Below, piece after piece: positions 1 through 64,000 of a stretch of DNA of 64,000 nt. The position numbers and the translations under genes are program-made. The notes below the pieces were generated by a model. It was not told where the DNA came from, made no database searches, and saw nothing but the letters and a program-made list of their open reading frames with translations. This DNA is from Lepidostoma basale (lineage: Eukaryota > Arthropoda > Insecta > Trichoptera > Lepidostomatidae). Within the stretch, counting starts at the first letter, position 1, and every line of letters begins with the position of its first letter. The stretch is from the NCBI GenBank assembly GCA_022606425.2, contig JAHDVF020000211.1, positions 3,906,001-3,970,000 of the forward strand, read 5' to 3'.

Positions 1-13
1 CAACACACACAGG

Positions 14-125
14 ATTTTATTGTTTCTTGAACAATGATTTAAAACTCAATATTAAATAATGAATACGACAGCTTCATTCGCCATTCACAGACGTTTTCAT
101 TCGTATTAACCATGTTTTAGCTTGG
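14..125. repeat. HhFB-A foldback, terminal fragment
   Basis: The outer arm of family A is visible: ATTGTTTCTTGAACAATGAT, then an AAAACTC...TATTAAATAAT block and GACGTTTTCATTCGTATTA. The hammerhead-like centre is missing, so this is a broken copy. Confidence 0.6.
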
Positions 126-172
126 GCAGAAAAAAGCAATACAACATAACATTTAATTTTATGTTTTAATCA

Positions 173-395
173 ATTGAAGCATAGCGCATAGACGACGTCG
201 CAGATAGGAGGAGAAGGAGAAAGGAGAGACCACTGGGAGACGATGACGGCTCCATTATAAGCGCCTTCCCCTGCCCCAGATGCCCCAGAATTTGTGGGTC
301 CAGGATCGGACTCTTCAGTCACATGCGGACCCACAACCGTGAAGGACAGTCTTCCTCGGACACTAGGGACAGCTGATGATTTTAGCTTGGATAGA
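173..395 (+). pseudogene. ZF-e: 3' end of a LINE ORF with C2H2 finger
   Basis: In the frame through 265-345 the bases encode CPRCPRICGSRIGLFSHMRT followed by H, a C-x2-C-x12-H-x3-H zinc finger, then a short polar tail. Arg- and Glu-rich residues precede it. A near-identical segment is at 63130-63350. Repetition and the finger at the very C-terminus fit the 3' end of a non-LTR retrotransposon ORF2 rather than a host gene. 5'-truncated; the clade cannot be assigned from this piece. Confidence 0.6.
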
Positions 396-808
396 CTTGG
401 ATCAACTCTTGGAAAGAATCCACCAAGTACAAGATGCTTAATACGAAGATTTAGTAAATTAATATCAAACGTTTATCCAAATCACATTTGATAATGCGTT
501 AGAAAGGAGAAACAAATCATTGACAGACGGCAGTGATAGGCTGTTTAGTGTCAAAATAAATTTGTGAATTAATTCCAAACTCGTGCACTTTGTAAGGTTT
601 CATGTTTTGAATTTTATTACCTTTTTTAATTAATGATTATTGTGTGTAATTAAATATTATGTTTTAATCGAGAGTGTGTAGTTTTTCCGTTGTTGTGTTA
701 ATTACAAATTAAGTCGCAGAATTTTTAAAAATGTTTTCGAATGCGTTTCGTTATAAGAATCGTTCCAAATATAAACATTTAATGATCACATTTGAAAAAA
801 AAAATCTA

Positions 809-968
809 CTATTCGTATTTTTACAACATTTTTTAAAGACATGTTTCGGTTGTGACCTAAACTTTTTCGATGTATAATTTTTTTTAAATTTGGTAAAATT
901 TTGTACATTGAAAAAGGTTGGGTCACAATCGAAACATGTCTTTAAAAAATGTTGTATAAATACGAAAT
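809..968. repeat. HhFB-G hammerhead-like foldback
   Basis: This is a 160 bp imperfect inverted repeat: ATTCGTATTTTTACAACATT at the left returns as its complement at the right. The right arm (903-945) reads TTGAAAA, A, then GGTTG-GGTCA-CAATC (stem II), then GAA and ACATGT plus C. The left arm gives the same order on the minus strand with a perfect CAACC partner. Core positions 3 and 8 are U and A instead of C and G. Stem I pairing is weak, so activity is doubtful. Confidence 0.6.
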
Positions 969-1080
969 GTAGTTGTATTTATTCAAATATGAATTAACAA
1001 TACAAAGAGGCGAATATAGAATAAATTTAATAATCAATTATCTCGTTCATGTGTTTATAAATATGTTTTGTGTATTTAAG

Positions 1081-1330
1081 AATTAAGAAATCATTAAAAT
1101 TATTTCGATGTATTGTGGAAGGAAGATATAAATCGAAACAGGTGATAAAATTCTTCGCATGTGTGTTTTTACTATTAATTTTATGTATGTATTATCATTT
1201 CGATCAATTTATTAATGCATTTTCCGCGAGAAGCCTGTATCAAATCATATGTACCTATCGGAACGAATACAAAGAAAATGATTCAGTCTTATTTTTGGAA
1301 TTACCTAATGAATTTATGCAAGTTTATTGA
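1081..1330 (+). CDS. Candidate exon of a membrane protein (weak)
   Basis: The frame is open from a stop at 1058 to a stop at 1328. It encodes a basic N-terminal stretch (IKKSLKLFRCIVEGRYKSKQ), then a hydrophobic segment (VIKFFACVFLLLILCMYY), then a polar tail, the layout of a type II signal anchor as in Golgi glycosyltransferases. There is no upstream ATG in frame, so an exon would need an acceptor near 1080 (TATTTAAG). I see no homology to a named family. In AT-rich DNA a hydrophobic frame of this size can arise by chance. Confidence 0.18.
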
Positions 1331-1689
1331 TAAGTCTTTGAGTAGATTGCAAGGTATGAAAATACATGGTGTTTGAAAAATGTTCTACCAGGCATATTTT
1401 AATATTTTTTTTTAAATATTAAATTTTCATCAATTAAAAAAATCTAAATAAAACATGATTTCCGTCAAATCACGAAATGCGGTTATCACGAAAATTTACG
1501 TTTATTTTACCTATATATTATATATTAATTAGATATAATTCTTTTGTACGGGCATATGTAGTTGAACCCCTCCTGAACGGCTAGCCCGATTTTGATGATT
1601 AATATTTTTCTTTCGGGCAGTACCTACAACGTCTGTGGGGTCCGCTAGTTATATACTATATAATCATTTTATATATACTTTATTAGGCA

Positions 1690-1945
1690 TCAGAGATTGG
1701 GCGAGGAACACGGTTTGTCGCGAAATATACAAGGTGAAAGATATCGTAAGGTGGGGTAGACACCCAGAAAATACTGGTATGCGCACGTGCAGAGAATGGA
1801 TCCCTCCAGAATCCCACACGTTGTGGCGCATCAGATTCCTGATGGCTACGGTCCCCCCGGAAGACCACCAAAGAGATGGAGGGATAACTAGGAGTCAACT
1901 TCCCGAGAGAGGCCAACCTGACTACAGGAACAGACCAAAGATGTA
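1690..1945 (+). pseudogene. RTE-d LINE 3' fragment
   Basis: Broken frames encode the typical RTE-type C-terminus: VKDIVRWGR, then a Tyr/His-Val region and a GPPGRPP-like motif (GGTCCCCCCGGAAGACC). Similar words occur at 44440-44770 and 52190-52530. It is frameshifted and 5'-truncated. The GAAGACCACCAAAGAGATGG string recurs in the minisatellite at 2600-3250. Confidence 0.6.
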
Positions 1946-1961
1946 AAAGGATAAGAAGAAG

Positions 1962-2165
1962 AAGGTAACGAATCCTGGGAGACCGAGGAAAACTTGGCAT
2001 GACTAAATCGGCCATATTAGAAGTCGGTTTAATCGACGTGCATGTATGACTCGCTGTATAAATGGGGAGGAAGGTAGAGAGGTGTGACAGGATCGAATCG
2101 TGTGGCGATCCATTATATCTGCCTACTCCTCTGAGTAATGGCGTGATGGTTTGTTGTTGTATTTT
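1962..2165 (+). mobile_element. RTE-a 3' end
   Basis: This matches the 3' end of the long copy at 37.6-40.4 kb: GGGAGACCGAGGAAAAC, a TGTATGACTCGCTGTAT block, then GTGTGGCGATCCATT and GGCGTGATGG followed by a TTGTTGTTGT tail. Only about the last 200 bp is present, as expected of 5' truncation during target-primed reverse transcription. Confidence 0.75.
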
Positions 2166-2524
2166 TAATATTTTTAGTTGCAATATAGGTACTGCACAAC
2201 CGTATTATTAATTTTGAGAATTGTAAGTATATTTTATAAAGAAAATTATTTATCATACACTTACAAGCTTATGAATCATGAATGATGATCAACCCAAGTT
2301 TACTTAATACTTAACGGACTAAAGTGACTAATTACGTGGAAGTCCGGTTTTTCAAATGGCCGCCAATCAAAAAATTATTATACAAATGATCATTTTAAAT
2401 AAAAAATATTTTCAATTAAATAGTTCCATTGTATTTATTCTGTATACAATGATTATTAATTTATAAGAATTTTGTAGAAAAATAAAGAAGATCGTAATAA
2501 TATGTATTTTCTCTGTTAAAATTT

Positions 2525-2612
2525 ATAACACTATTATAATATCACAATTTATTTTTATTCAGTGAGAATGTCGCAACAGCTGTTTCGCCAACCGATGACA
2601 AATTTGATATCC
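2525..2612 (-). repeat. HhFB-E arm, truncated
   Basis: On the minus strand this reads CGGTTGGCGAAACAGCTG, then GCGACATTCTCA and the outer TTGTGATATTATAATAGTG block of family E. The CUGANGA half of the ribozyme core is lost where the minisatellite begins. Confidence 0.55.
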
Positions 2613-3250
2613 TGTCTAAACACATCACTACTAAATACCTCTAAATATGGAGAGAAAGCTGGACGTCTTCACCGATCACCAACAAAGACCACCAAAGAGA
2701 TGGAGAGATAGCTGGATGTCTTCATCACAGTACCAAATTTGATATCCCGCCTAAACAGATCACCAACAAATACCACCAAATAGATAAAGAGAAAACTGGA
2801 CGTATTTTTCACATGATCAAATTTGATATCCTGCCTAAACAGATCACCAACAAAGACTACAAAAGAGATGAAGAGAAAGCTGGACATTTTCATCACAGGA
2901 CCGAATTTGATATCTTGCCTAAACAGGTCACCAACAAGAACACCAAAGGATGGAGAGATAGCTGGATATCTTCATCACAGGACCCAACCTGATATCTGGT
3001 CTAAACAGATCACCAACAATAACCACCATAGAGATGAAGAGAAAGCTGGACGTATTCATCACAAGACCAAATTTTATATCCTACCTAAACAGATCACCAA
3101 TAAAGAACACTAAAGAGATGGAAAGATAGCTGGATGTCTTCATCATAGGACCAAATTTGATATCTTGTCTAAACAGATCACCAACAGAGACCACCAAAGA
3201 GATGGAGAGATAGCTGGATATCTTCATCCGTCAAAACAGATAGCAAGATC
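2600..3250. repeat. Minisatellite, period about 83 bp, roughly 7.5 copies
   Basis: The phrase GAGAGATAGCTGGATGTCTT and its variants recur at about 2646, 2699, 2781, 2867, 2949, 3032, 3118 and 3201, a spacing of 82-86 except the first. Units also share TTTGATATCCTGCCTAAACA and GATCACCAACAAAGACCACC. Some frames stay open across units, giving repetitive peptides that I do not regard as a gene. Confidence 0.9.
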
Positions 3251-3525
3251 TATCAAAGATGAAGGATAAAAGAAAAAGAATATATTCATCACAATCGTCA
3301 CAAGCATACGAACATGTCGTGTGTCTTGTTCTTGTTCTACTCTAGATTAAGGATTGAGTTTGAGTAAGTCGTGTGTCCACACAATTGCAGCGATAATGTG
3401 TAAAACTGGATCTTGCTGCGCGGTATTTCCCTTGGCACTTATTCCCGTATCTTATCTCGGATAAATATTTGTACTTGTGCTTTATCACATGAATCTACGT
3501 GGACACGGCTCGGCACTGCCGATTC

Positions 3526-3723
3526 ATGACAATAAACAGCATTATCTGTATATTCTTTGGACTGTTTTCGCAAGTTTTCTATGTTTGTTCCGAGCGAAAT
3601 GCTAAGAAATCGGTCGCGTCACGTCGCTGTCCGAATCATACGACTTACGGCGATGACGAATACCGTGAAAGCGGCGCAATAAAACCACATTTCAACTGCA
3701 CTGAAAACGAGCAACAATTTTAA
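3526..3723 (+). CDS. Candidate small secreted peptide or signal-peptide exon (weak)
   Basis: From ATG at 3526 a 65-residue frame begins MTINSIICIFFGLFSQVFYV, a plausible signal peptide, followed by CSERNAKKSVASRRCPNHTT and an acidic/polar tail with three Cys in all and two N-x-S/T sites. The local sequence is richer in CpG than its surroundings and does not match any repeat family in the window. No splice sites or promoter were identified, and no family is recognised. It could be a chance frame in unique sequence. Confidence 0.22.
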   Translation: MTINSIICIFFGLFSQVFYVCSERNAKKSVASRRCPNHTTYGDDEYRESGAIKPHFNCTENEQQF

Positions 3724-3737
3724 ACACACTGTATTCA

Positions 3738-4275
3738 AATCAAATCAGTTTATTTCATCAATAGGCATTACAAATTTATTTTTAAGGCATCTATTGAGAA
3801 CAGGTAAAATAATATATTATGTATAGTATACTACCAAAAACGCATGAGAGATGGTTCGACATTAGGAAGACAGGATACTCTCCAGAATTAAAAGTATTTG
3901 CCTTCTGAACGTACTTTCACTAATATGAAAGACGTCGATCTCCGAGGAGACCGCGTTCAGCAGTTTAATTGCTCTTCCCACCGGTGTCACCAAAGGCAGG
4001 TTGGTTCTGGCGACCGGTAGGTAAAACAACCTATGCTGTTGCTGTCGTAGATATCTATCAGGGACAAAAAGTCGAACACCCTCCAGCACGGCCGAGTTCT
4101 CGAAATATCCCCTGAGTAATCTAAAGAAATGGGTTATGAGGTGCCCATTTCTTCGAAGCTGCAGAGAGTTGGCCCCAAGCATTCCCAAAAGAAATTCCGT
4201 GGGATAGATTCACGGATAGCTACCATACTCCCTCATGTAGACATACTTCAGAAATGTTTTCTAAACCCATGAGTT
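3738..4275 (-). pseudogene. Joc-c LINE 3' end with ORF2 C-terminus
   Basis: On the minus strand a frame from 4188 to 3862 encodes the end of a non-LTR reverse transcriptase ORF: TNLPLVTPVGRAIKLLNAVS, then a FRRQILL motif. This is homologous to 41.2-41.7 kb. A 3' UTR and a (GATTT)n tail follow (ATTCAAATCAAATCAG at 3738 is its complement). 5'-truncated. Confidence 0.7.
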
Positions 4276-4287
4276 CATATTCTCCAT

Positions 4288-4506
4288 ATTATTTTTTTAT
4301 ACAACAGACCGTTTCAAAGCTATTACTGTTTACAATTTGTTTTTAGCTATTATTCTCATGACTAATCTATCTCAATTTTATATTCACGCAAATTTTACAC
4401 CAGACCAAAGACAATGTGACAATCACACTATCATCGCCAGGAACCAAACTCGGGACCTCCGATATGGCAGTCAGAGCTCTTACCACTCTGCCACTAAGGT
4501 AGTCAA
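4288..4506 (-). mobile_element. SINE-t
   Basis: Minus strand: tRNA-like head with an A-box-like TGGCAGAGTGGTAAGAGCTC and a degenerate B box (the site that reads GGTTCGATTCC in better copies). A body with TTGTCACATTGTCTTTGG and a tail CAAATTGTAAACAGTAAT ending in a T/A-rich run follow. Confidence 0.7.
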
Positions 4507-4534
4507 GAAAGGTCCATTATTCCTTTATGGCTGC

Positions 4535-4995
4535 GAGTCTTGAACTATGCGAGCATCGGAGAGATCCAAATTTTATGTTTTCGAGATGCGGTGGTGACGA
4601 CGAATGTTACACAAACCCTGGACGGTAAGAAGAACGAACCAGATTCTTGGCCAGCTGGGTATGAGAGCAAGACTATCGCGGGTGTGCCCTCAGAGGGTGT
4701 TAACATATTTTGATACATAGCCCGGAGAGATCAGGACAACCTCGAAAGACTCACAATAATAGGTAGACGGAAAGCGAACTCTAGGACGGCCACCGAGACG
4801 CTGGTCATTTCGAATCAAGGCGCTGACTATCCTCTCAACTACTACAACCTGGAGACTGACCGGCGTCAGGAGTGCGAAGTGAACCATAGTGGATGCTTTA
4901 CGGGATGGACACGACGAACTTCAGCAGCTATCTGCAGCTTGCTGCCATCTTCTAGTCTACCGGCTGTCGAAACCGGTCGAAGGTATTAAACCAAG
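4535..4995 (+). pseudogene. RTE-d LINE 3' fragment
   Basis: Broken frames give FEMRWWRRMLHKPWT, a QLGMRARLS block, R-G-E-x-R-T-T-S-K-D and GRPPRRW, the usual ordering of the RTE/BovB-type C-terminus (CFEMW-RRML-IPWT..., HIARR..., GR.P.RW). Stops and frameshifts interrupt it. A long minus-strand frame here is a shadow. Confidence 0.65.
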
Positions 4996-4999
4996 AGGA

Positions 5000-5905
5000 A
5001 TTGAACTATTATATTGTAAACAAGAATTTTTTTATTTTTTTTGTTCTTTAATTTAATATAATCCGAGTAATTGATATCAAATTTAGTTTAGTATTAACTG
5101 CTTATAAACTATTATAATTTACTGTTTCATGAACAATGATGTAAAACTCCTATAAATAATCTTGCATTTATAATTAATGAATATCTTGCGAATTAAAATT
5201 CAGACTAATATAGTAAATAATGCATACGTTTGTGTTAATTAATAAAGGCATTTTAAAGTGATTTCTAACGGTTTTATGTGTGATAAAAAGGTATACTTGT
5301 ATCTTCACATGTACACTATTTTCATATCGCTTACACGAAAACAAGTTGATTCCAAAACATCGAACCATTTGTAGTTGTTGTGTAGCTGTCAAATGAATAC
5401 ATTTGACATCATAATCGGTTCTTAAATGCGGGTCATAACCTGCTAACCTCGCAGGACAATGAGAACAAGTCAACATTACACAAAGAATAGAAAATTAATT
5501 TACAATTGAAGGGAAGACCCGGGTTATGTGACTAGAGACCCGTGCCTCGGTTGTCTTTGAGTGCAACATCTTTAACCCTATTGTGTCTGGTTTTTTGTAT
5601 CGGTAACGATTTTTAAAAGGTTTGCCCTGTAAACCAGCACGCGCTGCGAACCCAATACTAATTCAGGTATCTTCAAGGTTTAGATTACATAAATTAGGGT
5701 TGTTCTCGAAGGTGTAACATTAATAAATGCATAAATCTACCACTATTCAAAATATATATAATATATATATTTCTATCAAGCCTCTGTTATTATTCCAATG
5801 CCAAGTCGTTTTCCATGAAAAATAATGCAATATATTATAAATTATTTACTAAACCGTATTTTCCCATTTGGAAAACATGTGTTCTTCCTAGAAAAAAGTA
5901 AGTTT
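5000..5905. other. Mostly unique AT-rich DNA
   Basis: I see no gene. About 5105-5170 carries the outer arm words of HhFB-A (CATGAACAATGATGTAAAACTCC). 5500-5700 has higher GC but no convincing frame. Confidence 0.5.
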
Positions 5906-5909
5906 ATAG

Positions 5910-6137
5910 TTTTTTTTTTAAAGTTTTATTATATTTTATGGGAATGACATGTTTTGCCCTTCTAAGACATTATCAAATGTTGAACATGAAAATGTTGAAC
6001 CATTTGATAATACCTTAGAAGGGCGAAACATATCATTCACATTAAAAATAATAAAACTTCTAGAAAACTGACGTTTTCATTCGTATTAATTATTTTTAAT
6101 GTGGAGTTTAATATCAGTGTTCAATAAACAATAAATT
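5910..6137. repeat. HhFB-A foldback
   Basis: Inverted arms run from TTTTATTATATTTTATGGGA to the complementary ATTAAAAATAATAAAAC region, and the outer ATTCGTATTAATTATTTTTA arm is on the right. The right arm core reads TTGATAA, T, ACCTTAGAAGGGC, GAAAC, ATATC. Positions 3 and 8 are U and A. Stem III (ACATAT) has lost its symmetry, so this copy looks decayed. Confidence 0.7.
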
Positions 6138-6139
6138 GA

Positions 6140-7190
6140 TACCTTAAGTTTATATGCATATAGTTTATAAATTTCATGACCTATGCCTGCATCTAAAATA
6201 TTATCATTTGTTTAAATATTTCATTCAAACATATTATAACGATAATGCTCAAAATAATTAAATTCACATATGTCGCTGGTAGGAAATCCTATGAATAAAT
6301 ATATGTATTAGTAAGTCAGTATAAATTATTGGTTTATAATTTATGAGTATGTCAGTTTATAGTATAAATGATATAATTTGCTAAATTTACTAACATGCTG
6401 TTATGTCTCTTATTATGTAAATCCAAATCATAAAATATTATTATCGGCCTGTTGTACGTTATGCCCAAGTTATTCGACCCGATTTCTCGGTGGGTCACCG
6501 ATTTTACGACACATTAAATCCCAATATAGTTTGTCGCGGAAACAGGAAAAACGGGATTTGAATCTCTAACCCTTTTCTGTTCGTGGATTCCGCATATCGA
6601 CCGGAATAAAAATACGTTTCAATTTTTTATTAAAAATTAAATAATATATACAAATCCGTTCATCACAATTATAAGGTTTTAACGGTTATTGGAATCTCAC
6701 ACACATTGTTATTTAAAGGGTGTTTTTTTAGAGGTATACAAATTTACAAAAAAAAAGCATATTAAAATAATTGTAATGTATTCCGATCCATTTCGGGTGA
6801 CTCATTTCGGTTGACCAATATCGAGTACCAAGCTTAAGTGTAATGTATTACCGAGAACAATGCTTTTCTTTGATACTTTAAACTACGCATTTTTCTAACA
6901 TACGAATTCCTTTGAGATTAGGCCATTGGCATTTTGTTTACCACACTCATATTCAAGAATAGCGTCCCTTTTTACCCGTTGCCTTTATATAGCCCTCCCA
7001 GATCTGAGAACCGTCAGATCATACCAGAAAGCTAAACAGTAAACTTTAAACATACGAGACGAGAAAATCACAAAGTCTTATCAGTGAAAATATATAATTC
7101 CACCTCTAATTATCCCGAGAGAGGCTAAACCGTCACCGACCCGCACCACATCATCACAATGAGGAGGTCCATGACATAATGTTAATATGA
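6140..7190. other. Unassigned AT-rich DNA
   Basis: No gene or recognised repeat. Short polyA/polyT runs and a slightly GC-richer patch at 6950-7150 (GATCTGAGAACCGTCAGATC is a short palindrome-like site) are all I can point to. Confidence 0.4.
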
Positions 7191-7194
7191 TATT

Positions 7195-7265
7195 ATAATA
7201 ATAATATATTGGATGATTTATAGAGCGCCATTTTTATGAATTAATCATCTCAAGGGCGCGGCTTT
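7195..7265 (-). mobile_element. L2-b 3' terminal stem-loop and tail
   Basis: Reads AATAATATATT, then TTATAGAGCGCCATTTTTAT, then CATCTCAAGGGCGC. It is the complement of the L2-b 3' end at 54170-54240, with GGCGCT and GCGCCC able to pair. Confidence 0.65.
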
Positions 7266-7494
7266 ATTTAATAAATAATTTTATGCCATTATTGTTTAAA
7301 TAAATGATTTTGGGCATATGAGCGCCACGAATGAAGCGCAATCGTGTCCAACTTTCGACACCTTTATTTAGCAACTGGGTAAAATGGCAAAATGTATTGA
7401 CTACAAATCAATTGTCATCTGTCAAATTGACAGTATGTAGAAACAATGTTGCCAGTTTAAAAACCAAATCTCTAAAACAACTTCCTATTATTTA

Positions 7495-7785
7495 AATCTT
7501 CTGCTTAATGCTTAAAATACAATCTTCATAGATGGCGTTAGAGTGTAGATTGAAAAACTACCTTGTAAAGGGTGGTGTTACAGATTAACATATATACAAC
7601 TTCCAAAATATTTGTCAGAAGGTCATAAGAAAAAAAAATGTGGAATGGGGAATGTTATATTACATAAAGTGTGCGCTTAACCCAACCAATGACAGGTCAT
7701 AAGTCCTGTAAACACCTCGATCAACCATATTCTGTTTCCAATTTGCATCTTCGTCTCTATTGAGATACAATTAATTCTTGAATTG
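7495..7785 (-). mobile_element. MITE-like element, second copy
   Basis: This is the inverted relative of 34430-34750: CATCTTCGTCTCTATTGAGA is the terminal word, and CCAACCAATGACAGGTCAT and TAATGCTTAAAATACAATCTTC match interior words. One terminal repeat is degraded. See the finding on its flank. Confidence 0.55.
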
Positions 7786-8045
7786 ATAACCCGCAATGGG
7801 TAAAATCCAGTATTCATCTACAAGTATTCGTAAACATTCAAAATGTTGTAAAAAGTATGATTTTTAAGAACCGTCTGCGGTCTAAAGAAACTGTCTCTCG
7901 TAGGCGATTTATTACTAATCTTGCGTCTGTTTCTTATCAGACGTTGGTGCCCTCCTATGGGCTCCAGAACAAAGATATCAGCATAACTTCTTGGACACTT
8001 TATCAGATAATCTCACGGCTGGTAAGACGAGATAAAGTTGGGGCA

Positions 8046-8158
8046 AAAACCGAACGTGATAAATCGTTAGACTGATAAAACTGTATGCGTTCATAACCCA
8101 AACATCAAAAGGCTTAAAGCAACTTGAAGAAGATATCTCAAATTATTAACCTAATTAA
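8046..8158 (+). repeat. Left half of duplicated segment, ends at TTAA
   Basis: 113 bp from AAAACCGAACGTGATAAATC to TTAA at 8155-8158, essentially identical to 9695-9807. Confidence 0.9.
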
Positions 8159-9622
8159 CTCTTAGAATCCTATACACTGCATTTGCAGTGGCGAAAAAGC
8201 ATGCCCGCGGTCCTTTACACTGCAATTGCAGTGTTAGGCCTTTACTCGGTTTTGTCAACGAATATCATCTCTACTTGTAAGTTTTAAACAAAAGTAAAAA
8301 TGTCATTTTATCAATTAGGGTCTTGGCTACATCTTGGTGTTAACAGATTATTTTTTTTGCATAGGGTTTAATTTAAATAAATATTTTTTGACAGATGTAA
8401 ATCGTACGGGCTGAACTGGAACACTACCACAGTCACACGCGCGCCGCGGCTTACAGCTACGAGTCAGATTTCAATGGTCTTCAGGGTGCCCATATGTTAT
8501 GGAGGAGAACCGAGAGCAAGAACTGTTTAGCTTCTTATAAATTGTAAAGTTTGAAAGGATGTGATTTGAAAAAATGTGTAATCTAACAGTTTTCGTATTT
8601 TTAAATACGTTTGTGTTAATTACATTTTTTTTTTAAGTATTAACGTTTTGGATTTCCATTCCATCCAAGACGATTTTTTATGAATCAAAAAAATAATTTT
8701 GTTGGTTAATTTTTTTTCGATATGTTTCAAAGAATTCATTGGAAAAAATTATAAACGGTATGAAAAATTATATAATTATATCGACATGTTTCGAAGGTTA
8801 TATACAGGTTTAAAACCATCCAAACATGTCGAGATAAATAAAGTAAGAAGTGGAAAAAATATTGTTTTAATTTATTAAAAATTGATGACAGTGTTATTTC
8901 AATAATTTAAATTTTACCAATTGATGATGATGAGATTGAAAGATTTTTCTTAAAAAAATATTTATTTATTATTTGAAATTTCTTGGTTGAAATTGTAAAA
9001 AACGAAAAAAAAACATTAAGACTAACCGGATGACATTTCTTGCGTAATATTCCCTTGACTCCTAATACAAAAAAAAAATCGTTGTTCTTGGAATTTTACG
9101 TATACGAGAGTATATCACAACGCCCGCCCGAAACAAGTCCAAACACGAACAACGTGTGGTCACCTACTCATATGTTTACACAGCGCGGCTGCGATAGTGT
9201 GTGTGTGCGCCGCAATAATTTCGTAGTGTTTATTTAAAAATTCTATAATTAATTACTGAAATAGTAACATGATATTCAAAGGACTCATTATTTTATTGAG
9301 AAGTACGTTCTCGGGTCTTGTGAAAGAATTTTTACGATAATCCATATCGTTGATTAGATATGAGTGTTTCTTTTTGTGGATGCTGCGTAATAAGGTATTT
9401 TTTAGATAAAAACACTTCAAAAAAACTTGTTAAATATTGAAAGTACATATTTTATTATTTATAAAGATAGATTATAAGTTAATAGTTCATTTGGCATTTT
9501 TATTTTTTCGTTGAAAGTCTTATTTTACTCCTAATTAATTATTGTATGAGAGCGTTGGGAATGTCAAAATTTACGCCGTTCCAAGAGGACAGTTATTGAA
9601 AATTCGCCCAGTGTTCTAAGGG
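8159..9622. mobile_element. Non-autonomous TTAA (piggyBac-like) element
   Basis: A 1,464 bp insert between TTAA at 8155-8158 and TTAA at 9623-9626. Its ends form a short inverted repeat: CTCTTAGAA at the left against CCCTTAGAA (complement of the right end). Just inside the left end lie palindromes CACTGCATTTGCAGTG and CACTGCAATTGCAGTG, candidate transposase sites. TTAA duplication and C-rich ends are hallmarks of the piggyBac superfamily. No transposase frame is present. The segment 8690-8890 looks like a decayed HhFB-D arm nested inside. Confidence 0.75.
8690..8890. repeat. HhFB-D-like arm, degenerate
   Basis: CGACATGTTTCGAAGGTT and AACATGTCGAGATAAATAAA face each other, and AGTGGAAAAAATATTGTTTT matches 35060-35090. 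The CUGANGA box is not recognisable. Confidence 0.5.
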
Positions 9623-9693
9623 TTAAAGAGAAAATGTTGCCCTTTGTATTTCTTATTCATTTCACTATTATAAATATGTTTATTAAATCATAA
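9623..9693 (+). repeat. Right half of duplicated segment, begins at TTAA
   Basis: 71 bp starting TTAAAGAGAAAATGTTGCCC, identical by eye to 9804-9874. Confidence 0.9.
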
Positions 9694-9694
9694 C

Positions 9695-9874
9695 AAAACC
9701 GAACGTGATAAATCGTTAGACTGATAAAACTGTATGCGTTCATAACCCAAACATCAAAAGGCTTAAAGCAACTTGAAGAAGATATCTCAAATTATTAACC
9801 TAATTAAAGAGAAAATGTTGCCCTTTGTATTTCTTATTCATTTCACTATTATAAATATGTTTATTAAATCATAA
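9695..9874 (+). repeat. Uninterrupted (empty-site) copy of the duplicated segment
   Basis: Here the 113 bp left half and 71 bp right half meet at a single TTAA (9804-9807) with nothing between. It therefore shows the pre-insertion structure of the locus holding the 8159-9622 element. Confidence 0.9.
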
Positions 9875-10003
9875 ATAAATCCTAATCACAATGAAATTAT
9901 TTACATATATTTTTACCAATTTAATATTATATAGATGCCAGCGAGCCTGGCGAAACCGATCCCTGTCGAAATATAGACAAAAGTGGTTAAAAAAAACATA
10001 GTT

Positions 10004-10321
10004 TTTTTTCTTCTATATTCGCCATACTTTGTGTTGTTATGATGCTTTATTTATATTTTTCTTTTTTACATACTTTGTAAATACAACACTTAGGTATATT
10101 AGAAAAAAAAAATTACATAGACATGTTTCGAACAACCAGTCATTCTTCAGTAATACATATTATAAAGATACATATTTAAAATATTGTATAATTGTTTACA
10201 TGATCTTTATAATATGTATCACTGAAGAAGGACTGGTTGTCCGAAACATGTCTATGTAATTTTATTATTTTTTAATATAAGTGTTGTATATACAAAGTAT
10301 ATAAAAAAGAAAAAGAGAAAT
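10004..10321. repeat. HhFB-B foldback
   Basis: Both arms carry the TTTTATATACTTTGTATATA-like outer word and ACATAGACATGTTTCG. The right arm core (10221-10252) reads CTGAAGA, A, GGAC-TGGTT-GTCC, GAAACATGT, C. The one-sided tail TTCTATATTCGCCATACTTT is at the left, so the element is in minus orientation. CATAGTT at 9997-10003 and 10322-10328 is a possible short target duplication. The short arm frames encode nothing real. Confidence 0.75.
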
Positions 10322-10399
10322 CATAGTTGTATTTAATTATTATTACAAAGATTAAATAAATCTCCAAAAGTTTGATCACCGCTGGTTGGCATGTAATAA

Positions 10400-10490
10400 T
10401 AATAATAACAATAAATTGGATAATTTATAAAGCGCCATTTTTATGAATTGCTCATCTCAAGGGCGCTGTAGAAGATGTTCCGTTTTATCA
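10400..10490 (-). mobile_element. L2-b 3' end
   Basis: AATAATAATAACAATAAATT tail complement, then AAAGCGCCATTTTTATGAAT and CTCATCTCAAGGGCGCTG, then the start of the ORF end region (TTCCGTTTTAT). Same order as 36950-37050. Confidence 0.65.
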
Positions 10491-10903
10491 ATCTTAATGT
10501 TTTGGCACATAGTAAAAGTTCACAAATTATTTCCAAGAATTTGGGCGTTCCCTCATAAATCATCCTGTTGCACTTCACACAATTCACTGGACACTCGGAC
10601 ACTCGGACACACATGTGGCAACCATCTTTGAGGTCTCGACTCGGAAATAGCCGTTTAGAGACGTTTACACGATGCACTTTATATTTAAAACTTTCACGTA
10701 TTTCAACTTAATTTGTTCTTTTCACTGAAACTATAAGTAAATAATTAATTTTGGATACACAGATTTGTTTGATTCATTAAAAGGTGATAATAGATGTTAA
10801 ATAGACGCAAATGGAGTACTCAGACCCTCAAAATTTTATTTAAATGGGGAGCTATTTGAAAAAACGTCCGGCAGCTACAGAGCGCCAGGACTAACATTGT
10901 ATA

Positions 10904-11165
10904 TAATATGTGATGTGTAGTTTAGTATTGTCTTTAGGGAGGATACTTCATTGGTCTTACGAAGATTTAGCAAATATCAAAAGATTGTTTGCTACTGGTT
11001 GGCATGTACATATACTTGATATGTAGTTTAATATTGTCTTTAGGGAAGATACTTCGATGGTCCTACGAAGATTTAGTTAAGCTCCAAAAGATTGATCGCC
11101 GCTGGTTGGCATGTACATATATGTGATGTGTAGTTTAGCATTGTCTTTAGGGATACTTTGTGATT
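10904..11165. repeat. Tandem repeat, period about 105-108 bp, 2.4 units
   Basis: TGTAGTTTAGTATTGTCTTT recurs at about 10916, 11021 and 11129, each followed by AGGGA(G/A)GATACTTC and CTACGAAGATTTAG and ending in GGTTGGCATGTACATAT. A stray partial unit lies at about 10350-10395. Confidence 0.85.
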
Positions 11166-11532
11166 ACTGCAGTCGACGCGCGTTAGAGCGGACTTTTACA
11201 GCTCACCTATAAAATATCGCCGACAAAGACCGTATGAAAGATAAACTAACAAGCGGACAATAAAATCGGCGAAATGTGTTACTTAGGCGCGTCACTGTTT
11301 GCACTCCAAACAGCGCACCCGGTGGAGTATGCAGTGAGAAATCATATCCTGTACTCATTTAATAAAACGCTTAAATTTTCTTGTACCTAATCATCATAGA
11401 AGAACGAACTTACAAAATTCGCCATACTTTGTGATGTAGATGTTTTGTATTTTTTTTTTTAAACTTTGTATTCAACACTCACTTTAAAAAAAAAATACAC
11501 TTGTTTCGGACTACCCAGCCCTTCATCAGTTA

Positions 11533-11937
11533 TCAGGGGATTCTTTGAGAATTCCGTCATCTTGGAGGCTATCCATCTTTATGTTCCGGATGGTTATATT
11601 CGACAGCGTCAGCACAGACTGTTTTATCTCCCAACATGCAGAACCAACCTGCCTCTGGTGATGCCGGTGGGGAGAGCAATCAAACTGCTGAACATGATCG
11701 CTTCGGAGATCGATGTCTTTCATATTCGTGAAAGTACATTCAGAAGACAAATACTCTTGACTTTGGAGAGTGTCTTGTATTCCTAATGTCGAACCATCTC
11801 TCATGCGTTCCTGTTATTATATATTTATTATGTTTTACCTGTTCTCAAAAGATGCCTTAAACTATAATATATAAAATGTTTGTAATGTCTTTTGAGAAAA
11901 TAAACTGATTTGATTGATTTGATTTGATTTGATCAGT
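11533..11937 (+). pseudogene. Joc-c LINE 3' end nested in HhFB-B
   Basis: Begins at TATCAGGGGATTCTTTGAGA (homologous to about 41489) and encodes the ORF2 C-terminus up to the stop at about 11784, then the 3' UTR and GATTTGATTTGATTTGAT tail. ATCAGT occurs immediately left of the insert and again right of the tail, a target-site duplication. 5'-truncated. Confidence 0.8.
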
Positions 11938-11967
11938 GATATTATAATACATAGATATTTAAAATAT

Positions 11968-12009
11968 TATCACTGAGGAAGGGCTGGGTAGTCCGAAACA
12001 TGTTTGATA
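11968..12009 (+). ncRNA. Hammerhead-like ribozyme (HhFB-B, right arm)
   Basis: Stem I TATCA (11968-11972) pairs with TGATA (12005-12009). Core CTGAGGA, one extra A, stem II GGGCT/AGTCC (one G-U pair), GAA, stem III palindrome ACATGT, and U at the cleavage position 17. Stem III is self-complementary without a loop, as in dimer-forming hammerheads of Penelope-like elements. The extra base before stem II departs from the textbook core. Confidence 0.6.
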
Positions 12010-12245
12010 TTTAATTTTAATTTGTTTAAAAAGTGAGTGAAGTATACAAAGTATAATATATATAGATATATAATATATTTTAAATTCTAAATTACCATGA
12101 TTTTAAACACTTTTTTTCTACTTTTTAAAAAATGCAAAAAACCGTGTATAATTACATAAAAATCATTATCTAAAATACACAAATATATTTCTAAAGTATA
12201 CAAAAAAATCTTATTAATTATAAATTAACCTATATTAGTGAATTT

Positions 12246-12420
12246 TTTTATTTATTTATACAACATGTCCAACTACTGTATACAATTTATTTTTTAGCTG
12301 TTATATTGATTCTCGTGACATGTGATAGGTAGCCAATCTATCGCCATTTAATTGTCACGTGAATTCTACACCAGACCAAAGACACTGCCATCGTCGGGAA
12401 TCTTCCACCAAGGTCGTCGT
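12246..12420 (-). mobile_element. SINE-t, internally deleted
   Basis: Minus strand body and tail are clear (ATAGATTGGCTACCTATCAC, then the complement of TGTATACAATTTATTTTTTA), but most of the tRNA-like head between the A and B boxes is missing. Confidence 0.65.
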
Positions 12421-13250
12421 TATATACGAGTATTCATTGCGTTTATGCAGTTTATACGTGATATTTAAATTAATATCTCTTAAGAACGTTATTTGATGCG
12501 AAATAAATTAAACATATTATGTCACATGGTTAATAAGTCATAACTGTTTTTTTTCCTCCTGACGATAATCACAAAGTCTATTTATAAAAATCAATAAAAA
12601 AATAATTACCCACGTAAAATCAAATTATACTAATCAAGCCAAACGAATACAAATTAAATTATTCAAAAAAGGTAATAAAAATATTAATTGTCACAATCAT
12701 AATTGTAATTTTTTTATTATTCTAGCTACAACCCTGCTGCGATTAAAAAGCTCTATCTAGCCAATTTTTCCCATCAGCAGAAGAGCACGCGAGCGCCTCC
12801 ACCCCTGGACTGCTGAATGGGCCACTCAAATGGGACGGGTAGATAATATTGACCAAGCAAACTATTCAAACGGTGGGCGGATTTGTGAATAAGCCCTTTG
12901 TAGGGCGGCCAGTGGCGTATTCAGTTAGCAAAACAAAAAACAAAAAATATTGGGCCTATCCCTTCATCTATTTTTTATTGATGAGAATGACGTAATATTT
13001 TATGAATTACAAAGAAATAAAATTGAAATTCAGCTTTCTATTTATACAAACATTTCTAAGAGCAAGTAATAAAAAAATAGACCTTTTTAACCAGCATAAA
13101 TTTTGGAAAAAAGTTTTAGAATAGAAAAATGTATTCGTTGGACGAGATATTCCTTCGCCCTTTTATAAATTATTTGTATCGGATGTGTCGTTAACAATAC
13201 AAATTGTTTACAATCAAATATATATGTTTAAATAATTATAATAACTAACT
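12421..13250. other. Unassigned DNA
   Basis: No gene or recognised repeat. 12720-12920 is more GC-rich than its surroundings but has no long frame. Confidence 0.4.
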
Positions 13251-13254
13251 AATT

Positions 13255-13612
13255 ATCACGCATTTTCCCCGGAGGGGTAAGCTGAAAGGATTAATAGCTT
13301 TACTGCTTAATTCTGACATACCTCTCAAGTTTCGTAACAAGAACGATTTTTCCGATTGTAGGGGTCTTTCAATAAATTATTAATTTGCTTGTGCCATATT
13401 TTCCTCGGTCGTCCTTGGCTTCACTTTCCACTTACACTGCTTGTTTACAAATTTTAAATCATTATTTTTCATCAATTTCCATTTCAGGGATCCTTTTTTC
13501 AACTTTACTTACGATGCAAACATATCTGCTTTATATTTCTTTCTTATTTCGTCATTCGGTATTCTATCATACAACATTTTCCCGCACAACCTTCTAAGTG
13601 ATCCCCATTATA
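13255..13612 (-). mobile_element. RTE-a 3' end, diverged
   Basis: Reads CACGCATTTTCCCCGGAGGG, TTCCTCGGTCGTCCTTGGC, then GGTATTCTATCATACAACAT, the same order as other minus-strand RTE-a copies. Plus-strand frames here are antisense shadows. Confidence 0.65.
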
Positions 13613-13627
13613 CGTACATACTGTATA

Positions 13628-13800
13628 CAATTTTTAACTATTGATTCAAATGACAAGTAATATGTAGCTAATCAATCGGCATTTTTATTGTCATGTGAAT
13701 TATTTTATTGACAATTTTTTTCATACTGTAATTGCCGGGAATCGAACCCGGGACCTTCAGTGTGGTAGTTATATAATGCTACTCTGCCACGAAGGTCGAC
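13628..13800 (-). mobile_element. SINE-t
   Basis: Minus strand: GACCTTCGTGGCAGAGTAGC head, intact B box GGTTCGATTCC within CCCGGGTTCGATTCCCGGCA, then the body with a partly deleted centre. It resembles a tRNA but lacks a complete cloverleaf. Confidence 0.75.
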
Positions 13801-14685
13801 ATATTTTTTATATCCTAAAATTAAAATTAATATAAGTAAAAAATAAGAGCCACCACTGTCGAGAATTCAATGGAGCGACTACCCCATGGGGAAGGGTTGC
13901 TAATGATTTCGGACTTGCACAAGCTTGAGCCACTGACCATTGCACCCGGACACTTTTGTTCGCCACCGTGTGGACATACGTGTAGACGTGTAACTGGTGC
14001 ATGTGTATGCAACACTCACACATAAAGGACATCCGTTTTGTTACAGCTTCTATTTTTTTCCCGTCGGTCAAAAATATTTTAAAAATAGAATAACGTAATA
14101 ACTGTTAATACAAATGTAATAAAGCATAGCCATAATCTTGGAGAAGGAAGCAAAAAGGATAGACGGACACACTATTCTATTCTGAAATATTTATTAACCT
14201 ATTCTGAATTACGAGTAATACTGTTTTCTGGGATCTTGGGAAAATCATTGTAATTCGTCTTTATCGAACGACATTTCGGATTATCATTGCAGTCTCCATC
14301 TTCAGGGTGGTTATAAATTTGTGGTGGATAACGTATGCGTAACTCCTTCTTCACTATGCCGTGTCAACCCTGTACGCATATTTAATTTTTAAGCTCTTAG
14401 CTTGATCAATTATTGAAATGTTTTATAGAGTGACGTTTTCATAGATTTTCCTAGATTTCGTATTCTACCCAATTCACTGCCTTATGTTTTCTTAACCGTT
14501 ATTTTTTCATTACGTACTCTTTCGCCCGGCATTCTATTCACATTCGTCACATTCGTCTGAGATATGCTTTCCCCTTTTTCTTCGGCTTTTTTTTTGTTTT
14601 TATCTATTTCATTTTATCTGTCTTTTGCCTAGTCTTTGCTTTACATTTATTTTCAGAGTAAATATATAAAAATAGTAAATAAGTT
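13801..14685. other. Unassigned DNA
   Basis: A moderately GC patch (13850-14060) has overlapping minus-strand frames of about 60-90 codons with no recognisable motif. The rest is AT-rich. No gene supported. Confidence 0.4.
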
Positions 14686-14686
14686 T

Positions 14687-15080
14687 CTTCTATGTTCGCC
14701 ATACTTTGTGTTGTATGTGTTTAATGTTTCTTTTTTATATATACTTTGTGTACAACACTCTAGTTTATTAAAAAAAAAAAATTAAATATCAAACATGTTT
14801 CGGATTAACCAGCCCTTCATCAGTGATAATATATTATATTAATATTTAAAATATTATTAAAAAGGTTTACAAATATGGTCAGTTTTGACAGATGTTATAA
14901 TATATATCATCTGTCAAAACTGACCATATGTGTAAACAATTTTATAATAATTTAAATATTTATATAATATCACTGATGAAGGACTGGTTAGTCCGAAACA
15001 TGTGTGATATATATATATTTTTTTTTAATAAATATGAGTGTTGTATACAAAGTATTTTGTATAAAAAAGAAACAATAATA
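14687..15080. repeat. HhFB-B foldback
   Basis: The tail TTCTATGTTCGCCATACTTT is at the left. The arms pair over about 190 bp each, including the inner palindrome ATGGTCAGTTTTGACAGATG and its complement at 14880-14935. Minus orientation by tail position. Both arms carry hammerhead cores. Confidence 0.8.
14967..15010 (+). ncRNA. Hammerhead-like ribozyme with G at position 17
   Basis: Stem I ATATCA/TGATAT, core CTGATGA, extra A, perfect stem II GGACT-GGTT-AGTCC, GAA, ACATGT. The base at the cleavage position is G (15004), normally excluded, so this copy is predicted not to cleave. Confidence 0.55.
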
Positions 15081-15084
15081 CATA

Positions 15085-15850
15085 AGTATTTAGTTTTGTT
15101 TTACTTGAACTGACGATGGTCATGATTTTTGTTTTTATGACATGCTGTAAGAATGTGGAGGAGACTAGAAAGGTGGGTAAAGATTAAAATATTAATAAAT
15201 GTAAACTATTTTATCACTTTTACGATTTGGTTTTAAAAAAATTACACCATTTTAGTGCAAGGTAAATCGATAAATATAAACACAAAATAAAAATAAAACA
15301 AGATAATTACATCTTCATTGTCCTAATCTTTAGGGTGTCCATGATTATAATACTTCCTGGGAAATTAGGCATTAGTTAGTTAGTAGATCTTCACAATCAC
15401 CGTCATCATTTGTTAATATGCCATATCCACCAGGAGAACATCTGAATTGTACTTTGATCTATCGTTTCCCGCAAATCATCAGATGTTCCTTTGTCTGCGG
15501 TGATGTGTCCAAAGCAGACAGCATAACAAATAACGCAAGATGTTGTAGAATTGGTAGACTTTTTATACACATTTAACACTTTCAAAACTAGTGCATTACT
15601 TTAAAGAGAAATTAAAAAATATATACAAAACCCAAAATCAGAGTTATTTCAAAGTACAAACACAAAAAAAACATTAATTTATCACACTTAAAACGAGTTC
15701 ATTAATACTTTACCGAAATATTGTGATGATTGCTAATATATAAATATATAATTTGTTTTGGTTATTGACAGCAAAACTTGTAGGAAAAATGTAGTTTAAC
15801 ATTGTATTTATTATATTATTCTAAAATAAGTGACAAAGGGATATGACAAA
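15085..15850. other. Unassigned DNA with a small RTE-a scrap
   Basis: 15145-15180 (GAATGTGGAGGAGACTAGAA) matches RTE-a. Otherwise AT-rich with no gene or clear repeat. Confidence 0.4.
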
Positions 15851-15854
15851 CAAT

Positions 15855-16003
15855 CATCACACCGTTTCCCCGCAGGGGTAGGCAGAGAGAAGGGACCACC
15901 ACACTACTCTATCCTGGCAAACCTCTCTAGCTTCCTCCACATTCATACAGCGAGTCATACACGCACGTCGATTCCTCCGACTTCTAACATGACCAGCCTT
16001 TAA
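15855..16003 (-). mobile_element. RTE-a 3' end
   Basis: ATCACACCGTTTCCCCGCAG, then CATACAGCGAGTCATACACG and CGACTTCTAACATGACCAGC. About 150 bp, strongly 5'-truncated. Confidence 0.75.
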
Positions 16004-16004
16004 A

Positions 16005-16770
16005 ATTAAATTAATATGAAATTTGGATATTTATTATTTGCAATCATGCGATTAAAAAAATGGTTTTAGTAAAAAAAATTATTTTCCAATTTGCCTGATA
16101 CTCTTTTAGGAAATACCTAAATCGGTTAGAAAATGGTAAAAAAATATAATTTCCCAAATTGAACATAAATTTTCACGTGAAAACATAAAGTGATTTTTGT
16201 GCCAAATTTATTTTGTGCTTGATGATTTCAGCAAATAAACTTTTATATATGTCACAAAAAAAAATTATAAATAGAATTTTTTTAAATAATACTCATATCT
16301 AAAATGTAATTCGAAAGAAATATTTTTTTAATATCAATTGCAAATAAAAACGAGTTTTAGTTATCGGGTCTGAATGTGTTTGACACTCATTAATTATCTC
16401 AGTTGTCACAGTGTTTTAGAGCTTAGAAAAACGTGAGAATAAAGTGACGAACCGAATTAAAAGCGATTTGTTTGGTCCACCTACGGTCTCCGCTCTCTTC
16501 TCTCCTATACAGCGAGATGGCTCATCTCTACCGAGTGATAAACTGCTTTTAGAAAGGCTCTCAGACAATAGACTTAAGAGTGGACCTTCTCAATTAATTA
16601 TATTCGGTTCATTCTTATAGTAAACATAGTAGTGTTATTTTCACTATATGAATGAATTAAATATTTAAATTATACCTGATTCTAGAACATAAAAGCAATT
16701 TTAAATTTCTATAAATATAATGTTTATATTAACATTAAATCTGTGGAAAGACATGTACAGATTTTTTAAT
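16005..16770. other. Unassigned AT-rich DNA
   Basis: No gene. 16380-16620 is less AT-rich and matches no repeat family here. It could be unique host DNA. Confidence 0.4.
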
Positions 16771-16774
16771 CAAA

Positions 16775-16995
16775 ACGATGACCTTCGTGACAGAGTGGTG
16801 AGTGCTCTGACTGCTGCCATATCAGAGGTCCCGAGCTTGATTTCCGGCGATGACATTATGATTGTCACACTGTCTTGTGTAGAATTCACGAGACAAGAAA
16901 AAATTGCGATAGATTAGCCATCTATCACATGTCATGGGAATCAGTATAATAGATAAACAAATTGTATGCAGTTATTGGGTTCAAACGACCTATTG
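16775..16995 (+). mobile_element. SINE-t
   Basis: Head GACCTTCGTGACAGAGTGGT, degenerate B box (GCTTGATTTCC), body GATTGTCACACTGTCTTG and GCGATAGATTAGCCATCTAT, then CAAACGACCTATTGTATATA and an A-rich tail. Confidence 0.75.
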
Positions 16996-17091
16996 TATAT
17001 ATATATAAAAAAAAAAAAAATGATCAAAAAAATAATTTCATAAAAATATAACATTGTTCTTACGATATTATAAATTATTTTATTAATTAAC

Positions 17092-17235
17092 CATCACGCC
17101 ATGTCTCCGATGGGGTAGGCGGAAAGAATCGATCGCCATACTTTTCTTTTCTGACACACCTCTCTAGATTCCTCAACATTCATACATCGTTTCATCCACC
17201 ACGTCGATTTTTCATTTAATATTTGATTTATTTGA
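17092..17235 (-). mobile_element. RTE-a 3' end
   Basis: CATCACGCCATGTCTCCGAT, then ACACACCTCTCTAGATTCCT and CATTCATACATCG. About 140 bp. Confidence 0.7.
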
Positions 17236-17602
17236 TCTGCCACGTTTTAATTAAGCTAAGGCTTTACATTATTTTATTTAATTAACTCGTAAAATAGGCA
17301 AATGAACGGCATTTTGTTACTCAGTTCATATTTGAATGATATTGTTTTAATAATAAATCACAAAACATTAGGCTTTACATATATAAGAAGTTGAAAATAA
17401 AATTCGGTTATTGTTCTGTTTTGAAATAAAAATATTATGACATGTTTTTAACACATAAAAATATATAAACATTTTATTAACGCTTCTGGGTTTCGCTTAT
17501 ATTTCAGGTTTACAATAAAGTAAACGGTATACTGTTACCTTTATAAATAATATCATTACAACATTTATACAAACATGTACTAATAAAGGATTCTAACATT
17601 AT

Positions 17603-17846
17603 TTATTGTTTATCGAACAATGGAAAAAATATTAATTAAATAATTAATACGAAAGAAAATGTCTGTTTTCTAGATGTTTTATTATATGTTATGTGAATGA
17701 CATGTTTCACCTGTCTAAGGCATTATTAAATGATAATCATTTGATAATGTCTAAGACAGGCGAAACAAGTCATTTACATAAATTATAATAAACTACTAGA
17801 AAACAGATTTTTCATTCGTATTGATTTTAAACATTGTTCGAATTTT
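17603..17846. repeat. HhFB-A foldback
   Basis: Arms from TTATTGTTTATCGAACAATG through TCTGTTTTCTAGATGTTTTA to the complementary right arm. The right core reads TTGATAA followed by a variant stem II and GAAACAAGTC (stem III symmetry lost). The left arm on the minus strand ends GAAACATGTC. Confidence 0.7.
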
Positions 17847-17879
17847 AAATCAAAATTAGATCAAAAATAATTATATACC

Positions 17880-18010
17880 AAAATTTGTTTCCCCAGAGGT
17901 TTAGTCAATTATGAATCTCTGTAATCTGGTAATATAAATCATATATTTAGATTCCTCTACATTCATACAACTTATCGTGAATGAACGTCAATTTGTCAAT
18001 CTGATGGCCG
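17880..18010 (-). mobile_element. RTE-a scrap, diverged
   Basis: TTTGTTTCCCCAGAGG, TTTAGATTCCTCTACATTCA and GATGGCCGACATTT keep the order of RTE-a but with many changes. Confidence 0.45.
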
Positions 18011-20475
18011 ACATTTTATATTATAATAATTTTATGTTCCATTTAATACATTTGACACCAAAATTTAATTAATAGCTTTGAAAGAGTTTATCGGGTCATT
18101 CGAAACAAATTTTTATTTCAAAATTAGCATATAGCTGATGTTTTAAAATATCGGTAGGTACATTTAAAGAGATAAAATAATCCACCATTAAAACCAAAAT
18201 AACAATTTTATGTTATCTTTGATAGGAAATGTAATTTCTTTATTACTTGGACTTGGATCTTCTGGCTTACAGAGGTACAGCTCTTGTGGCTATTCCTCCT
18301 ACGTCTAACGAGAACATTGTTGGAGTAAGGTTTATAACAGTTTGTATCCGATTTGAAAGTGGAAATAAAATGTTGAAAACTTTTGAGAATATTTTTTTCA
18401 TTATTTATAAAAGTTTTTATATTTTAAAAATATATCACAAATGAACTGGTTAAGCGCAAATATTGCGGAATCCTTTTTTAAATGTAAATTATAAAATGAA
18501 TAAATAAATTAAAACACTATGAATAATTTTTTTTTTTAAATCTAAAATTTTTTTTGTATACGTACTCGTATAAGCTTAATCAGGAGGTGAAAAATCGTGA
18601 TTACTTAAAATGAAATTTTTGTACAATCAGATTTTTTTATACTTATTTCAAATTATTTTAAATGTTTTTCTTATAAAACCTATCGTTACATATTTTATTT
18701 GATTTAAACCATTTTTTAAACAACAAAAAAATTAAAAATTCACAGCATACAATTTTTAAATATGTATAAAACAAACATTTTGAAGACACACTCGCACCCA
18801 ATAAAAAAATGATTATGTTTTAAATTTTTAATTGAAATTAGTTCCGTTATTTCAATGTTCATATTTCAGAAAGCGCTAAAAAGAGAGTAATAATTGTATC
18901 AAAAAACGAAAAACCTGAACATCAAGTTAACCATTTATGAAATAAGATAATAAGCTGTTTTTTTATTAATTTAAATACTGTTTTTCCACGTTTAAGTTCA
19001 CGTGTTTCGAAAGCATTGTAATAGGCTTATACATAAAATTCTCCCTGTTAGAAAGCTCAGAGTATTCGAGTTAATAAACTGAAAAGAGAAAAAGCGGTAC
19101 TCTAATTAATTATATAATCATTCTTATGGAATCGCACAACGTTGAAAGCTCAACTTTATCAAATATTAAAATAAAACACGAAATTTTATACCTATTGACA
19201 AAGAACATAGAATTTTTTTTGTTTGAGTAACCAATTAACACTTTTTAAATATTCAATTTGTAATAAATTATATTTTTTAATTTGAAGCTTTTGATTTAAT
19301 CACAAACCTTAGTGCAAATATTAATATTACAAAAAAAAAAATACTTAAAACTTTTATAAACAATACTACCATTCCATAATGAGAAACAACTTTTTTGTAA
19401 CATATATGTAAATTTCTAATTAATTTTAGACAATAAGAAGGTTAAAAAATATATACGTATATATAGTTCCAAATAAAAAATAGTACTCGTTTTTTTTGCA
19501 TAAATGGTAATATTTATTTTGCTTTTTCAAGCAAATCCTGTTCATAATCAAAAATAATAATTTGGGAATATCAAAAAAAGTTTAAAATGTCAAATTACCT
19601 TGCGCAATTCTGACAGCTGGCATTTTGATTCGCATCTTGGAAAGGTGTGCGCCTGTCACTTCCGGTTAATTTTCAGCAACAGGAAATGCACCCACAATCT
19701 TCTTTTCAGCCCACTCCTGAAAACTACCCCCAACTCGAGTGTTTGACTTGCAAAACTATATTTTAGTCCAACCACCGGCACAGGGGTAAAGAGTTCAAAG
19801 TTTGTTTTGAATTCATTTTATTGTATAAATGTTGTATTATATAAAATAATTATTAACTGTTTATAATATAAAATCACTTGTTAAATTTATTTCATCTTGA
19901 CCGTGAAATTTTTACGATAATTTTAAAAGTTTTTTTTTATCTTTTCCGACGTTTCGCAAAATTTTTCATTTTGTCGCTTTTCACAATCTTGGTAACTGTA
20001 ATTATAATTTTTTTATTAATATGTTTTATTCAGTTATATTTCTCTTTGCGGGAGATCAATTATTGACAGTTCGGCACCTTTGACGTCTGACACAGCTCGC
20101 TTATTATCTTTCGGAATATTAATCAAGCAATGTTTTGTCCTCTCCGAACATTTCTACCGAAGGGACAGATTAGCACACGGCGTATCACAATCTTATCTAA
20201 ACGAAGCATAAAACACACAAGGGCCGGTGATAAGGATTGTTATTGACATTTCTGTATCATGGAGGAGTCATTCCGTACAAACGTCACATACAAACATCAA
20301 AGCGTCAAAATCGCACTTCACAATTAAATTAATTTTAAAACCGTCTTAAAAAAACAATAAAATATTTTGTTCACAAATTAAATAAAAAATAAATTATTTA
20401 AAATATCACTATTTTTGAATGTTGTTTATAAATTGTCAATGTTTTTATTTATTTATGTAAATTAAAATGTTAATT
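18011..20475. other. Repeat-poor AT-rich tract
   Basis: Unlike most of the window, I recognise no LINE, SINE or foldback here. Unique-looking patches lie at 19610-19790 and 20080-20300, both richer in CpG. There is no protein-coding frame of interest. With the next feature this may be host regulatory DNA. Confidence 0.45.
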
Positions 20476-20479
20476 TTTG

Positions 20480-21165
20480 GCGTAGTCCTTAGAGAATACG
20501 CGGTCACTTTAGGGTAGCGGGTGCAACGAGGGTGCAAAGGTAGCGCTCGGTAAAGTCCGGCGGTGCTCGGCTCGGTCCGGCAAACTTCGACTGAGTCCGT
20601 CCTCACGCGGCCGCTGTACCGCGCCGTCTGTCCACGGGCCACTGTCTGTCCATCGTGCCGCGTACCGCCGTATCCCCGTCCCTTTCCCTCGCGCCGCGCA
20701 CGTGCGCAGTCGCCGTCGGCCGTCCCGCTCTCTCCCCGCTCGGCAGCTTCCGCCGGTGGCTCCGCGACGTCCGAAGAGTGGCCAAAGGTTACTCCTCTCC
20801 CGCCGACCTACCGGCGATTTTCCCACAGAAGCGAAACAAGTATATACGGAACACCCGGTGCGAGCGAGAAAGATGATGCGAATCGGCGTTGTAAACGTCG
20901 TAAGCGCCAGTTCGCACGCTCATCTCTAGATTTCCCGCACGTGTGTATGTGTGTGTCACGTATGACCGGGGATGGGGTCTCGCTTCTCTGTCTGGTGTGG
21001 CGCCGGACAGAGCGGGGGAAAGGGATGGGCGGAGAACATTTTCCTCTCGAGACGGTGTCCGTAGGAACACGCACCCACACAGCTTTGCGCGTGTTGTCTC
21101 TCTCTAACAAAACATGTGGGTTTGGGGGTGGCTCTTCGATAGAGTACCCAAGTACCTATCGATGA
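20480..21165. promoter_or_regulatory. CpG-rich island, putative promoter/5' exon
   Basis: About 650 bp of very GC- and CpG-rich sequence (for example CGCGGCCGCTGTACCGCGCC) stands abruptly out of AT-rich DNA. Many overlapping frames are open on both strands, which is what GC-rich DNA gives by chance. None shows a domain. I read it as a CpG island, perhaps a first exon and 5' UTR of a gene whose other exons lie outside or are small. The strand is not determined. Confidence 0.4.
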
Positions 21166-21169
21166 ATTT

Positions 21170-22055
21170 TAAATAATTCCAAAAGAAAAAGGTTAACTCA
21201 ATATTTTTAACAGCTTCTAAAACGAGAAATATATCTATGGATAAATCAAAATGTAAAAATCTGTCATAGAAAAAAAAAATTGATTTTCTGTTTCATCGTA
21301 ATTTATATATTTTTAAATATCATTCAAAAGTAAATTAAAAGATTCATTCCTAGTTTTGTAAATTAAGGTTGTTGTAAAATCACCAAAATGGGCAAGTCAT
21401 AACAAATATTATCGAAATTAAAATAAGAATATTTTGTACGTAAATAATTGAAATATTTCAACCATATATTTAATTGTTATTTAATATGACTAATTTAAAA
21501 AAAAAACTACTCAACAATAAGTCGATCTGGCATTTAAGTGGCATAAAAAGCATTTACACGCTTATTATTTGGTACCTACGCTAATAATTTTCCGTTGACT
21601 TTCAAAGTGCAGAACGAAAAATTCACAAAACTAAGCGAAATTTAAATTTTTCCCGCCAGAACGCGAGACATTCAACAAATGGCCAGCAATTAATCCGCGA
21701 AAATATAAAGATCATAGTCAAAAGCGCGCGAAAAGGGAGTATCCGCTGCAAAGATGTTTGGCATCTTTATTAACTCAAAGTTTTTATACATTAATTATTC
21801 CCGCCTAGTGGGGTGGGGAGGGAATTAAGATGGAAGAAGAAGGAAGAAGAAAAGGAAGCCTTCGGCCTGCAGTATTCATTGAGGAAATGAGCGGGAAAGC
21901 CGCGAATTTTCTTTGCAGAGTAAAACTCCCGCTCGTAAAAACGTGTTGTGTATCTTTTTACAATTTTATTTTAATTTTGAATCCCCTTGTTTGTAGTTCT
22001 TTCGCGTACTTTAAACCGCCAATATATTATGTAAATGCAAGTGAAAATATATATT
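21170..22055. other. Unique, repeat-poor DNA
   Basis: No repeat family recognised. 21640-21950 has moderate GC with GCGCGCGAAAAGGG and a purine-rich run (AAGAAGGAAGAAGAAAAGGA). Continues the repeat-poor tract. Confidence 0.4.
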
Positions 22056-22320
22056 AACTAACTAACTAACCATCACGCCATTTCCCCGGAGGGGTAGGCA
22101 GAGAGGATGGATCGCCACAATGCTCTGTCCTGGCATACCTCTCGGGTTTTCTCTAAATTCATACGTCGTACCATGCACGCACTTCGATTATTCCGACTTC
22201 GAATGTGACCGCCTTTTAGTAATTGATTAATTTGGTCATGCCATGTTTTCCTCGGTCGGTTTTTTAACCATTCTACTCTCATCCATTCGTTCCATATGTC
22301 CAAACCATCTCAGGTATCCT
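22056..22320 (-). mobile_element. RTE-a 3' end
   Basis: AACTAACTAACTAACC tail complement, CATCACGCCATTTCCCCGGA, ATTCATACGTCGTACCATGC, then CATTCGTTCCATATGTCCAA. The minus-strand frame at 22073-22303 is the end of the RTE-a ORF. Confidence 0.8.
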
Positions 22321-22527
22321 TTTTTAATCAAAATAGTGAAAATATATTGATTAAAATAATGTTTTTACAACTTAACAAAAATGAATTTGATAATTTACAT
22401 AGCGCCATTTTTATGAATTGATCTTCACAAGGGCGCTGCAGAAAATTGTCTGTTTTATGAACTAGTTAACCTAAACATATTAAATAATTATATAAATAAA
22501 ACAACTTTGTATTTAACCACGGTAGGG

Positions 22528-22588
22528 TTATTATATTGATGCCAACTAGTTTCGCTTGGACCCAAGCTTCATCAGGGCAGTATAATAA
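22528..22588 (-). ncRNA. Hammerhead-like ribozyme, F left arm
   Basis: The minus strand has the same layout as 22657-22717: stem I TTATTATA/TATAATAA and TGCC/GGCA around an internal loop, core CTGATGA, extra A, stem II GCTTGG/CCAAGC, GAA, ACTAGT, U17. The two ribozymes face opposite ways in the palindrome. Confidence 0.7.
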
Positions 22589-22656
22589 CTAATAATATAA
22601 TAACTAACTAAATAAATAAATAATAATAATAATATAATAACTTACTAAATAAATAG

Positions 22657-22717
22657 TTATTATACTGCCCTGATGAAGCTTGGGTCCAAGCGAAACTAGT
22701 TGGCATCAATATAATAA
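22657..22717 (+). ncRNA. Hammerhead-like ribozyme, F right arm (best example)
   Basis: Stem I has an outer helix TTATTATA (22657-22664) with TATAATAA (22710-22717), an internal loop (C against TCAA), and an inner helix TGCC (22666-22669) with GGCA (22702-22705). Core C22670-TGATGA, one extra A, perfect stem II GCTTGG-GT-CCAAGC, GAA, stem III ACTAGT (self-complementary, no loop), then U22701. The predicted cut is 22701/22702. The internal loop is where extended hammerheads contact loop II. Confidence 0.7.
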
Positions 22718-23334
22718 CCCTACCGTGGTTAAATACAAAGTTGTTTTATTTATATAATTATTTGAAATGTCTATCCACAAAGTGAGTGCTTTATATGAAG
22801 AACTAAACATATTAATTTAGTATGAAGGCTGCACCTAACACAGTCGATCAACATCTACACCAGGTAAGGACAATAAAAAGGTGCGTTTTGAGTCTCAATC
22901 TAAACTCTGACGGATTCTCAATGCACTTTAGGTCTGCTGGAAGACTATTTCAGGCTGAAGGTTTCCGGTCGGTCGCCAAAGTTTGTGTGAGGATAGCGTT
23001 TTGGCACAGAATAGATAATAGAAACACGTCAGAAAAATGAAGGAGGAAAAGGGAAGAAAAATATATAGATAAATAAACGACTTAAAAGATTAGTTTTAAG
23101 ACGCTAGATTATGAAAAAAAGCTTATAATAAAACTTGTTAAAATATATGTAAAGTAAAAAATGTATTATAATATTGTTTTCCACGATTTCCGAAAACTTT
23201 TGGGTTAGATAAATACTTGAAAATTCAATAATAACCTCAATTTTGATACTATGGAGACCATTGTGGCTATTTGTTTATAAAATCATCGATATTTATAAAA
23301 TATTAAGATGTTTACTAACTTACCACCAAGCCAT

Positions 23335-23480
23335 CTTATAGAACCTATCACATGTCACGAGAATCAATATGATAGCTATACCCTTCGTCTAAGAGATCTC
23401 ATTTCTACTGCATTTATTCTTCTTTCATCCTTCTTTTGCCAGTTCCATGCTTCGCTTCCATACATAAGGGTCGGTATTAT
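23335..23480 (-). mobile_element. SINE-t scrap followed by RTE-a ORF fragment
   Basis: 23335-23375 (CCTATCACATGTCACGAGAA) matches the SINE-t 3' region on the opposite strand. 23386-23480 (TCTAAGAGATCTCATTTCTA, then CCATACATAAGGGTCGGT) is the antisense of the RTE-a motif region for YGSEAW and RSLRRMC. A mosaic. Confidence 0.6.
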
Positions 23481-23481
23481 A

Positions 23482-23765
23482 TTGTCCTGGTATTCTTCTT
23501 CTTCTTCTTCTTCCTCAGCCTATTCCCGTCCACTCTTGGACAAAGGCCTCCTCCATTTGCTTCCATGTCATTCTGTCCTGTGCAGACTGCATCCAGGTTA
23601 TTCCGACGTGTCTGTTTAGATCATCCTTCCACCGTAATTGCGGTCGCCCTACACTTCTCTTCGCCGTCCACGGTCTCCAAGTCAGCAGTCTTCTTGTCCA
23701 TTTTTCATCTGAGCTTCTGGCTACGTGACCCGCTCATTGCCATTTTAGAGTCGCCACCCGGTGTC
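23482..23765 (-). pseudogene. RTE-d LINE fragment with (CTT)n
   Basis: Starts with a TTCTTCTTCTTCTTC microsatellite (tail complement), then GGACAAAGGCCTCCTCCATT, the complement of the 3' word in which RTE-type LINEs encode G-x-C-x-A-V-D. Matches 59378-59640 over its whole length. Plus-strand frames are shadows. Confidence 0.65.
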
Positions 23766-23782
23766 CTGGTATTATATTGTAG

Positions 23783-23881
23783 ATAAATATATTTTATTTT
23801 ACCTGTACTCAATAAATGCCTTAAACTTTAACATTGTAATGTAATGTCTTTTGAGATAATAAACTGATATGATTTGATTTT
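23783..23881 (+). mobile_element. Joc-c 3' UTR and tail
   Basis: TTTTACCTGTACTCAATAAA, GTAATGTCTTTTGAGATAAT and AAACTGATATGATTTGATTT, the last 100 bp of Joc-c. Confidence 0.7.
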
Positions 23882-24289
23882 ATACTGTAATGATTTTTGT
23901 GATGATGAATTTCATGGAGAAACCGAAAAGAAATCTCCCCTTGCAAATGATTTATCTGTTTCGTTGGCTGCAGCCTGCGCCGCGTTGTGTAAATACAGGC
24001 AGGTGCTGTGAGCCGAATTTATGATCGTGCAGTAAGTACGTATTACACTTAGTGCTAAATTAAAAGTGGCAAGACTTAAGACTCGAGCGGCTAGTTTAGC
24101 GCGGGAAACGGGTGCGGGAAGAAAAAAATCACAGAATTGGCGGGAAATGTTGTTTAGTGGATGAGTCACGTGATCTTGAAAATATTATTTCATGTAAATA
24201 TATCCTGATTTAGCTTTATCCGCATTGAACAGCGTAAAAATAATTTATTTAGGAAATTGAAAATAACTTTGTTTAATCCACTAATTATT

Positions 24290-24700
24290 AAACAAAATAT
24301 TTAAAAACCCGACATGTTTCGGAGGATACCTCCATCTTCACGTGTAATTTCCATTCACAATCAAATGCAAATTAATAATTTATTAATTTCTATATAATAT
24401 TATGTCTTTTCAAATGTATGTTTTTTCAAATTTATTGTTTTATTTTTATTATTATTTCATATTATCATCATGTACTATTATTATTTAGTTCGTAGTGTTA
24501 AAAAATATGTAGTATTACTTAAAACAAATAGCCCAGGTTAATTTTTAAATTTGAATTATTGTATCGAATTTTAAATGCGATTTTATATTAGTTTTTCATT
24601 GTTTAGTTTTTATTATATTTTTACATCTGAAGATGGGTATCCTCCGAAACATGTCGTGTTTTTTAATATATATTTTTTATATATATATATTTTAATAAAC
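24290..24700. repeat. HhFB-C hammerhead foldback
   Basis: ACATGTTTCGGAGGATACCT at the left faces GGGTATCCTCCGAAACATGT at the right. The left arm read on the minus strand has stem II GGAGG-TAT-CCTCC with core GTGAAGA. The right arm has core CTGAAGA, stem I ACAT/GTGT and a 2-base deletion in stem II. It lies just 3' of a Penelope-like fragment in that fragment's orientation, so it could be its terminal repeat. Confidence 0.7.
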
Positions 24701-24972
24701 ATAAAATTCTTAGGTGTACTCGTATATATAATAACAAACAGTGAAATCAGAGTAGGGGGTGCGAGAAGGAAAGGGATAATTGGAACAAATGTTTACCTTT
24801 GAAATAGCAGTATTCTAAGAAATACAAATTAGGAGGAGAACAATGGATAAATGGATAAATAAATAAAAATGTTTGAAAATAGCAAATTAGTCGGAAATAT
24901 ACATAAACATTATAAGGTCTATGAGGTATACGTGGATAACAATGCTCACAACAAAAATAAGGAAATACCAAC

Positions 24973-25262
24973 TTATACAGAATTAATTAACTTCACTGGA
25001 AATAAATTTAGTAATGGGCTAAACGATAAGTTAATTTGGTTATTAATGATATTTTGTTTACTATTTATGGCCTTTTTGATCTCCAAGGCTTCTAAATTGT
25101 TTAATCTAATTCCTATATCATTTCTGTGAATTAATTTTGCACCTGATTTAAAAGAATGGTCGAACTCTATTAGGTGGTTTGCGAATTTGGAGAAGCCATT
25201 TGATTTTAGGCATTTAAGATGTTCTTTGACGTTCAATTTCCTAAGTAGGTATCTTCGCTAGT
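24973..25262 (-). pseudogene. Penelope-like element ORF, C-terminal fragment
   Basis: The minus strand from about 25262 to the stop near 24973 encodes NVKEHLKCLKSNGFSKFANH, then LIEFDHSFKSGAKLIHR, a G-x-R-L-N-x-L-E-A-L-E-I-K-K stretch and NQIN...PLLNLF. EHL...FA-H-L...H plus G-R-L-N-x-L-E-x-L-E-I-x-K is the usual end of Penelope-like ORFs, within and after the GIY-YIG endonuclease. The catalytic GIY-YIG start and the reverse transcriptase are missing: a stop lies just upstream. The overlapping plus-strand frame is a shadow. Confidence 0.55.
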
Positions 25263-25269
25263 TTCAATC

Positions 25270-26300
25270 CAAGGGATTGGTTTGGACTCAATTCTGCTTA
25301 TTCCTGTCCACTCTATTTCCAAATTGGCTCCTTTCTTTAAAATAATAATAATTCCCCCTAACAAATATGCTATATTTTATAGTTTATCTTTGCTTTCTAA
25401 AATTGTGGATTGATTGTCAATAGAAAATATAATAAAGTTTTCCTTATAGAGCTTGCGATGTATAGAATTAAAGTAAGTTAGGTTTATTTTTTTTAATTAT
25501 CTCTTAATCTTCACATTTGTATAATTCATGTCTACGTTTTTTGGCACTTTAGACGAAGCCTGATCTGTGATAAGTGGCGTGAGATTTATGAAATTATCTT
25601 TATAAACTGATAAATAAGGAAGATTATCCCTGACCTAGTTGAAAAGATAATTCGCTACATTCATTGCCACTCCATCATTTTTATTTCCCCACAAAACAGC
25701 GAAGAAACGAGTAAAACGATTTAACGAAACAATATCAATATCGCAGTTCTTAATTAGCGCTGAAATCCTTTTACAATCTGTTCGTCTCAAATGCGAAATT
25801 CGCCGTCAAAACATTCCGCGGAAAAGTTTCCCGCCGAAACATCGCGCCCCCGATAAAATTAAAAGCTCAAATCTTATAAAAATTCAAGCGGGGAACGTTA
25901 AAGAATAAAAATCTATTAAGTTCACCGCACCATCTCGTCGGCTAAGTGAGGTTAATTAAAAGAGAAAACACTTCTTCTTCTTTCTACTTTCTTCCTTCGC
26001 CCCGTCCGCCCCCCGTCGACGGGGGGGCGCGAGTGCCGCCGCTCGCTAAATACGGAAAAAGTGAAACGAACAAGTAGGTACGTCGGTTAGGTTATAACGA
26101 ATAATGAGGGCGAAGAATTTTACTACGAAGACGTTATCAATGAAAGTTTTCCTTCTCTTTCTACACGGCTTGCGTCGCTGCTGCATTGATGCATTGAAAC
26201 TTACTCGTAAAATGACATTCATGAAAAAATCTAAAAATACGTTATTTTAACTGCGCGGTGCAAATGCGGGATGTTGAAATTATTTCAAGGTTCTGGAAAA
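25270..26300. other. Unique DNA with a GC-rich cluster
   Basis: No repeat recognised. 25790-26090 contains CCGCGGAAAAG, a CCCCCGTCGACGGGGGGG palindrome-like run and GCCGCCGCTCGC, preceded by a CTT-rich tract. No coding frame. Possibly regulatory. Confidence 0.4.
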
Positions 26301-26304
26301 TTTT

Positions 26305-26640
26305 AATCTATGACAGTTTTTAATAAAGAAAATACTTATTCAATAAATTGTATCATAAGTGTAAATGGTGAGAAACTGGAGCAACGAATTTATTTATCTA
26401 GGAAGCATGTTTATAAGAGATATATAAATAGAAAAAGACATCGAAATAAGGGTTGGTGCTGGGAACAAAATAAACGACACTTTCAATATCATCACTGTAA
26501 ATAGAAATATATCCACCATAGCAAATATGGCAGTACATAATTGAGTTCTAGTGCCAATCCTTATTTATGGAAATAAAGCTTGGAGCTGGTAATAAAAGGA
26601 TTTAAAAAAATACTGTAGAATATAATTATTATAACTTTTT
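26305..26640 (+). pseudogene. RTE-a internal fragment, decayed
   Basis: Colinear with 39700-39970 of the long copy: TGTAAATGGTGAGAAACTGG, TTTATCTAGGAAGCATGTTT, GTTGGTGCTGGGAACAAAAT, GGCAGTACATAATTGAGTTC and ATGGAAATAAAGCTTGGAGC. Several frameshifts and stops. Confidence 0.7.
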
Positions 26641-26654
26641 ATGAAACATCTTTA

Positions 26655-26750
26655 AGAGTCGCGAGGGTTTTGAAAGACCGCCAAATTGATGGAGGGATAG
26701 CTGGAAGTCAACCTCCGAAGAGAGGCCAGCGTGACTTCAGGAACAAACAA
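26655..26750 (+). mobile_element. RTE-d 3' scrap
   Basis: GGAGGGATAGCTGGAAGTCA and GAGAGGCCAGCGTGACTTCA match 1870-1930. Confidence 0.55.
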
Positions 26751-26754
26751 AATT

Positions 26755-26992
26755 GTCGACCTTCGTGACAGAGTGGTAAGAGCTCTGACTTCCATACCGA
26801 AGGTTCCGGATTCGATTCCTGGCGATGGCAGTATGATTGTCACACTGTCTTTGGTCTGGTGTAGAATTCTCCTGACAATAAAATGGCGATAGATTGGTTA
26901 CCTTTCACATGTCATAAGAATGAATAAAATAGCTTAAATAAATTGTATAAAGTATTTTGGTTTAAACGATCTGTTGTTTCCAGGAAAAAAAA
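26755..26992 (+). mobile_element. SINE-t, best plus-strand copy
   Basis: Head ACCTTCGTGACAGAGTGGTA, A-box-like CAGAGTGGTAAGAGC, B box GATTCGATTCC, then GGCGATGGCAGTATGATTGT, AATGGCGATAGATTGG, tail CGATCTGTTGTTTCC and AAAAAAAAA. About 235 bp. RNA polymerase III internal promoter boxes identify it as tRNA-derived. The parent tRNA cannot be fixed. Confidence 0.8.
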
Positions 26993-27214
26993 AGGTTGGA
27001 CCAGAAAAATAATTAGAGATTAACTATGGTACGTATTGAATATATTTTCTGTCTATAAAAAACTGGTGTGTATTGAACTTATTGACTACAATGCTGTTTG
27101 CCCGAAAGTGAGAAAAATAATATGGACCTCAACACATTCCTAACCTAATAGGTATAGATGTATGTGTCCGTTGTCCTCAAAATTCATGCAACCAAGCAGA
27201 TTTTTTCATTATTT

Positions 27215-27460
27215 TATTTTTTTAATTTTTGTACACCACAGGTCGTTTGAACCCAATTACTGTATACAATTTGATTGTAGCTATTCCATTAATTCCTATG
27301 GCATGCAATAGGTAGCTTATCTATCGATATTTTATTGTCACGGGAATTCTGCACCAGATCAAAGACAGTGTGCCAATCACATTGCCCTCGCCAGGAATCG
27401 AACCCGGAACCTTCGGGGTGGCAGTCAATGCACTTACCACTCGGCCACGTAGGTCGTCAT
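27215..27460 (-). mobile_element. SINE-t, second head subtype
   Basis: Minus strand head GACCTACGTGGCCGAGTGGT, AAGTGCATTGACTGCCACCC, B box GGTTCGATTCC, then the common body and CAAATTGTATACAGTAATTG tail. The head differs from most copies and matches 57600-57690. Confidence 0.75.
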
Positions 27461-27479
27461 TTAATAGGTAACGAAAATA

Positions 27480-27862
27480 TAGAAGTACTTATGAAAGGTG
27501 TTATGAAAGGATCGCTGCGTTGGTTCGGACATATTGAGCACAAATTTTGAAAGGATCGCTGTTTTGGTTCGGACATATGGAGCGCATGGATGGAGAAATA
27601 ATGGTAAAAAAGTAACGATGTAAATGAAAAAGAAACGATGTAAATGGAGTACGGAGTCGAGATGGAACGAGGAAAACATGGCATAACCAAATCAATCAAA
27701 TTATAAAGGTTGATCATAGCAGTCGGAAGAATCGACATGCATGTATGACTCGTTGTATGAATGTGGAAGAAGCTAGAGAGGTGTGTCAGGATAGTGTAGT
27801 GTGGCGGTCCATTCTCTCTGTCTACCCCTGCGGAGTAATGGCACGATGCCTTGTTGTTGTGG
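27480..27862 (+). pseudogene. RTE-a 3' end with an internal duplication
   Basis: Encodes MKGSLRWFGHIE, then a second partial copy of the same words (AAAGGATCGCTGTTTTGGTT) some 60 bp on, then the 3' end to GGCACGATGCCTTGTTGTTG. Antisense frames of 64-93 codons are shadows. Confidence 0.75.
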
Positions 27863-27864
27863 TT

Positions 27865-28550
27865 GTTGTAGAAGCACTTTTTGCTATCTAAACTTTAAAA
27901 TTCTTATAATACCGCTTAGAGGTAGTATGTATAAATATAAAAATATTTAATTTCCATTATACTGATCTTTATTCAAATCTCTCAAATCTTAATAATCTCT
28001 TCATAATTCGATACATGTTCGTTTTTTAATTTAATTTTTTTAATAAAATTGGTGTTGTGAACAAAGTAAAAAAAAAAACATTATATGAAAATCGTTCAAG
28101 AAAATACAATCTCAGATGGGTGGTAAGTAACAATATTTTACTGTTAATATCCTACCTCATAAGAACTTGTAAAACTTTCGTCTCGAACTTTTTAAAAGTT
28201 CGCAAAAAGTTCAAAGAGCGCTTAAGTGAGAGTATTTTCCTAGTTGTTCTATTTGCCGCTAGAAAGCGCTGCTTGTAGTTTTCGGCGTCTTTTGGAGGGT
28301 TGGGCGCCGCGACGCCTCAGCCAGGACGCAAACCGAGTAGAAGCTACTGGAAATAAAAGCAAGACAAAATTCATATTGAAACGGATTTCGTTGAACTTGA
28401 AATTTTTCTGGACGTAGCCATAAAAAAAATCAAGTAGTTTAAATTTATTAGTAAGCAGAGAGTTTGTTCCGCCGTAGCCTTTTCTTTTATCATATCTATT
28501 TTAATTCAAATTAAATTCAAACATCGTGACTTCACAGATAACCACATTTT
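27865..28550. other. Unassigned DNA
   Basis: No gene. 28240-28340 is a short GC-rich patch (GGGCGCCGCGACGCCTCAGC) with no repeat match. Confidence 0.4.
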
Positions 28551-28565
28551 ATTTATTTAGAGATT

Positions 28566-28800
28566 ATTAAATAATTAATACGAATGAAAACGTCAGATTT
28601 CTAGAAGTTTTATTATATTTTATGGGAATGACATGTTTCGCCCTTCTAAGGCATTATTAAATGTGCACATTTGATAATGCCTTAGAAGGGCAAAACATGT
28701 CATTCCCATAAAATATAAGAAAACTTCTAGAAAACCAACGTTTTCATTCGTATTAGTTATTTAACATGGAGTTTTACATCGTTGTTCAAGAAACAATAAA
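28566..28800. mobile_element. HhFB-A foldback with 12 bp target-site duplication
   Basis: A 235 bp insert between TATTTAGAGATT at 28554-28565 and 28801-28812. Left arm ACGAATGAAAACGTCAGATT...GACATGTTTCGCCCTTC; right arm is its complement plus a one-sided tail (ATGGAGTTTTACATCGTTGT). The right core TTGATAA, T, GCCTT-AGA-AGGGC, then AAAACATGTC (G12 changed to A). The left arm on the minus strand has GAAACATGTC but TTAATAA. Confidence 0.85.
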
Positions 28801-28892
28801 TATTTAGAGATTGTTTACTAAGTATACGGTTTTCAAACCTTCCTACTGAAGTAACCCATTTTAGGTTGCATTTATACAGATTTTAGCAGAAT

Positions 28893-28985
28893 ACAGACAC
28901 GTTGGAACAATCTCCCTTCATACCTTGGATGCATACATGATCCTTGTAGGACATCACCCATGTATCAAATCAAATCAAATCAGTA
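28893..28985 (+). mobile_element. L2-b scrap and a Joc-c tail
   Basis: 28893-28950 (GTTGGAACAATCTCCCTTCA) matches 53978-54015 of the L2-b ORF end. 28965-28985 is ATCAAATCAAATCAAATCAG, a Joc-c-type tail on the minus strand. Confidence 0.5.
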
Positions 28986-29039
28986 AGCTATCATATCGAT
29001 AACTGTAACGAATTAGTAAAAAAAAATATGTCTTTGATG

Positions 29040-29480
29040 ATGATGATGATGATTATGATGATTTGTATAGCGCCATTTTTATGAGAGATTCACTTCAAGG
29101 GCGCTCACCGACCGGAAAGCTTCTCTTAAAAAGAAAAGTTTTAAGAGAGCTTCTGAACACTCCTTCGTCGTCTTGATAGGGCAGCCTGTTCCACGCCGTC
29201 GTTCCCGCGATGCCGTGACGCCGCGGGACGAGGAGTTTGTGTGTTGCTTCTTCCTTCGAGGATCGTAGAGTTGACTGCCGAGGGTTCAAATCTATCAGCT
29301 TGCAAAGTTCTGTGAAGTATTGGGGCGCTCGTCCATGTAAGGCCTTGTGAACAAGTCGACACAGTTTATAATCGACTCGCTCAGGTAACCTTAGCCAGTG
29401 AAGTCGATAAAGCATTGAGGTTATATGGGTGAATTTTGATGCACCGAAAGTTTATCTTGCTGTAGCATTCATTATGGATT
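29040..29480 (-). pseudogene. L2/CR1-like LINE 3' end, distinct subfamily
   Basis: Tail complement GATGATGATGATGATGATTA, stem-loop ATAGCGCCATTTTTATGAG and CTTCAAGGGCGCTC, then a frame on the minus strand encoding LHWLRLPERVDYKLC, LVHKALHGRAPQYFTEL and an AWNRLP motif, the end of an L2/CR1-type ORF2. More GC-rich and clearly diverged from L2-b. 5'-truncated. Confidence 0.75.
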
Positions 29481-29900
29481 GCAGTCTTTCAATTGATTCT
29501 TATTTTTACTATGATCTTATTAAATATGTATACAAATTATAGATATATGTGTGTAGAGTACCGCTCCTTTACAATATATGCTGTGACATTCTTTAACTCA
29601 TAGATTATCCAACCAAACTGCATAGTCACATGACAATTTCGTATGTTGAATGACCTCGAATATTGTTTATCACATTGCTAACATCGATTTTTTCTTCCTC
29701 GTTGGAATAACGTGTCCTTAAATTCCGCTACATTTATTTTTTGTACTTGTGCTTGCTCATAAATGCTCAAATAGGAATGCACAATAGTATTAAAAATCGA
29801 TTTTTATGTATCTATTTAACATTGAACTGGTTGAAAATTAGTGATCATTTGTAATTAACTGTTCAAATAAAAAACGCTGTTTTTGGAATAACATTTTTTT

Positions 29901-30042
29901 TTAGAGAGTATCTTGTATTCCTAAAGTCAAACCATCTCTCATGCGTTCCTGGTATTATATATTATATTTTACCTGTTCTCAACAGATGCCTTAAACTTAA
30001 ATTTTTGTTTGTAATATCTTTAAGAATAAACTAATTTGATTA
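29901..30042 (+). mobile_element. Joc-c 3' end
   Basis: GAGAGTATCTTGTATTCCTA, CCATCTCTCATGCGTTCCTG, TTTACCTGTTCTCAACAGAT; tail reduced to TAATTTGATT. Confidence 0.75.
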
Positions 30043-30061
30043 AATAAATCATATTAAAAGA

Positions 30062-30610
30062 TAGATTCAATACGTTGTTTTACGTAGGTATTGTACAAAG
30101 TCATTACAGCAAATATAAATATATCGACTGAACCAAAGATGACAGTACACAATGGAGTTCTCGTGCCGACCCTTATGTAAGCATGAAGTTGGCAGAAGAA
30201 GGATAAAATTAGGATTAATGCCTTAGAAATGAGATCTTTAAGCAGATTGTGCGGAAAAACTATGTATGATAGAATATCTAATATGATATAAGAAAAGAAT
30301 GAGGGCGTAAGGCGGATGAATGCGTCCTAAATAAAATTAAAAAAGTGTCACTAAAATGATTCGGACATATGGAACGAATAGATGAGGGAAGAATGGTTAA
30401 AAATATATCATATATATATTATACAAGTAGTTTGAATGGAAAAATAAAGTCGAGGAAGGCCACGGCATGACCAAATTAGTCATAGTATGGCCAATAATTA
30501 AAAACGTGAATGTAGAAGAGGCGCAAGAATTATGTCTGGATAGAATAGTGTCCATCCTCTCCGCCTCCCCCTCCGGGGATACGGCGTGATGGTTGGTTAG
30601 TTAGTTAGTA
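30062..30610 (+). pseudogene. RTE-a 3' half, decayed
   Basis: CACAATGGAGTTCTCGTGCC and GACCCTTATGTAAGCATGAA (YGSEAW region with a stop), TTTAAGCAGATTGTGCGGAA, TTCGGACATATGGAACGAAT, then CTCCGGGGATACGGCGTGAT and GGTTGGTTAGTTAGTTAGT tail. Multiple frameshifts. Confidence 0.75.
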
Positions 30611-30667
30611 TAAACATATTCCTAATGTACAGTTTACTTTCGTATAATTAAATTATGTAATAAGTAA

Positions 30668-30800
30668 CTAACTAACCCTCACGCCGTCTCCCCGAAAGGG
30701 TAGGCAGAAATAATGGACTGTCACACTTTAACCGATGCGGCACTCCATCCTCCTCTTTTCGCCCCGCGGGAGACGCGGGTGATGGGTTGCGAACCTCATC
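30668..30800 (-). mobile_element. SINE-z, 5'-truncated
   Basis: AACTAACCCTCACGCCGTCT and CCCCGAAAGGGTAGGCAGAA are the RTE-a-type tail. Then ACTTTAACCGATGCGGCACT and GGGAGACGCGGGTGATGGGT, which are not in RTE-a but recur at 36690-36890 and 42300-42440. Confidence 0.65.
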
Positions 30801-30840
30801 TTTCTATAATATTAATGAGGGATAAATAAGTATAATATTT

Positions 30841-31212
30841 GTCTTTTTTATTTTTATATACTTTATATATACAATACTAACGTTAAAAAAAAAATACATA
30901 TCAGACATGTTTCGGACAACCAGTCCTTCAGTGATACTAATTTAAAATATTATAAAATTGTTTACAAATATGATCAGTTTTGACAGATGTTATTTATATT
31001 ACAAAACTGATCATATTTGTATACAATTTTATAATATTTTAAATATGTTTCTTTATAATATGTATCACTGAAGAAGGACTGGTTGTCCGAAACATGTCTG
31101 ATATGTCATTTTAATTTTTTGAACGCTAGTACTGAATATAAAAAGTAGGTATATAAAAAAGAAAATGACCAATAAAACATCTACAACACAAAGTATGGCG
31201 AACATAGAAGAA
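30841..31212 (+). mobile_element. HhFB-B foldback with 13 bp target-site duplication
   Basis: A 372 bp insert between AAGTATAATATTT at 30828-30840 and 31213-31225. The left arm starts with a TTTTTATATACTTTATATAT word; the right arm is its complement. An inner palindrome (TGATCAGTTTTGACAGATG and complement) forms the turn. The one-sided 45 nt tail ACAACACAAAGTATGGCGAA is at the right, so this copy is in plus orientation. Confidence 0.85.
31063..31103 (+). ncRNA. Hammerhead-like ribozyme (HhFB-B)
   Basis: Stem I TATCA (31063-31067) with TGATA (31099-31103). Core C31068-TGAAGA, extra A, stem II GGAC-TGGTT-GTCC, GAA, ACATGT, C31098 at position 17. All core bases conform except the one extra base before stem II. 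Confidence 0.65.
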
Positions 31213-31225
31213 AAGTATAATATTT

Positions 31226-31555
31226 TACTTTTCTTAACCTTCTCATTTGTTCTTAATATTTATTTATTTATTTTAGGTTGGTTATTATTTTTCTAACGGG
31301 ATGGACTCCCGTCGAGATGCGTGTCTTAGGATTCGGCAAGGGAATTGGTCGCTTCCTGTCGCCTGAAAGATATTTGCGTCACGTGGTGTGATCCCGAAAT
31401 CTGGACCGCGCTTTTTTGCTTGTCTCAGCATCCTGTTTTACAGTTACTTCAGGGGGTGAGAGTCAATGAACCCGAAGCCTTCGAAGGATGCGTGACTTTG
31501 TGGCTTACAACCAGGGGCGGTTAAAATTAGGAAGATAATGCCAAGAAACGAAAAC
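31226..31555. other. Unassigned, moderately GC
   Basis: 31280-31520 is richer in GC than its surroundings (GGATGGACTCCCGTCGAGAT). No long frame or repeat match within the window. Confidence 0.35.
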
Positions 31556-32110
31556 TAACTTACTTACCATCACGCCGTTTCTCCGGAAGGTAAGCAAAGA
31601 GGATGGACCACCATACTGCTCTGTCCTGACATACCTCTCGAACTTTCTCTTCATTTATACATCGTAGCATGCACGCTTGTTTATTTTTACAACTACGAAT
31701 GTGGCCGCCTTTAAATATTTGATTAATTTAATCATGGCATGCTTTCCATGATCTTCCACGGCTTCTATTTCTACTCAGACTGCTTGTGTAGAACATTTTA
31801 ATCATTCTTTTCTCATTCATTCGTTCCATATGTCCAAACCATCTCAGAGATCCTTTATTAAATTTTACTTCTGATGCAATCAACTGCCTTACAATTCTTT
31901 CTTATTTCGTCTTCCGTTTCTTTTTTTATATACCGTTTTCCTGCACATTCTTCTCAGTAATCTTATTTTTACTGCTTTAAATCTACTTACATCCTTTTTT
32001 AATTATTTTGTTTTCAGATGCAGTATACGAGTATTACTGAGTTCTAATACCATATTTTATGTTTGGTAGTGAAGCTTGAAGCTGCCAAAAGTAAGACGAA
32101 CGTTATAAAA
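31556..32110 (-). pseudogene. RTE-a 3' half
   Basis: CATCACGCCGTTTCTCCGGA, AATCATGGCATGCTTTCC, CATTCGTTCCATATGTCC, TTCTTATTTCGTCTTCCG, then TTTATGTTTGGTAGTGAAGC near the far end. Ordered as in other copies, many substitutions. Confidence 0.75.
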
Positions 32111-32512
32111 ATAATATAAAATAACACTTATTCAAATATATCTATGTTAAAAATAAACATATTACTTATTTCAAATACGACTCATTTTTTCTTGGTCCTA
32201 CTGAAAATTACCACACACCACCGCTGACTACAAGGGATGCATTCTGTGATGCTCCGAGCGGCTTATATTCGGAAACAGACAAATTGCAGATGCGTTCTGA
32301 TGTAAGATTGTGACATTTGTACCCACATGTGGCCGATATTTTAAAGCAAAAATGTTTGAGATTTCATAAAAAAAACAACGGTTAACTCTCTGGATCCTAT
32401 TAGTAAGAATATTACCATGACTTATACATATTCACAAAATTTGGTAATTCACTCACTATATCTAAGTTGTATGTTGTTATTATAAAACCTTATCCATTTC
32501 TTACTAAGTAAC
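32111..32512. other. Unassigned DNA
   Basis: No gene. 32210-32340 is somewhat GC-richer and matches nothing here. Confidence 0.35.
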
Positions 32513-32985
32513 AAACCATCACGCCGTTTTTCCGGATGCGTAGGCAGAAAGAATGGAACGCCACACTGTTCTGTCCTGACATACTTCTCTCGCTTCCTCT
32601 ACATTTATACATCTTGTTTGATTTCTCGATTATTGATTTCTCCGACTCCTCACGTGACCGATATGTAATATTTGCTTACTCTATTTCTAGCTCCGTTCAC
32701 GCCGTTTACATATGCCTTCTTTACCATTCTGTCTTCACTCATTCTTTCCTTGTGTCCAAACCATTTTAATGACCCTTTCATTATTTTGTTCATAACACTT
32801 TCATTCGCACCACATTCACTTCTTATACTTGCATTTGACACTCTATCATAAACAGATTTGTCACACATTCGTCTTAGAGATCTCATTTCTACTGCATTTA
32901 TTCTACTTTTCTCCTTCTTTTGCCAGTTCCATGCTTCACTTCCATACATAAGGGTCGGCACAAGAACACCAGTTATTATTGTTAG
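32513..32985 (-). pseudogene. RTE-a 3' half
   Basis: A minus-strand frame from 32961 to 32650 encodes MPTLMYGSEAWNWQKK, INAVEMRSLRRMC and MKGSLKWFGHKERM, matching 39920-40140 of the long copy. The 3' end reads CATCACGCCGTTTTTCCGGA. 5'-truncated. Confidence 0.85.
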
Positions 32986-32989
32986 TAGC

Positions 32990-33505
32990 CAATATAAGTA
33001 TTCAATAGTATATATTATTATTTAAGGTAAAAATAACGGAAAACGAAGTGTCGGGAAAAGTAGAAAATCCTGGCTTTCGAGAATGGTTCAGTTGCAACAC
33101 AACATCTCTGTTTAGAGCTGCTGTATTAAGGGTTGAAATAGCAATAATATTGTCCAACCCCCGATAAGAGAGGGACAAGCAGAAGTAGAAGAAGAAACTG
33201 CGTATTTAGGAGACAATTGTATTTTCGAAAATCAATACGTTTTTACTTCCCGGAGGATAGCTCTCTCGTATTAGATTCTATTTAATTTTGAATGAACTTC
33301 TGTGTTATTTTTTCACAGGATTAATTAAAAAATACTGTATGGAATTTAAAAATAAATGCTATTTGAAATAAATTTTATACGTTTATTGTTAATTAAAAGA
33401 TTTTTTTCTCAAATTCTGAATTTGTTATACTTTTTATTGAAAAAAAAATAATAACAGGACAATTTATTGAATATACGTGGAAGCGAATGTGTATCATGAA
33501 GACGC
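32990..33505. other. Unassigned DNA
   Basis: No gene. 33150-33210 (CCCGATAAGAGAGGGACAAG, AGAAGTAGAAGAAGAAAC) may be a scrap of an RTE-type 3' end, but I could not confirm it. Confidence 0.3.
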
Positions 33506-33507
33506 GA

Positions 33508-33667
33508 TAGCTTTTTCGGTTTAACATTGATTAATTTGTGTATAAAAAATATTTATAAAAAATATTTATGAATTTGTTTCGCCTTGCGAATGAGATTGAG
33601 AATGCCCCACAAGGCAAAACAAATGTGTAACTATTATTTATATATTTTATTATAACCGAAAAAGCAG
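33508..33667. repeat. HhFB-H hammerhead-like foldback
   Basis: AGCTTTTTCGGTTTAA at the left pairs with AACCGAAAAAGC at the right. The right core reads TTGAGAA, T, GCC-CCACAA-GGC, AAAAC (position 3 U, 8 A, 12 A). The left arm on the minus strand has AAGGCGAAACAAA. Stem III lacks the usual palindrome. Degenerate. Confidence 0.5.
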
Positions 33668-33829
33668 TCATGTTTTAATTATACATTTAAGTGATTGTGA
33701 TGGTCTTTTTTTATTTTAGTGATTTTTTAAAAACATTCTGTACTCTCTAAATTATCTTAAAATGTCTACACTATAACCCGAAACATGAAAAGTGCAAGAA
33801 AATGTTCTGAAAATTTTGTATTTAAAAAA

Positions 33830-34080
33830 AAAAAATTTAACTGCGAATCCACAACACAAGTAATAGCGAATATAGAAGGATATTTGTTCCTTTAAAATAA
33901 TAATAAAAAAATAAATAACGCAAATTAAACTTTAAAGACGCAATCATTTTTTCATTATTTTTACATTCAGTACTCAATCTTATATCGTATTTCCGCACGA
34001 TCTTCTAAGTGATCTAATATCTTCGATATTTACTATACTTTCAGCATAATAAGCCTTACTTCTAGAGTCCTTTATAAAAG
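33830..34080. repeat. HhFB-B tail end and RTE-a scrap
   Basis: 33840-33881 (ACAACACAAGTAATAGCGAA, then TATAGAAG) is the outer tail of family B. 33960-34080 (TCTTATATCGTATTTCCGCA, TCTTCTAAGTGATCTAATAT) is a decayed minus-strand RTE-a piece. Confidence 0.45.
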
Positions 34081-34081
34081 C

Positions 34082-34428
34082 TTCAGGTTTACTTAATAAA
34101 TCAGTCTAACTTCCCATCGCATATCTTTGTGTTACATACCTACATCATGTACTGCAGACAAAATGGGGAAGTGTGTCCGGACGAACGAGGATTGGATTCT
34201 GGGGTGCAGTATTTTTAGATTCTTGCGCTCATCCTGGGAGAGGGTCGAATGTTTATTTATCTCGCAGGGTCCTGCTCGGGGACGTTTAATTGTATAGTCA
34301 TCTTAAATATGTCGGAGGGTGGTGAATGGTGAGGAAGGACTCAAGGGGTGTCCTTGGAAGTATACGAGTACATTGAAAATGTTACCTTTTTCTATTGAAA
34401 TTAAATGCATTTTTAAGTAATATTGAAT
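34082..34428. other. Unassigned, partly GC-richer DNA
   Basis: 34140-34340 (ATGGGGAAGTGTGTCCGGAC) matches nothing in the window and has no convincing frame. Confidence 0.35.
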
Positions 34429-34429
34429 T

Positions 34430-34750
34430 TTATAAGGATTAATTGTATCTCAATAGAGACGAAGATGTAAATTGCTTTCTGGGAACAGAAGGTGGTGGCC
34501 GAGGCGCTTACAGGACTAATGACCTGTCATTGGTTAGGTTGAGCGATCGCTTTATGTTTAACAACATTCCCCATTCCGCCTTCCTTATGACCACCACGTC
34601 TGACAAATTTTTGGAACTTGTATATATGGTAGGATCCACGCCTATCTTTAAATTTTTTAATTCAATCTACACTAGCGTCATATATTAAGATTGGAAAGCA
34701 TTAAGCATTACATCTTCGTCTCTATTGAGATACAATTAATCCTTATAAAA
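34430..34750. mobile_element. MITE-like element with long terminal inverted repeats
   Basis: Left end ATTAATTGTATCTCAATAGA and GACGAAGATGTAA; right end is the exact complement, giving inverted repeats of about 38 bp including TTATAAGGATTAATTG. About 320 bp, no transposase. The frame crossing it is not a gene. The related copy at 7495-7785 is inverted. Confidence 0.75.
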
Positions 34751-34842
34751 TTAAAATAATTTTTCTGCAATGGGTGAAATCCAGTATCTGCAGTACATGT
34801 CTACAAGAATTTGTATACATTCAAAATGTTGTTGTAATATTG

Positions 34843-34910
34843 AATGATTGAATAATTAAATATTAATGAAAACGTCCGTTTTATACAAGTTTTATGAGAG
34901 TGATGTAATT
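34843..34910. repeat. HhFB-A outer-arm fragment
   Basis: ATTGAATAATTAAATATTAA, ATGAAAACGTCCGTTTTATA, then GTTTTATGAGAGTGATGT resemble the left arm of family A. The rest is lost. Confidence 0.4.
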
Positions 34911-34949
34911 GGCCATGCCATGGGATTATAAATTATATTATCACTTTTG

Positions 34950-35110
34950 ATAAATATACTGTTTTATCCACTTTTAAGTTTATTTTTCTCGACATGTTTA
35001 TATCGTTCTCTCGGTGATGAAGGTGTAAGCCTTCGAAACATGTCAAGAAAAATAAACTCAAAAGTGGAAAAAACAGTGTTTTAATTCATAAAAATTCGTA
35101 ATTATGGAAT
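34950..35110. repeat. HhFB-D hammerhead-like foldback
   Basis: CTGTTTTATCCACTTTTAAG...TTTTTCTCGACATGTTT faces GAAACATGTCAAGAAAAATA...AAAGTGGAAAAAACAG. The right core reads GTGATGA, A, AGG-TGTAAG-CCT, TCGAAACATGTC, with C3 changed to G. The left arm core is disrupted. Confidence 0.6.
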
Positions 35111-35244
35111 TACACAGTGTTTACGCCTTAAGTTTAGCTAAAATTAAAATAAAAGATGAATATGCTGTTAATTGTATTTAAACCGAAAAAGCAAACACGT
35201 TTAACTATATATTTTAGTGATTAAAACTACTACCAAACTAATTA

Positions 35245-35444
35245 ATACAAATGAAAACCGTCAGTTTTCTAGAAATTTTATTATATTTTATGGGAATGGC
35301 ATATTTCGCCCTTCTAAGGCATTATCAAATGTCATTGATATATCATTTGATAATGCCTTCGAAGGGCGAAACATGTCATTCCCATAAAATATAATAAAAC
35401 TCCTAGAAAGTATCATTCGTACTAATTATTTAATATGGAGTTTT
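35245..35444. mobile_element. HhFB-A foldback with 16 bp target-site duplication
   Basis: ACTACCAAACTAATTA occurs at 35229-35244 and 35445-35460. The 200 bp insert is a palindrome with core TTGATAA, T, GCCTT-CG-AAGGGC (right arm), GAAACATGTC. The one-sided tail ends early (TATGGAGTTTT). Confidence 0.8.
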
Positions 35445-35509
35445 ACTACCAAACTAATTATAACTTATAATTTTTTTTTATCAATTTAAATTAATTAAAA
35501 TAAACAAAA

Positions 35510-35642
35510 ATGTGTATTTTCCAGAAGTGTTACAAGTATTAGATGAAAATAAACACTAGAAAACATGTGATTCGTTCGTCGTTCTTCGTTTCAATGATTT
35601 CAAATGGAATTTTAAATCATTGTTCAAGAAATAATAAACAAA
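35510..35642. repeat. HhFB-A fragment lacking its centre
   Basis: TGTATTTTCCAGAAGTGTTA and GAAAACATGTGATTCGTTCG are followed by TCATTGTTCAAGAAATAATA, the outer right end. The central core is deleted. Confidence 0.5.
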
Positions 35643-35644
35643 AA

Positions 35645-36380
35645 TATATTCCTCTTTTTTCCCTTTTGTCTGATGCATGCATTTCTTTCATACTCAAAGA
35701 TAGGCGCGAGAACAATTTTATGAATGAGGAATAGGAAAAGGAGTAGAACTTTGTATTTAATCATTTCATTTAATATCATCATTTTTAGTTTTTTTTGCAT
35801 CACTTTAATTCTGGCATAACTGCTTCTCATTAAAATGATTCTCTTTACTTTATTTTGGAGAATGGTTAATCGTTGTATATCTTATTCGTTAATTTGTGTT
35901 ATGTATGAATGTTATTAAATGTGTGATAAGTAGAATATAAACTGCCAATCTTAAGCAAAATCAAAAACGTTTCAGAACAAACACTCCGAGATGCTGTATG
36001 TGTATCTGTTAACAGCGCATACAATGTTTATCGCAGAGACAGGGCTCCTAGAGGGTGACTCGCTGACGAGAAGAATTGGACCGAGGGACCAAAATAGTAT
36101 ATTCCCGTGTTATGTGCAACTATGGTATGTATGTGTCGGGACACGAAAGTCCCTGTGGTTTCAGTAGTTAATATGGATCTTTCGTTGTAAAACGTACGGT
36201 TCCTAGTTTTGAATATAATTTATTGTCACAATAAATGATCAATTTAAAACATATCAGTGTGACAAACTCTACCTTATGTAGGTGTATATATTTTTTTCAT
36301 AAAAATTTATTTAAAATTTTTGTAACAACAAATGCATGAAACTTTTGAATAATTCATTAACATTTGGATTAATGATTTAT
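35645..36380. other. Unassigned DNA
   Basis: No gene. 35960-36200 is less AT-rich (GGTGACTCGCTGACGAGAAG) and matches no repeat here. Confidence 0.35.
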
Positions 36381-36384
36381 TTAA

Positions 36385-36895
36385 ATATTTTTTTAAAGTT
36401 CTTGCTGGTGAAGTGCCTAATTACAGCTAATTTAAAAAACGGTGGATACGTGTAACAAAAATTAAATAAACACAAAAGTCCGGATCGTCCATGTCAACAT
36501 GTGCAACATCGAAAAAAACATTATGTGTTATTACATTATGTGCTAAATTAAAAAACGGTGGATTCGTGGAACATAAATTAAATAGACAATATGTGCACCA
36601 TCTAAAAAGAACATTTTGTGTTAAATTATTTTTATTTTGTTATTTTATTTTATATCATTGTATTTTATATTATTTGTTTTAGATTTATTTTGTGGGTGTT
36701 GGACGATCGAAGTGTGCGCGGGAGATGCCTATTGGTGGCGATGAGGTTCGCAACCCATCACAACGCGTCTCCCGCGGAGCGAAAAGAGAAGAATGGAGTG
36801 CCGCATCAGTAAAAGTGTGACAGTCCATTCTTTCTGTCTACCCTTTCGGGGAGACGGCGTGATGGTTAGTTAGTCAGTTGGTTAGTTAGATAGTT
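36385..36895 (+). mobile_element. SINE-z, long copy
   Basis: Starts around AAGTTCTTGCTGGTGAAGTG, carries AACGGTGGATTCGTGGAAC, an AT-rich middle with two near-repeats (AACATTATGTG and AACATTTTGTG), GGTGTTGGACGATCGAAGTG and CGCAACCCATCACAACGCGT, and ends in CGGGGAGACGGCGTGATGGT with a TTAGTTAGT tail. The last 70 bp match RTE-a. The rest does not. No coding capacity. Confidence 0.65.
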
Positions 36896-36949
36896 TGGTA
36901 ATATATGTAACGATTTTATCACTTTGAGCTTTTGTGTCCCGAAGCATAT

Positions 36950-37545
36950 ATAATAATATAATAATAATAAATCCGATAATTTATAGAGCGCCATTGTTAT
37001 GAAATACTCATCTCATGGGCGCTGTTGAAAATGCTCCGTTTTATGAACTAAATAAAATAAAATAAAAATAATAAACATATTTAGTATGAGGGTTGCACCT
37101 GACGTAGTCGATCAGCCCTTCCTATGAGGAAATAATAATTTGAAAACGTGTGTTTTGAGTCTCGATCTAAACTCTGACTGATTATCTATGCACTTAAGGT
37201 CTGCTGGAAGATTGTTCCAGGCTGAAGGGCCACCGCGAAGGCTTGATCGCCAAAGTTTATGCTTGAACAGCGTTTTGGCACAGTCAATCTACCGAACGCA
37301 GAAGACTTAGCTGATCGCAATGTAGACTGTCTGGCATTCAGGTTCTCTTTGATGCGGAGTTCAGATATATAAGATGGTGTCATTTCATGCAACGCCTTAT
37401 AGACCATCCAGCAGAGCTTGTATTGTACCCTTTCTGGACATTTCAGCCAGTGGAGCTCCTTAAGATGCTGTGTTATCTGACAACTCTTTGACACAACCCA
37501 TATCAGCCTTACTGCGGCATTGACTGCAGACTGGAGTTTATTTAT
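36950..37545 (-). pseudogene. L2-b 3' end
   Basis: Tail ATAATAATAATAAATCC, stem-loop AGAGCGCCATTGTTATG and CATGGGCGCTG. A minus-strand frame (37494-37186) encodes ITQHLKELHWLKCPERVQYK and YKALHEMTPSYISELR, matching residues near the end of the 52.85 kb copy. A frameshift breaks the AWN-LP end. Confidence 0.8.
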
Positions 37546-37600
37546 TCTATATACGCCGTACTTAGTGTTGTTATGATGGTTTATTTATAACAACAACAAC

Positions 37601-40395
37601 AACAAAATTTTAGCTCCTAGGATGATAGAATGCATGAAAGGATACGAATGTGTGAATCCTAGACTAATGTGGATCCGCTTCAAAATTGGATTGACAAGAG
37701 TACTACTCATAATTGGGTATGCTCCTGTTAATAGCGAAGATGAAGCTGTGAAAGATGAGTTCTGGGATAGAGTAAACGAGATAGCAGCGAGTAAAAATGC
37801 GAACGAAAGAATTATTATAGCAGGAGATTTGAATGGATGGGTAGGAATTCAAAGGGCTGGTTATGAAGAATGTCTCGGAAAGTATGGTGATAGTAGAACG
37901 AATGATAATGGAAAGAGATTGCTTGGTGTGTGCCTGGAGTGGAGCCTCTTTGTGTCAAACACGATGTTTGACCATAAGAGGATCCACCAATATACATGGG
38001 AGAGAGGAAATGAAAGGACGACGATCGATTACGTCATCGTGGACTCTAGATTACGGGCGGACACTGTAGATACCAGAGTGTTTAGAGGGGCCGAACTCGG
38101 AACAGACCACTTTTTGGTGGTAACAAAGGTAAATTTGTTCCAAGGCTGGCGCACCAAGAGGAACAAGACAGTGACCGCCCCGTCTAGAGTAAAAGTTGAA
38201 AAACTACAAAACGATGGCGTAAAAGAGAGTTTTATGATGAAAGTGAATGATAGGCTTAGTGATCGAGAATCGGAATGTATAAGCATAGATGAGACCTGGA
38301 AGAAACTGAAAGAAAGTCTATGTGAAGCAGCGAAAGAGGTATGTGGTACATGTGTGCAAGGGAGGAGAAATGGAGATGCTTGGTGGGATGACTGTATAAA
38401 AAATCTTGTTAAAGAAAAGAAGGATGCATGGTTAAATATGTTGTCTGTGGATAAAAGTGATTGTGTGAAATATCAAAGAGCGAAAGAAGCGTACAAAGTT
38501 TGCAAGATGAACGTCAAGTTGAAAGTGAGAGCGAAAAAGGATAAAATGAAGGAGGATGACGGACTTAAGATGACAAATCACTTCCAGAGCAACATAAAAA
38601 TGTTCTGGAAGGAAGTCAAAAAAGCCCGAAATCCTCCCGAAAGTGGTTGTGCGAAAGCAATTTTAAGTAGTGAGGGAAGAATGATTACTGATTTCAAAAG
38701 TATACAAGGAAGATGGATGGAGTACTTTAAAGATATGTATGGCAGTGAAATGACTGAAGATTCAATAAGAATGAGCTTTACAAATGAGAGTTGCACGAAC
38801 AGCGGAAGTGAAATTACTGAAATAAATTTGAAAGAGATAGTAAGTGCTGTAAGATGTATGAAAGGTGGAAAAGCTGTCGGATATGACTGTGTAGCCTTAG
38901 AGTTTATCAAAAACGGTGGGCCGGTGGTTTCAGCATGGTTATATAGACTCTTTAACCAGTGTTTAGAGGAGGGATATACGCCGCTCGACTGGAGGAGGGC
39001 TGTTATCATGCCTCTTTATAAGGGAAAGGGGTCTCGTATGGACTGTGGAAATCACCGGGCAATAAGTCTATTAAGCGCCGTTGGTAAACTCTACGGTCGA
39101 ATTTTAATAGAAAGAGTAAAAAAGACGACGACTGAAAGAGTATGGGATGTGCAAGGCGCTTTTATGACCGGAAGAGGTTGTATGGATCAGATTTTTGCAC
39201 TTCGAACGCTTGCGGAGAAGTTTATGGCCAAAAACCGTAAGCTTTTCTGTGCGTTTGTCGATTTGCAAAAAGCCTATGATCGAGTGAACAGAGAAAAACT
39301 GTGGTCAATCTTGTCCGAATACGGAGTGAGCACAAAACTGATACGGGCGGTTGCTTCTCTCTACGAAGGGAGCACTGCCAGTGTTAGGGTAAATGGGGAC
39401 ATCACGCCCTGGTTTGATATCACGAAGGGTGTTAAGCAGGGCTGCGTGATGTCCCCTTGGTTGTTCAATCTGTATATGGACAAGTGTATGAAAGAACTTA
39501 AAGGTATAAATGCTGGTGCTAAGATGAGTGATCTGTCTGTAAACTGTCTGCTTTACGCGGACGACGCCGTTCTCGTTGCGGATAGTGCGGACGAATTACA
39601 AGTCTTGGTGTCGAGAATGTATGAGGTATGCAAGTCGAACGATTTAATGATGAATGTCGGAAAGTCAAAGGTGTTAGTTTTTGAAAGGGAAGAGCAAATG
39701 ACAGTTTGTAATATAAGTGTAAATGAAGAGAACTTGGAACAGGTGAGCGAATTTGTGTATTTAGGTAGCATGTTCACAGCGGATGGCCGAACGGACAGTG
39801 ATATTGAAAGAAGGGTTGGTGCGGGTAACAAAGTGAATGGAGCTTTAAAAGTAGTTTTTGGAAACAAGAATTTATCAATGAAAGCGAAAATGGCCGTTCA
39901 CAATGGAGTTCTGGTTCCAACCCTTATGTATGGAAGCGAAGCATGGAACTGGCAGAAGAAAGATGAGAGCAGAATAAATGCGGTAGAGATGAGGTCCCTA
40001 AGACGTATGTGCGGTAGAACGATGTACGACAGAATCTCAAATGCTGATATTAGGAAAGAGTGTAGAGCGAAAGAAGGTATTATGAACAAAATTATGAAAG
40101 GTTCGCTTCGTTGGTTCGGACATATGGAGCGCATGGGTGAAGAAAGAATGGTTAAAAAGTATACGTTAACAATGTAAATGGAGTAAGGAGTCGAGGTAGA
40201 CCGAGGAAAACATGGCATGACCAAATTAATCAAATATTAAAAGTTGGTCATGTCAGAAGCCGGAAGAATCGACGTGCGTGTATGACTCGATGTATGAATG
40301 TGGAGGAAGCTAGAGAGGTGTGCCAGGATAGAGTAGTGTGGCGGTCCATTCTCTCTGCCTACCCCTGCGGGGAAACGGCGTGATGGTTTTGTTTT
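37601..40395 (+). mobile_element. RTE-a LINE, nearly full ORF2 and 3' end
   Basis: Element body from about 37601, just after an AACAACAACAACAAC run and a family B tail scrap (37545-37585), to GGCGTGATGG at 40376-40385 and a GTTTT/GTTGG tail. The first part of the endonuclease is missing, so this copy is 5'-truncated. The 3' 300 bp is the part repeated at about twenty other places in the window. Confidence 0.9.
37622..40156 (+). CDS. RTE-like LINE ORF2: AP-type endonuclease and reverse transcriptase (5'-truncated, frameshifted)
   Basis: 844 codons to the shift. Endonuclease: A-G-D-L-N-G at residues 67-72, DYVIVD near 135, and the T-D-H triad at 161-163. The N-terminal catalytic Asn/Glu part is absent. 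Reverse transcriptase: WRRAVIMPLYKGKG and GNHRAISLLS (finger), AFVDLQKAYD with catalytic D547, GVKQGCVMSPWLFN near 602-615, and YADD at 645-648. C-terminus: YGSEAWNWQKK, VEMRSLRRMCG and RWFGHMERM. A one-base deletion near 40158 brings an early stop at 40174; the next frame continues uninterrupted to TGA at 40381-40383. These enzymes nick target DNA and copy the element RNA in the nucleus (target-primed reverse transcription). The clade call as RTE-like is by motif look, not a tree. Confidence 0.9.
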
Positions 40396-40411
40396 TTGTT
40401 GGTTTATTTAT

Positions 40412-40632
40412 CTTTTTCTTTTTTATATACTTTGTATATACAACACTTATATTTAAAAAAAAATACATAGACATGTTTCGGACAAAGAGTCCTTCTTCAT
40501 TAAAGATACATTTTATAATATTTAAAAAAATGTATCTTTACTGAAGAAGGACTGTTTGTCCGAAATATTTCTATGTACTTTTTTTATATTTAAGTATTGT
40601 TTATACAAAGTATATAAAAAAGAAATAGAGAA
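40412..40632. repeat. HhFB-B foldback, short
   Basis: TTTTTATATACTTTGTATAT and ACATAGACATGTTTCGGACA pair with the right arm. The right core reads CTGAAGA, A, GGAC-TGTTT-GTCC, GAAATATTTC (stem III changed). The left arm on the minus strand reads ATGAAGA and GAAACATGTC. It lies directly downstream of the RTE-a copy. Confidence 0.75.
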
Positions 40633-40634
40633 AT

Positions 40635-41160
40635 GGAGTCTATTTGTTTGCTGTTTGGGGATGTTAAAATAGAAACTTAGTTCACTTCATTAATAACACT
40701 AAATTGTTTTTCTTTTGTTTTCTACACTACTGTCATACAACAATAATTGGAACAAAATCCAAAATAAACCAGAAAGGTTCTCGGACATGCGCATCGTGTG
40801 TATTTCAAATTACTTTCGGAGTGAATCGAAGTATATCTCTCAAATTATCTTACTCTTTCTTGATGATATTCTGGTGTTTGCCTATTCATATTATGATATT
40901 TACATGTCGCATCACAAACTGAACGATAATTTCGGAGATACTTTCAAGGTCAAGTTGACGCCGTCTTCAAAACATTGGTTGGTAAATAACCTACGGCACT
41001 AGAGTCGGGTGGAGGGCAGTCGGTCCGTACCGAAATAGATCAACTAAATCCGGCGACATAAACGCACTCCTATTCTTTTTGCTCCCAATGAACGGAACAG
41101 ACCTACTACCATAAGGGTACAAGTGAATGGTTGAAGTAAAATAGGCACTAAGTACAAAAG
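40635..41160. other. Unassigned DNA
   Basis: No gene. 40740-40990 and 40990-41160 look unique. Overlapping frames of 72-95 codons show no motif. Confidence 0.35.
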
Positions 41161-41164
41161 AAGA

Positions 41165-41875
41165 GAGAATATGTGGAGTTGCACTGAAAATGTTGGGATT
41201 TATTCTCCGAACTGGTAGAGTTTTCAAGAATCCCTATGTTTTGCGAATTTTGTATAACTCATTGGTCCGGAGCCAGCTCGAGTGTGGCTCGGTGATATGG
41301 AGTCCCCACGAGGCGAGATACTCGCTCATGTTAGAGAGGGTTCAGAAAAGATTTCTGAGATATCTCTACATGAGGGAGTTTGGTAGCTATCCGTGGCTTT
41401 ATCCCACTGCATTCCTCTTGGGCATGCTGGGGACCAATAGTTTACAGATAAGAAGGGATGGGTGCACACTTACCCATTTCTTCAGACTTATCAGGGGATT
41501 CTTTGAGAACTCCATCATCTTGGAGGCTATCCATCTTTATGTTCCGGATGGCTATCTTCGACAGCGTCAGCACAGACTGTTTTATCTCCCAGCATGCAGA
41601 ACCAACCTGCCTCTGGTGATGCCGGTGGGGAGAGCAATCAAACTGCTGAACATGATCGCTTCGGAGATCGATGTCTTTCATATTCGTGAAAATACATTCA
41701 GAAGACAAATACTCTTGACTTTGGAGAGTATTTTGTATTCCTAATGTCGAACCATCTCTCATGCGTTCCTGGTATTATATATTCCTTATGTTTTACCTGT
41801 TCTCAATAGATGCCTTAAACTATAAAAAATGTTTGTAATGTCTTTTGAGAAAATAAACTGATTTGATTTGATTTG
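41165..41875 (+). pseudogene. Joc-c LINE 3' half (best copy)
   Basis: Frame 41190-41744 encodes the ORF2 region after the polymerase core: LYNSLVRSQLECGSVIWSPH, LERVQKRFLRYLY, then RTNLPLVMPVGRAIKLLNMI and a SEIDVFHI, FRRQILL end. YNSLV-RSQLE...W-P and RVQ-RFLRYL are found in Jockey-superfamily ORF2 ends. A 3' UTR with CATCTCTCATGCGTTCCTGG and tail GATTTGATTTGA follow. 5'-truncated, so no polymerase motifs. Confidence 0.8.
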
Positions 41876-42029
41876 AAAAAAACTGCGTTTGCGTTTCGTT
41901 CTATATGACATATAAAACTAAACTGCATATTTTTTTAGTGTCTCGGTATAATGAAATACTTTTTAAATAGTCCATTGTTTTGGCCGAAACACTGTGATAC
42001 TTTTAACATTATAAACTATAGAGCCAATA

Positions 42030-42268
42030 AAGCAAGTTTCTATGATCGTGCTTTCAGCGTTGCGGGTCCGTTGGCGTGGAATCCGAGTTATTCCGAACGT
42101 GGAATCCGTGGCCGTTAGTATTAAGTATGAGGATAGTGACATTAAATTTAAGAAACTTCTAAAGACTGCACTGTTCGGTCAGTCATTTCCTAGTGCGCCC
42201 TTGGAGTGATTGATTTTACAAAACGGCGCACTTACAATACAAGTCACCAGAATAATAAAAATAATAAT
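42030..42268 (+). pseudogene. L2/CR1-like 3' end
   Basis: Frames encode DRAFSVAGPLAWNP, then an F-K-K-L-L-K-T-A-L-F end, followed by GTGCGCCCTTGGAGTGATTG, ACAAAACGGCGCAC (stem-loop) and AATAATAAAAATAATAATAA. Diverged from L2-b. Confidence 0.7.
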
Positions 42269-42292
42269 AAAGTGTTCAATTACTAACTGAAA

Positions 42293-42780
42293 ACTAACTA
42301 ACCATCACGCCGTCTCCCCGAAAGGGTAGACAGAAAGAATGGTCTGTCACACTTTAACCGATGCGGCACTCCATCCTTCTCTTTTCTCCCCGCGGGAGAC
42401 GCGGTGTGATGGGTTGCGAACCTCATCGCCACCAACAGGCATCTCCCACGCACACTTCGATCGTCCAACATTCACAAAAAAATGTAATACTAATAATATA
42501 AAATAAAATAACAAAATAAAAATAATTTAACACAAAATGATATTTTTAGATGGTGCACATATTGTCTATTTAATTTATGTTCTACGTATCCACCTTTTTT
42601 TTTTTAAATTAGCAATATTTAGGCACTTAAAACAAACCATCACCAGCAAGAACTTAAAAAGAATATTGAAGAAATTATTCAACCTTTATGTGTATTTGTT
42701 CCTGTGTCAATTTGAATAATTTCTTTGATATAATTTTGAAGTTCTTGCTGGAGTTGAGTTAGGTACCTAATTATTTTAAT
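42293..42780 (-). mobile_element. SINE-z, inverted relative of 36385-36895
   Basis: CATCACGCCGTCTCCCCGAA, GGGTAGACAGAAAGAATGG, ACTTTAACCGATGCGGCACT, GATGGGTTGCGAACCTCATC and CACTTCGATCGTCCAACATT mirror the other copy. It ends past AAGTTCTTGCTGGAGTTGAG and GTTAGGTACCTAATTATTTT, words found again at 62720-62810. Confidence 0.65.
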
Positions 42781-42891
42781 TAAAAGAACGGTTAGTTATT
42801 ATAGGAGAAAATATTAAAGACGAAAAATATAATAATAAAAAATAATGACAATAATAAAAACAGTAATTAGAAGGAACAATTACTCATAAAA

Positions 42892-43615
42892 CTAACTAAC
42901 TAACTAACCATCACGCCGTTTCCCCGGAGGGGTAGGCAGAGAGGATGGATCGCCACAATGGCCTGTTTTGGCATACCTCTCGGGCTTCCTCTACATTCAT
43001 ACATCGTAAAATACACGCATGTCGATTATTCCGACTTCGAATGTGGCCGCCTTTTAGTAATTGATTGATTTGGTCATGCCGTGTTTTTCTCGGTCGTCCT
43101 CGGCTTCTTTTTCCACTCACGCGACTTGTGTACAACTTTTAACCATTCTACTTTCATCCATTCGTTCCATATGTCCAAACCATCTCAGGGATCCTTTTTT
43201 AATTTTATTCATGATGCAGTCATCTGCCTTACATTACTTTCTTATTTTATCGTTCGGTATTCTATCGTGCAACGTTTCCCGCACATTCTTCTTAGTGATC
43301 TCATTTCTACGGCGTTTATCCTGCTTTCATCCTTCTTTTGCCAGCTCCAAGCTTCACTTCCATACATGAGGGTTGGCACTAGAACTCCATTGTGTACTGC
43401 CATTACTCATGTTTATTCATGATGCAGTCATCTGCTTTACATTACTTTCTTATTTCATCGTTCGGTATTCTATCATACAACGTTTTCCCCCACATTCTTC
43501 TTAGTGATCTCATTTCTACGGCGTTTATCCTGCTTTCATCCTTCTTTTGCCAGCTCCAAGCTTCACTTCCATACATGAGGGTTGGCACTAGAACTCCATT
43601 GTGTACTGCCATTAC
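42892..43615 (-). pseudogene. RTE-a 3' half with a 200 bp direct duplication
   Basis: 3' end CATCACGCCGTTTCCCCGGA, then the antisense of RWFGHME and YGSEAW regions. The block 43208-43406 (TTCATGATGCAGTCATCTGC to TGTGTACTGCCATTAC) is repeated at 43416-43615 with few changes, offset 208 bp. Long plus-strand frames across both copies are antisense shadows. Confidence 0.8.
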
Positions 43616-43672
43616 AGATATTTTTAGATATTTTTACAGATATATTTACAGATATTTTCAGATATTTTTTAT
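43614..43672. repeat. Short tandem repeat (AGATATTTTT-like)
   Basis: ACAGATATTTTTAGATATTT and further units of 10-14 bp, about five in a row. Confidence 0.7.
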
Positions 43673-43679
43673 TTTTAGT

Positions 43680-44125
43680 TGTCTAAAACTGGTCAGTCAT
43701 CCGCTAGCAATATGTGATTATGTTAATTCTGAAACTTCCTTATTCAAACACGTTATTATTATACAATAATTCGTTTGTTTACCATTCGCGCAATTGCATA
43801 TGCCGATTCATGGCATCGCGAATAGGAGGTGTCAATCTGAATTCTGCGGAGAGCGTATATTCGATTTATGGCGATTCTCATCTCATCTCCGCGCCATTCA
43901 TCTCCCGTCTCTGTGCGCGTTCGGCCGCCATCAATAGCCGAGTAACGGACCGAGACAGCCGGTATTCACGGCTCTTGGATGCATCTCTCGACTCTCGATA
44001 ATTCACATCGCATCGGTCAAGGGTATTCCGGAGCTTATTAGATTGTTTCTAATCAAATGAGATTTCGTTGCCTCTGCAGCACAATGCATTCGACCATTTT
44101 GTGAAACATGATTTTCATTATGATT
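43680..44125. other. Unique, GC-richer DNA
   Basis: 43790-44060 (GCCGCCATCAATAGCCGAGT) has more CpG than its flanks and matches no repeat. A plus-strand frame of about 90 codons has no motif. Possibly host DNA. Confidence 0.35.
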
Positions 44126-44129
44126 TGTT

Positions 44130-44355
44130 CAATAATTAATACGAATAAAAACGTCTCTTTTGTAAAAGTTTTATTATACCTAGTTTATGAGTATGACATA
44201 TTTCGCCTTTCTAAAGTATTATCAAATGTCTTTGTCTATATTGACTTAGAAAGGCGAAACATATCATACCCATAAAGTATAATAAAACTTCTAGAAAACA
44301 TACATTTTTATTATTACATATCGAGTTTTACGTCATTGATCATGAACAATAAATA
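44130..44355. repeat. HhFB-A foldback, decayed
   Basis: ATTAATACGAATAAAAACGT and CATATTTCGCCTTTCTAAAG pair with AGAAAGGCGAAACATATC and AAACATACATTTTTATTA. The TTGATAA box of the right arm is deleted (only TTGACTTAG remains). Confidence 0.65.
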
Positions 44356-44439
44356 TTTTTGTTAATTTAATTTATGAAGAAATTGTGAACAAACTGTCGT
44401 TATAAAACTAACTAAACATCACGCCGTCTCCACGAAAGT

Positions 44440-44770
44440 CAAGTCAGAAGTCAGAACAAAAAGTCTCCTAAGAATCAAATAAATGAAAACTCTCCGATCC
44501 GTTGCGGGAACGACACTCCAAGACAAAGTAAGAAATTCTTAAATAAGAAAGATCTGCAATGTGGAAGATGTCGTGCGATTGGGAAAACTGCGAAGATGCT
44601 ACTGGAGAGATCACGTGGAAAGAGCATGTTCTGAAAGAGTGATAAATTAAGCCGCAAATATAGTACTAACGGGAAATCGACCTCCAGGAAGATCACCCAA
44701 AAATATGGTGAGACAGTTGGACATCTACATCCCAGGAACAGGCTCCGAGAAATAACAGGACCCAGTCCTA
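44440..44770 (+). pseudogene. RTE-d LINE 3' fragment
   Basis: Frames give KTLRSVAGTTLQDKVRN, a stop, NVEDVVRLGKLRRCYWRDHV and ER, then NRPPGRSPK, the same order as at 52190-52530. Broken by stops. The minus-strand frame is a shadow. Confidence 0.65.
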
Positions 44771-44984
44771 AATAAAGCAGAAAAAAAGATCCCCATAGAC
44801 ATATCTCAAATGTTCCGACTAAGGTTTTCATGGTTTCTTCATGTAGGTATAAGGCAAATAATAACAATTAGTAATATCCTTGAATTAAACACAATCATGG
44901 ATAATAATAAAGAAATCAGTAGAGAAAAAAAACGCTACGTTTATAAGTTTGAATCTGTGTTCAATATAGCACCAGACTCATAAA

Positions 44985-45265
44985 AGATACTCCAAAAAAA
45001 TCCTTTTTAACACAACATCTCAATAAACTTCACTAGCTTAAATGTCCCGAAATAATTCAGTATAAACTCTGTCGAACAGTCTTTAGCGCTACATTGAATG
45101 TCACTATGTTATATTATCCGTATTATTTATAACCGACAGACTAAATTCAAGAAGTTCCACACTTTGCTCACCCCACTTTTTGGCAATTGAATGATTAGTT
45201 GAGCCGAAATGTTGCTTCAGCACAAATTTCGGAGATTGAATCTCTACGGTAGCTGGCCCTCTAGT
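44985..45265 (+). pseudogene. L2-b ORF end, decayed
   Basis: AACACAACATCTCAATAAAC, CAGTATAAACTCTGTCGAAC, GATTAGTTGAGCCGAAATGT and AAATTTCGGAGATTGA align with 53718-53960 of the long copy, with stops, a deletion and an inserted piece. Confidence 0.7.
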
Positions 45266-45299
45266 TTTAAACAATAAAAAATATATTTAATAATAATAA

Positions 45300-45815
45300 T
45301 CATCATCATCAGCCTTAAGAAGTACAGTGCTGGACATAGGCCTCCCTTCCCGACTCCCACAACTCTCTATCTCTATATCCGCTCTGTGCCATTGACCTCC
45401 TGCAACTCTCTTGATGTCATCAGAGCATCTGGCTTGAGGTCTTCCAGGATTTCTCAGTCGCCAATCCAGGGGCGTCTTGTCCACCGATCATCCGTTGTCC
45501 TCGCTGTATGGCCGGCCCAATTCCACTTCAACGAGGCTTCTTTGTACGCTACGTCCGCAACTTTGGTCCTTTCTCTGATCCATTCATTTCGCTTCCTGTC
45601 TCGCAGACTGTTGTTTTACATCCTCCTCTCCATTGCCCACTAGGTCACTTGGAATTTCTGTATTGTTCATCTTGTGAACGTTACTAATTCCAGCCCGTAT
45701 ATCAGTACTGGGAGGATGCACATGTCCAATATATTTTACTTCAGGTGGTTCGCGAATCTTCTGGATATAGGACAGTTTACCGAAAGGAGCCCATGCAAGA
45801 CCCCGGCTTCTTGTA
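45300..45815 (-). pseudogene. RTE-d LINE 3' fragment
   Basis: CATCATCATCAGCC (tail complement), AGTGCTGGACATAGGCCTCC (antisense of the GLCPAVD-type 3' word), TCCAGGATTTCTCAGTCGCC, CCAATTCCACTTCAACGAGG. A minus-strand frame (45484-45287) reads MDKTPLDWRLRNPGRPQARC then W. Typical RTE 3' region. Confidence 0.65.
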
Positions 45816-46112
45816 ATATTAAATAATATGGTTTATAGAGAGTAAAGAATTAATCATTTCATCTCCCTTCAAACTTTAGGTGCGTCATTATTTAGAATTT
45901 TACCAATGTGATCATAAAGACGAGGATGGAGGTTTATATTTAATAGTGACATTTGATTCGAGTCGCCTTCTTAATATAATATTTCTCTGTATGCAAAATT
46001 AAATAATTATTAATTATCCTAGAGATTTGAGGTCTAGTTTGAAAAAATAACATGTACAAATATTACATCTTTCAATTAAACAGTTCATTGTTTTGGTCGA
46101 AAGACTATGATA

Positions 46113-46556
46113 TTTATTACTGTTAAAATTTAAATCACTGTTATAATATCACAATTTCTTTTTAATCTCTGAGAGTGTCGCGACAGCTGTTTTGCCAACC
46201 GATTTTGGCATCATCAGGTGTTACAATAAACTTTTTAGTGTACAATAAGCTTTTTATTTTATTTACTCCAAATAATCCAATTGCCTTTTTTTTTAAATAA
46301 ATAAAAAATAAATAAATGAAATGAAATGAAAACAGCTAAGGTGGGTAACCTTCTATGTATATGTTTCTTTAACTATTTGTTAGTTTGTATTTGTATTAAT
46401 AATCAGTGTATGTTACCCTTATAACAAAAATAAATAAATATTAATATTGTAACACCGATGATGATGCCAACATCGGTTGGCGAAACAGCTGTCGCGACAC
46501 TCTCAGAGATTAAAAAGGAATTGTGATATTATAACAGTCATTTGAATTTTAACAGT
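46113..46556. repeat. HhFB-E hammerhead foldback
   Basis: TATAATATCACAATTTCTTT, CTCTGAGAGTGTCGCGACAG pair exactly with CTGTCGCGACACTCTCAGAG and TTGTGATATTATAACAG at the right. The left arm, minus strand: CTGATGA, T, GCCAA-AATCGG-TTGGC, AAAACAGCTGTC (G12 to A). The right arm: same stem II and GAAACAGCTGTC, but the first box reads ATGATGA after a 3-base insertion. Each arm has a different single defect. Confidence 0.8.
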
Positions 46557-46559
46557 AAC

Positions 46560-47185
46560 ATCTTTCAATTGTTTTATTTTTTAATGACGTTTAAATTTTT
46601 TTTTTAAATATTACTATTTCTACGATAGTTGTAAGATAACGTTTTTTTTGTTTCGATTATTTATGTCGTCTTCACTCTGCTTTAACGTGTCGTTCGGAAT
46701 AACCCTGTAAAGCCAAGCCCTTTTGACATTATCCGGGCTATACGAGTATGTCCAATGCCACGCCACTGCACTCACTCAGCCTTTCGAATGCGAGATATTT
46801 AGACTATCAATGGAGAAATACATTATTGAATTTTGAATACCATTCCGAGGTCGTCTTCAATTGCCAAATCACCATATGCACAACAATAGAAGTATAGGCT
46901 ATTTTTTTTACGTAATCTTTTTTGCCTCCATCGACTCCTCGATAGTCAAGGACTTAATCGAGATCTCGAATATATATCGAGGCTTAGCGGCGGGTAACCG
47001 AGGCTGGTCCATTGTCATTGTTTCAAATGTCATAACGGCAGATTCTGACAAGTCACGTGGAGACCGAAGGTGCTTATTACTCTTGAGTGTAATTTCATTT
47101 TTTTCCCTACAAAAATAGGCTAACGAGATAAGTAAATTGTTCTACAAATTTTCCCGTACGTTTTATTGTAATATCATAATATTAA
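46560..47185. other. Unique DNA, GC-richer part
   Basis: 46680-47110 matches no repeat in the window and contains TCGAGATCTCGA, a palindrome. A plus-strand frame of about 85 codons has no motif. Confidence 0.35.
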
Positions 47186-47497
47186 ACTAACTAACTAACT
47201 AACTAACCATCACGACACCACACTGCTCTGTCCTGGCATACCTCTATAGATTTCTTTACATTCGTACATCATATCATGCACGCTCGTCGATTTTTCCGAC
47301 ATCGAATATGACAGCCTTTCAATATTTGATTAATTTGGTCATGCCATGCTTTCCTTGGTCTTCCAAGGCTTCTTTTTTTTACGTATACAACAGGTCGCTT
47401 GAACCCAATTACTGTATACAATTTGTTTTTAAGCTGATATATTGATTCTCGTGACATGTGATAGGTAGCTAATCTATCGCCATTTTATTGTCACAAA
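47186..47497 (-). mobile_element. RTE-a 3' end abutting a SINE-t 3' part
   Basis: 47186-47372: AACTAACTAACTAACTAACC, CTGTCCTGGCATACCTCT, AATTTGGTCATGCCATGC. 47378-47497: ACAACAGGTCGCTTGAACCC, GTATACAATTTG, CATTTTATTGTCAC, the SINE-t tail and body without its head. The two meet at a T-rich run. Confidence 0.65.
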
Positions 47498-47540
47498 ATA
47501 ATCAAAAAGATTGATTATTAAGAAACAAATGTTTATAATT

Positions 47541-47860
47541 AAATCAAATCAAATCAAATCAATTTATTTACTCAAAAGACATTACAAACAGCATTAATGT
47601 TTAAAGCATCTATTGAGACAAGGTAAAATATTATATGCATACAAAATAATACCAGGAACGCATGAGACATAGTTCGACATTAGGAAGACAATATACTTTC
47701 TAAAGTCAAAAGTATTTGTCTACAAAACGTAATTTCACTAATACGAAATACGTCGATCTCCGAGGAAACCACGTTCAGTAGACTAATTGCTCTTCCCACC
47801 GGTGTCACCAGAGACATATTGGTTCTGGCGGCCGGTAGACGGTACGATGATTGACTTTTA
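47541..47860 (-). pseudogene. Joc-c 3' end
   Basis: ATCAAATCAAATCAAATCAA tail complement, then the antisense of SEIDVF and TNMSLVTPVGRAISLLN (minus frame 47865-47680). Closer to the 3.7-4.3 kb copy than to the 41 kb copy. Confidence 0.7.
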
Positions 47861-47869
47861 ATCAATATA

Positions 47870-48520
47870 ATAACTAACTAACTAACTAACCATCACGCCA
47901 TTTTCCCGGAGGGGTAGGCAGGAGGATGGATCGCCACATTGTTCTATACTGACATAACTCTCGCACCTCTTCTACATTCACACATCGTGACATGGATGCT
48001 CGTCGATTGTTCCTACTTCGAACATGGCCGCCTTTCATTAATTGTATAATTTGGTCATGCCATGTCTTCCTTGGCCTTCCTTGACTTCTTTTTCCATTCA
48101 CACTACTTGTATATATCTTTTAACCATTCTTCCCTCATTAATTCGTTCCATATGACCAAACCATTTTAGTGACCCGTTCTTGATTTTATTTATCACGCAT
48201 TCATCCGCTTTACATTCCTTTCTTACTTAATCATTAGATATTCTATCATACATTGTTTTTCTGCACATCATTCTTAGTGACCTCATTTCTACGGCATTTA
48301 TCCTACTTTCATCCTTCTTCTGCCAACTCCAAGCTTCACTTCCATACATAAGGGTCGGCACTAGAACTCCATTGTGCACTGCCATCTTTGCTTTAGTCGA
48401 TATATTTCTGTTTGCGGTAATGACTTTGAGTGCACCATTTATTTTGTTTCCAGCTCCAACCCTTCCTCCGATATCTTTCTCCATTTTTCCATCTCTTGTA
48501 AACATGCTTCAATATAATAC
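47870..48520 (-). pseudogene. RTE-a 3' half
   Basis: CATCACGCCATTTTCCCGGA at the 3' end; a minus frame (48505-48227) encodes GRVGAGNKINGALKVITANR, KAKMAVHNGVLVPTLMYGSE and VEMRSLRMMC. Matches 39790-40030 of the long copy. Confidence 0.85.
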
Positions 48521-48870
48521 ACCACAAGAATATCGACATTGTACACACATTGATGTTTTACTATGATTACTTTGTCATGGACTATTTCTTCGTTTATTCA
48601 ATATACGTGCCTATACATTTTCGTATACAGGCATTTTCTATTCAGAAACCTTAACCATTAACACGTTTGAGTAAAGAATTTCCAAGTTTAAGATGCAATA
48701 AACAGTTTTCTGACTCCTCTTCTTGGGTCAAGCATGCAGGTCGCTTAGCCTATCAAGATTTAATTACACCATCAAATGGCACAATTGAAAATTTAAGGCG
48801 CAAAGTTCAGGCATAAACACTTCAGAATATAAAAATTATTCATTATTTTTAGTAAGATGGTGTATGTGAC
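48521..48870. other. Unassigned DNA
   Basis: No gene. 48700-48800 (CTTCTTGGGTCAAGCATGCA) has no match that I can see. Confidence 0.3.
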
Positions 48871-48874
48871 TCTT

Positions 48875-49430
48875 CTTTCTCTTTGCCATTTCCCATCATC
48901 TGGGGTCGGCCCTCCTCGTACGAAAACGCCAAACTTTCCTATTTTCACTCATTTCCACTGTCAGGTTCTCGCGTTGGAGCTCCTTTTCCATGTTGGCCCA
49001 CCATGTTGCCATTGGGCGACCTCTTCTTCTTGGTTTTGTGGGAATACTGAGGGCTTTTTGGACAATGTGCTCGCTGTCTCATCGCATCACATGACCGTAC
49101 CACCGGAGTCGAGATTCTCTTAATTTTTCCGTTATTGGGGCAACCTTAAAGCTACCCCTCACGTATTCGTTCCTAACGTGGTCCAGCCTTGTGACGCCTC
49201 CAGCCCACCTCAACATTTTCATCTCGGCAGCGTGGACTCGACTTTCGTGGACTTTTTTGTTGGTCCAGCACTCTGCTCCATATAGCATGGCGGGCCTCAC
49301 TGCAGTCTTGTAGACTCTGCCCTTAGTTCTGATTGGAATTTTCGGATCACACAGGACACCTGATAGAGACCTCCACTTGAGCCAGGCGGTGTTTGTCCTG
49401 TGTTTGACATCAGTGTCTACGTTGGTCTAA
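48875..49430 (-). pseudogene. RTE-d LINE 3' fragment, another subfamily
   Basis: The minus frame 49300-49079 encodes MRPAMLYGAECWTNKKVHES, AAEMKMLRWAGGVTRLDHVR and RLRWYGHVMR, the RTE-type C-terminus. Farther on, CTTCTTCTTGGTTTTGTGGG and CCATCATCTGGGGTCGGC complete the 3' region. 5'-truncated and GC-richer than its surroundings. Confidence 0.75.
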
Positions 49431-49444
49431 GATGGTGTATGTGA

Positions 49445-49655
49445 CTACTCAATTTATTGTTTCTTGAACAATGATGTAAACTCCGTATTAAATAATTAAT
49501 TCAATTAAAAACTTCTGCTTTCTAGAATTTTTATTATAGTTTATGGAAATGACATATTGAAATCAAATCAAATCAAAACAAATCAGTTTATTTTCTCAAA
49601 AGATATTACAAACAACAATTATGGTTTAAGGCATCTATTGAGAACAGATAAAACA
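49445..49655. repeat. HhFB-A arm interrupted by a Joc-c tail
   Basis: 49450-49558 is a left arm (TTGTTTCTTGAACAATGATG to TTATGGAAATGACATAT). From 49560 a minus-strand Joc-c 3' UTR begins (GAAATCAAATCAAATC, TTTTCTCAAAAGATATTACA). The junction is inside the conserved GACATGTTTCG word. Confidence 0.65.
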
Positions 49656-49659
49656 TAAC

Positions 49660-50200
49660 CAACTAACTAACTAGCCATCACGCCGTCTCCCCGAAGGGGT
49701 AGGCACAAAGAATGGACTGCAACACTTTTCTTTCCTGACATATTTCTCTCGCTTCCTCAACATTCATACATCGTGTCATGCACGCGCGTCGATTTCTCGG
49801 ACACCTCACATGGCCGACATTCAATATTTGATTTATTTGATCGTGCCACGTTTTCCTCGGTCTTCCTCTATTTCTGGTTCCATTTACATCATCAACATAT
49901 AATTTTTTTACCATTCTTTCTTCATTCATTCTTTCCATATTTCCAAACCATCTTAATGATCCTTTCATTATTTTGTTCATGACACCATCATTCGCACCGC
50001 ATTCACTTCTTATATTTTCATTCGACACTCTATCATATACAGAGTATCCACACATTCGTCTAAGAGATCTCATTTCTACTGCATTTATTCTACTTTTATC
50101 CTTCTTTTGCCAGCTCCATGCTTCGCTTCCATACACAAGGGTCGGTAGAAGAACACCGTTAATATTATCATCGCAGAAAATAGTTCTCATCTTATTAAAG
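49660..50200 (-). pseudogene. RTE-a 3' half
   Basis: CATCACGCCGTCTCCCCGAA at the 3' end. The minus frame from about 50160 down to 49678 encodes LLPTLVYGSEAWSWQKKDKS, MKGSLRWFGNMERM, KTWHDQINQIL and the end QSILCAYPFGETA. This copy is open to the natural ORF stop. 5'-truncated. Confidence 0.85.
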
Positions 50201-50595
50201 GCAGCCCGAGCTGCTTCCGAGAAAAACATAAGATTGTTTAAAGCATTAATAACGACAAATAACCTAGATAGATACATAACAAAACCACTGATGATCCCCA
50301 CACAATAATACTGACTACTGACTACTGACATAGCTGATACTCGGAAATGCAAAGTTCATTACGGATCAGCGACGAGTACTCTCGGAGTTTATTTACCGAT
50401 CTTTAGAAAGCTGTCAATAGTCGACACTGCAGTGCGCCACAGACACCTGTCTATTCGATGGCGACTTCTATGCAAATCCGGACAATGGACCAAATAAAGA
50501 TTAGATCTCTGATCCCGGCGGATACCGTTAAGCATCAAAACTATTGATCTCTGTTTTCACATAGGGATGTACCGCTAATATTAGCTGCAATTCGG
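50201..50595. other. Unassigned DNA
   Basis: No gene. 50330-50530 is unique-looking and slightly GC-richer. Confidence 0.3.
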
Positions 50596-50597
50596 AA

Positions 50598-50760
50598 AAG
50601 TTCAATTTTTCTTCTATATTCGCCTTCACTTTGTGTTGTGGATTCAAATTTGAATAAATATAATTATACTTTGTATTACAACACTTTTTATTTTCACTGA
50701 ACTCAGACATGTTTCGGTTACAAGTAACCTTTATCAATGTATACAATTTGAACAATCAAA
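50598..50760 (-). repeat. HhFB-B-type left arm with U3/A8 hammerhead core
   Basis: Tail TTCTTCTATATTCGCCTTCA and outer arm as in family B, then on the minus strand TTGATAA, A, a perfect stem II GGTTAC-TT-GTAACC, GAA, ACATGT, C. Stem I begins CA/TG. The right arm is absent. The overlapping minus-strand frame is not a gene. Confidence 0.65.
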
Positions 50761-50844
50761 TAAAATAGAGCGGTCACCTATATACCAAATGTGGAAAGGG
50801 GATAATTAGGATTGAGGAGAGGGAACATGTATTATTATTTTTTT

Positions 50845-51068
50845 TTCTTGTATACAACAGGTTTGAACCCAATTACTGTATACATACACATTATTTTTAG
50901 CGATTATATTGATGATTCTCATGACATGTGATAGGTAGCCAATCTATCGCCATTTTATTGTCACGCGAATTCTACACCTGGGTGTGACAATCACACTGCC
51001 ATCGCCGGGAATCGAACCCGGAACCTTCTGTATGGAAGTCAGAGCTCTTACCACTCTGCCACGAAGGT
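50845..51068 (-). mobile_element. SINE-t
   Basis: Minus strand: CCTTCGTGGCAGAGTGGTAA, perfect B box GGTTCGATTCC, body, ATAGATTGGCTACCTATCAC and tail. One of the better-preserved heads. Confidence 0.8.
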
Positions 51069-51117
51069 TGTGTAACGGGAACATATCGAGTGGTAGGGGA
51101 ACAATTACGATTCTATC

Positions 51118-51260
51118 TCCATTTGGTCTGGTGCAGAATTCATGTGACAATTAAATGGCGATAGATTGGCTACCTATCACATGTCACGAGATTTGATTTA
51201 AAATGATAGATATCGATCGTCACAAAATGATAGTCACGAGAATCAAAATGATAGCAATAC
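51118..51260 (+). mobile_element. SINE-t 3' part
   Basis: TTTGGTCTGGTGCAGAATTC, AATGGCGATAGATTGGCTAC, CACATGTCACGAG, headless. Near-inverted to the previous copy. Confidence 0.6.
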
Positions 51261-51264
51261 CATT

Positions 51265-51790
51265 AACATCGATTTGGCTTGCTATGTAATGAAATAAAGA
51301 GCGATTTGACAAATTAATCATAATAATATTATATAATATTAGTAAAAAAAAAACTCGTTTAAAGAATTATTATTTAATGATTTGAGTATTAAAATTTGAT
51401 TAAATATATTGATTTGTTATTAGAACATCACTAGTGTGCCCACTGGTACCTGATGTACATACGATTTTCAGACAAAATACAAATAAAGACTTTATTATTG
51501 TACAGGGAACCAAGATATTGACTTTCGGTCATAGGTACATAAAATATAATGCTATCAGAAGTTGCATTTAGCCATTTTCGGCTGGGTGTATTAATACGAG
51601 TAAGTACACATGAAAACTAATACAATAGTTTTAAAAAACAATTTTGCAGAGTGTTTGATGTAGCCGAAATTGATATTATTCAGTTTCCTGAATTAGTACG
51701 CTATTACCTTTACCGTGCTTCAAAAAAACTTAAAAATTAGAACCAACTAGTCATCTTATTTTATATTTAAAAAATAATGTCTTGCTTTGT
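51265..51790. other. Unassigned AT-rich DNA
   Basis: No gene or recognised repeat. Confidence 0.4.
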
Positions 51791-51792
51791 CT

Positions 51793-51895
51793 TTTCCTTT
51801 TTTATATACTTTGTATATACAACACTAACTTTAAAAAAAATTAAATTATTATATATATCAGACATGTTTCGGACAACCGGTCCTTCTATGGTATG
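51793..51895. repeat. HhFB-B left arm, truncated
   Basis: TTTTTATATACTTTGTATAT, ACAACACTAAC, then CAGACATGTTTCGGACAACC and GGTCCTTCTATG. The arm stops within the CUGANGA box. Confidence 0.65.
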
Positions 51896-52189
51896 GAAAA
51901 AATAGAAGAAATAATGTCTTTCTGTTCGTTCCCTATGCGTTTGCGCATCGTTCTTCCGATTTCATTGAAACTTTGTACAGTTGTTGTTAGCAATATTGGC
52001 ATTACAACTGAATATCTGGAATATGAATTTGGAGCCGACAAAGTTTAAAAAAACATTGCAAGAGTAATAAAAATGAAAATGATAAGTTAAAAATGAAATT
52101 AAAATGAGCTAGAAATATTTTAGAACTACACATTTTTTTTTAAATTAATTCATATGTATACTTAAACTCAAAGATTCACAATTCATAAG

Positions 52190-52530
52190 AATGAAACGTA
52201 TCATGATGTATGGAATAAAGGTCAGAGCCGATACCAAACGAACTAAGAACCTTCTTAGAGTAGCAGAAATGCGAACCCTACGCTCCATCGCAGGCAAAAC
52301 CCTCAGCGATCTGATTAGAAATGAAACGATAAGGTCGGTCTGTGATGTCCAGGACATAGTAAGATGGGGAAGAAACAGAAGGCGCTTTTGGAGAGACCAC
52401 GTGAACCGCATGGATAATACAACAATTGCAAACCTTGTTAAAGAAGCAAGAGATTATCAGGAAGGCCGCCACAGAGATGCAGAGATGGCTGGACATCATC
52501 ATCCCAGGACAGCCCAATGTAACAAACAGG
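52190..52530 (+). pseudogene. RTE-d LINE ORF2 C-terminus
   Basis: The open frame encodes MKRIMMYGIKVRADTKRTKN, LRVAEMRTLRSIAGKTLSDL, DVQDIVRWGRNRRRFWRDHV and NRM, then EAEMAGHHHPR-like residues (DAEMAGHHHPRTAQ) before an AGGAGGAAGAAGAAGAAGAA tail. It is the C-terminal end of an RTE-type ORF2, with polymerase missing. Confidence 0.75.
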
Positions 52531-52572
52531 TCATACGACCTAAGCTAACAGGAGGAAGAAGAAGAAGAAGAA

Positions 52573-52812
52573 AACGTATATTTTCTAGTAGTTTATTACA
52601 ATTTAGCGAAAGAAATGTTTAAAATGTCTAAGGCAATATTATTTGATAATGTTTTAGACAGGCGAACATGTCATTCCCATAAATTTGATAATGCTTTAGA
52701 CAGGCGAACATGTCATTCCCATAAATTCTAGAAAAAAACTTCTAGAAAACAGACGTTTTCATTTGAATTCATTATTGAATATTGAGTTTTACATCATTGT
52801 TCAAGAAACAAT
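52573..52812. repeat. HhFB-A foldback with a 42 bp tandem repeat of its core
   Basis: Left arm remnant TTCTAGTAGTTTATTACAAT and GTCTAAGGCAATATT. The right arm core block (TTTGATAATGTTTTAGACAG to CATTCCCATAA) occurs at 52641-52682 and again at 52683-52724. Both have GCGAACATGTC, one A short of GAAAC. The outer right arm with TCATTGTTCAAGAAACAATT follows. Confidence 0.7.
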
Positions 52813-52849
52813 TAATTAAAAATAAATACAATCCGCCTACAGACGTTTC

Positions 52850-54076
52850 CATTCAACGGAGACGGGATTGCTTAGAGTCATGTCAGATTTAGTACTGGCA
52901 AACGAATCGGGCAAATTGGCACTGCTCTCCCTTCTGGACATGAGCGCTGCGTTTGACACAATTGATCACTCATATCTTATCCAACGATTAGCGATCACGT
53001 ATGGTTTTAGAGGTAATGCCATAGACTGGCTAAATTCATATCTGTCGGATCGTTCACAAGCTGTGCAGCTAGCAGGTAAAAAATACTCATTTACTAATAT
53101 CCAATCTGGTGTGCCACAAGGCTCTGTTTTAGGACCCCTTTTATTTATCATGTTTACAAATGACGTTGCCAAAATAATAGAATCCTTTGGCCTCCTCTCA
53201 CATTGCTATGCTGATGATCAGCAACTTTATTTTTTCTGCAACCCTGACGACACCAAACATCTTACGTCAACAACTGTCAACTGCATTGATGCCATATCCA
53301 GATGGATGGCATCAAACAAACTTAAACTAAATCCATCCAAAACGGAATTTCTCTGGACTTCTTCCGCAAAGCGTCAACATCTTATCGATCATTCCTCAAT
53401 TTCAACAGCTGACAATGATATCGTTCCCAAAAACTCCACAAAGCTTCTTGGTGTTTATCTTGACGCAAATCTGTCTCTAAAATCCCAAATTAATAACACG
53501 GTCAGCGCTAGTTTCTTCCACCTAAGACGATTAAAATCCGTCAAAAGGAGTATTCCCCATGACACTTTCAAAACTCTTGTAAATTCCTTCGTTGTGTCAC
53601 GACTTGATTATTGTAATGGAATTTATGCAAACATTCCAAAACAACAAATAAACAAACTTCAATCTGCGTTCAATGCAGCAGCAAGGCTCATTAAAGGCAT
53701 TCCAAAAAAGTCTCATATAACACAACATCTCAAAGAACTTCACTGGCTTAAAAGTCCAGAAAGAATCCAGTATAAACTCTGCTGGACAGTCTTCAAAGCG
53801 CTACATGGAATGGCACCAAGTTATATATCTGAACTCTGTATAACGGACAGCCTAAATTCACGGAAATCCACACTTCGCTCGGCGAACTCCTCAGCAATAG
53901 GAAGATTAGTTGAGCCGAAGCGTTGCCCCAGTACAAATTTCGGGGATCGAGCGTTCGCGGTAGCCGGTCCATCAGCTTGGAACAATCTCCCTTCACACCT
54001 TAGATGCATAAATGATCCGACAGATTTCAGATCTAAATTGAAAACCCATCTTTTTCATATTTCATACCCAATTTAA
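52850..54076 (+). CDS. L2/CR1-like LINE ORF2: reverse transcriptase, 5'-truncated
   Basis: About 408 codons without a stop. The copy starts in polymerase motif 2 (HSTET-LLRV), then LLDMSAAFDTIDH with the first catalytic Asp, SGVPQGSVLGPLLFIMFTND, and YADDQQLYF with the two catalytic Asp about 114 codons after the TTG at 52868. Next come LNPSKTEFLW (thumb-like K-T-E), LLGVYLDANLSL, SRLDYCNGIYANIP, HLKELHWLKSPERIQYKLC and an AWNNLPSHLR end, the usual layout of L2/CR1 ORF2. No endonuclease or ORF1 is present because of 5' truncation. The open frame suggests a young copy. It copies its RNA into DNA at a nicked target. Confidence 0.9.
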   Translation, partial: HSTETGLLRVMSDLVLANESGKLALLSLLDMSAAFDTIDHSYLIQRLAITYGFRGNAIDWLNSYLSDRSQAVQLAGKKYSFTNIQSGVPQGSVLGPLLFIMFTNDVAKIIESFGLLSHCYADDQQLYFFCNPDDTKHLTSTTVNCIDAISRWMASNKLKLNPSKTEFLWTSSAKRQHLIDHSSISTADNDIVPKNSTKLLGVYLDANLSLKSQINNTVSASFFHLRRLKSVKRSIPHDTFKTLVNSFVVSRLDYCNGIYANIPKQQINKLQSAFNAAARLIKGIPKKSHITQHLKELHWLKSPERIQYKLCWTVFKALHGMAPSYISELCITDSLNSRKSTLRSANSSAIGRLVEPKRCPSTNFGDRAFAVAGPSAWNNLPSHLRCINDPTDFRSKLKTHLFHISYPI

Positions 54077-54214
54077 ACATTTATACTTTGTTCTACTATA
54101 CTTTCAAACCGATCGTTTTTTAAGCGGTCACATTTAGATTTTTAAGATTTAAAACACGTCTTAATGCGCCCTTGAGGTGATTACATCACAAAAACGGCGC
54201 TTTAAAAGTTAGCA

Positions 54215-54243
<29 letters not shown>
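52850..54243 (+). mobile_element. L2-b LINE, 5'-truncated copy with 3' end
   Basis: Begins within ORF2 at the codons for HSTETGLL and ends with AATGCGCCCTTGAGGTGATT, AAAACGGCGC, then ATTATTATTATTATTATT (54222-54243). The 3' terminal GCGCCC/GGCGCT words can form a hairpin and recur in the minus-strand copies at 7.2, 10.4, 22.4 and 37.0 kb. Confidence 0.9.
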
Positions 54244-54245
<2 letters not shown>

Positions 54246-54256
54246 AATGTACATCT

Positions 54257-54463
54257 TGCAATCAAGCATCGTTTAAATATAAATACCGATTGCTATGGCA
54301 ACTTTTTAAATAAAACTTCTAGAAAACAGACGTTTTCATTTGAATTCATTATTGAATATGAAGTTATACATCATTGTCCAAAAAACAATATATCAAAAAT
54401 ATATGTATATCTAGCAATCGGGCATCGTTTAAATATAAATATCGATTGCTTTAGCAACTTTTT
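54257..54463. repeat. Direct repeat of about 51 bp flanking an HhFB-A fragment
   Basis: GCATCGTTTAAATATAAATA and GATTGCTATGGCAACTTTT (54257-54307) recur at 54412-54463. Between them is an A-family right arm (AAAACTTCTAGAAAACAGAC to TCATTGTCCAAAAAACAATA). Confidence 0.75.
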
Positions 54464-54689
54464 CCGTTAATTCTCGCTGACAAAGGACACAATAATATGA
54501 CACTCGAGACTCCCACTTCAAAACTATTGAAAGATTAGCCCTCCCCCTCAATACTTGCGACACAGTTTCTCCAATATGCTTTCATCCGATACCATCGCAT
54601 TCTTCGACCAAACAATTATTTATTCTTCCTATGTGCTGGCCATTGTCACCGAAGATGTTCAACGCAATATCGGGGGCAATCTTGTAAAA

Positions 54690-54935
54690 AACATAACTAA
54701 CCATCTCGCCGTCTCTCCGAAGGGGTAGGAAGAGAAAATGGACTGCCACACTTTTCTTCCTGACATATTTCTCTCGCTTCCTCAAAATTAATACATCGTG
54801 TCATGTACGCGCGTCGTTTTCTCTGACTACTCACGTGGCCGACATTTAATATTTGATTTATTTAATCGTGCCACGTTTTCCTCGGTTTTCCCCTATTTCT
54901 AGTTACATTTACATCGGTAAACTATACAATCATGT
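54690..54935 (-). mobile_element. RTE-a 3' end
   Basis: CCATCTCGCCGTCTCTCCGA, TCTCGCTTCCTCAAAATTAA, ACTCACGTGGCCGACATTTA, TTTAATCGTGCCACGTTTTC. Most similar to the 49.7 kb copy. Confidence 0.75.
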
Positions 54936-55131
54936 TAACCGCCCATGATCTGTATGTATATAAATGACGCAGTTTGTAATAGTGTCACCAGTCTGTCGAT
55001 GCCAGCGAGCCTGGCTAAGCCGGTCGCTGTCGAAATAAAGACAAAAGTGGAAGTAGTTAAAAAACATCGTTTTATTGAATCATTTTTAAAATGAACTTAC
55101 ATCAAGAGTTTTCAGTAAAATCATTTGATAT

Positions 55132-55368
55132 ATTAATATGTATGAAAAACGATAGTTTTCCAGGAGTATTATTATAATATTATATTTATGTATGACATGT
55201 TTTGCCCTTCTAAAGCATTTTCAAAATGTTCCGTCACATTTTGAAAATGCCTTAGAAGGGCGAAACATGTCATACATAAATATTATAGTAAAACTCCTTG
55301 AAAACTATCGCTTTTCATATATATTAATAATTTAATAGGGAGTTTTACATCATCGTTCAAGAAACATT
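55132..55368. mobile_element. HhFB-A foldback with 13 bp target-site duplication
   Basis: AATCATTTGATAT occurs at 55119-55131 and 55369-55381. The 237 bp palindrome has a right core TTGAAAA, T, GCCTT-AGA-AGGGC, GAAACATGTC and a one-sided right tail ending TCATCGTTCAAGAAACATT. Almost the same length as the 28.6 kb copy. Confidence 0.85.
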
Positions 55369-55381
55369 AATCATTTGATAT

Positions 55382-55995
55382 CTTTACATATCCATTAACG
55401 ACATTGACATGGAACCATTTTTCGATAAAACATTTAGCATACTGTAAATGTAGACTAATCAAACAGTTAAATTATTCAATTACATCTAATGTGAAAATAC
55501 GTGTGTCGGTTCAATTGAGCTATCTTTAGTTTATTTGCGTATTGAAGCATGCTATTTTGAAGTTGGATTTGGACGAATGGATACGAAGTGATCTTGAATG
55601 GGACGAGGAAGGGAAAAAAATACGTCAGCAGTCACCCCCCCGCTGGCGTGTCGGACAAATGTTTTGACAATGGCATCATTCATCCCATTGTGCGCTAGTT
55701 AAAGTGCATTATGCTGACACTTGTGACACCAACAGATGCAATAATCATGGCAATTCTATTCAAGAAGATCTAATGCCCAATATAAGGTTTGCTTAAGAAT
55801 GAAACATAATACCGGACGCTTTGTGTACATAGATACACGTATTTAAGTACTGTATTGAAAGGACATCAAGATTTTTTAATACATAAAGTACATTGTGTTC
55901 GTTTTCGATTTGAAAATAATTATTTTACGTAATACGAATTAAAACGTCTGTTTTCTAGAATTTTAATAATTTTAATTCACTTTCATCAGATATCA
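55382..55995. other. Unassigned DNA
   Basis: 55560-55760 is GC-richer (CAGTCACCCCCCCGCTGGCG) and unique-looking. 55925-55965 has a scrap of HhFB-A arm. No gene. Confidence 0.35.
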
Positions 55996-56340
55996 TATTC
56001 TAAATGAAGTTGCAACAACACCTGATGATGCCAACATCGGTTGATGAAACAGCTGTAGCGACTTTCTCTAAATGTGTATAAAATTGTGATATTATAATAG
56101 TGTTCAAATCATAAAAAAATAATTTATTTATTTGATAAATTATTGTAACACCTGTTGATGTCAATATCGGCTGACTTTCTTTAAATGTGTATTGTTATAT
56201 AAAAATTTTTGATATTGTAATAGTGTTCGAATAATAAAAAAATAATTTATTTATTTGATAAATTATTGTAACACCTCATGATGTCAACGTAGGTCGAGGA
56301 AACAGCTGTCGCGAAAAATAAAAATACAATTGTAATACAT
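55996..56340 (+). repeat. HhFB-E right arms in tandem, three units
   Basis: Units of about 122-127 bp, each with TTATTGTAACACCT-like lead, a family E core, and TTTAAATGTGTA/ATATTATAATAGTGTTC. Unit 1 (56010-56065): CTGATGA, GCCAA/TTGAT, GAAACAGCTGTA. Unit 2: CTGTTGA and a truncated stem II, GAAAC absent. Unit 3: CTCATGA, TCAAC...GTCGA, GGAAACAGCTGTC. Head-to-tail, same strand. Confidence 0.75.
56010..56065 (+). ncRNA. Hammerhead-like core, family E unit 1
   Basis: CTGATGA from C56022, extra T, stem II GCCAA-CATCGG-TTGAT (one mismatch and one G-U), GAA, stem III palindrome ACAGCTGT, A at position 17. Stem I is weak. Confidence 0.5.
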
Positions 56341-56895
56341 AAACCAAAGTTTTTAAATTTAACTAAACTCTAAAGTCAAGAGTATTTGTCTTCTGAACGT
56401 ACTTTCACAAGAAACAGTGTTCATATTAATTATATTGTAAATATAAAAGTGTTTCGGCCAAAACTATTGTCTATGCATTTATTCCACTTCCATACTAATT
56501 TTGCCAGTTCAATATTTCTATTCAATTCGTAAGGGTAAGTACAAGAACACCATTGTTTTAATAAATAGCATACAATATATTTTCAATGTGTATATATGAT
56601 ACATTACTTTTAAAAAAGCACTTCAACGTCGTGTTTGTATTCTTTTTTTGAATAGAATTATTCAAATGAAGAATCGGACAATGTGATTGACACTCCCTTG
56701 TCCAAGAAACGGTCCATTCACATTCTGTACCTACCCGTGGATACCAGATCATAAAGAACAACAATGACAATATGATAATCTATCTACCTGTGATATTAAG
56801 ATCACGGGTATTATGTTGGTGTGGTTTTTAAATTGGATGGCCAACGGAAATAGTTAATGAAGACAATGACAGATAAAATTATGTACTATATTTCT
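56341..56895. other. Unassigned DNA
   Basis: 56365-56410 (CTAAAGTCAAGAGTATTTGT) matches the Joc-c ORF end on the minus strand. Otherwise AT-rich with no gene. Confidence 0.4.
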
Positions 56896-56899
56896 TACT

Positions 56900-57025
56900 A
56901 ACTAACAAACTAACCATCACGCCGTCTTCCCAGAGAAGTAGGCGGAAAGAATGGATCGCTAGACTGTTCTGACATGACTTCTCAAGATTCCTCTAAATTC
57001 ATACATCTTGTCATGCACGCATATT
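56900..57025 (-). mobile_element. RTE-a 3' end
   Basis: ACTAACAAACTAACCATCAC, GCCGTCTTCCCAGAGAAGTA, TAAATTCATACATCTTGTCA. About 125 bp. Confidence 0.7.
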
Positions 57026-57029
57026 GAAC

Positions 57030-57123
57030 AATACATTTTTCTTTATAACATAACACTTTATTTTTACATATAAATAAAATTAAACGTTAACACAAACATG
57101 TATCTGGACACAAAACCCTTCAT
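57030..57123. repeat. HhFB-B-like left arm, cut by Joc-c
   Basis: ACAATACATTTTTCTTTATA, ACAACACTT-like ACATAACACTTTATTTT, AACATGTATCTGGACACAAA, CCCTTCATCA. The arm ends at the antisense of the hammerhead UGAUGAAG box, where Joc-c starts. Confidence 0.6.
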
Positions 57124-57425
57124 CATGCAGAACCAACCTGCCTCTGGTGATGCCGGTGGGGAGAGCAATCAAACTGCTGAACATGATCGCTTCGGAGATC
57201 GATGTCTTTCATATTCGTGAAAGTACATTCAGAAGACAAATACTCTTGACTTTGGAGAGTATTTTGTATTCCTAATGTCGAACCATCTCTCATGCGTTAC
57301 TGGTATTATATATTCCTTATGTTTTACCTGTTCTCAATAGATGCCTTAAACTATAAAAAATGTTTGTAATGTCTTTTGAGAAAATAAACTGATTTGATTT
57401 GATTTGATTTGATTTGATCATTGTA
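57124..57425 (+). pseudogene. Joc-c 3' end nested in a foldback arm
   Basis: Starts GCAGAACCAACCTGCCTCTG, nearly identical to 41597-41875, through GGAGAGTATTTTGTATTCC to (GATTT)4. ATCAT is present on both sides, a possible target duplication. Confidence 0.75.
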
Positions 57426-57599
57426 GTTAAAACATTATTAATACAAAATAAATATTGAAAGCTTGAAACTGGCAAAAGAAAGATGAAAGTAGAAAAATGT
57501 ATTAGAAATACGATCTCTTATACGGATGTGTGAATACTCGGTGTATTATGAGTGTAAGATAAGGAACAAAATGCTCCCGCCCTTCTAATAAGGGTATAT

Positions 57600-57690
57600 T
57601 AGTGTGACAATCACACTGCCCTCGCCGGGAATTGAACCCGGAACCTTCGGGGTGGCAGTCAATGCACTTACCACTCGGCCACGAAGGTCA
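57600..57690 (-). mobile_element. SINE-t head, second subtype
   Basis: Minus strand: GACCTTCGTGGCCGAGTGGT, AAGTGCATTGACTGCCACCC, CGGGTTCAATTCCCGGCGAG. Head only. Subtype shared with 27.2 kb. Confidence 0.7.
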
Positions 57691-57691
57691 G

Positions 57692-58050
57692 ACATTTGAC
57701 ACTCTATCATTTACAGATTTACTACACATTCTTCTTAGTGACCTCATTTCTACGGCATTAATCCTACTTTCATCCTTCTTCTGCCAACTCCAAGCTTCAC
57801 TTCCATACGTAAGGGTCGGCACTAGAACTCCATTGTGCACAGCCATCTTTTAATGTAATTTTCGTAATGATTTTGAGTGCACCATTTATTTTGTTTCCAG
57901 CTCCAACCTTTCTTCCGATATCTTTCTCCATTCTTTCATCTCTTGCAAACATGCTTCCCAAATAAACAAATTCGGTAACTTGATCTAATTTCTCACCGTT
58001 CGCACTTATGTCACAATCCGTCATACATTCTTCCTTTTCAAATACCATTC
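57692..58050 (-). pseudogene. RTE-a internal fragment
   Basis: The minus frame 58048-57797 encodes MVFEKEECMTDCDISANGEK, LDQVTEFVYLGSMFARDERM and VGAGNKINGALK, matching 39680-39870 of the long copy. The frame shifts before YGSEAW. The true 3' end is absent. Confidence 0.8.
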
Positions 58051-58054
58051 ACAA

Positions 58055-58420
58055 CTTATGTATCAGTGACACGAAGTGCTCATTCGGGTTTCCTTTTGAA
58101 TTCACTTCATCTCCGCATACCGTCTATTGCGGCCATTGCCCACATCCATAATTGCTATTTATTCATCGATATTATTATTGAATTACGAGTTGCATATTGT
58201 TTGCTCAACGTGTTCTTACTGCATGTCAATTGCGGTCTCTCCTCCTGCGCCCTCTCAGTCGCTAATAACGCATCGTATTAAATGTTCCGCCAAAAAAAAC
58301 AACAAAGACAAGTGTAGTATAAGAGAACGCATGTGCGAAAAGGTAATTCGGATGGTTTTGTACACACGAATTTGAAGCAATACATTATAAAACTTTGACA
58401 TTATATCAACAATAGAAAAT
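58055..58420. other. Unassigned DNA
   Basis: No repeat match. Overlapping short frames on both strands have no motif. Confidence 0.3.
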
Positions 58421-58444
58421 GTCAAAAATGTTATCAATTATATT

Positions 58445-58781
58445 GAATGTTATAGTTTCTTCACTTCAGGCAGAATATCTTGCTAGGAATGCTAGGCTAC
58501 CAGTCATTCGAGAGGAGGTGAAACATTCACTTGGGTGTTCATTTCTTTCGACTGATAGGCGGTTGTATACACAACTCCCGAGTGATGTAGGTCTGTTCGT
58601 CCCTGATAATTATCTTCGACAAAGGGGCCATAGATTGTTTCATCTCCCACGATGCAGAACCAACCTGCCAATGGTTATGCCAGTAGGTAGAGCAATATCT
58701 TTACTTAATCGTATCACCTCGGAGTTTGACGTATTTTGTGATAGTATGTCTCATCTGAGGGAAGTACTATCGTTGTTATAA
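58445..58781 (+). pseudogene. Diverged Joc-c-like ORF2 C-terminus
   Basis: The frame encodes DVGLFVPDNYLRQRGHRLFH, LPRCRTNLPMVMPVGRAISL and a NRITSEFDVF end, clearly homologous to Joc-c (LYVPDGYLRQRQHRLFYLPA) but with about half the residues changed. No (GATTT)n tail follows. It is probably an older, separate family. Stop at 58779. Confidence 0.65.
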
Positions 58782-58784
58782 TTG

Positions 58785-59100
58785 TTTGGTATTATATATT
58801 TATTTTATTAATTTGTCATGCATCTTATGTTTCTCGCTATTTTTATTATATTATAATGTATTACTTATTATTGTGTATCTCTAACTTGTATCTTTAGTGT
58901 ATTGGAAAAACATTCTGTAATTTTTTAGATATATTTAAAATAAATAATTGAAAAGAAAATTAAATGAAAAGAATATTTGCAATAGTGTGAGTAATAACTA
59001 CTAAATTGGTTAAGGAAAGTTGTCTTATTAGTTCCTCCATCAAAGTAGGCTAAGCGTATATATTTCATATGTATATAATTTACAGTATAATACAGTAAGG
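58785..59100. other. AT-rich 3' flank of the previous element
   Basis: Likely its 3' UTR at first (TATTATATATTTATTTTATT), then unassigned. No gene. Confidence 0.35.
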
Positions 59101-59104
59101 TTTA

Positions 59105-59372
59105 TTTATTGTTTCTTGAACAATAATGTAAAACTCCATATTAAATAATTAATTTGAATGAAAACGTCGGACTTCTAGGAGTTTAATTATATTTTATTAT
59201 AGATGGAATGACATGTTTTGCCCTGCTAAGGAATTATCTAATGTCTTTTGATAATGGCTTAGAAACACATTTAACAATGCCTTAGAAGTTCATATGGTAA
59301 TGCCTTAGAAGAGAGAAACATGTCATTCCATCGTAAATATAATATAACCCCTAGAAGATAGACGTTTTCATT
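59105..59372. repeat. HhFB-A foldback, rearranged
   Basis: Left TTATTGTTTCTTGAACAATA, ATGTTTTGCCCTGCTAAGGA; centre contains three partial ATGCCTTAGAA units; right GAGAAACATGTCATTCCATC and AGACGTTTTCATTC. The stem II region reads CTTAGAAGAGA, so pairing is broken. Confidence 0.65.
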
Positions 59373-59373
59373 C

Positions 59374-59870
59374 ATTTTCTTCCTCAGCCTATTCCCGTCC
59401 ACTTCTAGACAATGGCCTCCTCCATTCGCTTCCATATCACTCTGTCTTGTGCAGACGGCATCCAGGTTATTTCAACGTGTCTGTTCAGATAATCCTTCCA
59501 CCGTAGTTTCGGTCGACCTGCACTTGTCTTTGCCGTCTACGGTCTCCAAGTCAGCAGTCTTCTTGTCCATTTCTCATCTGAGCTTCTGGCTACGTGACCT
59601 GCCCATTGCCATTATAGAGTCGCCACCCGGTGGATGATGTCAGTGGCCTTTGTTTTTTCTCTCACCTTATCGTTTCTGACTCTGTCTCTTATGCTTATTC
59701 CTAAAATGGCTCTTTCCATGGGTCTTTGGGTCACTCGTAGTTTCTCGGCACTTTGTTTGGACAATGTTACATTTTCAAGACCATAAGTACCAACTGGCAG
59801 AACACAGGCTTAATAGACTTTTCATTTCAGGTTGATCGGTATTTTCCGGTTTTAAAGGTTTAATTCATGA
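59374..59870 (-). pseudogene. RTE-d LINE 3' fragment
   Basis: TTCTTCCTCAGCCTATTCCC, GACAATGGCCTCCTCCATTC, matching 23482-23765, then continuing further into the ORF: GGCTCTTTCCATGGGTCTTT, AAGACCATAAGTACCAAC. Broken frames. Confidence 0.65.
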
Positions 59871-59929
59871 TATATTAATTATTGGCGATTGGATGCAAAA
59901 GGCATAAGACAGGGATACGTTAAGAAGTA

Positions 59930-60115
59930 TGGGGGAGGCCTATGTCCAGCAGTGGACGACAACGGCTGTCTAAGTAAGTAAGTAATTTTTAAAATTATAA
60001 TGTAAATTATAATAAATTATAATTTTAAAATCGTAATTTTTATATAGGGCAGTGGAGTGTTTTAGAAGAGGTCTACGTTCAGAAGCGGAGAGCAGACGAC
60101 TAATAAAAGAATAAT
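59930..60115 (+). mobile_element. Two RTE-type 3' ends
   Basis: 59938-59990 reads GGAGGCCTATGTCCAGCAGT, GGACGACAACGGCTG and a TAAGTAAGTAAGTAA tail. 60055-60110 reads GTGGAGTGTTTTAGAAGAGG, TCTACGTTCAGAAGCGGA, the diverged form of the same 3' word. Confidence 0.55.
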
Positions 60116-60299
60116 ATATTTATAGGTCAATCGGTCCATTCGACCATTTATTCGACTTCATCTTTCTACTCAAATGCTACATTCGACTATACGAAATTTC
60201 TTCTGGCACAGAATACAACCGACGCAGAACCACATTGTCATACGAGGCAATGTTACTTACTGCTGATATTAAATAATTATTTTAATTTCCTTATTGTTG

Positions 60300-60420
60300 A
60301 CCTGCTGGCGACGTATTGCGGCGCAACGGGCCATGAGACGCGGGCATATGTCACTCTCGGACCCTGGTTCAATACCCGCTTCCGGCTCACAAAGATTGCT
60401 CAACCATTTTTCGAAGTCCA
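60300..60420. other. Unclassified GC-rich segment with a B-box-like word
   Basis: GCGACGTATTGCGGCGCAAC and CCTGGTTCAATACCCGCTTC. GGTTCAATACC resembles a pol III B box, so this may be a different SINE head. No second copy here. Confidence 0.25.
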
Positions 60421-60589
60421 TTCTATTATCTTCGTTTTGTCCGGTCGAATTATACTGAAATTACTTATACTCGTACAGACAACTTTTTGTTGTGCGATTG
60501 TTATTTAGGAAAATTAAAACAGAAATACATTTTTTTATATTTACTTGGTATTCAACATACACTTTATTAAAAAAACTATAATTAAAAAC

Positions 60590-60632
60590 CAAACATGTTT
60601 CGGACACACACCTTCATCAGTGATATTTCATA
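60590..60632 (-). ncRNA. Hammerhead-like ribozyme, B left arm
   Basis: Minus strand: stem I AAATATCA against TGGTTTTT (seven of eight positions pair, counting G-U), CTGATGA, extra A, GG-TGTGTGT-CC (short stem II), GAA, ACATGT, U at position 17. Confidence 0.5.
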
Positions 60633-60734
60633 AATATTTAAAAAATATATATTTTCACGAATGTGGTCAGTTTTGATAGATAATATAATGATTTATTTCA
60701 GAACGTTTATGCTTTTATTATTATTATTATTTTT

Positions 60735-60970
60735 TCTTGTATACAACTGGTCGCTTAAACCCAATTACTGTATGCACTTTTTTTTTTTAGCTATTATATT
60801 GATGATCCACATGATGAGGTAGCCAATCTATCGCCATTTTATTGTCACGTGAATTCTACACGCCAGACCAAAGACAATGTGACAATCACACTGCCATCGC
60901 CGGGAATCGAACCCGGGACCTTCGGTATGGAAGTCAGAGCTTCTAACCACTCTGCCACGAAGGTCGTCAA
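60735..60970 (-). mobile_element. SINE-t nested in HhFB-B
   Basis: Minus strand: GACCTTCGTGGCAGAGTGGT, perfect B box GGTTCGATTCC in CCCGGGTTCGATTCCCGGCG, body and tail with AAAAAAAAAAGTGCATACAG. Good head and tail. Lies in the loop of the foldback. Confidence 0.8.
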
Positions 60971-61596
60971 ATAACAAATATTGTGAATAAATTTACAATC
61001 ATAATTTGAAGTTCTTATTGGACGTGAAGATGATTTTTTCATTCATTTAATAAATATAATGGCGATGAAAGTTTGCATGTTAATAATAGAAATACAACTT
61101 TAAATAATCTCGAAATTTTAGAAATTTAAAATGCAATTAAAAATAAAGAAAATAATCAAATAAATTTAACGTTAAATCCAATATTTGATTTATTTTCTTT
61201 GTTGTAAGATAATACCTGGACCCCAATGAGGACTTAAAATTATTATTTTAAAATTATTATATAATACATGTTATAACAAAAGCATAAACGTTCCGAAATA
61301 AATCATTTTAATAACTGTCAAAACTGACCACATTCTGGAAATTAAAAAAATAAATGTATTTAAAAAAAAAAGTGTTTTAATTCATAAAAAAATCTTCAAA
61401 TTAATCATTTAATATTAAGTATGTAATATACCGTTGTTCAATAAATAATAAATAGATAATTATTATATATATTTTTCATTTAATAGAATTTGTGATTTAT
61501 TTGATTTTGATATGAAAATAATGACAAATAATCTTAAAAAATTTTCATTCAATAATCTCTACTTGAGTTACAGTATACTTGAAGAAATAAGCATTC

Positions 61597-62369
61597 TTAA
61601 CCCTTAACGTACCGTGTTCAAAACAAAACGCTCGCTCCCATGTGGTAAGTTCAGTTTACCGCTAACTTTATCTAAATATCAAGCATATGACTAGATGAAT
61701 CAAAATTTAATTTATGTCTTCTTGTAGGGAATTTCATTAGGAATAGATCGATATCCATAACATACATGGATTATTTGAAAAACATATCATTATTAATTTT
61801 TTTCTGGAACCATGCGATTTCTGATATGTAATGCGTCACAGCATACGGGCGACTGGACATCGGGTATATACTTGTCTGCGCGCCGCGGCCGGCGGGGCGA
61901 GGATAAAGGCACCTAGGCAAAATGTATAGTACGTTCAAGACAACGAGTACGTATTAATATTTGTCCCTTTTGGTAAAGTGATAATATTTTCACAGTTCTG
62001 ATATTATTAAGTTGCGTCCTGCGTTTCCGTCCACAGTGGTATTATTACGTACATATTGAAAAGGTCAAAGATATAATTTATAATACGTTCAAAACAGCGA
62101 GTAAGTATTTGTCACTTTTGATAAAGTTGTAAATATTAGCAAAACAAATTCTACCTTAACACGAATGAAGGTGAGGGCAGTCTTAGAAAATATTTTTTTT
62201 TGGGATGAAGGAAGTAATTTTTTGCTTTTTTTTTTATTACGAAATATTGAGAACACTTCAATGGAGGATTACAATTTTTTTTATAATATTAGGGTCCATA
62301 GGTTTTAAGAAAATCAACTTTAAATTGGCAGTGGAAACTCAATTTACCACATGGCAACGCGACGGTTAA
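61597..62369. mobile_element. Possible piggyBac-like MITE
   Basis: TTAA at 61597-61600 is followed by CCCTTAACGTACCG. The right end reads CAACGCGACGG before TTAA at 62366-62369. Subterminal inverted words CCATGTGGTAAGTTCAGTTT (left) and the complement of GAAACTCAATTTACCACATG (right) support one element. Inside, GTACGTTCAAGACAACGAGT and ATACGTTCAAAACAGCGAGT are direct near-repeats 143 bp apart. No transposase. Confidence 0.45.
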
Positions 62370-62627
62370 GTAGTTACGACAGCTTGAATGGTCCACGGCA
62401 GACCTGCCGGCACGAGAGGATTCAGCAACTCTGATAGCATCATGTAGGCCAGTGAGATGAACAAAGGTTGCAACAGATGCAACAAAAGCTTAAGTCTATT
62501 CAATCTGACGTATTACACGTACAACGATTGTTGACATTCTGCTACGTAGTCCATTGGCACATTATGTACTTTCATCTTAGATTTATACGCCAATTTTTTT
62601 TTTTAAAACAACCAGAAAATTAATAAC
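62370..62627. other. Unique-looking DNA
   Basis: 62385-62500 (CTTGAATGGTCCACGGCAGA) matches nothing in the window. No gene. Confidence 0.3.
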
Positions 62628-62942
62628 TGTTAATTCAAAAACTTTGTTTTATATCACAAATTGTATTTATTTTACTTTACGACAGCTGTTTCATCAATAT
62701 ATTTTAAATTAAAATATTTAAGTACCTAACTCAATTTCAGCAAGAAATTCAAAATTATATTAATTAAATTATTCAAATTGACTTAGGAACAAATACAGAA
62801 AAATTCTAAAAATTACGAAAATTTGACATTTGATATATATTTTTGTAACACCTGATGATGTCAACATTGGTTGATGAAACAGCTGTCGTAAAGTAAAATA
62901 AATACAATTTGTGATATAAAACAAAGTTTTTGAATTAACAGT
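62628..62942. repeat. HhFB-E foldback around a SINE-z-like piece
   Basis: Left arm 62628-62697 (TGTTAATTCAAAAACTTTGT, TTTACGACAGCTGTTTCATC), right arm 62855-62942 (its complement). Between them 62705-62815 (AAGTACCTAACTCAATTTCA, TCAAATTGACTTAGGAACAA) is the inverse of 42685-42775. Confidence 0.7.
62845..62900 (+). ncRNA. Hammerhead-like ribozyme, family E (intact core)
   Basis: C62852-TGATGA, extra T, stem II GTCAA-CATTGG-TTGAT, GAA, stem III ACAGCTGT, C62887 at position 17. Compared with GCCAA/TTGGC elsewhere, the second stem pair is U-A instead of C-G and the first is G-U, so pairing is kept. Stem I: CA/TG next to the core, then an internal loop and ATTTT/AAAAT. Confidence 0.6.
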
Positions 62943-63129
62943 TATAAAATGTTAAAATATCATAGTGTTTCGGCCAAAACAATGGACTATTTAGAAAATT
63001 AATAAAAAAACGACTGGTTCGAAATGTTTTCGGAAGAAATACTCTTCTACTTATTCGTCTACTTAGTATTATTTTTATTTGGGAAATACTGCAGAAGACA
63101 GACCGAGGTGGAGAACAACAATACATAAA

Positions 63130-63350
63130 GGCACGCAAGACTTTGAAGCATAGCGCAGAGACTACGATGCAGAGAGGAGAGGAGGAGAAAGGAGAGACCA
63201 CTGGGAGACGGTGACGGCTCTATTACAAGCGCCTTCCCTTACCCCAGATGCCCCAGAATTTGTGGGTCCAGGATAGGGCTCTTCAGTCACATGCGGACCC
63301 ACAACCGTGAAGGACAGTCTTCCTCGGACACGAGGGACAGCCGATGATGA
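63130..63350 (+). pseudogene. ZF-e LINE 3' end
   Basis: Same segment as 173-395. The finger frame reads YPRCPRICGSRIGLFSHMRT then H: the first Cys is replaced by Tyr, so the finger is broken in this copy. It ends in GATGATGATGATCATTATTA. Confidence 0.6.
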
Positions 63351-63414
63351 TGATCATTATTATTAATATATTGTTAAATCACTCTTTACACGATTACAAC
63401 GCAAGCCAAATCAA

Positions 63415-63602
63415 TGTAAAGGGAATAGCTATCATTTTGATTCCCATAACATGCAATAGGTAGCTAATCTATCGCCATTTTATTTTCACGTGAATTCTAC
63501 ACCAGATCAAAGACAGTGTAACAATCACACTGCCGTCGCCGGGAATCGAATCCGAGCCCTTCGAATGGCAGTCAAAGCACTTACCACACGGTCACGTAGG
63601 TT
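63415..63602 (-). mobile_element. SINE-t
   Basis: Minus strand: CAACCTACGTGACCGTGTGG, GTAAGTGCTTTGACTGCCAT, B-box CTCGGATTCGATTCCCGGCG, body, CGATAGATTAGCTACCTATT. Second head subtype. Confidence 0.7.
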
Positions 63603-63604
63603 GT

Positions 63605-64000
63605 TGAGGATGTGGCTAAACATCTTGAACATAGTCCTCTTTCATTTGCTTCTTGGTCGCCCTTGTTTGGGATATTAGCCCCTAGTTTCATTCAGCGTGT
63701 CGGTGAACGTATCGCCACATATTGTCTATGGTCTCCCAACACTTATTTTTAATGTTTTGGTCTAGACAAAGGTCTTTGTCTATTTAGTTTATTCTCAGTC
63801 TACCCATTGCATTATAAAAGATACCCCTTTTCACATAGGTCACCATAGTTCTGGAACATATTACTTCATTTCGCACTATATTCTTTCTTCTCAGTCGTAC
63901 TCCTCGTAATTGAGAGTCGTGTGCATCCTGTAAACCATTGACCATGGCACGCCATGCACTCCTGCCACTTGTCATTATCCAAGTTGCAGCGAATGAGAGA
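63605..64000 (-). pseudogene. RTE-like LINE 3' fragment running off the window
   Basis: The minus frame 63975-63784 encodes a W-R-A-M-V-N-G-L-Q-D-A-H-D-S-Q stretch, followed by broken frames with GGGCGACCAAGAAGCAAATG (GRPRSK-like). This resembles the extreme C-terminus of RTE-type ORF2. No second copy here to confirm it. Confidence 0.4.

Follow-up and report, generated by a model that had tools for sequence, protein, structure and literature searches.

Hammerhead foldbacks in Lepidostoma basale as inverted pseudo-LTR pairs of Penelope-like elements

Layout of the F foldback

We analysed 64,000 nt of contig JAHDVF020000211.1 of Lepidostoma basale (positions 3,906,001 to 3,970,000), referred to as the window and numbered from its first letter. 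Within this 64-kb window, positions 22484-22802 form a palindrome, the F element, which has a hammerhead motif in each arm on the arm's own strand. It is bracketed by exact 13-bp direct repeats, i.e., a left target-site duplication (TSD) CTAAACATATTAA at 22471-22483 and its right counterpart at 22803-22815. The right-hand part is a unit of 147 nt (22656-22802, plus strand), read below as a hammerhead-bearing pseudo-LTR (pLTR) plus tail, and such units are 95-100% identical among 26 chosen loci of the genome. The left-hand part (22484-22589, minus strand) is an inverted, tail-less pLTR copy that runs from unit position 106 to 1; it is the perfect complement of 22656-22761, with no mismatch between the arms. 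A junction filler of 66 nt (22590-22655) separates the two and shares no match of more than 18 nt with the fillers of the other compared F loci.

The right-arm hammerhead motif covers 22656-22718 (plus strand, predicted cleavage at 22701/22702), the left-arm motif 22527-22589 (minus strand, predicted cleavage at 22544/22543). In the right arm, stem I is made of GTTATTATA..TGCC and GGCA..TATAATAAC, and one extra base, an A at 22677 (plus strand), stands between A9 and stem II. The one-sided tail (22762-22802, plus strand) has an ATG at 22767 followed by 12 open codons, MSIHKVSALYEE, as read by eye. Two ACAAAGT motifs lie on the plus strand, namely site 1 near the tail-less end (22735-22741, -68 from the element end) and site 2 before the tail end (22777-22783, -26). 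When the full F transcript is folded, the predicted MFE structure (-184 kcal/mol) pairs the arms with each other and no hammerhead forms.

Hammerhead motifs

We scanned the window for a stem II with 4 bp or more, then GAA and an AC..GT stem III, allowing one mismatch in each. Among the 110 candidates, 17 have the core TGA and A9 together with C3-G8 or U3-A8, compared with 1 in total over 20 order-2 Markov sequences. A first strict scan with no room for an extra base had returned 2 motifs in the window, neither from the families described here.

We assembled an alignment (A1) of 16 window motifs of our own choice, in all of which a single additional base, A or T, separates A9 from stem II. The hammerhead structure pairs 81.6% of its cells, compared with 60.5% in shuffles and at most 49.6% when the structure is slid along the alignment. 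The covariation score is 0.585 versus 0.207, and covariation is seen in stem II, the C3-G8 core pair and the inner stem I pairs; A1 rows within one family are related, so that these measures overstate independence. The core pair 3-8 is C-G in 10/16 rows, U-A in 5/16 and broken in one, and the first stem I pair, represented by four pair types, is intact in all 16 rows. Across the 16 motifs, 95.2% of the stem II cells are paired, compared with 61.3% for stem I overall, and stem III has only 2 bp. Pairs with changes on both sides are no more numerous than in shuffles (332 of 500 reach the value), and further pair types barely exceed them (24 of 500).

A model built from the 16 A1 motifs only (R1) finds 35 places in the window with E<1e-5; 16 of them are the training rows themselves, 10 lie in the opposite arms of those copies and 9 in arms of other copies. 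The F element is matched at 22658-22713 in the right arm and at 22532-22587 in the left arm (E 1.6e-12). The Rfam hammerhead models gave no match in our searches, neither at the gathering threshold nor at E<=10; we suspect that these models are thrown off by the additional base ahead of stem II and by a very short stem III. The conserved core and the three stems of a type I hammerhead are present and a match to the Rfam model is absent.

An earlier note on this DNA, made from the letters alone, had described a hammerhead layout in both arms of F, a covarying stem II and many hammerhead families. All three points are borne out. The note had also proposed a check by hammerhead models, which went both ways: the Rfam models failed to match, while R1, derived from window motifs, does.

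Among natural hammerheads, covariation from C3-G8 to U3-A8 is a known change (PMC3088659), and known alignments include insertions of up to one or two nt between CUGAnGA and the adjacent stems (PMC10085705). The window motifs have the U3-A8 change and a small insertion in common with these core variants; the base inserted after A9 is absent from the variants described in section 8 of PMC3088659.

Other hammerhead families in the window

Further foldbacks with a TSD belong to family A (28566-28800, plus strand, with a U3-A8 core in the right arm, TSD TATTTAGAGATT at 28554-28565 and 28801-28812 and a tail containing ATGGAGTTTTAC; 55132-55368, plus strand, 13-nt TSD AATCATTTGATAT), family C (30841-31212, plus strand, 13-nt TSD AAGTATAATATTT, with ACAACACAAAGTATGGCGAAC in the tail) and family G (46078-46557, minus strand, 13-nt TSD ACATCTTTCAATT; 62627-62992, plus strand, 13-nt TSD AGAAAATTAATAA). 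Two tailed family C foldbacks on the minus strand (10007-10321 and 14684-15078) have approximate ends and no TSD was found for them; the ends are likewise approximate for a family X931 foldback with U3-A8 core and GGCGAATATAGAA tail (786-1025, plus strand). We also find a family Y50 hammerhead unit with tail (50607-50749, minus strand, U3-A8 core, stem II GGTTAC/GTAACC), for which no inverted partner is seen, an inverted hammerhead pair of family X24 (24290-24676) and a degenerate hammerhead of family Q33 (33584-33644, plus strand), which shares 83% identity across 53 nt with the pLTR of L031 and L034, two copies of Penelope-like elements (PLEs). The TSDs of 7 out of 18 window elements reach 12 nt, compared with 49 of 2000 random placements.

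The spacing of the two ACAAAGT sites recurs beyond F. Site 1 lies at -66 from the element end in C14, -72 in C10 and -68 in Y50; site 2 is found at -26 in C10, C14 and C31 and at -28 in Y50. C31 has the second motif only, G62 a variant of it, and the pair is not seen in A28, G46, X931 and Q33. The string ACAACACA, at which reverse transcription starts in an anole PLE (see below), is found in the tails of C10, C14, C31 and Y50 and not in C11.

Family A follows the same plan as F, with junctions that differ among the six window copies printed, and six truncated family A copies have one common tail end. We considered whether truncated copies start at the hammerhead cleavage site and rejected this, since the truncated family A copies start at several places.

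Several other features of the window were recorded. Three direct tandem copies of the family G hammerhead, in retrozyme-like and not inverted orientation, occupy 56010-56322, with R1 matches at 56010 and 56263 and a weak one at 56140 (E 0.06). The arms of a family C palindrome (11440-12070) are split by a LINE fragment that ends in a TGATT repeat and is apparently a later insertion. An inverted pair with 48-nt arms at 34423-34755 adjoins the 12-nt direct repeat GTAATATTGAAT and shows no hammerhead motif, and a lone hammerhead-like match CTGAAGA-T-GGAG..TCC-GAAATGTC (14258-14317, minus strand, E 0.0016) has no recognised palindrome around it. Long open, LINE-like frames of RVT_1 reverse transcriptases (RTs) lie at 37577-40174 and 52826-54073; the best named relatives of an 866-aa RT frame of the window are moth and butterfly proteins (Phthorimaea, Parnassius, Tuta, Cydia), plus a few from other organisms. 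Finally, tRNA-like sequences at 50997-51068, 57617-57688, 60892-60964 and 27383-27454 are possibly SINE heads; two are called tRNA-Gly by ARAGORN, and the one at 27383-27454 stays below the Rfam gathering score.

F insertions across the genome

For family F, 40 of 1648 first-look candidates of a genome search were scored (for family A, 40 of 5342). We compiled 26 distinct F loci, of which 16 come from the best 20 places (four being duplicates) and 10 were picked among places that are 95-99% identical over the right-hand unit.

The unit reaches position 145-147 at its tail end in all 26 chosen loci, a common end that is partly selected because the query included the tail; F pieces without tail are present in L021, L026, L027 and L028. 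An inverted partner arm is found in 24/26 loci, and none of these 24 foldbacks has the tail on both sides. According to BLAST, the tail-less outer end falls at unit position 105-113 in 20/24 foldbacks (118 for the window copy), with outliers at 63 (L022), 73 (L028) and 124 (L025). When shared bases are assigned to the TSD, the tail-less ends of the 21 loci with both partner and TSD lie at 98-110 (106 for the window copy). On the tail side, the arm retains the exact 36-nt hammerhead core in 24/26 loci; among partner arms 14/24 do so, some partners being truncated.

Exact flanking repeats of 9-15 nt are observed at 21/26 F loci, and none was found at the other 5; of 1000 placements drawn at random in the fetched loci, 16 have such a repeat. 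The view of the earlier note that the foldbacks spread as separate insertions is upheld.

Link to Penelope-like elements

We compared a PLE protein (P0169) with the 769-Mb assembly of the genome and scored 54 out of 684 candidate places. Stop-free frames of 800-873 aa are present at 19 of these 54, and some copies are in tandem and head-to-head order (C308, C502, C652). At L031 (763-1026) and at C308, C502 and C652, long-ORF PLEs stand head-to-head as multi-kilobase palindromes.

The most direct connection to F is locus L036. Here, an open frame of 331 aa is followed by a 3' UTR of about 275 nt and then by an F unit (97% over unit positions 1-102; R1 match with E 7e-14) whose 63-nt hammerhead is identical to that of the right arm of F in the window. 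The frame corresponds to the C-terminal part of a PLE protein: 113 of 120 fetched PLE proteins match it, best over residues 545-861 of 861. Pfam reports GIY-YIG at E 0.0007 (20.3 bits, under the cut-off of 22.6) and no match for RVT_1 in this frame, of which by alignment only the RT end is present. L036 is 5'-truncated and its tail-less F unit runs only to position 102; a complete F-type PLE with its own ORF start was not found among the fetched loci. Because an F unit with identical hammerhead follows PLE frame and UTR in L036, the F unit is, as judged from sequence, the pLTR of a GIY-YIG PLE.

The window itself holds related PLE remains on the minus strand. The C-terminal end of a GIY-YIG PLE ORF (24976-25233) is 44% identical to the L034 frame (79 aa, E 9e-10) and matches the C-termini of long PLE frames of the same genome, and a PLE 3' UTR (24694-24975) is 90-94% identical to the stretch that immediately precedes the F unit in L021 and L023. 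It is also the UTR that stands between frame and F unit in L036. In L021 and L023 the F unit is attached to a body matching 24694-25230, i.e., PLE C-terminus plus 3' UTR, at 90-94%. Compared with the 120 fetched PLE proteins, the window gave no match at E<=1e-3, and only the L034 frame of the same genome matched it; the 86-aa window peptide on its own scores poorly against them (best E 0.019).

Although built from window motifs only, R1 matches the pLTRs of the PLE copies L031, L033 (E 0.0009), L034, L036 and L037. It has no match in L032 and L035, which are short pieces around the junction of two PLE copies. L034 has a GIY-YIG frame (PF01541, E 5.5e-05, above cut-off), behind it a hammerhead pLTR and then the next ORF. 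The hammerhead of L031 and L034 has U3-A8 and an extra U, and about 70 nt further on is the ATG of an ORF that starts with MEFYQTKTSTIN. Family A tails read ATGGAGTTTTAC where this ORF starts; the ATG is kept in 5 of 13 printed tails and lost in the others, and the link of family A to the ORF is a short aligned stretch. L033 is a head-to-head pair in which the hammerhead overlaps an open frame; the anole PLE has such an overlap too.

The source family thus carries an ORF with RT and GIY-YIG, while the foldbacks themselves are ORF-less. The further PLE features are found in the foldbacks, i.e., a hammerhead motif in the pLTR, a head-to-head inverted pLTR with a one-sided tail of 30-40 bp (the two ends are about 40 nt apart), TSDs and 5' truncation. 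The earlier note had held the inverted hammerhead pair not to be a standard named class, which was wrong: its arms are identified here as PLE pLTRs, and by this sequence comparison the foldbacks are inverted pLTR pairs, a known kind that had been mis-filed. The putative hammerhead is a normal component of the pLTR.

Junction fillers and arm alleles

We inspected 24 F junctions. Three (L021-L023) hold PLE body, five are 1-7 nt long and 16 have fillers of 13-121 nt. Private fillers are seen in 13 of these 16, i.e., beyond L004, L005 and L006 no pair matches over more than 18 nt. These three loci have one common filler (matches of 55 and 24 nt), and therefore some foldbacks are copied from a foldback. 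In L004 (A/A at position 88) and L006 (G/G) the same filler stands in opposite orientation.

When 17 junctions of 10-199 nt are compared with both strands of unit positions 1-40, matching pieces of at least 8 nt cover 378 of their 866 nt. In 300 first-order Markov sequences, the covered length averages 34.7 nt and never exceeds 81. The fillers thus look like products of templated end joining.

At unit position 88, which is G or A, the arms agree in all 22 informative loci (15 G/G, 7 A/A). Position 65 behaves differently: T is found at L006, L010 and L020 in one arm only each time, and A in one arm at L013. The one-arm T could reflect recurrent mutation or two templates. Other arm differences at positions 1-107 are each seen at a single locus. 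Given the mostly private fillers and the ends and arm alleles of the F loci, the foldbacks probably formed for the most part per insertion.

Proposed mechanism and alternatives

Our main reading, to which we assign a probability of about 90%, is that each foldback is an ORF-less PLE insertion, i.e., a head-to-head pLTR duplicate with the tail on one side and a TSD of usually 12-13 bp. The observed insertion ends fit internal RT initiation at two sites, one for each target end. The PLE protein would make a staggered cut in AT-rich DNA, and reverse transcription would begin internally on the PLE RNA, close to the ORF start. A start at site 2 would give the end with tail; a start at site 1, which lies about 40 nt closer to the hammerhead, would give the tail-less end. 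Both copies would extend up to a common RNA 5' end, next to the hammerhead, and be joined with scraps of their own sequence, which would give the filler. The downstream ORF would be left uncopied because initiation is internal.

Our first model of two-ended priming from two randomly drawn RNAs was rejected: draws at 7/22 and 15/22 would leave about 43% of loci discordant at position 88, where 0/22 are. This agreement suggests one RNA, or one source, behind both arms. Position 65 is at odds with that, and its discordance opposes a single template for both arms unless the site mutates repeatedly. A tentative version of the two-site scheme, in which a PLE RNP dimer extends the two ends of the staggered cut from neighbouring start sites on a single RNA, is rather doubtful, and position 65 has lowered our trust in it slightly. 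If it is true, the asymmetry of the two start sites is obligate, such that pLTR insertions are head-to-head foldbacks with exactly one tail; one mechanism would account for both the PLE tail and the inverted pLTRs, and ORF-less pLTR foldbacks would be the default product of internal initiation.

The opposite orientation of the L004/L006 filler is left unexplained by two start sites. It is better accommodated by a snap-back route, also leading to a PLE product, in which the first cDNA reaches the RNA 5' end, folds and extends on itself, and the hairpin is joined to the other target end: each daughter would look as if it had copied one arm of a mixed parent, and arms agreeing at position 88 in 22/22 loci are in line with it. 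The Adineta authors also prefer self-priming, but on an antisense template (PMC3846280). Copying of this kind should cross the tail, yet a tail on both sides is seen in 0/24 foldbacks, the clustering of 20/24 tail-less ends at 105-113 resembles a start site more than a stop, and the T in one arm at position 65 of three loci conflicts with arms that are identical at birth. We take snap-back as a real possibility that stays short of even odds. The shared filler of L004, L005 and L006, with its 55- and 24-nt matches, is also what one would see if a non-autonomous family replicated as a unit with PLE enzymes supplied in trans, as the earlier note proposed, and the many first-look candidates for F and A (40 each scored) point the same way. 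Outside these three loci, however, no two of the 17 fillers of 10-199 nt match over more than 18 nt, and the six printed family A junctions of the window differ as well, which makes replication as a unit unlikely as the general route.

Two readings depart further from a PLE pLTR. The elements are palindromic, short and repeated and have TSDs, as would MITEs or Foldback DNA transposons with small hairpins by chance; such elements have TSDs of fixed length and terminal inverted repeats at both ends, whereas the F loci show variable TSDs of 9-15 nt and an asymmetric tail at one end, 5'-truncated family A copies retain the tail end, and the F unit follows a GIY-YIG PLE frame. We consider this reading hardly credible. 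The motif could, on the other hand, be a protein or DNA-hairpin signal with an accidental likeness to a hammerhead. The Rfam result and the weak stem I (61.3% of cells) fit such a view, as does the anole PLE hammerhead, which is dispensable for insertion in vitro (PMC11167929). It is nevertheless very improbable in the light of 17 motifs versus 1 over 20 random sequences, of the first stem I pair kept in 16/16 rows with four pair types, and of a C3-G8 to U3-A8 covariation that is known in natural hammerheads (PMC3088659).

Comparison with known systems

Hammerheads, head-to-head inverted pLTRs, a one-sided tail of about 30-40 bp and TSDs have all been described for PLEs (PMC3846280, PMC11167929, PMC8969392). 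Metazoan retrozymes are small non-coding retroelements with type I hammerheads for which use of the PLE machinery is proposed (PMC7229834, PMC7761336). They are described as direct repeats that yield circular RNA (PMC7229834, PMC7761336), whereas the foldbacks of the window are inverted pairs. Direct hammerhead repeats are thus not what the F loci show, as 24/26 are inverted pairs; one direct array, of family G, exists.

The lizard PLE (Poseidon of Anolis, PAc) has a hammerhead at the ORF start, and its RT initiates internally at two sites that bound the tail; both target strands are cut and extended, and targets are AT-rich (PMC11167929). Its hammerhead needs protein (PMC11167929). The RNA reads CUGAGGA-U-GCC..GGC-GAAACGUC, with the RT start at +111-118, ACAACACA, an AC-rich site (PMC11167929). 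PAc and the window motifs have the same extra base between A9 and stem II, a U in the anole PLE (PMC11167929). Such hammerheads, common to the lizard PLE and the families described here, escaped the Rfam models in our searches, and PLE hammerheads are therefore probably under-annotated. PAc is described as tandem pLTR-ORF-pLTR repeats, and the portion of that account used here does not mention ORF-less head-to-head foldbacks (PMC11167929).

Neither did we find an account of ORF-less PLE foldbacks among the literature matches listed, and scans of IMG/VR with the C tail and the family A arm gave 0 matches each. Among the matches listed, the pLTR-only foldback, which seemingly arises per insertion, appears to be new in detail, as do the data on its ends and joints.

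The closest parallel is given by the Penelope families of Adineta vaga, which have head-to-head inverted pLTRs with a 31-bp tail on one of them, TSDs of 8-10 bp, palindromes at the inverted junction and solo pLTRs (PMC3846280). Their inverted pLTRs are described in elements with an ORF or a captured gene and at low copy number (PMC3846280), whereas pLTR-only pairs are frequent in the window. In the part of the Adineta paper that we draw on, the origin of inverted PLE pLTRs is left open (PMC3846280). The genome of L. basale is a natural experiment in this respect, since its near-identical insertions have clustered ends and mostly private fillers, and their two arms allow an allele-by-allele comparison. 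The F loci can thus discriminate between insertion models and map start sites, which opens a route to studying how PLEs insert.
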